Assembly: GCA_031213475.1 (NCBI GenBank)
Contig: JARUPZ010000002.1
Span: 4,969,049 to 5,033,048, forward strand
Reading direction: 5' to 3'
DNA from: Nereocystis luetkeana
Lineage: Eukaryota; Sar; Phaeophyceae; Laminariales; Laminariaceae
Length of the DNA: 64,000 bases
The notes under the pieces were generated by a model. That model saw only the letters and a list, made by a program, of their open reading frames with translations, did no database searches and was not told the DNA's origin. Shown one piece after another: positions 1 through 64,000 of this stretch. How positions within the stretch are numbered: the first letter of the stretch is position 1; every line of letters starts with the position of its first letter. The position numbers and the translations under genes are program-made.

Positions 1-140
1 GGAGAACCGAACCGCAACTCCCTCAACTCTGTGGCTTGGGGCTGGCGGAGGTTCTCGAGTCGAAACGCCTATTTTTGGGGGCGTTTCCGTTGTTTTCATC
101 CCATACATCATCGTCACCGTTCTTGCTCCCTCTCCCTCCT

Positions 141-248
141 GTCACGGGAGACCATAGTGAGTAGAGCCAAATAGTTTTCGTAAAAATAGCGAAATATATA
201 GGTTTTTGTGTGTACCGTAGGTCCTATTTAATATGGTCCCCCGTAATA
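141..248. mobile_element. MITE family M1, copy 1
   Basis: A ~108-bp near-palindromic element. Its termini read TTACGGGGGACCATAGT-like on the left and its reverse complement on the right, and the interior is AT-rich with a central run near the words AAACCTATATATTT. The ends are bracketed by TA in most copies, which suggests a TA target duplication (Tc1/mariner or a related superfamily; inference). This copy has a mutated left end (CACGGGAG). There is no coding capacity. At least nine copies or fragments lie in this window. Confidence 0.8.
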
Positions 249-800
249 GTCGCAACTCAGATCTGGGAACATGTATATAGTAGGCTCTCCCCCCCCCCAC
301 ACTACGGTTCTTGCCTTGGGAGACATTTTTAACGCGAAACGAGTCCATCACTTTTTTTCCTCGTCGATTCGCGCGGAATTGTTACCACGCTACAATATGA
401 TATTAATACAGTAATAGACGCTCTCGACTGTCGGTGTCTCTTGATAAATGTGAACTCCATGCGGACAATCAAACCCCTTGACACCAACTCTTCCAGTAGC
501 AGTCGACGTTTACCACTAGAAGACCACCCGGGCGGCCGGTTATCTCACACCTTGATCCACTGGAGCACCCTTGTACTGAACGAGCATGCCCCTGCTATAC
601 CGCTGGTACTATTCAATATCACCCCGAGTGCTACCCTACACCACACAGCTGTGATCAAAAGTACTACAGAAATAATTATTGCAGTTCAAGAGGCCCACAC
701 TCTCCTACGCTGACTGGATGGGGCACTCAGTTGTTGCTTGCCTTAGTCATTTGACCATTGACCACGCATCCCTATCGAGACGGAGCACCGTTCCGACTCC
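249..800. other. No gene recognised
   Basis: Unique-looking AT/GC-mixed sequence with a C-run near 291-298. Short ORFs show no recognisable domain or codon signature. Confidence 0.6.
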
Positions 801-1484
801 TAATTGGGAGACATCCAACAGTTGCGCGCTCCATACGTACGTAGTTTCCATATATTACACAGGAACATTATATAATCTTAACCCCCTTCATGATCGGGGG
901 GGGTTCCACAATTTAAGGAAGCCTTCTGCTGATGTTACTGCAAAACTTCTACGTTTTGAGGTACTGTCGTAACACGAGGGTTACGTTTTCTTGTTGTGAT
1001 ATTTCGACCTCACAGGAGAATAGCTAATTGGGATACATCCAACAGTTGCGCGCTCAATACGTACGTAGTTTCCACATACCTGGTATTACACAGGAACATT
1101 TTATAATCTTATCCCCTTCATGATCGGGGGGGGTTCCACAATTTAAGGAAGCCTTCTGCTGATGCTACTGCAAAACTTCTACGATTTGAGGTACTGTCGT
1201 AACACGAGGGCTACGTTTTCTTGTTGCGATCTTTCGACCTCACAGGAGAATAGCTAATTGGGATACATCCAACAGTTGCGCGCTCAATACGTACGTAGTT
1301 TCCACATACCTGGTATTACACAGGAACATTTTATGATCTTATTCCCTTCATGATCGGGGGGGGTTCCACAGTTTAAGGAAGCCTTCTTCTGCTGATGCTA
1401 CTACAAAACTTCTACGTTTTGAGGTACTGTCGCAACACGAGGGCTACGTTTTCTTGTTGCGATCTTTCGACCTCACAGGAGAAA
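801..1484. repeat. Three-copy ~227-bp tandem repeat
   Basis: Units start at about 801, 1025 and 1255 (periods 224 and 230) with the word TAATTGGGA. Each carries CATCCAACAGTTGCGCGCTC, a TACGTACGTAGTTTCCA box, a G8-9 run after CATGATC, and ends in CGACCTCACAGGAGAA. Units 2 and 3 are closer to each other than to unit 1, and unit 1 lacks the TACCTGGTA word seen in the others. The only ORF across unit 1 (97 codons) does not continue in the later units, so it is probably non-coding. Confidence 0.9.
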
Positions 1485-1571
1485 TCTCGACATCCGGTAT
1501 GACGCCAACTAACTGTTGTATAATCATGTCCATTTATACTCGTAGGACGAAATACATGTATAATGGTGTTG

Positions 1572-1680
1572 TATTACGGTGGACCATAGTTAATAGGACC
1601 TATGGTATACATAAAAACCTATATATTTAACCATTTTTACTAACAATATTTGGTCCTATTAACTATGGTCCCCCGTAATA
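1572..1680. mobile_element. MITE family M1, copy 2
   Basis: Terminal inverted repeats begin TATTACGGTGGACCATAG and end CTATGGTCCCCCGTAATA. The inner arms contain AATAGGACC and GGTCCTATT. This copy carries the internal TTAA (CCTATTAACTATGG) that serves as insertion site for the nested element at 14508. Confidence 0.88.
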
Positions 1681-2286
1681 GCAGCAGGCCGACGGTGTTC
1701 AGCCGTTTCGCGGCCGTTTTTACAGCCGTTCATCCTTCTATACAAGAACATGGGGTATACGTAGACGAGACCTATTACGCAGCTTGCAAAGCTGAGTATC
1801 AACTATTTAAATCAGCCGAACTCGAAGCTGACGTACTTCATCATTTTATAAAAACGTCACAAAAAGGGAAAATTGGAAAAATGAAACGCGCCGCAACTTT
1901 CTTTCTCCCGGAAAAAAACGCGCACGTGACCCCAAACACGTCGAAAACGTGGGCTTCACTGATTGTCACGAAAGAATAATACCGGTACTCCCCACTCTGG
2001 ACACCTCTGATTTCTTGACAGCGCTCACAGAGTTGCGGGAAACCCCCCATGCTATTTTAGACTGCGCAGGAGGACCGAAGCATGCCACCAACAACCAAAG
2101 CAACACCAGTAGGTGCTGAGGCCCGCTTTCCACCCTTGCCTTTGAAACGGGGCACGTAAAAGGGGGGGAAAACGCCTTCTTAACCAGTCGCGACCCGTGG
2201 CATACCGGTGCGACATGCAACCCAGCCGGTTTTTTCTTTCCCATCCCGTTTATTAGCTGCGTGACTCAGATCTCCTGCTCCCTCCC
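1681..2286. other. No gene recognised
   Basis: A 109-codon ORF opens inside the right end of the adjacent MITE and runs to about 1979. It has no recognisable domain and probably is chance coding. Confidence 0.55.
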
Positions 2287-2393
2287 TATTACGGGGGACC
2301 ACAGTAAATAGGACCTATGGTGCACACAAAACCTATATATACCTGTATTTACTGACAATGTTTGGTCCTATTTACTATGGTCCCCCGCAATAG
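2287..2393. mobile_element. MITE family M1, copy 3
   Basis: Near-complete copy with ends TATTACGGGGGACCA and TGGTCCCCCGCAATA. The interior has the family words AATAGGACCTATGG and TTTGGTCCTATTTACT. Confidence 0.88.
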
Positions 2394-3693
2394 TCGTACC
2401 TCAGATCTGGGGTCACATAGTAGGCTATTCTCCCCCCCCCTTCCACTGCTGCGGGGTACCTTCCCTGTGTTTTTATCGCGACAGGAGTCCCGCACTTTCT
2501 CCCTTCGTCGACTCGCGCCGAAATGTGTTTGCGTACCAAGCTATTATATGTCTTCCTGGTGACTCGCGCCTACCCACGCTAATATCGACCCTGCTGGTGA
2601 CTGGTGTGGCGGGAACATAAAACAGCCTCTGGGCACACCAGCAAATCGCAGAACAAGGAGGGGGGTGACGCGGGTCTCGAAACAAAACGGCACACTTGAC
2701 GCCGATCACGACATCACCACGAAACCCAGCACCTGTGCAAGGAAAATCGACACGCCTACCAAGCCCGCCAGTGCGAGAGAACAGGGGTCCCAAAACCTCC
2801 CAAACACAACGGAACACTCGGAACGACGCGAACACCCCTTGTCAGCTTTGACGGAGGGTGCGGTCATCATCATTCGCCACCAATTACGCCGGCGCATAGT
2901 AAGGCTTTCGTCACGTCGATAGTACGTTGATTACCGCGCTATAAACTACGACTCATGACAAGACATGGGGAATTATTTTTCACGGACACCTGTTACGTAA
3001 CACACCCCGCTAACTTTGGAGTCCAGCGAGAGGCGTGCCGGAAAGGCACGGGCGCGCAGCTCGGTTGGTTCCAGGGCCGTCGAGGAAGCCGAGCAAGTAC
3101 TAATTCCGGCGGACGAAGTACCGCATACAGGCGGTGATGATGACGATGTTGATGTGTCCTGGTCGTCATCACAAAGCATATTGGGCCCACACGGCGGTGA
3201 GGATGTATCCCGTGGCCACCACATAGCATCTTGACCTCCTTGCGCAAAACGTGAGCACCGATGAGGATCACGGTTCGAGTCGAAACGATTAATCCATAAG
3301 GCAATCGTTGTGGTGGGACTCAACCGTGTACCCGCGCGACACAGTAATCCGCTGCTCGTCTTCGCAAGAGAGTCCTTCCGCCGCGGAAAAGGAAAACATG
3401 TCAACGCGACCGAGAGCAACAGAAAAAGAACACGAGCGGAAGTCTTAGTTTTATCCCAGGGCGAACGGGAAGGGGGGTCAACACAACAGACGCGGGCCCC
3501 GATGCCGGACCCGGATGCAAATACTCGTATGTAGCAGTGAAAACATTAAACCACGGACCAGTGGGCTGTAAACCGGAGGAGGTTTCGCGCCTGAAGAATG
3601 TCAGTTTTTTTTCAAAGAGTTGCGGAGTCACTATCAAGAGTACATTTAGACATGGACAGAATAAAAACCACCCCACCGGTTAGTTAACCCTTG
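2394..3693. other. No gene recognised
   Basis: About 1.3 kb without a supportable gene. Overlapping ORFs on both strands up to 148 codons have no recognisable motifs. Confidence 0.5.
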
Positions 3694-4456
3694 CATGTAT
3701 AAGTGTTAGGCAGTACGAGCTGGGCCAGCCGAGGTGCTGATTGGGTGGTTGGATCGGCGATGCCCCGCTCAATAATACATACTTCGAAGTATTGGGATAT
3801 GCATGTTTGACACCGCGTTGATCATGCACGAACCAACAAACGGAAGACTCGTCCTTTTTTCTTCTTTATTTTTTCGAGGGATATGACCGATAACAGCGAT
3901 CCGAAAAAATACAAAAACGGCCATAACTTGTCTGGAAAAAACAAGAACAAAAAAAGGCGACTTCTCCGTTTGTTTGCACATGCGAGGTTCAAATATACGG
4001 TTTGATTTTCGGATCGAAACTCGCAAAACTGAGCGGGGCTTCGCAGAAAAACCCGCATTCATAGTAATTACTTGTTTCATGTATGAAAATCGTGTTTTGG
4101 CAATATATCTTGATGGGTCGCGAAGTGGCAATGAAAGTTATATCGATCTTCTCCTAGGGTCTTCAGCTACGCCTCCACCAATTTTTGCCTTGATCGGAAA
4201 CAATGATTTTGTTGCGAATTTGTGTTGAAAAAGTGGCGTTTTCGAGTTTCCGCCGATAACTCGTCGAGATCGAGTCGAAATATGAAAATGTCTCAACTTT
4301 AATACTTCGAAGTATACTTTTCCCCCTGCGCGTGAAGGGTAGTGTCAGGGTCAGTGCTTCCTAATTTCAAGCCCAAATTCGCAGTGGTTCACGAGATACG
4401 GCCTTCCGGTGGTTCATCCATTTTTCGGCTGACCCAGCTCTTAACACTATTTGGAT
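3694..4456. mobile_element. Candidate non-autonomous DNA transposon
   Basis: Imperfect inverted ends: AAGTGTTAGGCAGTACGAGC then TGGGCCAGCCGA on the left, and TTCGGCTGACCCAGCTC then TTAACACT on the right. Two copies of the palindrome ATACTTCGAAGTAT sit inside, about 85 bp from the left end and 120 bp from the right end. No transposase is present. No clear target duplication is seen, so boundaries and class are uncertain. Confidence 0.45.
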
Positions 4457-4461
4457 TTACG

Positions 4462-4569
4462 TATTACGGTGGACATAGTAAATAGGAGCAAATATTGATA
4501 GCAAAAATGGCTAAATATGTAGGTTTTTGTGTCTACCATAGGTCCTATTTAATATGCCCCCCCGTAATA
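4462..4569. mobile_element. MITE family M1, copy 4
   Basis: Ends TATTACGGTGGACATAG and CCCCCCGTAATA. The inner AAATATTGATAGCAAAAATGG places it closer to copies 1 and 8 than to copy 2. Confidence 0.85.
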
Positions 4570-5760
4570 GTGTGTTGGAATTAGTGTGGGATCATTTTTG
4601 CGGTAGCACAAAGGTCGTGAAGTGCCTTACCGGCAGGTTGTAAATGCTGCCGGCATTCAGAAAGAGTGCGTGCGCACCGCCGAGGCGAAACAAAACACTA
4701 CCATAACACGATTTGAATTGTATCTGATAAGGTTGGCACAAATAAATAAAAGCACCAGCAGCTGTGAGAGATGGAGGCATTCGTCGAAGCTCGTCTTTGC
4801 AAGATGTGAGTATTAATAGTACTTCGATCGTGCGAACCACGGGTTTTGTACGACCTCATGCAGCATATATACGTATGTACCCGTTGTTCACGGGAAAAAA
4901 AAATGAAGCTGATTATTTTGTGGTGCACAACACCGGTCGCCCCCGGTGGACTAGTTGTTCATCCCCGCGACTACTCAGTAAGGTCCATTGCGTGAGTTCG
5001 GATCCCGCCAAGGGATTTTATTTAGGAAAACTTTGACCACCAGTGACAGCTTGAGGCTAGCAGCGTGTGTAAAACACACGGTTCGAAGCGACTCAGACGA
5101 GGGCAAGGAACACAATGAATTACTCTCGCGACCGAAAAAACAAAGGCGCATACTGTATATAGTAGGGGGAGGGCGAGAAAGTGCCCGCTATGTTGACCTT
5201 AACGGAACATCTGGATTACGAAAGGGAGGTAGTAGCTGAAGAAGTACGGAGGGCGAAGGCAGTTAACCCCTCTGGGACGCCGAGACGACGACCAAACCAA
5301 CGACCTATCTGGTGCTATCAGGCGTCTACGAGCAGCATGGGCGCCCAGTAGTGCGTACGGGTAGGGTCATGTTCTGCCCGTGCCGTACGGCTCCCTTGCA
5401 TCGTATTTCGGGCACCAACTTGTATCGTTTCCCAATCGAACGGTGGCCGTAACTATAATCGTCTTTTTTTTTACGCCTACTTTTCCCCCCTGAAGACCCA
5501 AAAGGGTTAGTGGGATGGAAATAACTACCTTTAAAAAAGCCCACATATTCCAAGGGTATATACATCAGCGGGGGGCAAAAAAGCTGCAGCAGTAGGAGAT
5601 TGGTCTTGTTTGGGCGCGTCAAGGTCTCCTTTCCTATTTTTGGGTTTGTTGCGCAGGCTGTTGTTCTTGTTGTTTTCACACTAATTCATGGGTTTCGAAG
5701 CATACCTTTTTTTGTTGGCTCAAAAGGAACAGGTCTGCCCTATTCTTTGTTTTTTTCCAC
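4570..5760. other. No gene recognised
   Basis: Small ORFs only, none with a recognisable domain. Confidence 0.5.
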
Positions 5761-5869
5761 TATTACGGGAGACCATAGCTAACAGGACCTATGGTATACA
5801 TAAAAGCCTTTATATTTAACCATTCTTACTAAAAATATTTGGTCCTATTACGTATGGTCCCCCGTAATA
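5761..5869. mobile_element. MITE family M1, copy 5
   Basis: Ends TATTACGGGAGACCATAG and TATGGTCCCCCGTAATA; full length and well conserved. Confidence 0.88.
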
Positions 5870-7297
5870 ATTCATGGCCAGAAATCTAGTCCGTATTCAC
5901 AGGACACGCTCTAATAACTCTGGAGTGTTAGACAACCTCAGGAGAAGAAAAGAAAAAAACAGACTCGTACAAAACAGGTACACACCATTGTTGTTGTTGT
6001 TTTGTTGTTGTTCTCACATTAACTCTCTGACGAAGGAGTCCGTGGTCACACAAAGGTGCTGGAGCCCTAGGAAGATCCGAAAAAACAAAAAAAAAATCGA
6101 AAATTCGGCTGCCTCAAAATACACGAGACGAAAAAAGCGCACACAAGATAAAACCAATGTGCAAAACTGAACTAACATGGCCGCGGGTATATCCTCTCAA
6201 CTATAACATAGAAGAGTACCCCCGTTCCCACCACTAACCAACTCGTGGCTGCTGACTACAGCGGATGCTGTCTGAAGTGCTGCCTGCACCGTACGAAACG
6301 CACGGTAGTCGTGAAAACGAAAGAGGAACACACCTGCCTGCTATCTGGGGTGCTGTCAGAGTGAAGACTCGCGGATATGCAGTCAAAAAAGGAGCAATCG
6401 AACCTTACTACCACACGAATATCAACGATCGCCATAATCTCTTCCTGGACTGTCTGACACAAAAAAGTGCAGCACAGTTATGATACCACGTCCCTGATAA
6501 TTGCGTAGGTTATTCCCCATGAAGGGTATACAACTCGTTAAACTACAAAGACCAGCAGTGACGACGTTTATAACAAGTACCGGTAGATACTATTCTGCCT
6601 CGTGAAAAACAATACCAGGAAAAAACAAACTATGACTGCTTCTCTCGTGATGATAGTGTGCGCGCAGATCACGGGTCTCCATGCACCGTCTTCCTGCCGC
6701 TCTTCATGGCCGCATCATCGCCTTGGCCCAATCCACCCGCTCCTTTGCGCGTGCACTCGTTGCCATTCCCTTCCAGTCGTTTCCCTTTCTCCGTCATCCT
6801 GAAAAAACAAAATGCTCCTCGCACTTGCGGTTCTGATCTGGAAGATAAAAAATCTCGCGCAGGGGGAGGTCAATCCGTCTCTTCCCCGCACGTCGACGCT
6901 CAGTCTCCCTCCTCCCTCGTCGTCGAATCCAGCCTCCTACCGGCGCAATAGACTGTGCCGTAGTGTGGCCTGTGGTGGCACCTGCCTCCGCGCACGGACA
7001 CCCCGATTGAGCATTGCTGCTCTGCCGCAGCTGCCTAAAAAAGACGCGCGAATCGTAGGTGTCCGTGCCTGACGCACCACGTCCGACCCAACTCTACTGC
7101 CGCCTGAGCCTCGCGGCCACAGGCAGCAGCGAGAAGGTATCACTCCTTGAGGGTGAGTCCGGCCTTACACCCGCCAGAAAGACCTACCCCACTCGCTATT
7201 AGCCGGATAGGGCATGCCTCGCAGCATTCCTTGCCGAGGCAGCGAGGGGAACGGAAGTATACTAACAGCTACCAGGTACTGATTAGCATCGTACCCC
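5870..7297. other. No gene recognised
   Basis: Contains a short (GTT)n tract near 5989-6012. ORFs up to about 98 codons are lysine/arginine-rich or serine-rich and unrecognised. Confidence 0.5.
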
Positions 7298-7396
7298 TTA
7301 ACTCCTTTAGAACCGCAGTCCCGTTTTGGGGACAAAGCACTCAAATTTCAAGTAGTTTGCCCCCAAAACGGGACTGCGGTTCTAAAAGGGTTTTAA
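7298..7396. mobile_element. MITE family M2 (TTAA type), copy 1
   Basis: About 99 bp with long inverted arms (AGAACCGCAGTCCCGTTTTG and its reverse complement) around a short AT-rich spacer. TTAA lies at the left edge (7298-7301) and again at 7393-7396. A TTAA duplication and CCCTTT-like ends are hallmarks of piggyBac-type elements. Non-coding and presumably mobilised in trans. Confidence 0.85.
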
Positions 7397-8001
7397 ACAA
7401 CAACAAAATAGTTAAATCAGCTCAGACAGGAGTAGCATTACTCGATCATCAGCAAAACACCTACAGCATTGTATCGATGATTTTCACCTCTTCCAGAACA
7501 GGTTTTTTTTTGGGAGCGTCAAGTCGGCCCTCTTTCTTTTGGGCTTGTCACACTGGTCTTCATCTAGATCACTATGTACAGGAGGGGCATAGTTATATAA
7601 TACATGTCAGCACTAATTAGAACCACGATGGGACCCAGGCACCATGCATCTCCCGGTGTGTAAGCCCGTTTCAGAGTACTATGAAATCTGGAATCTATAT
7701 TTTAAAATAACATAAACGCGACTTGCCCCCCGCGAAACCCCTTGTGGAAGCGTTGGACCTCGGATGCATGTGAACCTAATCGACACGGAATTCCAATTTA
7801 GGCTTTTAATATTCTCGCCCCCACAGTTCAGTGCGGGGACGAGATTCCAATTCCAGATTGGAGATTCCGAAAAGCTATTGTGAACAGGCACCATATTCGG
7901 TTCTGATTACTATGTTCCCCCGTCTTATTTATAGTGTACGGGGCGGTCTGTCAAGAGTTCAAGCCACGGTCTCGTAGCATATTTTTCTTCTTTTCTTCAA
8001 C
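7397..8001. other. No gene recognised
   Basis: A degraded M1-like right end (ATGTTCCCCCGT) is visible near 7911. Nothing else is identifiable. Confidence 0.45.
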
Positions 8002-8311
8002 ATCACTTTTACTTTCCAGCCTAACTCGTGGGAGGTTTTACCCTCAACGAGCTTCTGGACGAGCCGTGGTCACAGGTGTCATCCCTTCTCCCCCCCGGTA
8101 CGTGCCTTTAGCTTTTGTCGCGCATAGGGTTCAGCATTCCCACTGCTCGTCGATTTTCATCGAATTAGCTAACTCACGCTCTCGCGCTTTCCGCTAATCA
8201 ATTTCTTTTTCGCAAGAAAAAGCCACGAGCATGCACTCGGTGAGACTTGAACCGACGAAATTGGCCTTGATAGGCACGCGGACCACCTACCAAGCCACCG
8301 GGGACGCCGGC
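8002..8311 (-). repeat. tRNA-derived SINE family C, copy 1
   Basis: Read on the minus strand, it starts with a tRNA-like head: GTGGCTTGGTAGGTGGTC acts as A-box, and a degraded TTCAAGTCTCACC-type B-box follows 35-40 nt later. A family-specific body (GCGTGAGTTAGCTA, GGGAATGCTGAACCCTATGC, ACACCTGTGACCACGG) and an A-rich end follow. Probable RNA polymerase III-transcribed SINE; no ORF. Confidence 0.82.
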
Positions 8312-8491
8312 TCCTATATCACCAGCTAAAGGGGCATTTGCTACCGTAGGTATGTACACGGATGATTCCGTCTTTTTCAGGACAACAAGATGAGCGTCCT
8401 CCAATTTCGCACCCGGGCGCCCGGGCCCGGGTCGAGGCGTCTGTCTATGGCACTAAAAGGAGGGAGATACTGCTGTAGAATAAAGGACTAA

Positions 8492-8834
8492 TGTTATAAG
8501 GATTACCTTGGGCTGGGTAATCGATCGATCTTTTACACCTATAGCTCAGTGGGTAACACCTTCACATTTGGCGTCGTCCAAGTCATGGGTTCGATCCTCA
8601 CTTCGAACGTTTCTTTTACAGAAACGCTTGCGCGTTCACACCCAAAAGAACACATCTCCCTGGATCCCCAGGTAATGAAACGAAGCGGGTAGGTCAGCGT
8701 AAGGACGTACGTATACGGGGTTCCCACGCCCCAAAGATCCCGCCGTTTAGAGGGGGGAGAGTGTTATAAGGATTATCTTGGGCTGGGTAATCGATCGATC
8801 TTTTACACCTATAGCTCAGTGGGTAACACCTTCA
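8492..8834 (+). repeat. tRNA-derived SINE family A, full unit plus truncated second unit
   Basis: The head reads CCTATAGCTCAGTGGGTAAC (A-box), followed about 40 nt later by ATGGGTTCGATCC (B-box). The body contains CGTTTCTTTTACAGAAACGC (a hairpin), CCTGGATCCCCAGG and CAAAGATCCCGCCG. At 8760 the leader GTTATAAGGATTATCTTGGG starts again and a second head runs to 8834 before truncation. The unit is therefore head-to-tail, as if transcripts began in the leader upstream of the tRNA head. Confidence 0.82.
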
Positions 8835-8956
8835 TACTAATAGGAGCGGGGGGGTGGCGACGTAGCACGCGCGGTTGGCACCACGCGGAACGAAAGCATA
8901 CTCCTGTCTGGGCAAGCACGGCCCTTGTTCGTTCGTGTGTCTTTTTTTTTTTCAAA

Positions 8957-9263
8957 TAATCACGTTCACTTTTCAGCTCAACTAGTAGGAGGTTTTTGCC
9001 CTCAACGATCCTCTTTTAGACAAGCCGTGGTCACAGGTGTCGTCCCTTCTCTCCTCCGGTACACGCGCCTTCATTTTTATCACGCATAGGGTTAAGCATT
9101 CCCACTGCTCGTCGATGTCCATCCAATGTTGCTCACTCACACTTTCTTTCGCGCGTTCCGCTAATCGTTTTTCATGCAAGAATGGTCCTTACGAGTATGC
9201 ATTCGGTGAGACTTGAACCCACCAAAAATGATCTTAGCAGGCACGCGGACCACCTACCAAAAC
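8957..9263 (-). repeat. tRNA-derived SINE family C, copy 2
   Basis: Same body words as the other family C copies, in minus orientation. The head (TTGGTAGGTGGTCCGCGTGC on minus) is cut at 9264, beside an M2 MITE. Confidence 0.8.
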
Positions 9264-9279
9264 CATTATACAGCATTAC

Positions 9280-9386
9280 TTAACCATTTTAGTACACAGC
9301 AGTACTGCAATCCCATTTTTGGGAACAAAAAACACTCAAGTGATAGATAGGTTGTCCCCAAAACGGAACTGCAGTACTGAAGGGGC
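9280..9386. mobile_element. MITE family M2, copy 2
   Basis: Left TTAA at 9280-9283 followed by CCATTTTAGTAC. The arms contain ACTGCAATCCC / GGAACTGCAGT. The right-hand TTAA is lost (AAGGGGCGAAC). More diverged than the other copies. Confidence 0.78.
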
Positions 9387-9431
9387 GAACGTTCTGTGCA
9401 TGTCTGCATTGGTCTAGATTCGGAGGACCTG

Positions 9432-9462
<31 letters not shown>

Positions 9463-11424
9463 TTTTTGGTTTTTTTAATCTTCCGGCGGATTGGTAAAAA
9501 TAAAGCTCAAGCTCACCACACTTCCACGTTCCAAGTTCGTGTCGTGTGTCAATTTAACCTATAGCTCCCGTTGCAACATCAGCACAGGCTGCTGTTGCTA
9601 CTGGCGCTTGGGCACGTTGACCCGACCTGACCCCCGAGAGGGGCAGGTGCGGTGGAGATAGCCACCCGGGAGAGACCTGGTTGGGGTGTTTTCTCTGCCC
9701 AATCAAATAGCTCCAAGCCCCCTAGGATAAGCGTGCAAACCTTTTCGCCTAAACAGTCAGGTAACATCATACAGAGTGTTGTGATTCAGTTTTCGTGATG
9801 GTCGACCCGATCGTATTTTATTTTCGTAAATCACACGGCCAAGTGCTGGCAACCTTGGGTCTAGCTCAAACATAGCCCAGGGTGAGAGCGTTTCATCTCC
9901 CAACCGCAACCTTTCACAGCCCAATACATAGATCTGCTGCTTCAACATACTTGTTGAGAGACGTGGAGCATCTCAATCAACCCTGTGGAAGGCGGTCCTG
10001 TCAGGTATTATAGTACTACCGCGTAAGCAAGGGCATGCAGACTGCCTGGTATTGCTGTAGATTTGCGATACTGAAGCTGGCGCTGGTTGTCGGGGCAATA
10101 GTGATGGCCCCCAACATTGGCCGCGATGGCTTCCCTCCCCCTTTCGTATCCACCACAGGCGCGTCTTCTTCATAGAGACAATAGCTGGTTCTCTACCTCG
10201 TATGGAAGGATTTCTGATCCGAGGATGTTACACTATCCTATTAATAGTATGGCGTCCTCGACCGAATCACCACAGCGTATCGCCACCCTTGAAATCGCTG
10301 GGTCGGATTTTTTTTTGCTCCTTCCGCAATCGGTCGTACGTGCCAGGTGTTACAGGGCGTACCCCGGGCCGGGCAATAGTTGGAAGATAGTTTACCCCGC
10401 GACAACATCAAATCCAGGGCGAGGCTAGGTTTTACACGTAGCTCTAACGCACACAGAGTAGTGGGCAGAGCAATGCCCCCGGAGACATCTCGGGACATCA
10501 CGGCACAGCAGTACTTATGATCCTTGACTTCGACGCATCATCCCCACACTCCGCCGTCGCGTTCAAGCGCTCGTGTCCTACACACGGCCAAATGTTCCAC
10601 GAGTGTGCTCACCACCAGGCATACAGCAGTAGGGTATGCATACGCTCAAGAATACTCAGGTAACAGGGTACACCGTAAACGAAGAGCGTCGGATACGCGC
10701 AGAGAGGTGCGATCGTTTTTTTCGGCGGTTGTTCACTCGTGCGCAACGGTAAGGGGGCTAAAAATTCGAACACCACTATTTTCGGAAGGCTCTCTCTCTC
10801 TCTATCTCTCTCTCTCTCTCTCTCTCTCGACCAGATCTTTCCGAAATCGCCTCCGTCGTTCGGTTTTGGCAATCTTCTCGTTTTCTGGAAAAATCGAGCG
10901 CTGAGAAACGATCGCTCAACACCCTCTGTACGGTTGTAGACCTCGTTGTCTTCGCCATCCTCGGGTATGTCATGCATAGGTGCCACTAGAGACCCGAGTA
11001 GGCACCCTGGTACCGCTAGCGTATATATATATATATCGACTTACTTACACAGCTGTCTTCTTTTCGGGGCACGCTTGATTACAAGGCCTCGTTGCCCTCT
11101 TAGAGCGTCTACGGCAAATAATGGGTTGTGGCCCAAGGGGGGGGTTTCCCCCCCAGATAACAGGCCCGCGGCAGGTGGCCGCGTGCGTCCCCCGCCCTGC
11201 CTCAAATCCAGCTGACACGCGATGGCAAGACGCCCCGCACCCCATGCCGAGCAAGCACGCCTTTTATTTTCTCTTTTCCAGCACGTCTTGAAGATTAACG
11301 GCACCGTGGCGCAGGAGGGTGCACGAGGGTCCTCCCCTTTGGTTACAGTTTGCGGAGGTACGCTTCCGTAATTCTGCCACGCACAGCAGCACGAACATAC
11401 ACGTACTACGTACCCTTTTTATAC
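9387..11424. other. No gene; microsatellites
   Basis: About 2 kb without a supportable gene. It holds a (GTT)n tract at 9431-9460 and a (CT)n tract at about 10789-10828. The Ser/Leu and Arg/Glu ORFs around 10.5-11.0 kb are translations of the CT repeat. Confidence 0.55.
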
Positions 11425-11543
11425 TATTACGGGGGACCATAGTTAATGAGACCTATGGTAAACATAAAAACCTACCAGTACCATGTATTTAACCATTTTT
11501 ACTAACAATGTTTTGGTCCTATTGACTGTGGTCCCCCGTAATA
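11425..11543. mobile_element. MITE family M1, copy 6
   Basis: Ends TATTACGGGGGACCATAG and GTGGTCCCCCGTAATA. About 10 bp longer than other copies because of an ACCAGTACCATG insertion in the left interior. Confidence 0.88.
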
Positions 11544-11754
11544 AGATATCCGCCACCTTGACCGAAAATATACCTGGTACCTTTTTCATGTTTTTTGCAA
11601 CTCTCGACAGCTTCGAAGTTTCGCCGCGAACATGAGAGGAGGGTGTACTAAATCTAGTGAACTACCATTATTAATAGCAGGGAAAAAAACTCGATTTTCG
11701 TTGTTTCGTTCGTAAAATCCTAACGCACTGCTTTGTTCTTTATTTTGACGCTGG

Positions 11755-12620
11755 GATGTGTGAAGGTATTACCCACTGAGCTATGTATAGGGGTAAACCA
11801 TCGACCGATTGCCCGGCCCAGGGTTAACCTTGTAACACTCTCCCTCCCTCCGAACGGCGGAATCTTCGGGGCGTCGATACCGTATACGGCCGTACGCTGA
11901 CCTACCCGCTTCTTCTGTGGTGGTGTTACCTACTGAGCTACGGGGGTAAAAGATCGACCGAATACCCCGCCCAGGATAATCCTTGTAACACTCTCCCTCC
12001 CTCAGAACGGCGGAATATTTGGTGGCGTCGGTACCGTATACGCTGACCTACCCGCTCCTGATATGGTATCTCCTACTGAGCTATAGGTGTAAAAGGTCGA
12101 TCGATTACCCAGCCCGGGGTATTCCCTAGAATACTTTTCCCCCCCCCTGAACACTGTAGGGATGCGAGGGGTCTATGGTCATACGACTACGGCCATGCAT
12201 GAGATCGAGTACATCTCTCCTATCGAGTACACCTCCCCCTCTGAACGGCGGGATCTTTGGGGCGTCGGTACCGTACACGGCCGTACGCTGACCTACCCGC
12301 TATGTGAGTTCACGCGCATGTTCGTGTCCTGCCGACAACGCCAAATATGAAGGTATTACCCACTGAGCTATAGGGGTAAAGGACCGATAGAATACCCAGT
12401 CCAGGGTAATCCTTGTAACACTTCGTTAAAGTACCTGGGGAAACAGGGATACATGTTTATTGGGACGCACGCGCAATCGTTTCTGTAAAAAAAAAGGTGA
12501 GAAGTGAGACTCGAACCCGTGTCCTCGACGACGCCAAATGTGAAGGTATAACCTGCTGAGCTATAGGGATGAAATACAAATACCGATCGATTACCTAGCC
12601 CAGGGAATTTTTGTAACATT
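11755..12620 (-). repeat. SINE family A, tandem minus-strand array
   Basis: At least four tRNA-like heads on the minus strand, seen on plus as TTACCCACTGAGCTA near 11770, 11930, 12080, 12355 and 12550. They are separated by family A leaders and bodies (GGCGGAATCTTCGGGGCGTC, CCTTGTAACACTCTCCCTCC). Some units keep only leader plus head. The right-most unit retains the B-box (GAGACTCGAACCCGTG). This is a head-to-tail array of partly deleted SINEs. Confidence 0.78.
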
Positions 12621-12644
12621 TTTTTTTCTCAGAGTGTGCTCGTA

Positions 12645-12725
12645 GGTTCTTTTGTTTTTTTCGAGCGCTCTTGTGAACATGCGTATGTCCTTTTGTTTTT
12701 TTCGAGCGCTCTTGTGAACATGCAT
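12645..12725. repeat. ~41-bp tandem duplication
   Basis: The word TTTTTTTCGAGCGCTCTTGT followed by GAACATGC occurs twice in direct tandem. Each unit contains the palindrome CGAGCGCTC. Confidence 0.8.
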
Positions 12726-12798
12726 CTTTTTCTATTTTTAGCGTATAAAATGTCCCATGCACGTGGTAGTGTCTCGAGAGCCGAGCAAGGGATACAGG

Positions 12799-13089
12799 TG
12801 TTATGATGCTGCTTTGTATGAGGTTGAAAGCCCGGTAATTACCTGGGGGTTCAGGCACTGGGATCGTATTTGTAGTACTTGGACGGCGTATCTTAGATGA
12901 AAAACCAGGGGTTTTCCAGAGGGGCATGAGCGTGGTCTCAGTCTCCGTCGTGCATGAAAGGGACAAAGCTGCTCTTCTTCTATCTCTAAGCAAGCAACAA
13001 ACGTGAGTACCAACGAGTCCCGGCTTAATAAGCAGACCTGTCCAGGGATACAAAGTGTCCCAAGTGTCCCACATGCTCTGATCTTAACA
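12799..13089 (-). mobile_element. Solo LTR of the 34-46 kb gypsy family
   Basis: A 291-bp segment starting TGTTATGATGCTGC and ending CTGATCTTAACA, i.e. TG...CA ends. It matches the LTRs at 34167-34450 and 45925-46207 in opposite written orientation throughout (TACCTGGG, TACTTGGACGGCGTATC, CTTCTTCTATCTCTAAGC). No internal region and no matching flanking 5-mers are seen. The right end abuts a family B SINE within a word shared by both. Confidence 0.88.
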
Positions 13090-13357
13090 AATGGCGACGA
13101 CGGCAGAACATGGGTCGTTGGTCGTGAGTTCGAATCTCACGCCCACCATGAAATCGCAAGTGAATTTCCTCATTCATGTCAAGAATCTGAAAATTACCTC
13201 TGGATCCCCAGAAATTGGAACCGTGTGTTGGTGTCACGTGCCGGCCCGTATATCCGGTCCGTTCCAGGGGGGGGGAGTGTTACAAGGCTTAGATTGGGTA
13301 TGCGATTGGTTAACCTTTTTTTTACCTTTAGCCCAACGGACTAGACCTTGACAAATT
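13090..13357 (+). repeat. tRNA-derived SINE family B, copy 1
   Basis: The 3' half of a tRNA-like head with B-box GAGTTCGAATCTCACG near 13128 is followed by a body (CAAGTGAATTTCCTCAT, TGTCAAGAATCTGA, TGGATCCCCAGAAATTGG). It then runs into the leader of a next unit (GTGTTACAAGGCTTAGATTG) and an A-box (TTTAGCCCAACGGACTAG). The 5' part of the first head is missing, replaced by the adjoining LTR. Confidence 0.8.
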
Positions 13358-14407
13358 TAGGGCTGTTGTTTCGTTGCTCGGGTTCCTCGTAACAGATACC
13401 GGCTTTACGACCCTTGACCGTGCAGAAGTATACACTTGTCAAGTACCAAAAGAGTACTCGGAATTATAAGTACTGGCTGTACGCATATAGACTAAACTTT
13501 CGTACAGCTGCGGTGAGGCAACACGGAACTTTTAGAGGGAAGACGCTGAGTCCCAGGTACAGTAGTAGTATCAAGTACCAGGTATCAAGTATCACCCGGT
13601 TTAGTTTGCCAAAACAAGAATATGCTAGTATTGCAACGACCACACGACGAGGCAGCCCGGGCTGCTGGCTGCTGGGCCTACCGTCTAACGTCTAACAGGC
13701 ACCGCGTACATACCTACGTACTCGTAGTTGTAGGTGGTAGTTTCCGAAGTACGGTAACTGCAACTGCGAGAAGTTTTGCGTCACGCGCAGCAACCTAAAT
13801 GTATGCATTCACACATTTATGCTATTATTAATAATCGTATACACCTGTATCGCCGTGCTTGCGCGCTCAAAATAAACGGCTCACAAAAAACCCATCTCCA
13901 TCAGTACACCAGTATGCTTTTTGAGTAAAAAATACGTAGTCGATGGATGTAGAACCCTCAAAAACTTGCGCACGGGTCGAGGATGGCAACGAGATGCCGC
14001 AACTTAGCAGTATCGGTGCGTAGGCTCCCCGCAAGGCTGTCGTAACTTCGCAACACAGCGCCCGGGCTGAGCGAGGTCTCTGCGGACACCGCAGGAAGAT
14101 CTATTTTCGTACGGTACGAGCACGGTCGTCGTATTGTAGCCTCGCGATCCGGGACAGCAAGTCTCTCTATCACCTGTCACCAAAACAAAGCAAATAATCG
14201 CAAGGTCGACCTGTGACAACTGGCAGGAATTTTATAAAATTACTTCCAGGGTACCAGGTACCAGGTACCAGGTACCAGGTATGAAATACGTCGTCAGCTG
14301 TGAGTTCGTAAATACTAGTATTATTTAGTTGATACTCAACTTTGCAAGCTGCGTAATCTTTGTATTAATATTAATGTCAATAGCACGTATTTGTACGGAT
14401 AATAACG
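13358..14407. other. No gene; short tandem of GTACCAG
   Basis: Intergenic. A 7-bp tandem (GTACCAG x4-5) occupies about 14247-14281. Confidence 0.55.
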
Positions 14408-14619
14408 TCTTACGGGGGACCATATTAAATAGGACCTACGGTGCAGACAAAAAAACTACCAGGTATATACTTCGCTATTTTCACAAACAATTTTTGGTTC
14501 ACTATTCACCCTCTTAGGACTGCAGTCCCGTTTCGGGGATAAACTACTTGAAAATTGACTGGTTTGCCCCCGAAACGAGACTGCGGTTCTAAAAGGGTTA
14601 ACAATTGTCCCCCGTAATA
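14408..14619. mobile_element. MITE M1 copy 7, split by an M2 MITE
   Basis: The left part (TCTTACGGGGGACCATA... to TTTTGGTTCACTATT) and the right end (AATTGTCCCCCGTAATA) are separated by a complete M2 element at 14508-14601. In intact M1 copies this spot contains TTAA, the M2 target. Confidence 0.85.
14508..14601. mobile_element. MITE family M2, copy 3 (nested)
   Basis: Arms GGACTGCAGTCCCGTTTCGG / CCCGAAACGAGACTGCGG with right-hand CCC-TTAA intact (GGGTTAAC) and left TTAA lost. Inserted in an M1 MITE, so it is the younger insertion. Confidence 0.85.
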
Positions 14620-14635
14620 TTACGGGGGACCATAT

Positions 14636-14890
14636 GCCGGCGTCCCCGGTGGCTTGGTAGGTGGTCCGCGAGCTTGTTAACCCTTTTAGAACTGCAGTCT
14701 CGTTTTGGGGGCAATTGGGGACAAATTACTTGGAATGTGAGTGCCTTGTCCCCAAAACGGGACTGGAGTTCTAAAGGGGTTAAGATCAATTTCGTGGGTT
14801 CAAGTCTCACCGAGTGCATGTTCGTAGGGGCTTTTTCTTGCATACAAAAAATGATTAGCGGAAAGCGCGAGAGCGTGAGTTAGCTACATG
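14636..14890 (+). repeat. SINE family C, copy 3, carrying an M2 MITE
   Basis: The head (GGTGGCTTGGTAGGTGGTCC) and the B-box half (GTGGGTTCAAGTCTCACC) are separated by the M2 element at 14676-14783. A partial body follows (GAAAGCGCGAGAGCGTGAG). The 14620-14890 unit is repeated in tandem by 14891-15070. Confidence 0.85.
14676..14783. mobile_element. MITE family M2, copy 4, with perfect TTAA duplication
   Basis: Flanked on both sides by TTAA: GAGCTTG-TTAA-CCCTTTTAGAAC on the left and TCTAAAGGGG-TTAA-GATCAA on the right. The adjacent duplicate of the host SINE (about 14955) shows the empty site GAGCTTATTAAGATCAA with a single TTAA. This directly demonstrates a 4-bp TTAA target duplication. Confidence 0.93.
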
Positions 14891-14918
14891 TCCCTCGTAA
14901 TACTACGGGGGACCATAT

Positions 14919-15236
14919 GCCGGCGTCCCCGGTGGCTTGGTAGGTGGTCCGCGAGCTTATTAAGATCAATTTCGTGGGTTCAAGTCTCACCGACGAGTGC
15001 ATGCTCGTAGGGGCTTTTTCTTGCATAAAAAAAATGATTGGCGGAAAGCGCGAGAGCGTGAGTTAGCTACATTCGATGAAGATCGACGGGCAGTGGGAAT
15101 GCTGAACCCTATGCGCGACAAAAATAAAGGCACGTACCGGGGGGAGAAGGGTAGACACCTGTGACCACGGCTTGTCCAGAAGTTTGTTGAGAGTAAAACC
15201 TCCTACGAGTTAGGCTGGGAAGTAAAAGTGATGATT
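14919..15236 (+). repeat. SINE family C, copy 4 (most complete)
   Basis: The tRNA-like head has A-box TGGCTTGGTAGG and B-box GGGTTCAAGTCTC. The full body runs through GAATGCTGAACCCTATGCGC, ACCTGTGACCACGGCTTGTC and the A/T-rich tail AAGTGATGATTAAAG. This is the best reference copy of the family in the window. Its 5' flank is an M1 end fragment (TACGGGGGACCATA). Confidence 0.87.
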
Positions 15237-15271
15237 AAAGTATATATATATATAATATATAATACCAGGTA

Positions 15272-15366
15272 TATAGTAAATAGGACCAAATATTGTTTGT
15301 AAAAAACCAAAATATGCAGGTTTTGGTGTGTACCGTAGGTCCTATTTAATATGGTCCCCCGTAATA
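15272..15366. mobile_element. MITE family M1, copy 8 (left end lost)
   Basis: Starts within the left arm (TAGTAAATAGGACC) after a (TA)n tract and ends with the full right terminus TATGGTCCCCCGTAATA. Confidence 0.82.
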
Positions 15367-16017
15367 GTAACCACAGCAGTATTGTCGCAGATCTGTAATA
15401 AAGAAAAGTGCCAGCATGTCAGCACTGCAGCATGCCAGCCAGCTCCATACAAGTTCATGGGTACGTAGCTCTATCGACTGATTCCTCGCACTCTCGGCCG
15501 GTGGTCCGACGGTCTCTCGCTGACTATTATTCGTTGTTATTTAACATTAATAATTACTAGTGACTCTGTCCGTCAAATCCACGATTTGGCTTCGTCGGGC
15601 GGCGGGTAACTACGAATAGAAACAAGAAGTAAAAAAAAATGGGACAGCAGTTTTACAACAGCACACAAATATTTAATCCCAACGGCGGTGATACGTTACG
15701 TACAACTCCTGTGTACCTTATATCTTGCTGTTGTCGTAGTTAATCGTGCACGAAGTACCAGGTATACCAATAACCTGCTGCTTGCATGTATGTATATATG
15801 TTGGGGTTGGGTCCTGGACCAGTATCTACTGGCAGCACTCTGTACTGGCAGTACTAGAGAGTGCCAGTACAGCCAGTACGTTGCCATTTCACGTACGTCC
15901 CACATTACGCTTCCCGAACCATATGGAAACCCACCCAAATTACACCGCATGAGAGGGGAGAGGCTGTGAGACGCATGCACGCACACTAGAGGAAGTGGAA
16001 AGACGACTGTACAAACG
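15367..16017. other. No gene; 5' flank of hAT relic
   Basis: No recognisable coding sequence. May include the unrecognised 5' end of the hAT element; no terminal inverted repeat was identified. Confidence 0.5.
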
Positions 16018-16239
16018 ATGGCACAGTATGTCAGTAGCAGCGACCCGTCCTCTGCAGCCTCCAATGGCGCGTCTCCAAATCCCGAAGCCGCCGCGGCCTC
16101 GAGCGATATCGGTGAGAAATAAGATGTGGTGGCGGTCGCGCCTCCTGCTGCTAGCCGTGCGTTACTAGCACAGAACACACTGCGCCAAGAGAAGCTGCAA
16201 CGGGTGAGCAACCAGCTTCGTAAGTCCAAGCAAGATGGC

Positions 16240-16425
16240 GCGTCTGCACCTAGCTGGAAATACTTCGAATGCTACGTGTTGGGGAGTTTGAACAAGCACG
16301 CCGTCTGCACACTGTGCATCGAGCAGCAGGAGTTGGAGCGGGCAGAGATCATACACAGCCAATCGCCGAGCAACCTCCTGAGGCACCTCAACACCGACTA
16401 CCCCGGCCACCGAGCTGCGTTTTGA
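16240..16425 (+). pseudogene. BED-type zinc finger of the hAT relic
   Basis: The encoded W-K-Y-F, C-T-L-C and N-L-L-R-H-L...H spacing matches the BED finger used by hAT transposases and related host proteins to bind DNA. The frame closes at 16425 and the protein resumes in another frame at about 16430. Confidence 0.8.
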
Positions 16426-16675
16426 CGCCTGCGTCGAGAAAAAAAAACACGAAGAAGACAGCAGCACGTGGAGCTTCCGGCGGAGGCTCGGGAGGGCAGA
16501 AGAGCGACATCACCAGCTACTTTGGCGTTGACACGTCAGGCTGGCATCAAGAGCTGGTGCGGTGGATGGTAGCGAATGCCATCCCCCTTTTCGGTGAGAT
16601 CTAGTGAGATTTGTAGGTTTGTGATTTGTGATTTGTATCGTGTGGCAAGGCGCCCCTACGAATTCTGGATAATTC

Positions 16676-16771
16676 ACCCCTTTAGGTCCGCACTCCCATA
16701 TGTGGGGACAATTCACTCTAAATATAAGTAGTTTGTCCCCAAAACGGGACTGGGGTCCTCAGAGGGATAAA
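16676..16771. mobile_element. MITE family M2, copy 5, inside the hAT gap
   Basis: Arms CCCCTTTAGGTCCGCACTCC... and TCCCCAAAACGGGACTGGGG. The TTAA edges have decayed. It lies between the two hAT transposase blocks, so it may have landed in an intron or helped to break the gene. Confidence 0.75.
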
Positions 16772-18939
16772 GTGAAGACGAAAAAAAAAAAAAAAGCGTT
16801 TCTTGTTTGTGATTTTGTTGGTGCTTGCGTGTTCGTGTTGGTGGGGCTTGAACCGATTGCTGCCGACCTCGATGATTATTATTGTCTGTTTCCGCCCTAC
16901 GGTGTGTGGTACTCTCCTGTACAAGCAAGCAAGTGTTAGTGTTTGCTACTGTTCTTCGGCTGAAGTTCGTTTATATCTACTGCTGCACCGAGTGGTGAGC
17001 GACTAGAAAATAAACAATACCAGGTAGGCCCCGCAAAGGCTAGAAAAGGCTCAATATCACCCCCTCGGAACCTTTTACCTACCCTGGTACCTTTTATGCT
17101 TTAGTATTGCGGTGGGCAGCTGATCACCCAACCCAGGTGAACTCGACGTGCATTTGTTTTATTCGTAGGCCAGTCGCCCCTTATATTCTTCACGAAATTT
17201 GCTGCCATGCGTTCGCCTTTTCCGAGGACCGCGAGGCCTTCTTACGGATGAGCCATGTTTGTCCTTGAACTTGTACATTTATTTTTTGGCAGGACTTTAT
17301 TTCCATCATGTCCGTGTTTTGCCACCAACAATGTGGCCTTCGGAAATTCTCGTGCCTGCTTCTGCTGCTTTCGTCTGTCACCCCAAATAGATGCTCGCGG
17401 ACAAGAGCTTCCGCAGGATGGTTCACGCCCTTCGCCCAAGTGCCCGCGTTCCAGAGAAGAAAGACTGCGCCACCATCATGCGCGGCGTGAAGGAACACAT
17501 GATGAGCAAAAGCGCTCTGATGCTGAAGGGCGAGCACGTGTGCATCACCTCAGACGGCTGGACCTCTTGCGCCAATGACACCTACGTACATGTCGTTGAC
17601 AGTCAGTCTCATCACCCGCGCGTGGAAAGCTCACCACTCTCTCCGTGGAGTGCAGCAAGTCAGCAGGAACGACTACCGGTGACGCTCTGGCCGCCGGTAT
17701 AACTGCCGCGGTAGACAAGCATGGCATCAAGGGCAATATCACCGCGATTACCACTGACTGCGAGCCCTCTACGGTCAAGATGGGGCGCATTCTCGAAGAA
17801 AATGGTGTCTGCACCCACGTCGGCTGCTGCAACCACCGGCTCGAAAGCACCGCCTCCCTTGTTTTCAACGGATCGGGAGTCAAGAAGGCGATGACGCTGG
17901 CCCGTGGGCTGGTAACGCGGTACACTAACATGAAGCCAGATGGTCGACCGGCTTGCACAGTTCGTCAAGACCTACCTTGGTTCAGACAGCAAGAGGCCGA
18001 TCCAAGACGTGATAACTAGGTGGTGGTCCACTTGCCAAATGGTGGCGCGATTGTTGGAGTGGAGGGAACCAATCGAAAAGCATGAGGAGGCTGACAAGTT
18101 GGAGCCGATACTGACGGCGGCGGACTGGGCAGTTCTCGAGATGATTCTTCCCGTCCTGGAACCGTTCATGCACCGCCAGCTTCTGCTGGAGGGTCGCAAG
18201 TACGTGACGGGAAGCTTGGTGGTGCCTTTCATCCTTGACCTCCGCATCAACCGCGAGGAAGCGATATTCGACCTCGAAGCTGTGCCGCCCAGTGACGACG
18301 ACGACGTCAACAAGGCAAGGGCGGCGGTGATGCCGTGCGTCAGGGCGCTTCACAAGGATTTCATCAACAGGTGGGGAGACGGAAGCAACATGCTGACCTA
18401 CACGGAAGGCAACAGGAGGCAACCACGCGGCTTCAAGTCTGTACAGGTTCTCGCAACCGCCATCGACCCGCGCACCAAGCACTTGTACGGGATCTCGGAG
18501 GATCAGTATGCCGACGCGTGGAAGCTCGTGCAGACACGTGCGGTGAAGATCGCGCTGCAGACCCGCCAAGAGAACAACTCCGGGGGTGGCGGGTCGCAGC
18601 CATCGCGGGCAGCCGCGGGACCCACGGCTGCTCGAAGGGGTGCCTCCTCGCAAAAACGCCCGCGTACTGGTGGCTTCATGGCAGCGGCACAGTCGGCAGG
18701 AAAAGCATCGGCTCAGGAGAAGAACAGCGGCGCTGATTACTCAACGACCTCTGTCATCGTTAACACGGTGCGGCTTGAGGTAGAGGCCTTCCAGGTGGCC
18801 TTAAGTTTGCAGATGCACGTACGAGGAGAAGACGAACACGGGTGGAAACGACGGGGGGAAATATGACATCGAGCAAGGAGAAGACGGCAGCGACGAGGAA
18901 GAAGATGAGGATAGGAGCTCCCGGGTTTATCTCGACTCC

Positions 18940-19197
18940 TTGGAATGGTGGCGGGTGAAGAGCGCCGACTTCCCGCACTTTGCCATCCTCGCCCGCCGCG
19001 TGCTCGCCATCCCCGGCACACAGGCGGAGTCGAAGCGCCTGTTCTCCTGCGCTGGGAACATCGTGACCAAGACTCGCAACGGGCTGGCCCCAAGCACCGT
19101 CGAGCTGCTTGTTCTCCTGCGCCACTCGTGGAAGATTATAGAAGAATGGGAAGCGTCGAATGCAACTGCAATGGGGGGCGGGGGGGGTTCAGCCTAG
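18940..19197 (+). pseudogene. hAT C-terminal dimerisation domain
   Basis: This 85-codon block begins W-W and contains the family pattern FP..A..AR..LAIP.T.AESKR.FS.AGN...T..R..L.P..VE.L..L. It is the best conserved part of the relic, and itself uninterrupted. In active hAT proteins this region drives dimerisation and completes the catalytic fold. Confidence 0.88.
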
Positions 19198-23528
<4,331 letters not shown>

Positions 23529-24480
23529 TCGTTTTATAAAGGATAGACCACTGTGAGCTGCTCAGTCAGCGCTGACTAAGTGTTCGTTTATAAAGGATAG
23601 ACCACTGAGCTACTTAGTCAGCGCTGACTTTTTCCTTGCTGTATTCCCCCTCCCTACGTAGTCGTGAGTTATTACTCAAGTGTCTAACTCTACTTTCAAC
23701 TCTCTGATCGAGTGTTCTTTTATCGTGGTTCTCTTCACCTGATTTCCTTTTTTCTACCCACGGCAGAAAAAGCGGCAATACGAGGACTGGCGGGACTCGA
23801 ACCCCGGACTTCTTTTGTTCGTTTTATAGAGGATAGACCACTGCTGAGCTACTCAGTCAGCGACTTCTTTTGTTCGTTTTATAAAGGATAGACCACTGTG
23901 AGCTACTCAGTCAGCGACTTCTTTTGTTCGTTTTATAAAGGATAGACCACTGAGCTACTCAGTCAGCGCTGACTAAGTAGCTCAGTGGTGGTCTATCTTT
24001 TATAAACGAACAAAAGAAGTACCTTTGGGCTCGATACGGTCTCCCGCCGATAACGCGTCCTCCGGGGTTGATCAAGCCCCTAATCAGCGCCTGGTTTGTC
24101 CTTCCTATAGCCCCCCTCCCTAGCCGTGAGTTATTTTACTCAATCAAGTGCTTAACTCTACTTTCAACTCTCTGGTCGAGTGCTATTTTATCGTGGTTCT
24201 TTCCACCTGATTTCCCTTTTTCTGCCGTGGGTAGAAAAAGGGAATCCAGGTGGAGAGAACCACGATAAAAGAACACTCGACCAGAGAGTTGAAAGTAGAG
24301 TGAAGCACTTGATTGAGTAAAATAACGCACGACTAGGTAGGGATGGGGGACCATAGGAAGGAAAAAGTCAGCGCTGACTATGTAGCTCAGTGGCCTATCC
24401 TTTATAAACGATCTATCTGTCCTTTATAAACGAACGCTGACTGAGTATAGCTCAGTGGTCTACCCTTTATAAAACGAACA
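23529..24480. repeat. SINE family D composite: tRNA-half array plus palindrome
   Basis: Five tandem fragments (starting about 23529, 23583, 23819, 23873 and 23929) of a minus-strand tRNA-like 5' half: TTCGTTTTATAAAGGATAGA then CCACTGAGCTACTCAGTCAG, with A-box TAGCTCAGTGG on minus. They are followed by the same half inverted at about 23970-24010. One unit (about 23797-23870, minus) also keeps the B-box GGGTTCGAGTCCC. Between 24100 and 24360 two body copies meet as a near-perfect inverted repeat, with arms about 115-120 bp centred near 24228. Two more half-fragments follow at 24365-24480. Non-coding. Confidence 0.8.
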
Positions 24481-25084
24481 CATATATATAGGCGGCATGG
24501 AAAACGGCCCGCGCATGATCCCGCGCTCCCAGGGTATATCCGCACAATCAGCGGGACATGGAAAATATTCTTGCAGTTTGGAGGTTGGCAACCGCTATTA
24601 CGCCCACACGCGTATCCCCGGTATGCCTGCACTGTACGTACCTGGTACGTATTGGCTTGGTCGGTTATGCCGCCGGCCACGCCGTCGGTCGCCTGCCGCC
24701 GCTTGGTTGACTGCGACGGCCTTGGACCGCCGTCGTCGTCGATCGCCTGCCGCCACCGCCTTCGCTCGGTCGGTCGCGCCGTCGCTCTTATACGATCTAA
24801 AATTGAAATAAACGACAGCTGTGATATCATTTTCCAATTTTCTAGTATAAGGGGTTTTCCCCCTCCATTTTTTTTGGCATTAGTGTCCGTTACGATGGAC
24901 ATTTGTAAATATTTAAACCCAAGGAGACCGGCGTTCGGGTCTCGCCAGACGTCGTAATCGCCGCTTTTTCTGCCGCGGGTATAGACAAAAAAAAACAATT
25001 TCCTAGCAGAAGGCGGGTTTCTTCCTCCAATGATTTACGGCAGTACGTATTGTCCGCTACCCAGGTATATACGATGGACATTTT
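24481..25084. other. No gene; possible SINE fragment
   Basis: A B-box-like GGCGTTCGGGTCTCGCC near 24931 and the tail words CTGCCGCGGGTATAGAC suggest a degraded SINE D relative. Pro/Arg-rich ORFs on both strands (24.4-25.0 kb) have no known domain. Confidence 0.45.
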
Positions 25085-25450
25085 GTAGATTCAGAATATT
25101 CTAGACGAAGAAATCCGGGGTTCGAGTCCCGCCAGACGCCGAATTTCCACTTCTTCTGCCGCGGGTAGAACAAAGGTCCCCAAGTGGAGAGCACCACGAC
25201 AAAAGAACACTTACTTGACCAGAGAGTCGAAAGTGGAGTGAACCACACTTGAGATGAAGAACGCACGACTATATATAATGGGGAGCGGGGCCATGTGAGG
25301 GAAAAAAAACAGGCGCTGATTAGGGGCCTGATCAACCCCGGAGGGTGTTATCGGCGGAAGGCCGTATCGAGCCCAAGTGCACGCCTTTCGTTCGTTCACA
25401 AAGTGAGCTACCCAGTAAGTCAGGGCTGGCTGAGTAGCTCTCAGTCAGTC
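25085..25450 (+). repeat. SINE family D, copy 2
   Basis: B-box GGGGTTCGAGTCCCGCC near 25111, then the D body (TTCTGCCGCGGGTAGAAC, GAGCACCACGACAAAAG, AGAGAGTCGAAAGTGGAG) through GGCGCTGATTAGGGGCCTG to a tRNA-half-like end near 25440. Confidence 0.7.
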
Positions 25451-25937
25451 AGTGTGGTTCAACCTAAATAAATGCCTCCTTGCTAATTGCGGGGCGTTTC
25501 CAGGCTGTGAAAAAAAAAAAATCCAAATCAATTCCCAAAAGCCCCAATTAATTGATTTGCGAGGTTCGAGTGGTTGGCGTTTTTTCATCTTTCGAAACAA
25601 CTAACTGCAGTCCGTCACTACTACTGCTTGCTGCTGCTGTGGAGTCCAAAAATATATGTAACATTATTATGTATCTATTTAAAAAAAAAAATAATAACGC
25701 CGAGTAGCCCGATTGCTGTTCCGTCCTGCTGCAGTTTTTGCACTTTTGGGTCATAGCGACAGCAGCAACAGCAACAGCAGCAGCAGCAGCACACAACGCA
25801 AGCGAAATAAATGCGGCAGCTACCACGCCCCTCCCCAAACCGCTGAAGCTCAAGAGCACCTTGCTCCTACTACTCATACCGTCGCCGCAGCAAGCGGGTA
25901 AGGCTGGTTGGTGTTGAATCATATCATACATGCATAT
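25451..25937. other. No gene recognised
   Basis: Contains a short AGC-rich (CAG)n stretch near 25758-25790. ORFs here are Ser/Ala homopolymer-rich and unrecognised. Confidence 0.5.
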
Positions 25938-26265
25938 AGCCGGCGTCTCCGGTGGCTTGGTAGGTGGTCCGCGTGCCTAGTAAGATCAATTTCGTGGGTT
26001 TAAAATCTCACGAGTGAGTGCATACACTTGAGGGCTTTTTCTTCCATAAAAAAATGATTAGCGGAACGCTCGAGAGCGTGAGTTATCAACGACAATAAAC
26101 ATTCGATGAAAATCGACGAGCAATGGGAATGCTGAACCCTATGCGCGATAAATATGAAGGCATGCACGGGGGGGGAGAAGAGACGACACCCCTGAACACG
26201 GCTTGTCCAGAAGGTCGCTGAGGGTAACACCTCCTGGGCTGGAAAGTGGAAGTGATGATGAAATA
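25938..26265 (+). repeat. SINE family C, copy 5
   Basis: Complete head (GTGGCTTGGTAGGTGGTCCG) and body through AAGTGGAAGTGATGATGAAA. The B-box is weakened (GGGTTTAAAATCTCACG). Confidence 0.82.
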
Positions 26266-27689
26266 AAAAAAGAATGTCAGATGTACGTGCCGTACATATT
26301 TCATTTCCAGAGCGAACCCGTATCTGGCATGAAGCTGGTATGAAGCTATATAGTATACCGCCGGTTATACCATATGTATACTATCATCGTGCATAGGGAT
26401 ACGCGTGTGGCCCGTGTTGTGCGCCGCAGGCGCGCAAGCCCCCCGCAGGGAACTTGCGATATACCTGGTATGCGCGAATATATTCCCGAAAAACAAGTAA
26501 CAAAGTGCGTTTAAACGCCTCCCGAACCCCGATCAGGCGTGTATCGAGATCAGAACCCAATTTTAATCTGTTGTACTACAGGCGAAATGTAAAGGGGCTC
26601 GAATTGTTTTTCGCCAAAAAGGCGGATTTGAAAAACAATGTTGAAAAAAAAAAGGCCTACGGGGAACAAAAAGGCCGCAATTCTTTCTGGGGCCTGCGGC
26701 CCAAAAAGTTGCGCACCCAAAATCGCGCGTTGCGCTGAACCCTCGCCGGCTGTTGCGGAAAATGGGTATTCTGACCAACAGGTTGTGCCAGCGTGCGAGC
26801 GCAACAGCTAATTAAATCCCTGCTGTGTAGTACCCCTCTACCCTATATGTGTATGTGTACGAAATATGCATATTATGTTTGTGTGCTGTGTTGTGCATAC
26901 TCCTACAACCAGTATGCTCTCCGTCGTCTGCCCCCGACGCGATGCTTCGTTGTGTCAATACTCTCTCTGCTCTTCGCGTAAACAGGGAGCATACGACAGC
27001 CGGTAGTCAGTTGTGCTTCATGTAAACTTCTCGACTTCTAATGGAAAGCTGTGTACGATACATGTTCTTGAGCGATTATGCCGACCAGGGTCCGCTGCGA
27101 CTTTTCTTCCCTCTTCCCCTCGGCCGCTTCGTGTTCAGCAGGGATGGGTGGCAGGCTCGTTTGCCTGGCGTCTGCGTCACACTCCATCATACAAGCACGC
27201 GCGATCGAAGTATCGCATGCAGCTTGAAAACACAAATTTGAGGGGAATTTTACTTATTTTCATTATTTAATGCATCCTTGGCACCAGATAATATACATGG
27301 TTGATGCTCTAGTGGCGTGCAGAGCAAGTGAGCGCAGCGCAAACTTGAGCTGATTTCGGAGCGATGGCGTCCTTTCCCTCTGCACTCCGTACTGGTGCAA
27401 TGCAACTCCCGCAAGACTTGCAGAGCTGATGACTTACCCAGCCCACCCATCCACCAACCACCCAACCATTCACTTACCCGGCGCTACCCCCCTGTCCCTC
27501 TTCCTCCTGTGCGCGGCTTGTGTGATGCGCATACCAGGATTTTTGTATTGGCTCCCTTCGCCAACAATCTGCCCACACACCTCAACATCGTTCTCCGTGG
27601 TTTTGACGAAGACAGGCTCACTAGAGTCGCGTCCGCACGGCAATCAACTTCGACTACGGGTGGTGGGATCTCACGAGCGCCGTCGCGAG
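26266..27689. other. No gene recognised; upstream flank of the bZIP gene
   Basis: No domain-bearing ORF. An open frame continues upstream of the chosen bZIP start as far as 27429, but its N-terminal 87 codons look like random Pro/Ser/Thr sequence. Confidence 0.5.
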
Positions 27690-28790
27690 ATGGACGACCA
27701 ATACCCTCGCGGGGGGGAGGGCAGTAGAGCAGGAGAGGAGCGAGCCGCGCCATCCGCCAATGACGTCCAGACTAACTCTAGCCAAGAATTACCACCGTTT
27801 GATGACGTACCAGCATCGACAGCTACAAGAGCGACATCGGCCACCGCCACCTCTACCACCGTCACATCGAAATGTCCAGCAACCGCGGTGCGTAGAGGCG
27901 GCCTGGGAGGGGTGCTCTTCGTCAACCCCGATGCCGCGCAGGCACGCGCGCACCGAAGGGACAAACTCGACGCGTCGCGCTCAAGGGCTGCATATTCCGT
28001 ACCTCGCAGCTGCGACCCAAACACCGCACAACGAGACCACCGCCTGAAGGAGATCCGGCGAGGAGAGCGGGCACTGAGGAACCGGGAGTCTGCCGCCCTC
28101 TCTCGAAAGCGCAAGACCAACCGCGTCGGAGAGCTCGAGATTCAGGTGGAGATCCTCGAGGAAGAGAACCGCCGGCTGCGTCTGCACGCCGCTCACCTGG
28201 AGCGCAGCGGTATTGATGACAACAACGGAATAAACCCCCCACCCATGCCTGCCATCTTCCCTTCCACATCATCCGTAGTAGACGAGGAAGCGCGGGGGCG
28301 ACAAGCCCCGGCAAAAAATATTCTACTGACGCCGCCGTCGCCGCCGGCAGCGGCCGCGGTTGAGCAAGCGTTGATCGAAGAGGGAACGGGAACCAGGTCG
28401 GCGGTAACAGTGGCGTGCGGTGCGCAGCAGCAGCAGCAGCAAGAGGAGGGGCTGCCGGCGGGGGTTTGGACGCACAATGGGGCGAGCACGAGGCCATTCT
28501 ATTCCGACAGTAGCGAGTTTTGTTCCGACAGCAGCGACGCGGAGGACACCATCGATCGCCTTTTCGTTGCGCTGATGGCACAGGAAGCAGCAGCACGAGA
28601 AGGAGGAGGAGGAGGAGGCAGGGAGGAAGAACGGGGGGCGGCCAGCAGCACGGTGGTGGGCGCGGGACTCGCGGTTCTTCAAGGCGGCAAGGGGGGGAAG
28701 TATGCTCGGTTTGACCAGAATGGTGCTCGTCGGGGGATGTTGGCTCATGTCAACTCCGTGTTTGGCTACGAGGCGGCGGGAAGAGGATAA
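27690..28790 (+). CDS. bZIP transcription factor
   Basis: Intact single-exon frame of 366 codons, nuclear by inference. Residues 1-115 are Ser/Thr/Ala-rich with an Arg patch at about 88-100. The basic region at about 121-142 carries the bZIP signature N131-x7-R139 within RNRESAALSRKRK. Leucines at 149, 156, 163 and 170 form a four-heptad zipper, so it should bind DNA as a dimer. The tail is low-complexity: Pro/Ala (211-223), Q5-6 (246-251), an acidic Ser/Asp stretch (272-288), and Gly6 (305-310). Such tails are typical of activation or disordered regions. I chose the ATG at 27690 because the frame upstream looks non-coding; an in-frame start at 27429 (87 codons earlier) cannot be excluded. 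No partner gene lies nearby. Target genes cannot be inferred. Confidence 0.88.
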   Translation: MDDQYPRGGEGSRAGEERAAPSANDVQTNSSQELPPFDDVPASTATRATSATATSTTVTSKCPATAVRRGGLGGVLFVNPDAAQARAHRRDKLDASRSRAAYSVPRSCDPNTAQRDHRLKEIRRGERALRNRESAALSRKRKTNRVGELEIQVEILEEENRRLRLHAAHLERSGIDDNNGINPPPMPAIFPSTSSVVDEEARGRQAPAKNILLTPPSPPAAAAVEQALIEEGTGTRSAVTVACGAQQQQQQEEGLPAGVWTHNGASTRPFYSDSSEFCSDSSDAEDTIDRLFVALMAQEAAAREGGGGGGREEERGAASSTVVGAGLAVLQGGKGGKYARFDQNGARRGMLAHVNSVFGYEAAGRG

Positions 28791-30329
28791 GCATCGTAGG
28801 TCCATTCTCTATACGAGAGGTGGCGAGCGGAGCCTTCTAGGGGTTCGAGGTAAACTGGGGGAGCTTACGGGGGGCAAGGCAACGTGGTGAAGAGGGGCGA
28901 CGGTCGCGCGGGGGGTACGGTAAGGTTGTAGGTGGTACCCCAAGAGCTTGTCCGTGCTCCTTTGTATATCACGGGTGACAGTAATATTTGTGTGTGTGTT
29001 GGGTGCTCCAATCTTAGACGGACGAGGTGGTGTGTTTTGCGCACACGCATATCATGCCGTACGTGTTGGACGTAAGGCTGGCGCTACAGCCGCCCCCATG
29101 AGTGTATGTATAACTACTCCAGAGTCGAAGATCAGCCTCTTTTTCGGCAATGCCGGGTACCTTTGACTCTACAAGAAGAGGAGTAGTTCAAGCTGTAGAG
29201 CTTGTGTATGTAAGTCTGTAGTTGTGCGCGGACTGGTTGTATTTATTTGTACCAAGAACCTCTGACGGCAAAGAGGCACGTCTGTCGAGGAGTTTGATGC
29301 CTCTTTTGCAAAGCAGAACTGTGACGGTGGGCAGTATTCATTTGTTCCCTTCTATGAGTCAGTCGCTACGGTGGGCTAGTGGTACTCACGAATGCTGCTA
29401 ACATTTCGTGCTGGAGTTCGGATGGGACCTCTGTGTGTGTTTTGCCGGAACAATAAAAAAACGGAACCAATTGCTGAGAGCGCCTATTACATGATAACGA
29501 AAAGGACCCAACTGCAGAGAGCGCCTATTAATAATAGCGTGGGTAGGCGCAATTTGATGCGAGCCGGCGAGGGAAGAAAGGGCTGATCCCTTCTCGAGAT
29601 AAAAATGCCTTCCAAGGCAGGAACCGTAGTGGGGAGGGAGGAGGGAGAAGAGGCTGCTTTGTGACCCCGCATCCGAGTTACGACTATATAGTGTATGTTA
29701 ATATTATTAAGAAAGAGGGAGAAAGGAAGGGCGAAGATACTAAAAGGGATGGGGGACAAAAAGTGGCCCTAATTCAATCTATAGCAGTACGTATATACGT
29801 ACAGGCAAGACCGCATACCCAACGCAAACGTTAAAAAGCGAGTGTAGTCTACTCTATTAATGCTATTAATAGACCGACGTATTGTATCCCGTAGCTTGCA
29901 AAGTATCAACAGCTACTCGTACCACCGGTTGCACTCACAGCTGTCGTGCGAATTACTACTTGTAACACGTTGCTATTCCTCTGACAGATGGTCTACAGAT
30001 CATCTGCATCTATATAATGATCTAGATCGTTCAAGGCAGATCTGTTCGCGATCTTGTATGATCTACGTAGCTCATGTTGCCGATTCGGACCCGTCTAGTT
30101 TTCACAAGATCTGACTATAGAACATGTTTCCTGTTTTGGGATACGTGTCAGGTAGATATACTTACTGCACAACCTTCACTACATGTCTGATGTGAGGAAC
30201 TACGGGTATAGATGCGCTACAGCATCAATGGTAATAATATTATTAATAGGCTTGCCATCCGACAACAATCAATGTGCAGCATGAGCTTCCACGTTGATCA
30301 CGATCAAAACATTCCTGAAAGAAGGAATC
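28791..30329. other. No gene recognised
   Basis: 3' flank of the bZIP gene. No clear polyadenylation signal was chosen. Scattered short ORFs without domains. Confidence 0.5.
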
Positions 30330-30712
30330 TCGTCAATAGTATCGTCCCTCGCACGGAAAGGCGTCTGCATAGAACGCCTCTTCCAGATCATCTCGGTGAC
30401 TACCCAGGTCGCGATTTCGCGACGAGTACATCGGTATAAACTAGCACTGGGGAACCGCCAGGCCGCTGGGGGGAGGGACGAAGAAGCCGGAGGAATGCGG
30501 CCGATGACCTGGGGATGGAGCGTTGATGAGGAATAGGATATATAGCTAAAATGGAATGATGTGGGCAATGGAAATTGGGAAACGGCTGGCAGAGAAGTGT
30601 ATGAGAAATACTGCTGATTTGCGGAACGATATTCGGTTTATATTGGAATGCCATCTACGCTATAATGCCAGGTATTGTCGGAAGGCAAGCGTAATAATCA
30701 TAATAATAGTAT
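30330..30712 (+). pseudogene. 3' end fragment of the R2-like non-LTR retrotransposon
   Basis: Encodes the extreme C-terminus found also at 55390-55570 (the QIISVTTQVAISRRVH region, then an Arg/Gly/Glu-rich tail ending WGWSVDEE). It continues into the same 3' UTR (AAATTGGGAAACGGCTGGCA, TTTATATTGGAATGCCATC) and ends with GGAAGGCAAGCGTAATAATC and a short AAT tract. Strongly 5'-truncated, as is common for LINE copies. Confidence 0.87.
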
Positions 30713-31802
30713 CATGATCCGAGTAAGGAGTGAACAAGTGTACTTGAAGGTAAAACATACCTGGTAGTATATAAAGAGTGAGGACGCGCCCAAGAGGTGT
30801 GTGTGGGCAGAACTCCTCGAAGGGGTGTGAACTCTCGCCCGAAGGAAGAAGGATGCGTCAGGAAGGATGCATGCGCAGCATGTGTTCTGGCCGCGGAGAG
30901 CATGACGGAGTGACCCTTGAGTAGCATCGATTGCGTGACTACGCTCATCCTTAATCGGCGCAAGGATGTATGTACGTAAGTAATTGATTGTTGAAAACGG
31001 GTCCACTCCTCCTCCGATCCGTTTATTATACATACGAACGTGACAGCAGTTTATTTGGTGTATTTCCGGCCTTCTGAGTCATTTTTCTGAGTCATTTTCT
31101 TTTAGTTGTGGGTGGGGGGATTATTCAACCATGCCGCTGTATACAGCAGTAGGATTAATAGTATACCTGTACTTTACGGCAGGTAGACGTGCCGTTAGCC
31201 TGCATGGTTCCACGTAGCGGAGAGATGTCTCTTAGAGAGAGAGGGTGCAATTGGGCAGTGAAACTAATACCGCAGGTACCAGCCGCAACTACTTCTTATT
31301 TTATCATCTTCGCTTGCTTTTATCGGTCAAGATGAGCAATGTTCCGTCTCATGGCACCCTGCTGGGGTTTTGTCTTTTCTTGTCTCTTGTTTGCGCATTA
31401 AGCAATAGGCCAAGACTCGGTCGAAGAATGCTCGCCTTCCACAGGAGTGCACACTATTATTATGTGAGGCTCTGTTGGTTGTAGGATGTGCAGTAGGTTC
31501 GAATCTCACCTTGCCTCGTATTTGTTGATAGAGCTGTACGTAGTATTCCACGGGCGAATGATCATATTCCATTTAATAATAGAATAATAATGTCTCTCCA
31601 GCGCACACGCTCGAACACAACAAATATGAGGCAAGGTGAAATTCGAATCTATGCCGCACATCGTACAACCGATACCAGGTTAGGTATTAATAGCATGCTT
31701 AGCGAGGGGTGATACTATAAATAAATGGCTTATCGGGTATTATAGGCAAATGTTTAATATTTTACCGGTCCCCCAACGTACTACGTGCACGTGGCGTTTA
31801 TC
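30713..31802. other. No gene; inverted tRNA-like fragments
   Basis: Two B-box-like stretches face each other: GTAGGTTCGAATCTCACCTT near 31494 and its complement near 31635. They lie within about 190 bp and share the word CAAATATGAGGCAAGGTGA in inverted orientation. Otherwise featureless. Confidence 0.5.
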
Positions 31803-32090
31803 GGCGGGGCATGGGCCGTTGGTCGCGCGTTCGAATCTCACGTCCACCATGATGAACTCGCTTTTTTTTAAAGAAACGTGAATTTCCTCATCGTCAAGAA
31901 TCTGATAAAAACACCCTCCCTGGGTCCCCAGGGATTGTCAACAACACCGGACTAGACACGTATACGGCACCATACCAAGACCAAGGACCCCGCTGTTCCG
32001 AAGGGGAAGAGAGTGCCATAAGGCTTATATTGGGTATAGGCGACCTGTTAACCTTTGAACAGTCCATATAGCCCAACGGACTACGAGTAT
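31803..32090 (+). repeat. SINE family B, copy 2
   Basis: B-box GCGTTCGAATCTCACGTCC, body (GTGAATTTCCTCAT, CCTGGGTCCCCAGGGATTG), then the next leader (GTGCCATAAGGCTTATATTG) and A-box (ATAGCCCAACGGACTACG). Confidence 0.78.
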
Positions 32091-32888
32091 TTTACGATTA
32101 ACAAACAGTGATCCCCGGGGATCAATGCCGTAGGGCGAGAATTATCGAACCCAAAGGGATAGTTTTTGTTGAGTAGCTGGTATATACGAAGTATGGCAAT
32201 AACCACTGGTTTTAGTTACGCATACTTGCAGCAGTGCGAGCAGTAGTCACGTGACCATGTACTGTAGGCCATTGGGTAGTGCTACTCAACCAAACAGACT
32301 GCGCGTTTCATGTATACCTGGTATATTTTATACCTTACTTGTGTACGGTACACGGAAACTGCACGCTCTATCTCGTTTATGTAAATATATGAACATATGG
32401 TATGGTCCAATCTGCCAGTATATGCGCTGAGGACTAGATACATGTACTATGAATCGAAAACCATCATAAATTCGTAGTAGCCCAAATCAGCGGGTGGCGA
32501 TCGGAGGCGGGGTGGCCGAGTCTGAGGTGATCGCGGAGTCTATCCATACGATCGTCGATTATTATTATGATGTGGTGTTATGGTGTCCCGTGGTCAAACG
32601 GAGACACTTACCTTATATGCAATGGTTGGGTTTGGCCCTACTGCCCTGCTGCGTGTGCGATGATGCCGGCTTCATTTTATACATGCCAAGGGCGCGAGAA
32701 TGTTGTGGCCGTTCAATTTCTTCTTGTTTTCGTTGCTGTGGTGGTGAACCCTATGACCGAAGGGCAGTTTTGCTCTCTCTCACCCCTGCGTGTTTTTTTT
32801 TTTTTTTTTGCTCATCCCATTTATTATCTTCGCCAATCTTCTTCTCTCTCTCCTTCCAACTCGTAACTCAGATCCGGGATCACATAGC
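32091..32888. other. No gene recognised
   Basis: Contains a T15-16 run near 32796-32811. A 153-codon ORF at 32494-32955 has no recognisable domain and runs into the next SINE. Confidence 0.5.
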
Positions 32889-33230
32889 TGTTATAAGGAT
32901 TCCCTTGGGCAGGGTAATCGATCGGTCTTTTACCCCTGTAGCTCAGTATAGGTAACACCTTCACATTTGACGTCGTCCAGGTCACGGGTTCGAACCCCAC
33001 ATCGAACGTTTCTTTTACAGAAACGCTTGCGCGTACACACCTAGAAAACACATCTCCCTGGTTCCCCAGGTAATGAAACGAAGCGGGTAGGTTAGCGTAC
33101 GGATGTATACGGTTCCGACGCCCCAAAGATCCCGCCGTTCAGAGGGGGGGAGAGTGTTATAAGGATTCCCTTGGGCTGGGTAATCGATCGGTCTTTTACC
33201 CCTATAGCTCAGTAGGTAACACCTTCACAT
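32889..33230 (+). repeat. SINE family A, copy 3 (best B-box)
   Basis: A-box CTGTAGCTCAGTATAGGTAAC, B-box ACGGGTTCGAACCCCAC, hairpin word TTCTTTTACAGAAACGC, body to CAAAGATCCCGCCG. A second truncated leader plus head follows at 33155-33230. Same arrangement as the 8492 copy. Confidence 0.83.
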
Positions 33231-33943
33231 AGCAGGCTCTTCTCCCCCCTTCCCGCTACGGTACGTGCCTTCATTTTTATCGCGAGAATATTTCAGCCTT
33301 TTCTTCCCTCGTCGACTTGCATCGAATTGTGCCTGCCCACGCTGCAAGGCGCTCTCAACAGTTGAATCCTTTTGATTTTTAATTTTGCAAATAAAGTCAA
33401 AAGTCCGACCCTCCTGGGGCTCGAACCCAGGACTCAAACACAACAAGTAGAATTCGACGTTAACCACTTGAGCCACCGGGGCGAGCAACACATCATATAT
33501 GTCATGTCATATCATATACTTCGTACATATATCCAGAGTCAAGTTGGAGCAGGGCTCAGGTCCGGGTGGGTGGGATCACCGTACCAGGCGGGATCACGGC
33601 GACATCAAACCAGATTTAGCCCTGCTTTTTGGACATATTCCCAGAATTCTGCACCTCCTTTGAAACACTTGCAAGTTAGTTGCAGATCCCAATTCCCAGC
33701 ACCTCTCTTCCTCAAAGCAATAAGTGAGACAACAAGCCTCTTTTTTTTGTGCCAGAGGTGTAGTTGATGACGGCTGTAGGTGCTACGGTAGATGTACGAA
33801 TCGCCCACATTTTTGGAGACGCCGAACTCGAGGTGCTCTATACCTCACAACCAAAAACTGTTTCGAGCAGAGCAAAAAGTGAAAACGATTAGCAATCCCA
33901 AACCCTGGGCAGGTGTGTCCCGAATCATTGCTACCGTTATTAA
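33231..33943. other. No gene; one tRNA-like segment
   Basis: The tRNA-like segment at 33408-33490 is listed separately. The rest has no recognisable gene. Confidence 0.5.
33408..33490 (-). other. tRNA-like sequence, probably SINE- or pseudogene-derived
   Basis: On minus: GGTGGCTCAAGTGG (A-box), then CTGGG-TTCGAGC-CCCAG, a perfect T-arm, about 45 nt later. The sequences expected to form the acceptor stem (GCCCCGG and GAGGGTC) do not pair well, so I do not call a functional tRNA. Confidence 0.5.
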
Positions 33944-34056
33944 TATTACGGGGGACCATAGTAAAAATAGGACCTACGCTACACACAAAAAACTACATAT
34001 TTCCCTACTTGTACTAACAATATTTGGCCCTATTTACTATGAACCCCGTACTAATA
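33944..34056. mobile_element. MITE family M1, copy 9
   Basis: Ends TATTACGGGGGACCATAG and, degraded, TATGAACCCCGTACTAATA. The interior matches the family. Confidence 0.83.
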
Positions 34057-34166
34057 GTGGTATTCCGACGATATTGGGCTCAGGAGCCCGGTCGGCCAAA
34101 ATGTTCTGCGCATATAGTGCGAACGAAAGATGTCAGGAGACCCGTCAAGCAAGACAAAACGTGCGC

Positions 34167-34450
34167 TGTTGGTAAGATCAGAGCATGCGAGACACTTTGT
34201 ATCCCTGGACAGGTCTGCTTATTAAGGTTGGTACTCGTTGGTACTCACGTTTGTTGTTTGCTTAGAGATAGAAGAAGAGCAGCTTTATTCTTTTCATGCA
34301 CGACGGAGACTGAGACCACGCTCGCGCCTCTCTGGAAAACCCCTGGTTTTACACCTAAGATACGCCTTCCAAGTACTACAAATACGATCCCAGTGCCTGA
34401 ACCCAGGTAATTACCGGGCTTTCAACCTCATACAAAGCAGTGTCATAACA
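34167..34450 (-). repeat. 3' LTR of the gypsy element
   Basis: Starts TGTTGGTAAGATCAGAGCAT and ends TCATAACA on plus. Matches the 45925 LTR along its whole length, including TCCCTGGACAGGTCTGCTTA and TAGAGATAGAAGAAGAGCAG. Next to its inner edge the element reads CAGAGTGGGCTAG on minus, a weak polypurine stretch also present beside the other family members. Confidence 0.9.
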
Positions 34451-35090
34451 CTAGCCCACTCTGATGAGCCGTATATGCAGAATTATGGGGGTTTCATGGA
34501 AACCCCGATTCCACGAACTAGAACACGAGTCGAAGATGCGGATCTTCAAAACCCACTTCCACACCTCAGAACGGCAAAAGGCAACGAAGCCCGCAAAATA
34601 CGTAAAAATAATGAAAGGAAGGCGTAGCCTTAAGGGGCAGGAAGAAATCGTCAACGAAAAACCATTGCCATGTCACCCGCGACGGGGGCGGGGCGAGGAA
34701 GATGCATGGAAAAGCGAAAAGTGAATATCTAAAACGAGAAGAAAAATAACACGGAAGATGTCAAGAACCACACCGAAAACCCAGCCTACAACTCTGGAAA
34801 CGAGTCCTGTGCCACACATGAGTGGCCCGATTACCCAGACCAGCCCCGACATTGAGCGGGGGGGGTATGCGTAGGCAGGACAAAATACGCGAAAACCAAG
34901 CCCAGGAAAAAACAAACGAACAACCCAGGAACACACCTGCCAGAAAAAAACCCAACCCGATAACTCGGAAAACGTCAACAAGTAGAAAAGCCACGGCCCA
35001 AAGTCCAGGAAAACGTCAAGAAAGAAAAATATCGAGTGCAGCAGAGAAGCGACAGTCAGCTATCCACGGCGGCGCCTCGAGATTCGTCTA
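34451..35090 (-). other. 3' non-coding region of the gypsy family
   Basis: The segment reappears at 46893-47166, 48321-48600, 52636-52854 and 53560-54090, always directly beside an LTR. Shared words include GATGAGCCGTATATGCAG, CCACTCTGATGAGCC, CTTAAGGGGCAGGAA and CCTGTGCCACACATGAGTGG. No conserved frame is seen. Probably a 3' UTR. Confidence 0.75.
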
Positions 35091-35310
35091 CGTTACGCTG
35101 GACCCCCTGTGCAAACGCGATAGCCAAGTGAATTTGCAGACACCAAGAGCCCCGTACAGCTCTCTTCGAAGTCGTGTAGTGCGCCAGAGAAGGAGGAAGC
35201 TTGACCGGTCCCGGGTCGTCCAAAATTCAACCAAATAAACTCCATCCGTGGGCGTAGTCGCGCTGATTTTCCCGAGCCACCACAGACCGTCGTCGCCCTT
35301 GTACCAAAAA
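35091..35310 (-). pseudogene. Tudor-like C-terminal segment of the gypsy integrase
   Basis: On minus the protein reads LPNGAHFWYKGDDGLWWLGK, then a short gap, then GVYLV and, after a frame change, an ILDDPGPVKLP segment. The aromatic-rich W-Y-K...L-W-W-L-G-K pattern followed by Y-L-V...D-D-P-G resembles small SH3/Tudor barrels; assignment by pattern only. A single frame change near 35222 breaks it. Such C-terminal modules can steer integration to chromatin marks (inference). Confidence 0.55.
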
Positions 35311-35403
35311 TGGGCCCCGTTGGGAAGCACGGTGTTGCAGTGTCGGCGGAGCCAGTCGGCGTGCGAGACGCAGCCATAGCCGGGTGCCAGAAACCGCTCG
35401 CCA

Positions 35404-36033
35404 TTACTCCGAGAAAACTCCCGTTGTGCCGCGCCGATTCTCATTCGGCGGTACAGGCGGTTGGTTTGACGGTGCTGGTTCGGGGTGCCGGCCCAGCAAG
35501 CGCCAAATTGCGCGGCGAGAGAGCTGAAGGTCCATTTCTAGTTCCCAGGATGGGCGGGGTAGTCCTGTCCAGTGCGTCTCGCACATCACCGCGATGATGC
35601 CACCTCGACCTCGCACCGATTGGTGTCCGGTAATCTTTTCCACGTCGAGTCGTTGAAGAGGGGTCGAAACGTCGTCCTGGGTGACGTGGTACGGGGGAGA
35701 TTTCTTGGAGAAATTGTTGAGCACATACTGCGTTAACCCCGCTGGCAAATACTTCGGCATATCGCTACGGTCGTGGAAATTGGCACAGGGCTTGCAGCGT
35801 TGAACTGATACGCGCCGGCGAGCATTCACGCCGGCTTGTCGGAAGGGATATCCAAATACAGGAGCTTTGTCCCAAGAGGAGATCCGTCCGGGGTGTCCGC
35901 TGAGGAGCAGGGGCCAACTGCGAGAACTTGGTAGGGGCCTGTTCTGTTGAGTGAGAGTTTGGCCTTGAGGATCTTGGTGTCCGTGTCGGTCTTCGCGCCT
36001 TGGCGGATGATGGCCGCCGTATTGTACACCCAC
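35404..36033 (-). pseudogene. Chromodomain-like segment of the gypsy integrase tail
   Basis: Frame of 209 codons in a different phase from the integrase core. Its middle reads VEKITGHQSVRGRGG, then the IIAVM stretch, W-T-G-L, PSWE and L...AI. This matches the order of a chromodomain (E-K-I-L..., R-G, V-x-W/Y-x-G, TWEP, I...Y). Chromovirus-type Ty3/gypsy elements carry such a domain after the integrase, where it binds methylated histone tails. Weak similarity, so moderate confidence. Confidence 0.55.
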
Positions 36034-36749
36034 GCCCAGCCGCCATCGTCAAATTTGGGGACTGGACGCAGAATGTCGGCGAGGGCGGAGTTGCGGCGGT
36101 TTACGCGAGCAACAGTGAGGGCGTGGGGTTCGTGAACGATATCGTACGCGCGCTGCTGGCGGTCCGTCGCCAAGTCGCAGTAGGCGAGGTGGTCGCAGGC
36201 CAAGCTCTGGTGGCCGGCGACTCCAGCACGCTCGAAAACCGTGAGGGGGAGGCGTGACAGCCGACCCATATAGACCTCGTTGGGAGCCTAATCCGTGGTG
36301 GCACTGACCGAATTGTTGCACGTAAACCCGACTTGAGGGAGCTGTTCATCCCAGTTGTTTTGGAGCTCGTTGACGACCATTGCCAGCATCTGGGCCATCG
36401 CGTGGTTTACACGTTCCACCCCACCGTTGCCGTTTGGATGGTAGGAGCTGGTGGCATTTTTTTTATCCCCGAGAAGCTGATATACGGCGTGCGAAAGCTT
36501 GGAGCAGAACTGAAGGCCGTTGTCTGAGAGGATGCTGCGTGGGCACCCCCACAGAGGAATATATCGGTTGATGAGAATGTTAGCCGTGCCCTCAGCGGTG
36601 AAGCCTGCCGCTGTGATGGGGTACATAACGACAGGGCGGCTGAAACCATGAGTGAAAAACAAGATGTAGGTATTTCCTCGAGGCGTCACCGGTAGAGGGC
36701 TGAACAAGTCGATACTAACGGCGATGCCGGGCCCTTCTGGCGAGGGCAA
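35826..36749 (-). pseudogene. Gypsy integrase catalytic core and C-terminal part
   Basis: Counting from 36749, D14 (SIDLFSP), D76 (LSDNG) and E112 (GVERVNHAM) give a DD35E triad with exactly 35 residues between the second Asp and the Glu. The catalytic triad is therefore intact. An in-frame TAG near 36286-36290 separates the core from the C-terminal region, which continues in the same frame to 35826 (the KFDDGGWAWVYNTAAIIRQG region, LNRTGPYQVLAV). Catalyses cDNA insertion in active relatives. Confidence 0.9.
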
Positions 36750-36761
36750 TGTGATGGGGGG

Positions 36762-37136
36762 TCACCGGACCGTCTGCCGCAACGGTTTCCGTGCTTGGCA
36801 CTTCAAGAAGTTGCGTAACCACCACCGGGTGCAGATGCTCATACCCATCCACCAGTAGAAACGTTCGAGCATACGTAGGGTGCGCGCGGTTCCTAGGTGG
36901 CAGGAAGCAGTGAAATGGCAAGCCTGCATGACCCAGGGGCGCATGAGTAGCGGCACATAAATACGAATAGGCTCGTCGTTCAATAAACAGGTCGTACGAC
37001 CCACCGGGCGTTGCGTGTCTGGGGGGACGGCTGCCGGACGAGTAGAACGATGCCCGCGTCGGTGGTGTGCAAACGGCCTGTGGTAACCAGCTCCTGAGCC
37101 TCCGAAAAGGGAAGGCGCTGGTGGGAAGGAAAACAC
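36762..37136 (-). pseudogene. Integrase N-terminal zinc-binding (H2C2) region
   Basis: Contains H-x5-H (HFTASCHLG) followed about 30 residues later by a C-terminal LKCQARK, as in gypsy integrases. The expected first Cys of the C-x2-C pair appears to be Phe here (LRNFLKC), so zinc binding is probably lost. Lies in a different frame from the core at 36288-36749. Confidence 0.78.
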
Positions 37137-37319
37137 GACAAAAAGTCGGCTGGCAGCACTTCCGCCCGGCCAAGGGCTATATAGCGCATGGCGGCGTTAC
37201 GCTCGGCCTGTTGTTCGCAAGCCCAGTCGGCGTGCGAATAGCACGCTGCGAAAGCACCGAGCTGAAATTCGGCAGCTGCGCCGAGGGCGTCCAAGTCAGT
37301 CTTGGTAACGGCCGGTGCA

Positions 37320-37900
37320 TCAGTTGGCGGCGGAAGCCGTGATTACCACGGGTCTCGGCGCGGTCGCGGTCTGACGGGATGGGTATCGTCGGGACCGACG
37401 AAGCGGCAGGAGCCGGGGCCAAAACGACGGGTGCAGGCGGCCGCGGCCGTGGGGCTCGCGGCGGGGCAATAGCACGCCGGGCTGATGGTCTAGGGGTCCC
37501 GCCGGGCCCGAAGCCATAGTCGATAGCAGGCGGCGCGGTGCCAGCGGCGGCGGCTGTTCGTCGGCGCGTCCGAGTGGAGATGCGGCCGGAAGACGGCAAA
37601 ACACACGGAGGCGCCGGGTTGCCAGGCGGCGATGGAGCAGACGCGGCCGGATCAGTGATCACAGCGGAATCTTTTCCCCAGTGCTCGTTGGGGGAGGAGC
37701 GCGCTGGACGACAATCGTCGCTGCAGCGCGGGCTTCTGCAGCGCCCTGGCCTGGAGGGGCAGACGCGGCCGGAGCAATGCTCACGGCGGAATCTTCTCCC
37801 CTATAAATTTCTCGTCGGGGGAGGAGCGCGCTGGGCGACAAACGTCGCCGCAGCGGGAGCTTCTGCAGAGCCCTGGTCGCCCCCGGAGGGTACGACAAAA
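37320..37900 (-). pseudogene. Pro/Ala-rich linker between RNase H and integrase
   Basis: Low-complexity Pro/Ala/Arg coding potential on minus. Contains an imperfect ~124-bp tandem duplication: plus words AGACGCGGCCGGA, CAGCGGAATCTT and GGGGGAGGAGCGCGCTGG recur at about 37637-37760 and 37760-37880. Long linkers here are unusual for gypsy pol. Confidence 0.6.
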
Positions 37901-38680
37901 ACCGAAGCGAAAGCGATGTTGGCGGCGGGTGAAAAAACCCTCAAGCCAGGACGGCGATCGACGGTGGCGATGGAAGCAGATACACGAGCGACGAATCTCC
38001 CCGAAGGAGCAGAGAGGTCGTCAATCCTCATACGTGGCCCGTGTGTGCGAAAATCGCGAAAATCCGAAGAGGTGAAAGGCAGCCCACCCAAGACGGTACT
38101 TTCGGTGCAGGGCACCAGCCCACCCAAACCAACACCAAGGGTCAGCGAAGAGCGAGTGCGAAGCCCGCAGGCTCGGATGAGGAAGACACCACCGTCCTCG
38201 ACGGGAGTGAGGCGGCTAGACCCACTGCGGTCGTGTTCTGTGGCGGGCTCCGGCAAGTGGGAGAGAAAATCAGCGTTTCCGTTGGCGCTGCCATTGTGGT
38301 ACTCGAGGGTGTAATCGAACGCGGTGAGGAGCTCGAGCCACCGCTGGACTCGCGCGTTGTGGTCCCCTACTTTGCCGATGCTCTCCAGTACTTTGTAGTC
38401 CGAAAATTTGCGAAACTTTGTCCCCCATAGGTAGCCTCGGAGTCGCTTGATAGCCCAGACAATGCGGCCAGTTTCCAGGTCCAACGGGGTCCAGTGCCTC
38501 TCGGAATCGAGAGTAGCACGGCTGATATAAGCAATGGGCCGTACCGAGCCGTCCAGTTGTTCTTGTTAAAGCGCGGCATCAGAACCGTCAATGCAGGCGT
38601 CACATTACACGCGAAAGGGGCGGGAGCCGTCGGCTACAGGGTCCCAGTCCGGGAAGGCCAAAATTGGCGGAGCAGCGAGG
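37900..38680 (-). pseudogene. Gypsy RNase H
   Basis: The frame from 38484 reads the WAIKRLRGYLWGTKFRKFSD stretch, then ARVQRWLELLTAFDYTLEY and NGNADFLSHLPE, the C-terminal half of the Ty3-type RNase H fold. The N-terminal half (RPIAYIS-like, then LD.E..WTP) continues upstream to about 38670 in shifted frames. Degrades the RNA strand of the cDNA hybrid in active elements. Confidence 0.83.
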
Positions 38681-38681
38681 T

Positions 38682-38968
38682 GGTAGAGAGCGGTAGGAGC
38701 GGCGATTAAAACACATCCAGCTGTCACGTCCAAGGAGTACTGCATGCTGCATCACTTAGGGGGGAACCACGCAGGCCCAAACTGCGGGAGAGCACGTAGG
38801 CTCATTTTCTCGAAAAAATTGGTTGCTCAGGCGCACGCTCGTCGATGTCTGCAGAGGGGCTGATTCGCCGAATCCCCCAAAAACGAGGGATGCATTTTTG
38901 CTCGCACGCGACGGATGCCGCACCAACTGAGAGCATGCGATCCAAAACATCTCGTCGAGGATCTGGCG
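38682..38968 (-). repeat. Duplicated protease segment inserted at the RT/RNase H junction
   Basis: About 285 bp match 40507-40797 of the same element. Shared plus words include GAGCGGTAGGAGCGGC, ATCCAGCTGTCACGTCC, GGGGGGAACCACGCAGGCCC, CGTAGGCTCATTTTCTCG and GATCCAAAACATCTCGTCG. It interrupts the RT-RNase H connection. Confidence 0.88.
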
Positions 38969-39073
38969 AACGATGACTTCCATGGCTGGCGTAAAGACGT
39001 ACTTAACCCCCTTCCGGAGAAGGGCGGTGAGAGGGCGGATCCCTTTAGACAGTTCAGGCAGGAATTTACGATA

Positions 39074-40474
39074 TTATCCCACGCCGCCCATGAGCGCACG
39101 GACCTGCTTGAAGTTCTTGGGCTTGGGCATTTTAATCAAAGCCGAAAATGTTTGCGCATTGGGGTGTATACCCGCGTGCGAAATGGAGTGACCTAGAAAA
39201 TTAGCGTCCGTGGCGCCGAGGCGAGCTTTCGAGGGGGAGAGCTTGAGGTTGTGTTTGCGGAGGCGTTCGAATATTAGGGAGCGCATTCTCTTGACGTGGG
39301 CCGCCGGATTAGGGTCGAGGACGATCACATCATCGAGGTAGGCCGCCACTTGTGCCAGACCTTTGATGACTTCGTTAATCACTTTGACGAACCAACCGGG
39401 TAAAACACTGCTGCCTTGGGGAATGACGAGCCACTTGCAGAGGCCCGTAGGAGTGCTAAACGCCGTGAGAGGGACGATGTCCTTGTGCGCGGTAATCTGG
39501 TGGAACGAGGAGACCAAATCGAAGAGAGAAAATACTCGTCCCTTCCCCAGGGAGTCGAGGACTTGATCCACGCGAGGAATAGGCAGCTGGCTGTGGTGGC
39601 TGATCTGGTTGAGTTTTTTCTAGTTCACGGTGATCCGCACGCCTCCAGACTTCTTCGGAATGACCACCAGCGGGCTGGAGTACGGAGAGGTCGAGTGCTG
39701 GATCAGACCTGCCGCTAGATACTGGTCCAAGGTGGCCTCCAATTCCTTGGCCGGGATGGGATTGATACGATACGGCCTGGACGTGGCTGGAGCGCTTCCT
39801 TCCGGCGCCGAAATCACGAAAGGCATCAACGAGTAGGAACCAAAATCAGACTTGGACTTCGAGAAAACGTCCGGAAATTCGCAGAGAACATCCCCCAGCT
39901 GTTCGATGGACTCAGGGGTCCAGTTCGTGCCGTGAAAGTCGAAAGCCACCTCCCGTAGATGCAGCGGCGAACGTGCCCAGACGCGCAGGAACGAAGCGCG
40001 CTGTTCCGGGCTCAAACGCCCAAGCAGGGCAGGCGAGGGCGAGGCTGGAGCTGCGAGGGGGGAAGCTGTAACTGCTGAGACCGAAGGCACCTCAGATAGT
40101 CCGGAGGGAGGGGTCAGGGCTCGGTTGTCCTTCTGAAAAACGTCCAGTGGGACGCTCAGCAGTGAGGCGTGAGCGACGCCGAGGACATCCCCCGGCTCAA
40201 GAGCCGCCACTCCAGCGAGGGGAAGAACCTGTCTCCCGGAAGCGGCGAAGTGCTCCTCAACCGAGGGTAGGTCGGACTGGGCATCTTGTCGACCAAGTAG
40301 TATCTGGTGAGTACCGAGGAGCCATCGCTTCGAACCAAGTGAACCGCCAGCAGTTGAGGATCGTCGGCCAGGGAGACGCCTGCAGCGCCCTCGTAGCGTA
40401 AATGGAATCCTCCACCCGAAGCGGCGGGGTCGACGGCGTACACGGACATGCCTGTCGGGGCGTGGTGAACTCAC
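39074..40474 (-). pseudogene. Gypsy reverse transcriptase
   Basis: One frame from 40474 to 39074 with an in-frame TAG at 39620-39622 and a TAA just after GGVG at 39071-39074. Conserved blocks: the fingers IPKKSGG, then FSLFDLVSSFHQI with the first catalytic Asp, and YLDD at 39329-39340 with both catalytic Asp intact. The N-terminal ~180 codons link protease to RT and contain LREVAFDFHGTN and EFPDVFSKSKSDFG. Dead as it stands because of the two stops. Confidence 0.93.
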
Positions 40475-41166
40475 TCCAGCTCACCAAAAACGCGTTGGTC
40501 TGACGGGCGAGGTGGCAGAGAGCGGTAGGAGCGGCTATTAAAACGTATCCAGCTGTCACGTCCTAGTAGTACCCCATGCTGCATCAGTGAGGGGGGAACC
40601 ACGCAGGCCCAAACTGCGAGGGAGCACGTAGGCTCATTTTCTCGAAAAAATTGGGCGCTCAGGCGTACACTCGTCGAAGACTTCAGAGGGGCTGATTCGC
40701 CAAAAAAAAACAAGAACGAGGAATACATTTTCTGCTCGCACGCGATGAGCACCGCACCAACCGAGGGCATAAGATCCAAAACATCTCGTCGAATGAAAGC
40801 CTGTGGGGAGCCAGTGCCAAGAAGCGCCACGCAACCAAAAGGTTCAAGAACGCCACCTCCGCTGTGAATCGCGATTTTGGTTGTAAAAGTGGCGTCATCG
40901 AGGGTAAGGGTGCCCCCGACGAGGCAGGGGCCGTGTTCTGGCAGCGCGAGGGAGGGGTCGACACTAGGTGCGACAGCCAAAACCTCGGGGGCTGTGATCA
41001 GCCGGCGCGTCAGAAAAATAGGTCGAAAAATCCGAGGGAGGACCTGGGCAAACGCGGGCCACGGCCAAAGGGCGGGGCGGCGCTGGTGAAAGCTCATGAA
41101 TTCTGTCACTCGTGGTCGGAGTGCAAAATTGATCAGAGGAGGCGGGGTGTGCCAACCCGGCCTCAC
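40471..41166 (-). pseudogene. Gypsy aspartic protease with mutated catalytic Asp
   Basis: The motif ALLGTGSPQAFI (about residues 114-125) corresponds to the retropepsin A-L-L-D-T-G-S-P; the catalytic Asp is Gly here (codon at 40816-40818). The second signature HGVLLGRDSW at residues 197-206 is intact. Follows NADAR directly and overlaps the RT frame start by a few bases in another phase. Confidence 0.85.
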
Positions 41167-41167
41167 T

Positions 41168-41806
41168 TTAGCGGGGGGTGTCGCGAACGGCGGAAAGAGC
41201 TTTCCCGAGCAAACTTTTCACACGCCACCGAGAGGGGTCTTGAGCTTCGGGGTCGTCTGCCCGGAGACCAATGCCCTACACGGGGTCAAAATTGCTTCAG
41301 CCATTTTTTTTTGTGCCTGTGCTCAATAGGTGCTGCTCCATGACCGGGTTCTGCGTGAATTTGGCAAAGTAACCAGCAGGGACGGCGTCTTCCCGAACGC
41401 GGTCCCAGGTAGCGCAGTCGAAGTTGTTATGCACGCCTCGACCGAGGCGTTTGTGCTCGTGTGGGCCTGGCGAGGCCATAATCCGCTCCGCTGTGTCGTG
41501 GACCAAGAAAAGGCGAGACTTTTCAGTCATTATGTACTGCTCCGCGGAATATGTCACACCGTCAATGACAAAAACCGAGGGGGACCACTGCGAAAAATAG
41601 GAGGGGGGCCGCCAGAATAGTACCACCCGCTCCGTTAAATACTCGAGAGAAGGGTCAAAGACCGAAGGTGTCGAGTCGTCGGTGGCCGCCGTTGCGGTGT
41701 ATGTGTGGGGGTGTGTGCTTCGCTGAGAACACCGAGCCCCTGGTCCACGAGGCGAGTCCGGTTCCACGTATAGTGGCTCCATGTCCCCGTTGCCCGTACC
41801 AAACAA
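41168..41806 (-). pseudogene. NADAR-domain (YbiA-like) module inside the gypsy element
   Basis: From codon ~57 of the frame starting at 41806: F-W then SYFSQWSPSVFVIDGVTYSA, EQY-I-M-T-EKSRLF, ERIMASPGPHEHKRLGRGV, W-x3-R-E, AKFTQNP, and LLSTGTK at the end of the frame (41297). After a frame change in an A-run near 41305, the remaining conserved C-terminus follows to 41168: EA, D-P-V-stop-G-I-G-L (TAG where Trp is expected), W..., then LLGKALSAVRDT. That covers the whole NADAR fold of about 155 residues. Family members hydrolyse N-glycosidic or ADP-ribose-type bonds; specificity here is unknown. The frame extends upstream, through one TAA near 41903, into a Pro/Ser-rich linker to 42118, so it was probably part of the gag-pol polyprotein. 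Confidence 0.87.
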
Positions 41807-43060
41807 ATCGCCAGAAGTTTCTCTTACTGCGCCCGATGATCTCTGCCCTGTACCAAAGGGGGCAGGGGGCTCTGAGCCCGTTCTGCTTGACGAGAGCTGC
41901 GATTATTCCGATTCAAACGGGTATGCTGTCCGGTTGATCTGGCCGGAGGCCTTAGAGTCACCACTGGCTCGACGGGCAGTACCAGTTGTTTCCTGTTCCA
42001 CTGGAATCGAAGGAGCGCGGCGCACGTGGAGTGGCGTGCGCGAAGATAAAAGAGGGCCTGCAGACCCTGTAGACGACTTCGAGAACGGTGCTCCGGTGGG
42101 GGGCAACAAAGGGTCCACGGAGAGGGCTTCCGTCCTGTAGACCTGGTAGGGAAGGGGGACGAGGTAGCGAATCTTGTCGACTCTTCCCAGATAGGAAAAA
42201 GGGTGGAGCGACCACCGCTATTGCGAGGAAACGCCGAGTTGAGCTTCAACCGAGATCTCGGGGTTTCCGTGTTTGCCTTCCCGCACCTCAAACCGACCGC
42301 CACCGCATGGCCGGGAAGTGAAGGAAGGGGGCACCCTCGCTGAAAAGAACGTCGCGACGGCGCGACACTCGTGGTGCTGCGCGGTGCTTGGTTCGGGAGA
42401 GCGGCGTATATCGCTCCTGCTCTCGTGCCCAGGGTGAGGGGAGCGGCGTTCGAGGCGCGGGTTCCCGACGTCGGGGAAGACGCCCGGGGGCTCCCCGGTA
42501 AAACCGGTGGGGCTGAGTCGCTGCGTCAGTGCGAAGTACGGAGCAGCGCAGGGAGGGGAAGCGGCGCAGATCGGTGCTGAGTGCTGAGCGAGCCTGTGAC
42601 GCGAGCATCTAGTGAAATCAATGTGCTCTCTCCCGGCAATGCTGGCGGCGGGCGGGCGGGCAGGAGGAGCCGAACCGACATCGACCTGCCAGTTACCGGC
42701 GCGGAAGGTGCCTGGCTAGCGTCCGTTGGCGTTATCGTCCGAGTTATGCGAGGCACCGTAGCGAACCCTCGAGGCGGCAGCCGGGGTGGAAGAGGCAGGG
42801 GCGGTCGAACCACCACCGTGCTAGCCGGAGTTAGACCGTAGGTGCCCTCGTTCCGCGTGTGTGTTGTAGCCGTCACCTTGTCTGTTCTGTTGACCCTGGC
42901 CGTGATGCTGGCCACGCGAATGGCCGGAACGACGCCTGTTTTTTTTGTGGTTGTGCTTGTTCGGCCGTGAGTTGTTTTCGCGGCGGTGTCTGTTCATGCA
43001 TTCTTGCCAACGACGGAACGCCGTGCCGTCGCGCCGTCGTCGCCGAGCGTTCCGAGGTCG
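41807..43060 (-). pseudogene. Low-complexity gag C-terminus and linker to NADAR
   Basis: After the CCHC knuckle, one frame near 43000-42840 is rich in Arg/Asn/His/Gln (RENNSRPNKHNHKKNRRR type). This is a basic nucleic-acid-binding tail expected of gag. It is followed by Pro/Ser/Ala-rich sequence in several frames. No domain recognised. Confidence 0.6.
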
Positions 43061-43064
43061 GGGT

Positions 43065-45886
43065 TTAGAATACCGCTAAGGTCTGAATGGGGTGCCGACA
43101 CTGTCTGAGGGAGTGTGAGTCTTCGGGGCAGTTCAAACAGTGGCCTCGGTTCTCGCTGAGGGCGGCCGCGCGGGCGGACGATGAAAGTAGACCGCTCCAG
43201 AGGGGAGGGTCCTCGGTCTGGATGGACATGCAAACAGCGTGAACTTTAGCATAGTGGTGTTCTTCTAGGAGCCAGCAGTTGGAAGCGGTGTCAAGCCACG
43301 GGTCGAGGCAGTTAGGGATGGATTTGTGGACATTCATCACAAGCGGGTTATTGCGCAACCCCGTCTGCCAAACAGGCGACTGGGGAAGCGTTCGGCCCTG
43401 GCCGCGACCATTACTGGCGGGCCGGGCCCCCGACGGGGCGGATGACCGCACACGAAAAAGCAGGCAAAGAAGAATATTTTTCGCCGTTGATGGCAGGTGT
43501 CTTATTATTCGCGAGGTCTCAAAAGCCAACCACATGGCGTCCAAAGTACCAAACGGCCTCGACGCCGTAGCCTAAACTCCCGGGTACAGCGTGGGCATCA
43601 ATCAGGGGAACTGCTCGTTCACTGCCATCCGAACCACCTCCAAAACAATCTCCACCACTGGTGCCAAACCACGCTCAGTCCCCGTCGCTGCCGACACCAC
43701 CCCTCGAAAAGCACGGCTAAAATCGCAAATGGGAGTCCCGTTAGGTACGCCAAAATTATTCAACTTGGTGTAGCTGGTCCTCGTGCCGGTGCGGTCGAAG
43801 TGGTTGCTCTCAGCAACCTCCGGAGGAGCGTGAACGCCTCCGGTCCCACCGATCCGGCTGCGAGGGCGCGCGACACCTTACCAAAACAATCATCCATCAA
43901 GGTAGTGAGGGGGGCGGTCGTGGGCTTGTCAGGCGCGATGGCGCGCGCAAAGGATTCTTGAGGGGGTACTCCCAACCGGGGATCCAATCGGTACAACTAA
44001 GGCCTTCGTGGCTGCCATCGTCATGAGAATATCATACGTGGGAGCCTTAACCGAACGAGTGAGTTGCCGCACGGCGTCACAAGGGTTGGCCGAGGAGGGA
44101 AAAGGTAGAACAGAAATGCGAGAGATGCCTTTCAGTCCCAGGTGTTTGTATGCCCGTTGGACGCCAGTTGTGTACTTTTTCGCGACGGCGGCGACAGAAT
44201 CGATCGCCGTCGTTCGGGCGTGAGCGAGGTTAGACGACACGGGCATGGCGCGGTCATCGGACATGGTCAAGCGACCAAGAAGCGCGGCGGAAGAAGCAAC
44301 TTCCGTTAGCGAGGGGACCTCGGGAACTGGGCTTTTGCCGCTGCCGTCCGTGGAGGAGCTGGAAGAGTTGGCCTGGGAAGCGTCTCCTCGCGGGCGGTAC
44401 GTCCTGGAGCGCCCGTCGCTCGAGCTCTCCTTTCCCTGGCCGCGGTTTCTCCGACGTCCAGCTCCGTTTCGCCGAGATGTGCTCCGGCTGTAATTTGCAC
44501 CCTGCCCGCGGCGGGTCCTGCCCTCATGGCCGGTCGAGGCTCCTCCCATGTTCGGGCGCCGGCGGTCCCAGTCGTCAGCGCGGCAGTGGGAGCGGTCGCG
44601 GGCTCCAAAGCTATCGGGGACTCCCGGGTGTCGGTGCCCCGGGGGTCGGTGGGCCCGGTCGTCCGAGGGGGGGTCAAGGGGGGCGTGGGCCTGGCCCGAG
44701 CCCTGTCTGACGTCGGGGAGCCGGTGTCCCTGGTCGCCCGGGTTGACCTGGCTCTTGCAGTGACGGCCATACTCGGCCGGATTATGCCAGAAAACGGTGG
44801 AGGGGGCGCGTCGTGCGCCTTCCGCAGGCTAATCACCAGAGCCATTGTGTGCACCCGGCGTTGCTGGGCCTTCCAGGAATCGTCCGCCATTGTCAGCCAA
44901 GCGTCGTGGACGGAGAGGTTGTCTGCGGCCATCTCGTGTCGGAGTCGGCGAGCGGCAGAGACCGCCCTCGTCGCCGCCTCAGGGGGGAAGCACGGGTTGG
45001 GCTCGGCGGCCATGCAGGCGACACTCCCCTGCATGAAATCCAGGTCCCCGGTACGCTTGATCCGGGCGTCGACCGCGATCGCGCTAGAAGGGAGCGGGTC
45101 TGAGGGGTCAAGTCCGGGGGCTGGAGTGGCCGTCGTCGCGGTTGCGGCGAGGGGAAGGCGCTCAGCTGAAGTCCCTGCCTCGGCAATACGACCGGTCTTC
45201 GTGCTGCTGTCCACCCGGGCAGCCCGCAGAGCTTCCCTGGCGCGGGAAATGGAGTCCTGGGCGCGGGAGGCGGAGCGCGCTGCGTCCTCGGAGGCCGCGG
45301 CGGCAGCCTTCGAGGCGCTGTCGGCGGTCTCCGAAGCTTTGGTAGCGTCGGCGGCGGTACGAGCGGCCGCTGATGCCTCTTGCTCGGGCGCCGTTAGCGC
45401 TTGCGCCCGGTGGCTCGCGGTTGTCGCCGAGGCAGCCCCGAAGGTCTCGGCGGCGGTCAAAGCCCGTTCGGCCGCGACGACATCGGGGTGATCGTCGGCG
45501 ACAGCAAGAGTCCCTCGGCTGCGGCAGCGTCGATCCGAGCTGGCGTCGAGCGTTGAGCCGGGGTCCCCGCGTTGAGGCCCGGATTGGCTGACCAACGCTG
45601 GATGACAGCTGCCTGAGCCTCCGCCGAGAGGGAGGTCCATGCGTCCGGTAGTCGGAGGGGCGGGGCTTGATCCCTGTCCAGCTTGGTCCCCCGTCCTGCG
45701 TCTTTTGCTTCAGTCCGTTGCTCGTCCTCTGAGTCAGGGGGCTCGAAGTCCACGGCGTCCTCCAGATTCGTGGGGCCCGGGAGCTGGGGTGTCCTCTCTC
45801 CCGACGAGGGAGAGGAGCCGTACGTCTTCAGGTCGCAGGTAGACCTGGCGAGGCTGGGTGCTCCTCCCTTGCTTTGTCCGTGACAT
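43065..45886 (-). pseudogene. Gag of the gypsy element
   Basis: ATG at 45886 (minus), about 40 bp past the LTR edge. The protein moves through several frames: an Asp/Glu-rich start with WTSLSAEAQAAVIQRW near 45640, a long Ala/Ser/Arg-rich region that forms a 444-codon frame at 44306-45640, and a capsid-like part (WLAFETSRIIRH; NCLDPWLDTASNCWLLEEHH) in the frame at 43065-43544. A C-x2-C-x4-H-x4-C zinc knuckle lies at 43098-43139. Gag forms the particle and packages RNA in active relatives. Broken by at least three frame changes. Confidence 0.82.
43098..43139 (-). pseudogene. CCHC zinc knuckle of gag
   Basis: Residues C-L-N-C-P-E-D-S-H-S-L-R-Q-C: exact C-x2-C-x4-H-x4-C spacing, the nucleocapsid signature. 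Confidence 0.93.
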
Positions 45887-45904
45887 GCTGAGCCGGGGAC
45901 GGGC

Positions 45905-45924
45905 GACCTGCCGGCGACGCCACT
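45905..45924 (-). promoter_or_regulatory. Primer-binding site of the gypsy element
   Basis: Directly past the LTR end (...TTAACA on minus) comes AG then TGGCGTCGCCGGCAGG. A TGG start fits pairing with the CCA end of a tRNA. The primer tRNA was not identified. The same string resembles the middle of SINE family B. Confidence 0.7.
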
Positions 45925-46207
45925 TGTTAAGATCAGAGCATGCGGGACACTTCGTATCCCTGGACAGGTCTGCTTATTAAGTCGGTACTCGTTGGTACTC
46001 GCGTTTGTTGTTTGCTTAGAGATAGAAGAAGAGCAGCTTTATTCCTTTCATGCACGACGGAGACTGAGACCACGCTCGTGCCTTTCTGGAAACCCCTGGT
46101 TTTCCACCTAAAATACGTATTCCAAGTACTACAAATACGATCCCAGTGCCTGAACCCAGGAAATTACCGGGCTTTCAACCTCATACATACAAAGCAGTAG
46201 CATACCG
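45925..46207 (-). repeat. 5' LTR of the gypsy element
   Basis: Starts TGTTAAGATCAGAGCATGCG on plus. The far end (CAAAGCAGTAGCATACCG) has lost the canonical CATAACA seen in the other LTRs. Confidence 0.88.
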
Positions 46208-46617
46208 CTGTCAAGGGTGTAGGGCCGAGTGTTTCACACTACAACCTAGAAATTTGGTGTCAGTCAAGGCATGTCAAGGCAAAGTTGCTGTCTGTGAAGG
46301 GGTGAAAGTGCTGTCTCCTGACATCTTTCGTGCTACCCCCTCGTACTGTAGCACACCTCCGTATACGGTATCGTGGGGTGCGTATGGGGTGCCGGGGTAC
46401 GACAACGTACACCAGACATCTGGTACCAATTATCTACCCAATCTAGGCCTTAATACACTCCCCCCTCCACCCGCCCGGAGAGCCGTAAATGAAATATAGT
46501 TGGATGCCATACCTTTCATACATTTCTGATCATAAATATAAGGACCTTTTTACTATCAATATGGAAATTAACCGGTCCTTATCCTTGATACACCCTCCCC
46601 CTCTTCGGAACAGCGTA
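46208..46617. other. No gene recognised
   Basis: Flank of the gypsy element. It holds 19 bp (46313-46331) that are the reverse complement of 34123-34141 on the other flank. Words such as GGGGTGCGTATGGGGTGCCG are unexplained. Confidence 0.5.
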
Positions 46618-47166
46618 TGTCAAGAACAAGGTCGGGACAGTTTGCATCCCTGGACAGGTTTGCTTATTAAGTCGGTACTCGTTGGTACTCACGGGTGTTG
46701 TTTGCTTAGAGATAGAAGAAGAGCAGCTTTTCCTTTCGTGCACGAGGAGACTGAGACCACGCTCGTGCCTCGCTGGGGAAACCCTTGGTTTTCCATTTAA
46801 GATACGCCTCCCATGTACTACAAATACAGTCCCAGTTCCTGAACCCAGTTAATTTCTGGGTTTTCAGCCCCATTCAAAGCAGTACCATAACACCACCCCA
46901 CTCTGATGAGCCGTGTATGAGGATTTTTGGGGAAATCGTGAAAAACCCGATTCCACAAGCTAGAACGTAAGCCGAAGATGCGGCTTCTCAAAACCCACTC
47001 CCACACCTCTGAACAAGGTAAAGAATCGGCAAGGTGCGTCAAAAAGAGAAAGAAATGAAGGCCTAACCTTAAGGGGCAGGAATAAATCGTCAACGAAAGC
47101 CATCTTCGTGCCACCCGCAACGTGGGTAGGGCGAGAAAGTGACTACGGAAAAGCGAAAAGTTAACT
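46618..47166 (-). mobile_element. LTR plus 3' internal fragment of the gypsy family
   Basis: LTR 46618-46892 (TGTCAAGAACAAGG ... CCATAACA) followed by the shared 3' non-coding region to about 47166. No coding part. Its right end adjoins a family B SINE. Confidence 0.85.
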
Positions 47167-47505
47167 CAGAAACCGTTCCAGGGGGGGGAGTGTCGTAAGG
47201 CTTAGACTAGGTAGGCGATCAGCTATCCTTTAACCAATAGCCCAGCGGACTAAGACCTCGACAATTGGCATCATCGGCAGGATATGGGTCTTTGGTCGTG
47301 ACTTCGAATCTCACGTCCACCACGAAAAACGCTTAGGTGACTTTCCTCATGTCAAGAGTCTCAAAAAATATTTGCGCATCCCCAGAAATTGGAACCGCGT
47401 GTTTGGCACGTCTACCCGTAAAACCGGTCCGTTCCTGGGGGGCAAGCGATATAAGGCCTAAATTGGGTAGGCGATTGGTTAACCTTTTACTAGTAGCCCA
47501 ACGAA
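47167..47505 (+). repeat. SINE family B, copy 3
   Basis: Leader GTGTCGTAAGGCTTAGACTA, A-box AATAGCCCAGCGGACTAAG, then GACAATTGGCATCATCGGCA and B-box GACTTCGAATCTCACGTCC, body TCCCCAGAAATTGGAACCGC. A second leader and A-box follow (TAGCCCAACGAAGC). The best copy for reading the whole tRNA-like head. Confidence 0.82.
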
Positions 47506-48040
47506 GCAAGTCACACGTATGTGCTTATAGTCCGTAGCTCTTAATGGGGGCCCAGGAAGAGTGTTTCCCCATATTCTTGACATGAGGATATTCATTTTTC
47601 TTTAAAGAGCGTTTTCGAACTCACGACCAACGACCCGTGTCCTGCCGTCGACGCCGTTTGTTAAGGCCTTAGTCCGCTTTGCTACTGATCAAAGGTTAAC
47701 CAATTACCTACCCGACCTAAGCCCTATGACAGGCGTATATCACGCAAAAAATGCAGGGGTAAGATGGCAAGAAGACCAAAAAAACAGGCTGGCGCTTGGA
47801 ACGTACCCTGGTACCTGGTATATGTCCAAATGAGTACCTGGTATGTGCCTATTTCAAGTCTTTTCGAACATCACGGGTCGGGTCGGGTCGGGTCAAGATT
47901 TTTTCAAATCTCACGGGGTCGGGTGGCGTCGGGTCATTTTTTTTCAAAACTCACGGGTCGGGTCAGGTCGGGTCAAGAGGCGATGAAAAGCTCACGGGTC
48001 AGGTCAGGTCATGGCCCGCGAGCAACGGGTCACTCGCGGG
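47506..48040. repeat. SINE family B copy 4 (minus) and GGGTC repeats
   Basis: A minus-strand family B copy occupies about 47575-47735 (B-box seen on plus as TTTCGAACTCACGACC, A-box as TTAGTCCGCTTTGCTA). From about 47876 to 48035, degenerate GGGTC / GGTCA pentamers recur (CACGGGTCGGGTCGGGTC). Confidence 0.72.
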
Positions 48041-48600
48041 TGCTAAAATCAAGGCCAGGACACTTGTATCCCTGGACAGGCTTACTTATTGAGTCGGTAC
48101 TCGTTGGTAGTCACGTGTGTGTTATTTGCCTAGAGATAGAAGAAGAGCAGCTTTATTCCTTTCGTGCACGAGGAGACTGAGAGCCAAGCTCGCGCCTTCG
48201 CTGGGGAAACCCCTGGTTCTCCATCTAAGATACGCCTACCATGTACTACAAATACGATTCCAATATCTGAACCCAGGTAATTACCGGGATTTCAGTCTCA
48301 TTCAAAGCAGTACCATAGCACTAGCCCACTCTGATGAGCCGTATATGCAGAATTATGGGAGATTCGTGGAAACCCCGACTCCACGAGCTAGAACGCGAGT
48401 CGAAGATGCGGCTTCTCAAAACCCACTCCCACACCTCTGAACGGCAAGGTAACGAAGCCGGTAAGGTACGTAAAAAAAGAGAAAGAAAGGCAAGCCTAGC
48501 CTTAAGAGGCAGGAATAAGTTGCCAACGAAGCCATCTCCATGCCACCCGCAACGCGGGTAGGGCGAGAAAGTGTCTACGGAAACGCGAAATGATAAGACG
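48041..48600 (-). mobile_element. LTR plus 3' internal fragment of the gypsy family, second
   Basis: LTR 48041-48320 (TGCTAAAATCAAGG ... CCATAGCA), then the 3' non-coding region to about 48600. Coding part absent. Inserted beside or within the GGGTC-repeat region. Confidence 0.85.
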
Positions 48601-49654
48601 AAATCGAGACGTTCCTGTTGCCCAGTAGGTGTTGTCAATGTTATCCAGATCGCCCCCAGCTCCCGAGCGGGGGGGCGATCGGTAGGACGATAACACGGGT
48701 CAGGCCACCACGACCCATGCGTTATTTTCTGCTGACCCGCGGGTCGGACCTGCGCGTCCGGCCCGCGGACCCGACACATAAAAGTCCCCCTCTTTCTGCC
48801 CAAAGGCTTCTCTCTCACCGATAATCAATAGCACCCCTCTGGGATCATGTTCAAACATTGAAACACCGCCAAATCTGTACACGTATGTCAGCGTCCATCC
48901 ATACCCACTGTAGTACCACAAGGCTTAATATTGCTGCAGAATTCAAAAAGGAAGATTCGTTTGTTTTAAACTTGTCGACCCACGGTCCTGGTCCACGAAC
49001 CCGCCGGTCGAGCTAAATGGTCCCGCGGGTCGAGGTGACCCGACCCGTGAAGTGACCCGTATCTCATAGGTCAATCGGAATCTGGCAGGTCGGGTCGGGT
49101 CGGGTCGGGTCGGGTCAGGAGGTTTGAAAAATCTCGCCGGTTTGGTCGGGTCAGGTCAAGACATCTAAAAACAGTCGCGGGTCAGGTCGGGTCAGCTGAC
49201 CCAACCCGACCCGAACTGATTCTTGAGGGTTGACCTGACCCGCGAACAGCCCTGCTTTTTTCACGCATATCAGACAATATGCGATCTAGATCATCTAGAT
49301 CATGTGAGCCATCTAGATCACCTAGATCATTCAGATCCTATGTTTGTGGGAGTATTGGTTGTTTCGTTCTTGGTAGTTTATCTGGTAGGCTAATTGAATC
49401 TCACTTAACGCTGGTCTGGGGTCGCCAACAATATCTTCTTTCTTCTACCAGGTATTGTTTTTTTCGTACGAGTGTGCCTTACAGCACTCAAGCGTTTACC
49501 CTCCAATGAGAGACTCTGTCTCGTCGGCCGTCGGCTACGCGCTGGTACACGCGCTACCTTCACATCCCTATATTATAATACAGATACATGAAACGAAGTA
49601 GATCCCACAACTGGCGAACAGGTTCGTTCGCCAGACCAGACCCCAGACTGCTCG
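48601..49654. repeat. GGGTC-pentamer region and short 9-mer repeat; no gene
   Basis: From 48700 to 49250, the pentamer GGGTC/GACCC recurs, densest at 49086-49115. At 49270-49330, a TCTAGATCA 9-mer recurs about five times. No gene recognised. Confidence 0.6.
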
Positions 49655-49790
49655 TTTAATAAAGGGTAAATCTCTGAGCTGCCCAGTCAGCGCTGAGTGA
49701 GCAGCTCAGTGGTTTGACCTTAATAAAACGAAGAAAAGAAGCACCTTTGGCCTCGATACGACCCCCAAACGGTAAACATCCTCCGGGGTT
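49655..49790. repeat. SINE family D, copy 3 (inverted heads)
   Basis: Two tRNA-half fragments in inverted orientation (CTGAGCTGCCCAGTCAGCGC / GAGCAGCTCAGTGG), then TTTGGCCTCGATACG and CCTCCGGGGTTGATC. Confidence 0.7.
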
Positions 49791-50070
49791 GATCGATTAA
49801 CAAGCTTCGAAAATATTGAGGTATTCTACGATAGAGGTATCAAATTTGGGAAGAAAACTTTCTGAGCCATCACGGCGTCCTTACCGGGCGGCAGTTGCTT
49901 AAGGATGATGAGTACGAGTGTAGCTTGTGCTCTACATTGCTGGGCAAAAGGCATACGTACACGTGCGAGATGCGTGTAGCCTCAATCGTATTCATAGGTT
50001 CGTCCCCGTTGAATTCGGCGTTATACCTTGGGGGGACATGGGAGCCTCAGAAATTTCGGGTGAACCTCTA
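49791..50070. other. No gene; probable 3' flank of the copia fragment
   Basis: No LTR could be identified for the neighbouring copia fragment. Confidence 0.4.
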
Positions 50071-51560
50071 TCATAAAACGTCTCTACTATCAACCACCAG
50101 GGGCATTTTCGAGGGGAAACTTCTATCCCCAACAAAAAAATCGCGGTGCTTCTCATAGCTCTCCCGAGCAATCTCCTTTGTGAGAATATCCGAATGCTGA
50201 TCCTCCGTCCTTAGGTACTTGACGGATAAGTTTCCGTCACCTACCAACTCGCGCAGGGAGAGGCACCTTACATCGATGTGCTTGCTGTTGGACGAGCTCA
50301 GCGGGGTTTTGGCCAAATCGATCGCCCCCTTGTTGTCTGTAAACACTCCAAATACTAGGCATCGAGAAAACCAACACTCCCCGCACGTACAGAGCCCCCT
50401 TCACCTCGGCCGCCATCGCAACGCACCCGGGCTCAGGAGTGGAGAGTGTAACGCACGTCTGCGTCCTAGGAAACCAGGACACGAGCGTGCCTCCGCAGCC
50501 GACAGCTACACCAGAGACTGTAACGCCTGTCTTCGGCTTTGTGAGTGTAGTCTGCGTCTGCGTATGTCTCTAGATCATACTCCAACTCTGTACATCCTTC
50601 AACTCACTCTCTCTCTCTCTCTCTCCTGAACGCCAAGCCTAAGTGAGCCGTAGCGCTCAAGTACTTGAGAATCTTTCTAGCAGCCTTCACGTGCGCATCT
50701 TTAGGATCGTGGGAGAATCGTACAATCGCTCGCACCGTGTTGGAGATGTCCGGTCTCATCTAGTTCACAATCCATATCAGACTCGCCAAAATTTCGTGAA
50801 AATTCGCGTCCACCAACGGTTCCTCATCACTGCCGAACCTGAGGCACCAACGACGGTGAAGCGGGGATGGGGCTGGTCTTAGTGATACGGAAACGGTCGA
50901 AAACGTTTCGGATGAGCTGAGTCTGCAAAATCTCTATTAAATAGGGTTCCCTGCTCACGATTCCTCCTGTACTGTACTCGCTACCCGTGTACCACGTAAC
51001 ATCGCCTAGATGTTTGGCCGGAAATCTCTTGTTGAGCTCAGCCACTATCGAATCCGTTGCCTCTTTGGTTGCTGCGATCTTGATATCGCCCACGTGGACC
51101 ACCAGCATCGCTGCCGCGACATTCGACCTCAGCCAAAGTACGCACGGGTCTACCAAGCACCACTCAAAACCACACTCTACCAACGTTGGCGACAGTAGCT
51201 TGTAACATGAGTGACCACTGTGCTTGAGCACGTAAAAAGCCTTGTTAAGTAGGACTCCCTTACCCGACATCTCTCCGCACCCAGGGGGAAGTTTCAAGAA
51301 AATCTCGGTATTCAATTCTGCCTGAATGAAGGCCTGGTCAACGTCCAAGTAAGTGTCTCAAATCCCAAACAAGCTTGCACGCCATTGCTGCAATGAGTCT
51401 GTTAGACGTGGTCGAGGCGGTGGCGGCAAAAGTCTAGAAGTAGCCAACCCCCTCTCCACATAGCTATGTATAGCCCTTCGTGATCAACCGTGCCTTCGCT
51501 CTATCAATCATGCCATGCCGTCGCCCTTCCACTGCAAGAGCCATTTGGACTCCACGATAT
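50071..51560 (-). pseudogene. Ty1/copia pol fragment (RT and RNase H)
   Basis: On minus: TASTTSNRLIAAMACKL (about 51400-51460), then a frame change, then the RVT_2-type RT at 50827-51348 (DVDQAFIQAELNTEIFLKLP, LVDPCVL). The usual Y/V-V-D-D is HVGD, one catalytic Asp lost. Then SLIWIVN-stop-MRPDIS (about 50770), an R-F-S-H-D-P-K-D-A block to 50640, and copia RNase H at 50071-50482 in two frames (TQTCVTLSTPE; TDNKGAIDLAKTPLSSSNSK; DQHSDILTK). There is no gag, protease or integrase. A (CT)n tract at 50609-50629 interrupts it. Dead fragment. Confidence 0.88.
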
Positions 51561-51660
51561 TGTCTTATGGTACTGCTTTGAATGAGGCTGAAAGCCCGGC
51601 AATTACCTGGGCTCGGGTATTAGAATTATATTTGTAGTACTTGGGAGGCGTATATCTCGA
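51561..51660 (+). repeat. Partial gypsy-family LTR
   Basis: Starts TGTCTTATGGTACTGCTTTG and follows the LTR as far as GGGAGGCGTATA, then stops matching. It abuts the copia fragment. Confidence 0.78.
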
Positions 51661-52301
51661 CTCAGAGGTGCTGCAGTGGTCGAAGTTGGTGGGAATTTGG
51701 GGTGCACAAAATGAGACAAAAAACAACCTCCAACTGAACGTTTGCACCTCACTTGCGGACAGATACAGCTTCTCACAGGATACTGCAGCCCCCGAAATTG
51801 AGGGATGTTCCTGATGGGATATGTGAGGGCGTCGGGCGCGCCAGACGGCAGTCGTATGCCCCCAGAAGCGACTCACGAGGTGCTTTTGTGTACTCGAAGT
51901 TGCGAGCGAGTAGCACAAGCTCGCAAAATAGCTAAAACGTTTTATTGTACGCAAGGGGGCATAGCACAAGGGCTACATCACTGATGAAGCAATGGCCTTC
52001 ACTATGATGTTGCTGTTCTCCAGGCGGATGATCTGTATCTTAGAGAGTCGTCGTCGAAGATGAGGCGGGAGGAAAAACTTCGCTCCCATGATGGGTAGTA
52101 AGTTCTTGGGCCAAAGGGCAAAAAAGGACAAAAAAAACTCAAGGATTCTCGTAAATTTGCATCAAGTATTCTACACCTACGAAATACGGATCTAGGTTGC
52201 AAACCCCTCACTCCAATTCCAAGTCGAATGTATATGCTGCCGAACGCCCACGCGCGGGTACTTGACGCAGCATTCCTGAGGGTGCCAGCGTCCCTTTAAC
52301 A
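51661..52301. other. No gene; unidentified sequence ending like an LTR
   Basis: No recognisable coding sequence. The right end reads CCCTTTAACA followed by AGTGGCGCC, as an LTR edge plus TGG primer-binding site would. Confidence 0.45.
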
Positions 52302-53134
52302 AGTGGCGCCTTCGGCGGAGCCCCAAGACCAAGCCCGAGCGGCCCCAAGAAGACGGATTCGTTCAAGACACCTTCCGTGCCTTCTCGCTCGGCTGAGCGA
52401 CTTCTGCTGTCCGGCAAGTGGACGCCGGCGCTCCGTGGACCACGTGACCAGCCAGGCCTTGGGTATCGCAGCATTGACTCCCCACTCGGGCCCTCTGCTG
52501 TCCAAGACACCTGGGCGCCCCCGCTCCGCTGAGCGCGTAGCCAGCCAGCCCGTCGACCCAGCTGTTTTTGCCCTGGGCCCGAGCACATCGGAAAAACTTG
52601 GAAGCAGCGCTCTCCACGCTACCCAGCTGCGCTCTCGTTGACGATTTATTCCTGCCCCTTAAAGGCTACCTGGTAGGCCTTCCTTTCGTTCTCTTTTTGA
52701 CCTACATTGCCGACTCGTTACTTTGCCGTTCAGAGGTGTGGGAGTGGGTTATGAGGAGCCGCATGTTCGGCTGGCGTTCTAGCTCGTGGAATCGGGGTTT
52801 CCACGAATTTCCCATAATTCTGCATATATATACGGCTCATCAGAGTGGGCTAGTGCTATGGTACTGCTTCGAATGAGGCTGAAAGCCCGGCAATTACCTA
52901 GGTTCAGGTATTGGAATCGTATTTGAAATACATCGGAGGCGTATCTTAGATGGAAAACCAGAGGTTGTCCCAGCGAGGGACGAGCTTGGCTCCCAGACTC
53001 CTCGTGCACGAAAGGAGTATATCTGCACTTCTTCTTTCTATCTCTAAGCGAACAACACACGTGAGTACCAACGAGTACCGACTTGATAGACAAACCTGTC
53101 CTGGAATACAAGTGTCCTGACCTTGATCTTAACA
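52302..53134 (+). mobile_element. Internally deleted gypsy-family derivative
   Basis: Begins with a PBS-like AGTGGCGCCTTCGGCGG, then about 330 bp of Pro/Ser-coding sequence. It jumps at about 52636 to the family 3' non-coding region (TTGACGATTTATTCCTGCCC ... TATACGGCTCATCAGAGTG) and ends in a full LTR at 52855-53134 (TGCTATGGTACTGC ... GATCTTAACA). No pol. Orientation opposite to the 34-46 kb element. Confidence 0.75.
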
Positions 53135-53502
53135 ATTGCCACTCGCGGGAAGTTCAGAAACTCCAACGAAGGTTCCAGCAGCCTCGAGTCCCTCAAACTC
53201 CGACCTCATCGCGTCCATCCACACGTCCGAATGCTTTGACGAACGCGCCGTGGTGTAGGGCGCCGGTTCCGGTCCCGCTTTTTCTGCCCGCTTTTTCTGC
53301 CCCGGATAGAAAAATAGAACTAAGCGGAGAAAACCACGATGAAAATACGCTGGACCACAGGGTCGAAAGTGGAGAAAACTAGTTCAGATAAAATATCGCA
53401 CGACTTGTGGGGGAAGGGGGCTATGTGTAGTGAGTAAATGGAAAAACCAGGCGCTGTTTAGAGGCTTGATCAGCCCCGGAAGATGTTATCGGCGGGAGGC
53501 TG
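53135..53502 (+). repeat. SINE family D, copy 4 (headless)
   Basis: Body words CTTTTTCTGCCCCGGATAGA, GAGAAAACCACGATGAAAA, GGGTCGAAAGTGGAGAAAAC, CAGGCGCTGTTTAGAGGCTT and GATCAGCCCCGGAAGATGTT. The tRNA-like head is absent. Confidence 0.65.
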
Positions 53503-54090
53503 TCATGATACTGCCTTGAATGAGGTTGGAAGCCCTCGATACTTTTTTTCTTGTCGTTTTCCCAGACTTTGGACGGTGGTTTTTCTGCGCGATGTGCTTC
53601 TGGTTTGTGTGTTTGTTTGTTCGTTTGTTTGTCTTTTTGTTTGTTTGCCTTTCTTGGGCTGCGTTGGAGATGATATTTGCGTATTTTGTCCTGCCTGCCC
53701 CCTCGCTCAGTGTCGGGGCTGGTCAGGGTAATCAGGCCACTCATTTGTGGCACAGGACGCGTTTCCAGAGTTGTGGTCTGGGTTTAGGTGGTTCTTGGCG
53801 TCTTCCGTGTGATTTTTCTTCTCGTGTTTGGTATTCGCTTTTAGCTTTTCCATGCATCTTCCTCGTCTTCCCCCCCGTTGCGGGTGGATGGGCGATGGCT
53901 TTGGTTGACGATTTATTTCTACCCCTTAAGGCTAGGTTTCCCTTTCATTTTTTTTACGTACTTTGCCGGCTTCGTTGCCTTGCCGTTCAGAGGTGCGGGA
54001 GTGGGTGCTGAGGAGCCGCATCTTCGATTCATGTTCTAGTTCGTGGAATCGGGGTTTCCACGAATTTCTCATAATTCTGCATATAAATAG
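53503..54090 (+). mobile_element. Partial LTR joined to gypsy-family 3' region
   Basis: About 40 bp of LTR start (TGTCATGATACTGCC...) break off at 53543, followed by the family 3' non-coding region in plus orientation (CCACTCATTTGTGGCACAGG, TTGACGATTTATTTCTACCC, CGTGGAATCGGGGTTTCCAC). It stops before the next LTR. Confidence 0.72.
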
Positions 54091-54605
54091 GATATACCAG
54101 GTATATAGAAATGATGTGGGGAACGGAAATTGGGAAACGGCTGGCAGACAAGCGTATGAGGAATACTGCTGGTTTACGGAAGGATAATCGGTTTATATTG
54201 GAATGCCATCTTTTTTTTTTTCTTTTTTTTTTAATCATCACTTACTTCCACTTTCCAGCCTAACTCGTAGGAGGTTTTACCCTCGACGACCTTCTGAACA
54301 AGCCGTGGTCACAGGTGTCTACCGTTCTCCCCCCCGGTACGTGCCTTTATTTTTTGTCGCGCATAGGGTTCAGCATTCCCACTGCTCGTCGATTTTCATC
54401 GAATGTAGCTAACTCACGCTCTCGCGCTTTCCGCTAGTCAATTTCTTTCGTGCAAGAAAAAGCCCTTACGAGCATGCACTCGGTGGGACTTGAACCCACA
54501 AAATTGATCTTGATAGGCACGCGGACCACCTACCAAGCCACCGGGGACGCTATGCTATATTCTATATTATCGGAAGACAAGCATAATAATAATAATAATA
54601 ATAAT
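54091..54605 (+). mobile_element. Non-LTR retrotransposon 3' UTR, split by a SINE
   Basis: 54100-54210 and 54550-54605 together match the 3' UTR at 30575-30712 (GGAAATTGGGAAACGGCTGG; TTTATATTGGAATGCCATC; CGGAAGACAAGCATAATAAT). They are separated by a family C SINE. The copy ends in (AAT)n at 54583-54605. Confidence 0.83.
54211..54549 (-). repeat. SINE family C, copy 6, with poly(A) tail
   Basis: On minus it starts at 54549 with the tRNA-like head (GTGGCTTGGTAGGTGGTCC) and B-box GGGTTCAAGTCCCACCG, then the complete body, and ends with an A-rich tail (the T-run at 54211-54231 on plus). The head, body and tail arrangement is the classical SINE structure. Confidence 0.85.
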
Positions 54606-54694
54606 AGCAGCAGATCAACCGGGTACGGTACCAACGGTACGTTGCTTCTCCGGACCAGCTCCCCGAGGTAGCAGGCCCGTCGGATCCGGACGAC

Positions 54695-55573
54695 GTGTTC
54701 GGGGGGACGGAAACCAGAGGTCTTGCCAAGGCTCGGCAACGGAGCCTATCGGGACCAGGCGCTGTCGCCTGTTTGCGTGCAAGGCCTGTGGACACGGCAC
54801 GTATCCTACCGGCTTCTGACTTCGTGTTTATGGGACGGCGCTTCCTGGGAATGGAGGAGCCCATAGGGGCGAGGTGCCCCTGCTGCGAAGCGACGGATGC
54901 CACCACACGTCACGCGCGCACCTACCACCGAGCAGGCGCACAGGTTAACCAGCATCAGCCGCTAGTCCACGCGCTGTCTCGCACCTTTAAGCGGTTGTCC
55001 ATCCGCCATCAAATGGAAAGCGGAGCGCCCTTCAACGCCGACAGAAACCTCCGCATGGACATAGTGATCGAGAGGGGAGGCTTCCGACACGCTACGTCGT
55101 CAGAGTACCGCAACAAGGCGATACTCCTCGACATCACGCATGCAGACCCCCAAGCGAGGGTCCACATGCAGGCTGGCAGCGCTGATCGAGACGGATCAGC
55201 AGCCTCCACTTCTGAGGCGCGAAAGCGCGACCACTACGCTCGTGCAGGACAAGTGTCCTTCGACGAGCGCAACCATAAACTTTTCACCCTCGCGGTGGAA
55301 GGCTTTGGACGCCTCGGGAAGGAAGGTAGCGATTTCATCGACCAGCTGGCGGCGAGCATCGTTGGAGGAATGGGCGGGGGATCTTTTGCAAGAAAAGGGG
55401 TTTGTAAGGAGCACCTTTTCCAGGTCATATCGGTGACTACCCAGGTCGCGATCTCGCGCAGAGTGCACCTATATAAGCTCGCCCTGCGAGACCGCCAGGC
55501 CGCCAGGGGGAGAAGGGAGGAGGAGGGAGGACTACTTCCCATGGCGTGGGGGTGGAATGTAGATGCGGAGTAG
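54695..55573 (+). pseudogene. C-terminal zinc finger and restriction-like endonuclease, copy 1
   Basis: Open for 292 codons but begins mid-protein. C-P-C-C...H in CPCCEATDATTRHART, where the fourth ligand Cys is Tyr (ARTY), so the CCHC finger is damaged. Then the endonuclease core: R-M-D (NLRMDIVIERGG) and ILLDITHADPQA, the PD-(D/E)xK-like acidic pair used by R2-type elements to nick target DNA. C-terminal Arg-rich tail ending WGWNVDAE. Confidence 0.83.
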
Positions 55574-55755
55574 GACGCATGGCGTATAGATACATAGTAG
55601 GTAAAATATCTCGGTAAATTGTGGGGGTGCATATTCAAGTGAGTATACGTAGGGAAGGAGAATTGGTTAGATGAAGTTAGTGGTATTCGATGAATTATGT
55701 CAGCTTCTTCATTTTGAATGAATAGCGCCCTGCCCATTGTCAGAAGGCAAATAAT

Positions 55756-55773
55756 AAAAAATGAAATAATAAA

Positions 55774-55808
<35 letters not shown>
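55756..55808. repeat. (AAT)n tract between two non-LTR copies
   Basis: About 12 AAT units preceded by imperfect AATAAAA. It is the tail of copy 1 and the left border of copy 2. Confidence 0.93.
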
Positions 55809-55809
<1 letters not shown>

Positions 55810-55929
55810 CGCGCAGCTCCGAGTATCTCAGAGAGCCACCAAAGCGAGGGCCGGGATACCACGCCAGCAGAACAACCCAGAACGCCCTGGACAAGGTCCG
55901 AGGCAGCGTCGACAACCCCCGGACCGACA

Positions 55930-56679
55930 GTGCCAGCCAACGTGAGGGAGGGGGGAGCGATAGCAAGGGGTAGACGAGGCCGATCGAGAGGTTCTGGGAG
56001 GGGTCCACGAGGAAGCAGTGCAGGGAGAGGGGCCGACGCGAGTACGGGGCGAAACGCCAGGCGGGGGGGCAGTGCGCCACCCTCTTCAGCAGACGGGAGG
56101 GGGGAGGGGGGAGGGGGGGAGGGAGTGGGGGGAGCGGAGGGAGAAGGGGAAGCGTGGGGACCGGGGGGGACAGAGGGATCGGAGGGAGCGGGGGGGGAAG
56201 GGGGAACGGAGGGAGCGAGGGGAGTGGGGGAAGCGGGGGAAGCGAGGGGAGCGGAGGGAGTGGAGGGAGCGGGGGGAGCGGGGGGAGCGGGGGGAGCGGG
56301 AGCAGCGAGGGGAGCGGGAGGAGCGGGGGAAGCGATGAGAGCGGGGAGAGGGGGTAGTGCGCCACCTTCGTCAGCAGGCAGGGGGTGGGAGGGGGGAGCG
56401 GGGGCGGGGGGGGGGGCGACAGAAGCGAGGGGACAGGGGGGGGGCGGGGTGGAGGGAGTGAGGGAGGCGAGGGAAGCGGGGGGAGGGGGGGAGGCGGAGA
56501 GAACGGGGGAGGCAGAGGGAGCGGGGAGAGAGGGGGGAGCAGATAGGGCAAGAGGAGTGGAGGGCGAGGGGGGCGAGGGGGGGACGGAGGGGGAGGAGGG
56601 AGCGGAGGGAGTGGGGAGGAGTACCAGGAGCGAACCTACCAGAGAGGAGAGATATAGTGAGGGTAGAGGAGAACCGTAA
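55930..56679 (+). pseudogene. Low-complexity N-terminal region of the non-LTR element
   Basis: Open frame that extends upstream as far as the (AAT)n tract. Rich in Gly, Glu, Ala and Arg because of a GGGGGAGCG-type 9-bp repeat (about 56090-56640). An Arg-Gly-rich start (RGRRGRSRGSGRGPRG) could bind RNA. The purine-rich repeat is open in other frames and on minus too, so coding status rests only on position. Confidence 0.5.
56090..56640. repeat. Purine-rich GGGGGAGCG 9-bp repeat
   Basis: About 550 bp almost without pyrimidines except single C or T per unit; G-runs of 4-10. Plus strand G-rich. Confidence 0.93.
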
Positions 56680-56784
56680 ACGGGAGGGCCGCGGAATGGT
56701 GGGGGAAGAGGGGGGGGAGAGGGGAGAGAGACGAGCCAAAGAAGTTGAGGGAGAGGAGCCGCAAAGGACGACAGGGGGTCTGGG

Positions 56785-57384
56785 ATGCCAAACGACGAGG
56801 GTCCAACCGGAGGATCTCCCAGGGCGTCGGGGAGGAGACCCGGGAACGGGACGCGCCCCAGGGCCTTCCTTGGCGACACCACAGGGGAAGTGGCGTGCGG
56901 GGTCTGCGGTGCAACGCTACAACTAGGGCACCGGGTGGCACGCTTTCCATGTGGACAAGGGCGCCACGTGCTTCACGCCCGTTGTGTGGTGGAGGCCCTT
57001 GCGAGAGGCGCAGCACCGGCACCTCTCCGCTGCCCAGCAGTCAACTGCGGAGCACAACATCCAAGACGGGAAGCACTGCAGGCAGCGGTCCAAGCGGACC
57101 GGGGGCTTCGTAATCGGGCCGCGAGGATGGGAGGGGGAACCATAGGTGATGAGGACCTTCGCAGCCGGGGGCTTTGGTACGGGTGGGACCAGAACAGCTT
57201 GGGTATAGGGCCACCGCTTGATGCCGTTTCCTTGGATGACCTGGGCCAACGTTTCGCAACCGGGAAAACAGTGCAACCGCAGTTGGCTGGCGCACATGCG
57301 CGCATTAGCATTCACGTGCTCGGCATCCTCAACCACGCTATGGGTGAGCACAGGCCGAACCGAGAGTCGGCGACGCCGAACTAG
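56785..57384 (+). pseudogene. RING-like finger region of the non-LTR element
   Basis: Zinc ligands run CGVC, then FPC, RH, LH, ARC, RCP and VNC. This gives C-x2-C-x14-C-x4-H-x2-H-x2-C-x16-C-x4-C, which resembles RING-H2/variant RING E3-ligase fingers but has longer C3-H4 and C7-C8 spacings. Followed by about 110 codons without a known domain, ending in a TAG at 57382. The frame continues past it into the RT N-terminal region. In other elements of this group the N-terminal fingers bind target DNA. Whether this one binds DNA or a ubiquitin E2 is unknown. Confidence 0.6.
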
Positions 57385-57906
57385 CTCCTACGGACGATCA
57401 AGCTATGGTACCTCATGCCAGCCCTGCTCCACTCCCCGGACGGCCGAATCAAGAGGCGGCAGAGGTTAGCGTTGGTGGAAAGCGGGGATATAGTACTCCT
57501 GCTCCCATGGCTGATAGCATTCACCAGGGGAGGGGACCTGAGGCGACGGGATGCCGCCCAAGAAGATTCGGAGGAGACGAAGCTTGAGCGGGCGTCGTCG
57601 GCGTGTCGCCACGCGGGAGGGGTCAAAGTGGCAGCTCGCAACCTGCTAGCAGAGCCACGATCAGCTGGAAACGAAACGACGTGGAGCACACTGGTGGCCA
57701 AGTTCCCCTCCGAAGATCGCGCCGCAGTGTCCGCGGCGGCGGCGGCTGCGGTGTTGGCGACCGCCACCGAGATGGAAGATGGAAACGCCCCTCCGTGGCG
57801 CCCTGACGATGAGTACGCCTCCGAGGTGCTCTTCGACGTCGGCTCATCACCGCGGGGGCTATGCGACAGTGGCGGTCGCGGTTGGAGGGGGTCAACCGAG
57901 AGGTGA
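57385..57906 (+). pseudogene. N-terminal extension of the RT
   Basis: Same phase as the RING block. Contains KLWYLMPALLHS, RRQRLALVESGDIVLLLPWL, and an Ala-rich stretch. It breaks frame near 57860 and continues in another phase (RQWRSRLEGVNREVRQ, then GVEHVGLRARTLHET) up to 57980. Confidence 0.7.
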
Positions 57907-57960
57907 GGCAGGTTGGGGTCGCCGTACCCGGAGGAGTGGAGCATGTGGGACTGAGGGCTA

Positions 57961-59043
57961 GGACGTTACACGAGACGGGCAAACTGGGTCGTCCTAACGG
58001 ACTGCTCCAACGCCTTCAACACGGTTAAACTGACGGCGGTGCTTGAAGAGGCGGCCAACTGCGTTCCAGCGCTGACGCCGTTTGTGGCGAAGTGCTACGG
58101 CACAAGACCCGCCGACGTGTATTTCCGGGTGGACTCAGGGGAGACCAGGACGATCGCCTGCTTCAGCGGTGTCCAGCAAGGGGACCCCTTGGGGCCGGCA
58201 ATGTTCTGTCAGGCGTTACGACCAAGGCTGAAGCGTTTCCGACAGGAGTTCGAAGGAGAAAGAGTGGAAGCCTTCGCCTACATGGACGATGTATCTCTCG
58301 GCCTTATGGGGGTCACGGCCAACACGATTAGAGCTTTTGCCTTCCTCCGGCGAGAGCTAGACGACATCGGCATTATGGTCAACCCCGCCAAGACCGTAGC
58401 ACTACCACCCAAAGGACACGTCCCGACGGCGGAGGAGATAACGCTCCTGGAGAGCGTTGACGTCCGCATCGCAGACGAAGGAGGGGTGACGGTGGTGGGT
58501 GTCCCGATCGGCTCGGATGAATACGTGCGGGGGCGAGCAATGGAGGCAGTGAGGGACGGAGGCGCGGACCGCCTTGCACGCTGCCTCGCTAACATGCCAG
58601 ACAAGCAAGCGGTGGCCCTCATCACCGTCGAATCCCTCGGGCAGCGGACGGGCTACCTCGAAAGGGCTCTGGACCCGGGGCTGCCACTCGAAGCATGCCG
58701 AAGGGCCGACAACGGGGCTCAGTGGGCCTACGAAAATATCCTAGAGCTACCGGGAGTGGCGGACGCACAGTCGTTTTTCCAGGAGGGGTGCCCGGCCAGC
58801 CAACTGACTCTAAAACCCTACCAACAAGCCCAAGCACGCCTTTCTACGGGAGCAGGAGGGTTTGGGCTGCCGTCGACGGAAGCGAGGCGAATGTCTGCCT
58901 CAATTGGGAGTAGGGTGGGCATCCTGCCGGAGGTTCTAGCAGACCTCACGGGCCCGCTAGGAGACAGGGTAAAGAGGGGTCTCCCTCATTCGAGCATCAT
59001 TGCTGAGCTCGGTGGCAGCCTGCGAGAGACACGTGGGGCTTGA
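57961..59043 (+). pseudogene. Reverse transcriptase of the non-LTR element
   Basis: The frame is in phase from 57961 (NWVVLTDCSNAFN, holding the first catalytic Asp region) through SGVQQGDPLGPAMFC, typical of R2-like and LINE RTs, to FAYMDD (about 58279-58290) with both catalytic Asp. Thumb and linker region to 59043. Ends by a frame change. In active relatives it reverse-transcribes the element RNA at the nicked target. Confidence 0.9.
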
Positions 59044-60004
59044 CTAAAGAAGCGATGGAGGGCATCGTCCCCGAATCCTGGCTGGAATGGAGCATGGGTG
59101 TAGAGGGGGACCTGGTCCCAGGGCCCCCTGAAGCCGACATGCTGGCGGCGCATGATGCCGTAACCACTAACTCCCGGAAGGCTCAACAGAGGCTGGGCAA
59201 GCTGGTGAATCAGGGTCGACACGCTGCACACACAGCCTCGCTGGAGGGGCTACCGGAGATTGCACGCCCACCTGGACCAGGCGACCCGCTGGGGGGGAGC
59301 GAGACCAAGGCCTTCGCCAAAGCTCACTACAGGAGTCTACAAGGAGCAGGAGCCACTGCTTGCCTTCGGGCGAGGCCAACAGATTCGCTCCGTGTCATAC
59401 CAGCAGAGGAGTTCGTGGGCATGGGAAGGCGCTTCATAAGCATCGAGGAGCACGTGGCGGTGAGGTGCCCCTGCTGCGAGGCAGTCGACATAGACACACG
59501 CCACGCACGCATCTGTCCCAGAGCAGGGGCACAGGTAAACCAACATCAACCGTTGGTTCACGCGATCTCCCGCACGCTGAAGCGTCTGGGAATCCCTCCC
59601 CAAGCGGAGAGCGGCGAACCGTTCACTGCAGACCGGAACCTGCGGATGGACATCGTTGTCAGGAGAGGAGGTCTTCGGGACGCTCCTAATAGGGGATACA
59701 GGGAAACGCCCATCCTGCTGGACGTCACCCATGCAGACCCGCAAGCACAGGTCCACCTGCGAGGAGGCAGCGCTGATCATGATGGATCAGCTGCCTCTAC
59801 CTCCAAGGCGCGCAAGCGCCAACACTACGCGCGTCCGGGACATGTGTCCTTCGACGAGCGGAGCCACAAACTAGCCACCTTAGCGGTGGGAAGCTTTGGG
59901 CGCCTCGGGGTAGAGGGCAGCAACTTCATCGACCAGCTGGCAGCTAGCGTCGTGGGGGGGAGGGATGGTGGGTCGATGGCAAGGAAGGGGGTAGTGAAGG
60001 AACG
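59040..60004 (+). pseudogene. CCHC finger and restriction-like endonuclease, copy 2
   Basis: Continues the RT in the next frame; its first codon is not ATG, so it is not an independent start. C143-x2-C146-x8-H155-x3-C159 (CPCCEAVDIDTRHARIC) is an intact CCHC motif. R202-M-D204 and L-L-D228-V-T form the endonuclease acidic pair. The frame runs unbroken into the LTR element at 60005, whose insertion truncates it; the continuation is at 63962-64000. Confidence 0.88.
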
Positions 60005-60271
60005 TGTTGATTGATCTCTAAAGGTATACGTAGTTGGCACAGGAACACGTCGTTGATGACTCAAGACAGCAGTAACACAGAAACTCTCTCTTGTATTATT
60101 ATCGAGCTGTCGAGCTGACTCGCCTCATATGGAGCTACATCTATCGAGTGGTATTGGTGGGGTACACGTTACCCCGACATCCCAATACCCTACCACCAGA
60201 ATCCCTGTTCAGCATGGAACTCCTCAATCTACGATGGATCTTACGGATCGTGTTCTTGAGCACAGTCAACA
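60005..60271 (-). repeat. LTR (3' LTR of the non-autonomous element)
   Basis: TGTTGATTGATCTCTAAAGG ... CACAGTCAACA; adjoins the polypurine tract at 60272. Confidence 0.95.
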
Positions 60272-63200
60272 TCCCCCCTGCTCACTATACACGACCATAC
60301 TCCAATATCCCCCCAGGTCGGTAACACTGTACACGACCCTACCAATGTCCCCCCTGTTCCGGTGCATGACAAGGCACGAAATAGCAGGGTTGATAGATCG
60401 CAATATCAGAATCACCTCATACCAAACTCAGAAACTCAAAACTCCAATCTGCAACTCAAAAATCAAGTCCTCGAATCAACACTCAAATCGTCATATAATT
60501 ATTCAAACGATCAAATCCAAAGCCTCTCTGTTCCAAACATGTAAAACTCTCGAAATCCAATGCCAGGTAAAACGGCACTCTTCTCGGGATTCAGCCAGGT
60601 AAAACGGCGTTGTCCGCGGAATTGATCCAAGTATATTCGTCCACTTTCAAGAAAATGTAAAACGCAAATCGACTCGAACGTAATTGTAGAAATTCCAATC
60701 CTGTCGACAAATAATCAGCGTGTTAGTTACCAAAAACCGAAAACGAAAAGTATTCAATCCGAACCGTATGCACCCCCTGGCATTTCAGTGTTCAGTCCTA
60801 CCAACCTCTCTCTCAGTATTCCGAACTTCTATCCAAACCTTCCCTCGTCAGAAAACATTTTTATGTGGACCGCACACGCCCCCAGGCGCTTCCTAGTCTC
60901 ACTTCAGCCTTGTCAAAAACCTACCAGGTAAATCACAAGTATCATCAGAAAAATACCACAGGAGTGGTCATGTCAATAAAAAAATCAAGTCAAGAAACTT
61001 AATGCCAGAGATCGCGAGGAACCCCGTTCCTCCGGACAAGAGTCTCCCCTTATCCCCTACTCCCGCCATAGATACACAGATCGCGACGGTAATGCGAGAT
61101 AGCACATAGGTTTCCCCACTAGAAGAATATTTGACGTTGCGACCACTCGGAAAATACCAAAAACTCTCGTGGAATCCAAATCGACCGGAAACACAATTCA
61201 AAAACAAAAAAACAATGAAATCATTCATTCAGATTCACAGGCAATCACATTTCATTAGAAACCACCCCGATACCCCAGACACTACTGCTGTTGCCTCCGC
61301 CGCGGCTGCCTCTCCGTCCGGTCTCGTGGCGTCGCCGCAGCTCGGGTCATCCAGCTTATCCTCCTGGGTGAATCAAACGTCGCCTCCGCAGTAATGACCC
61401 GACACACACAAGGGATGGGGCGTGCAATCGAGCGATTAGGTCTGCATTGGGTGTTTTGCTCTTCCCATGTGTTAACAGCTTTCCAACTCCTCTTTACCAC
61501 TAAAGTTTCAAATGCGACTGTAAATAAACAGATGCTTGTCAACGAGAATATCTGGTCCCACATCAAATCCATGTATTCCTCGACCACTACATATACCCGG
61601 ATGTTTCTCTTTCCATTCTACTTCTGCTGCTGTACTCTTATTGAATATTACCCCGTTCGCATACATACGAGCATCTCGCCTTTTGGTACGTACGTATCAA
61701 GTAACATGGGTGGTCCTACACATCAACTCAAAAACCTAAAAACGAGATGTCCGCGTATAAAGATCTAAATATGTGGAATGCCGCAAACTAACGGAGTCTC
61801 AACTAACGTGTTGCTGTACGTAGTTGGGCTCAAGGGTTCAACACATACATAGATGATCAGACAATACTGTAACCTGCATCTCATGCCCATATTTGCCCAA
61901 CTAGGTAACAGTGATCTCCGGGGCCCTCCCCTCGGCAATCGCTACACTGGTGTCTGGAGGCACACTATCATAATCATTCGTATTGTCTCCAGCGCGCACG
62001 CTCGAAAAGCACAAATTACGAAATTCGGCGAGATTCGAACCCCCGACCCACCCTTGGGAATTATACAGCACTACCTGCTAGACCACTCATTCCGCGTAAC
62101 TTAAAAGGAATGGACCACTGAGCTACTCAGTCACTGCTAGATGGGGGGAAAAAGGGTTGGATAGGCAAGAGCTGAAAGACATACGTTTTTACGCCATATA
62201 AAATGAACGCCATGCATCGGTCGCAGGGATACAGCAGTATGAATATCATAACGAAATTCTTCATTGTTCATTCTTCAATGGTTGCATAAAATACAGACAG
62301 ATGCTTGTACCAGATACAACTTGACATTGTGGTGCTCCGCAGGCCGAGCAACGCGATGGGCATGCCCAGTACATCAATGCAACTTAACTCGGCGCCAACT
62401 TTGTGCACTTGTCTTCGATACTTCATTCTCCCCCGAATTCTCAGCCACAACTCGAATTTTACGCTTTCGCATATACTTTACTTTCATCTCGTACAAGTAC
62501 TCGCACTCGCATCGATGCCCAACCAGAGCCCTCGACCAGTCAACTATAAAACAGCCAGACGTCATTGTCCTGCAATCGTCTACATAATAACTTCAGTGAG
62601 GGAAGCTATATACGAACACGTCTGTGCATCTCATTCTAATTCCAACATTCTCAATTCTCAATCGCAATGTTCGGATATTATCTACAACTCTTAAATCGAT
62701 ATAAAATCAATCTAAAAACGGAAATTACCGACAGCAAACAATCAACAAAGTCAAACGTGCCTGTTGCGGACGTAAGTCCTTGCTGGTGGCGCCTCGGTCT
62801 CTTCTCTTTCACCCTCTCTCGCTGGGGGCAGTGCATCCTGTCGCGCCCGTGCGCTGATCCCGAACAGCAGATGCAGATTCCCCCCCCTGCGCCCATCCTC
62901 ACTCTCCTTCATCTCCCTCTTCGGGGGCAACGTCCCCCCTCCATCAACCACCTGCGGGCGCTGTGTTTCAGCAGTCCAGGAAAACGATTTTGCCCAAAAA
63001 CACTTTCAGCTTCCACCCGCGGTCTCCACCTTCCACCCGGCTCCTCCCGGCGATACACATACGCGTCCTTCACCCTCTCATATATTCTTACTCGTTTCTA
63101 CTTCTACTTCGCCAGCGCGAAACGAACCCACAGATAGATTCAGGCAGATACCTGGCTCTCCTGGGGTGTTGCAGCATCGACGGTAACGCGGCGGTCGAGA

Positions 63201-63694
63201 CGACGGCGGCGGCAGCGGCGGTAGCGAAGACGGCGGTTGCGGCGGCGGTGGTGACGGCGGCGGCGATGACGGTGGTTGCTGCGTGCGCTTCATCGTCGCA
63301 ACAGGCGCAGCAGTCCTCTGACTGCTGCTGTTGCGACGGTGCTACTGGAGGTGCTGTTGCCCCTGCAACTGCTGCTCTCCAGAGCCTTCGCCACCAGTGC
63401 CAAGCGAATCTACCAGGTCCGGCTCAAACTTGGCCCTGCTGGGATCGCTGCTGCTTCTGGTGCGGCATCTTTTTCTTCTCCTCTCACGTCCTTTCCACCA
63501 GGACCTCGATCCTCTCCGGGATCATCCGCAGCAGCAGCTTCTCTACATGCATATACATGCATATTCTACTAATTTCCCACGTTGGCTTCCAGACTAGACA
63601 CGCCATCTAAACCAGACATGCCGGAAGGTTCCCACCTCTCTAGGTTGGCCTGGGCCACGCTTGCCAATAGAAGATCACCGGTTCTTCACTAGTG
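60272..63694 (-). other. Interior of the non-autonomous LTR element, no gene recognised
   Basis: Mixed AT-rich sequence. A tRNA-like segment lies at about 61985-62105 (minus: AGTGGTCTAGCAGG and GGGGGTTCGAATCTCGCC). A GCG-rich trinucleotide stretch lies at about 63180-63290. Frames up to 215 codons are open on plus (62963-63610) but Ser/Cys/Ala-rich and unrecognised. No clear TGG primer-binding site lies beside the 63695 LTR. Confidence 0.65.
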
Positions 63695-63961
63695 TGTTGA
63701 TTGATCTCTAAAGGTATACGTAGTTGGCACAGGAACACGTCGTTGATGACTCAAGACAGCAGTAACACAGAAACTCTCTCTTGTATTATTATCGAGCTGT
63801 CGAGCTGACTCGCCTCATATGGAGCTACATCTATCGAGTGGTATTGGTGGGGTACACGTTACCCCGACATCCCAATACCCTACCACCAGAATCCCTGTTC
63901 AGCATGGAACTCCTCAATCTACGATGGATCTTACGGATCGTGTTCTTGAGCACAGTCAACA
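63695..63961 (-). repeat. LTR (5' LTR of the non-autonomous element)
   Basis: Same 267 bp as 60005-60271 with no difference seen. Confidence 0.95.
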
Positions 63962-64000
63962 GAACGCCTGCTCCAAATCGTCTCGGTGACCACTCAGGTC
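63962..64000 (+). pseudogene. Continuation of non-LTR copy 2
   Basis: After the GAACG duplication the sequence reads CCTGCTCCAAATCGTCTCGG, encoding LLQIVSVTTQV. This is the same stretch as 55410-55445 in copy 1, so it resumes exactly where the LTR element entered. Runs off the window. Confidence 0.92.

Follow-up and report, generated by a model that had tools for sequence, protein, structure and literature searches.

A NADAR domain in a Ty3/Gypsy retrotransposon lineage of the brown alga Nereocystis luetkeana

A broken Gypsy element and its NADAR domain

The window, by which we mean the whole stretch of 64,000 nucleotides analysed here, carries on its minus strand a retrotransposon copy whose features are listed in Table 1. 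Between two LTR-like repeats the order protease, reverse transcriptase (RT), RNase H and integrase is that of the Ty3/Gypsy type; the integrase (rve) match is sub-threshold, and the protease is recognised by its motif, by homology and by the fold of a relative. The two LTR pieces have a K2P of 0.056 over 277 aligned sites. The outer end of the 5' LTR, beyond 46204, is absent from the match, so there is no site at which target duplications could be compared. Behind the integrase, the three open pieces scanned in this degenerate copy (35404-36269) gave no profile match to a chromodomain.

Table 1. Features of the NADAR-carrying element in the window, from its 5' to its 3' side
Feature	Position	Strand	Basis
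LTR-like repeat, 5' side of element	45924..46204	-	92.6% identical to 34169-34447; match ends at 46204
Open frame, 444 aa, at gag position	44306..45640	-	ORF only; Pfam scan without match
Gag-type CCHC zinc knuckle CLNCPEDSHSLRQC	43098..43139	-	Motif scan
NADAR domain and N-terminal Pro/Ser-rich linker, two in-frame stops	41168..41806	-	Pfam PF08719; frame reading; tblastn of relatives
Aspartic protease region	40471..41166	-	39% over 160 aa to protease end of NADAR-PR protein P0064
Open piece, protease-RT junction	39620..40474	-	ORF; Pfam scan without match
Reverse transcriptase	39074..39571	-	Pfam RVT_1 E 5.7e-21
Internal duplicate of 40507-40792	38675..38958	-	90% over 198 nt and 84% over 64 nt
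RNase H	37801..38484	-	Pfam RT_RNaseH E 6.5e-9
Integrase core	36288..36749	-	Pfam rve E 6.3e-7, 30.0 bits, just below cut-off 32.6
LTR-like repeat, 3' side of element (matched part)	34169..34447	-	Repeat comparison

Reading the minus strand from 41806 to 41168, the conserved blocks of a NADAR domain follow each other in one frame, down to LLGKALSAVRD, and the open piece 41298-41806 matches Pfam PF08719 (NADAR) with E 5.8e-22 and 79.1 bits (cut-off 35.1). The earlier note on this DNA had named these blocks in order and had read the Trp of WGIGL as a stop; both the frame and the profile agree with it. There are two in-frame stops, at 41297-41299 and at 41276-41278, and the second is the Trp in question. 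Further, the Cys before AEQ is missing and HNNF has gained one residue. The LLAEAS segment, where the catalytic Glu would stand, is garbled, and this copy has lost its Glu125 segment; Glu43 and Lys50 are kept (residues are numbered by alignment to PDB 8BAU and by those named in the available text of PMC11543638). The named nearest relatives of this domain are brown algal.

The same note had placed the domain between a CCHC knuckle and a protease on one strand, and this is what we find: the knuckle lies about 1.5 kb upstream and a region with LLGTGSPQ downstream. In the window copy the protease is in a different frame from NADAR, and its first active-site Asp reads Gly (LLGTGSPQ, where relatives have LLDTGSPQ). 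This copy of the element is dead.

Several other features of the surroundings can be recorded. In this copy the duplicate of the protease-end segment separates RT from RNase H. Two LTR-like copies lie beside the element (46633-46889 and 48058-48317, 84-85% over about 265 nt to its LTRs), and further related ones occur in the opposite orientation, near 12.8-13.1 kb and 52.9-53.1 kb. On the plus strand there is a 453-aa open frame with a bZIP domain (27429-28790, E 1.1e-8), probably a host gene, and a separate RT fragment (58039-59043, RVT_1 E 8e-10), on the strand opposite to the NADAR element. A G-rich minisatellite with a 9-base period and 28 copies (56099-56618) adjoins a GC-rich block (56001-60000, 65% GC).

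Presence across the family and place in the polyprotein

The genome searched is 465 Mb. At the DNA level the NADAR block has 39 further copies at 88-90% identity (best 40 of 345 candidates scored, the window included), and 36 of the 39 match the whole block in one piece. A search of the same genome with the NADAR profile, as the earlier note had proposed, gave 150 scored matches (best 150 of 778 candidates), all of them above the cut-off; 130 have no internal stop and 47 sit inside frames that stay open for 2000 codons or longer.

A search that started from the RT of the window gave 1224 candidates, and 150 of these were scored as RT relatives. A NADAR match is found upstream on the same strand in 90 of them, the window counted, and the spacing between NADAR and RT is 1.53-1.79 kb in 89 cases and 0.57 kb in one. 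Thirty of the remaining 60 were inspected, and NADAR is present in 16 (12 of 20 and 4 of 10), counting L085, which has the C-terminal part only, and both L067 and L068, which are identical matches on two contigs. In total, NADAR lies upstream in 106 of the 120 RT relatives checked out of the 150 scored; here, as among the PF08719 matches, several rows come from small contigs whose sequence duplicates larger ones, so they do not count as independent. Where NADAR was not found (14 of the 30 inspected), nine elements are broken or rearranged, either by the end of homology or by an abutting LTR-like piece (L059-L062, L065, L069, L077, L080, L081), and in five (L075, L084, L086-L088) the upstream stretch is uninformative. 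NADAR-less sister families may exist. Of 29 other family copies inspected, 19 have a CCHC-type knuckle 1.50-1.60 kb ahead of NADAR.

It had been considered in advance that other copies of the family might lack NADAR, or that the block might have been captured by the window copy only. Neither is the case: the domain is present in most of the RT relatives checked and is common to dozens of copies. A private capture by the window copy is ruled out by the 39 further copies together with these RT relatives.

In 26 of the 66 fetched loci that have both domains, NADAR and the protease motif share an open frame (some places are counted twice, and the 66 loci hold 60 different frames). One long-frame copy has the knuckle in the frame of NADAR, followed by a stop; the next frame opens directly and NADAR lies about 372 codons into it, so in this copy the domain belongs to the N-terminal part of Pol and not to gag. 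The polyprotein proposed in the earlier note, with the order gag, NADAR, protease, is thus upheld by the order and the open frames of other copies, and has to be amended in that NADAR is N-terminal in Pol in the one copy where this can be read.

The same combination occurs in public proteins. A DTGS-type protease motif is present in 19 of the 262 compared, and 16 of the 19 have a precomputed NADAR domain. In the Pfam scan the protease of P0149 scored below threshold only (Asp_protease_2 E 0.022, Ty3 peptidase E 0.12), and no protease family was reported for P0157, P0152, P0167, P0165, P0064 or the window's protease piece. Because of these sub-threshold scores a structure model of P0149 was made. 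With a mean pLDDT of 60.7, and with the aligned part of each match assigned from secondary structure, the model matches aspartic proteases of retroviral, Ddi1 and RloA type as well as the NADAR structure 8BAU (E up to 0.001). By these fold matches P0149 would carry both a NADAR and a retropepsin fold. The NADAR model of P0064 has block means of at least 91 over residues 41-180 and matches 8BAU (Foldseek E 2.4e-10, TM 0.75 by target) and YbiA (2B3W).

The linkers between NADAR and protease, otherwise divergent, keep a short motif (GIHEIS, GIHETS, FEIDP). Examples are the linker of P0064, from residue 198, and that of P0149, around residue 158; the Glu of the motif stands in a column that is at least 90% kept. 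The motif is possibly a processing site.

Selection and active-site residues

In maximum likelihood (ML) codon fits between families, six NADAR pairs of finite distance have omega values of 0.095-0.14, with likelihood ratios of 46.6-67.0 against an omega of 1, and eight protease pairs have 0.06-0.10; as dS is saturated (3.7 and more) these values are rough, and the pairs, drawn from a few common lineages, are not independent of each other. For two NADAR pairs and every one of the eight linker pairs the fitted distance reached its bound. With a counting method, the between-family medians are 0.19 for NADAR (90 pairs), 0.21 for the protease (20) and 0.88 for the linker (15), the saturated pairs numbering 317, 124 and 219, respectively. 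The protein identity between three representatives of the families is 46-55% for NADAR, 52-58% for the protease and 23-40% for the linker.

Within families the picture is flat. In pairs of recent copies from other families (three for NADAR) omega is 0.41-0.79, not different from 1 (likelihood ratio at most 1.8), and in the window's family the medians by counting are alike for NADAR (0.52), linker (0.50) and protease (0.46). Within-family dN/dS is uninformative, as expected of dead copies. The dN/dS test on NADAR codons that the earlier note had suggested gives a signal between families and none among recent copies. Judged by these codon comparisons, NADAR is under purifying selection between families. 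In this genome NADAR is a standard component of the element and under selection.

The active site is mostly kept. In the 41 stop-free copies, many of which are near-identical, Glu43 and Lys50 are found in all 41, Arg79 in 39, Glu125 in 37, the Trp of WGIG in 40 and Lys75 in 34, and 37 copies retain the catalytic Glu/Lys/Glu. Separated by family, 19 of 23 stop-free copies from the window's family retain Glu125, as do all 18 from the others. In L007, L010 and L037, all from the window's family, a Lys replaces the catalytic Glu125, which could reflect shared descent or a recurrent G-to-A change.

Seven public NADAR-PR proteins are long enough to score, and in two of them another residue stands in place of Lys50, Glu in P0157 and Asn in P0162; their relative P0159 keeps the Lys. 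Another, P0152, lacks both Arg79 and the Trp. Lys50 is essential according to the available text of PMC11543638, so with the replacements in P0157 and P0162 not every lineage is clearly catalytic. Judged by the kept active site, the element NADAR is most likely enzymatically active.

Origin, possible role and known systems

By score, the top cellular relative of the window's family is the brown algal protein P0012 (202 bits), with P0037 close (194 bits). In this ranking P0151, a public protein with two tandem NADAR domains, was set aside, as its score is inflated by the repeats; some proteins in the compared set may themselves belong to elements. For the two other families tested the top cellular relative is not brown algal, unlike for the window's family. 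The element NADARs do not form one group in the best tree. However, with seven rows of uncertain kind left out, neither a single group of element NADARs (p-AU 0.174) nor a group of elements and brown algal proteins (p-AU 0.145) is rejected. Taken together, scores and trees do not settle whether the domain was captured from a host or transferred from bacteria, nor how many times it was captured.

Other traces of an origin were looked for. A search upstream of the element NADAR for a remnant of the Cys/His-rich stretch that the brown algal NADAR proteins have gave scattered weak matches (best E 2.8e-5, five sequences, composition correction off, matches partly of low complexity) and is not relied on. 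None of the best 150 of 936 candidates is a separate NADAR gene that reaches 60% to P0030 of Pylaiella (best 58%), in a search that could miss an intron-split or unscored gene. One scan of viral contigs, sensitive to close relatives only, gave no NADAR relative.

To our knowledge, accessory enzymes are uncommon in the polyproteins of LTR retrotransposons. An enzyme whose relatives take ADP-ribose off nucleic acids suggests that the element encounters a modification in its host. The genome of a Gypsy element is RNA, and the element makes its single-stranded cDNA in the particle, next to Pol. A NADAR released or tethered inside the particle would be close to the element's RNA genome and to the growing cDNA, where it could hydrolyse ADP-ribose off guanine bases. 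Host ADP-ribosylation or stray adducts would thus be kept from blocking reverse transcription or integration.

Such an activity is known from related enzymes. NADARs reverse guanine ADP-ribosylation on single-stranded DNA, including one of the YbiA type from an oomycete (PMC11543638; PMC11125620, as far as their available text goes), and in RNA they free guanosine of ADP-ribose while leaving that at phosphate ends in place (PMC11833690, likewise in part). That the element NADAR is an active hydrolase which frees element RNA or cDNA of guanine ADP-ribose adducts has, in our judgement, an even chance of being right; both substrate and role are what we infer.

It is possible, though unlikely, that NADAR acts instead on small ADP-ribose derivatives or in the repair of element RNA, and not on base adducts of the element's own nucleic acid. 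The E. coli YbiA was first linked to riboflavin intermediates (available text of PMC11543638), so the substrate of the element NADAR could be a small molecule. In the portions available, a role of this kind, RNA repair, has been proposed from context for phage NADARs (PMC9503650), RNA processing has been suggested for NADAR elements of Ectocarpus (PMC12477816), and YbiA-family NADARs are described without the extensions of the DarT1-linked type (PMC11125620). Against this, the NADARs tested act on guanosine-ADP-ribose in RNA and single-stranded DNA and not on phosphate-end adducts (PMC11543638; PMC11833690, available text).

Hydrolysis of base adducts can be carried one step further, to a NADAR-Gypsy lineage that packages an active guanine ADP-ribosyl hydrolase and thereby undoes a brown algal ADP-ribosylation defence directed at retroelement RNA or cDNA. 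This is plausible because the active-site residues are mostly kept and NADARs act on guanosine ADP-ribose in DNA and RNA; it would require a host writer, and we regard it as rather doubtful. If true, eukaryotes would have their own version of the DarT/NADAR conflict, one in which the transposon carries the antidote.

A fairly improbable alternative is that NADAR has turned into a binding or structural module for nucleic acid or ADP-ribosylated partners and that catalysis no longer matters. A place after the nucleocapsid knuckle and before the protease would suit such a module, as would the replaced Lys50 of two public proteins and the absence of Glu125 from 4 of 23 window-family copies; however, Glu43, Lys50 and Glu125 are kept in all 18 stop-free copies of other families, whose representatives are no more than about half identical. 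That the domain is a piece of a host gene, picked up a single time and kept without function, as the broken window copy and the lack of constraint among recent copies might suggest, is highly improbable given the 106 RT relatives with NADAR, the long open frames and a between-family omega well below 1. Activity, target and host modification of retroelement nucleic acid are directly testable with the many stop-free NADAR copies of several families.

Among the literature matches listed for NADAR in transposable elements, PMC12477816 (Genome Biology 2025) alone appears relevant. According to its available text, the 200.2 Mb genome of Ectocarpus has a Gypsy lineage, including Gypsy-12_Ec32 and other families, whose Pol has an N-terminal NADAR; the role of NADAR in retrotransposition is called unclear, and horizontal transfer is suggested from mostly bacterial matches. 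The shared feature is a NADAR in N-terminal Pol, seen here in one long-frame copy; in the window copy the frame is broken. The window element would belong to the same lineage. Gypsy-12_Ec32 is reported there with a C-terminal chromodomain, for which the three pieces scanned in the window element gave no match.

The same source, in the part available, describes Tx1 LINEs of Crassostrea gigas with a NADAR; these too are retrotransposons, but of the LINE type, with the domain in ORF1. In our tree six mollusc NADARs, which may or may not be Tx1 proteins, form a separate group. Nidoviruses, hepe-like viruses and picornaviruses (PMC9503650, available text) also have a NADAR within the polyprotein of an RNA-based element, proposed there to undo host ADP-ribosylation; they are positive-strand RNA viruses without reverse transcription, unlike a Gypsy element. 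The NADAR of Phytophthora nicotianae (8BAU) is the best structural match, with the same predicted fold and active site, but it is a separate protein, with published guanine-ADP-ribose hydrolase activity (PMC11543638, in its available text). The brown algal NADAR proteins P0012 and P0028-P0030, by score the nearest named relatives of the window's family, are also separate short proteins, with an N-terminal Cys/His-rich stretch and no protease in the sequence seen.

The novelty is limited, as NADAR-Gypsy elements of Ectocarpus were described in 2025. What is added is the regular presence of NADAR across families in another genome and the frame that it has in common with the protease. Selection and the active site are not discussed for the Ectocarpus elements in the available text of PMC12477816; the constraint between families and the mostly kept active site found here argue for a working enzyme.
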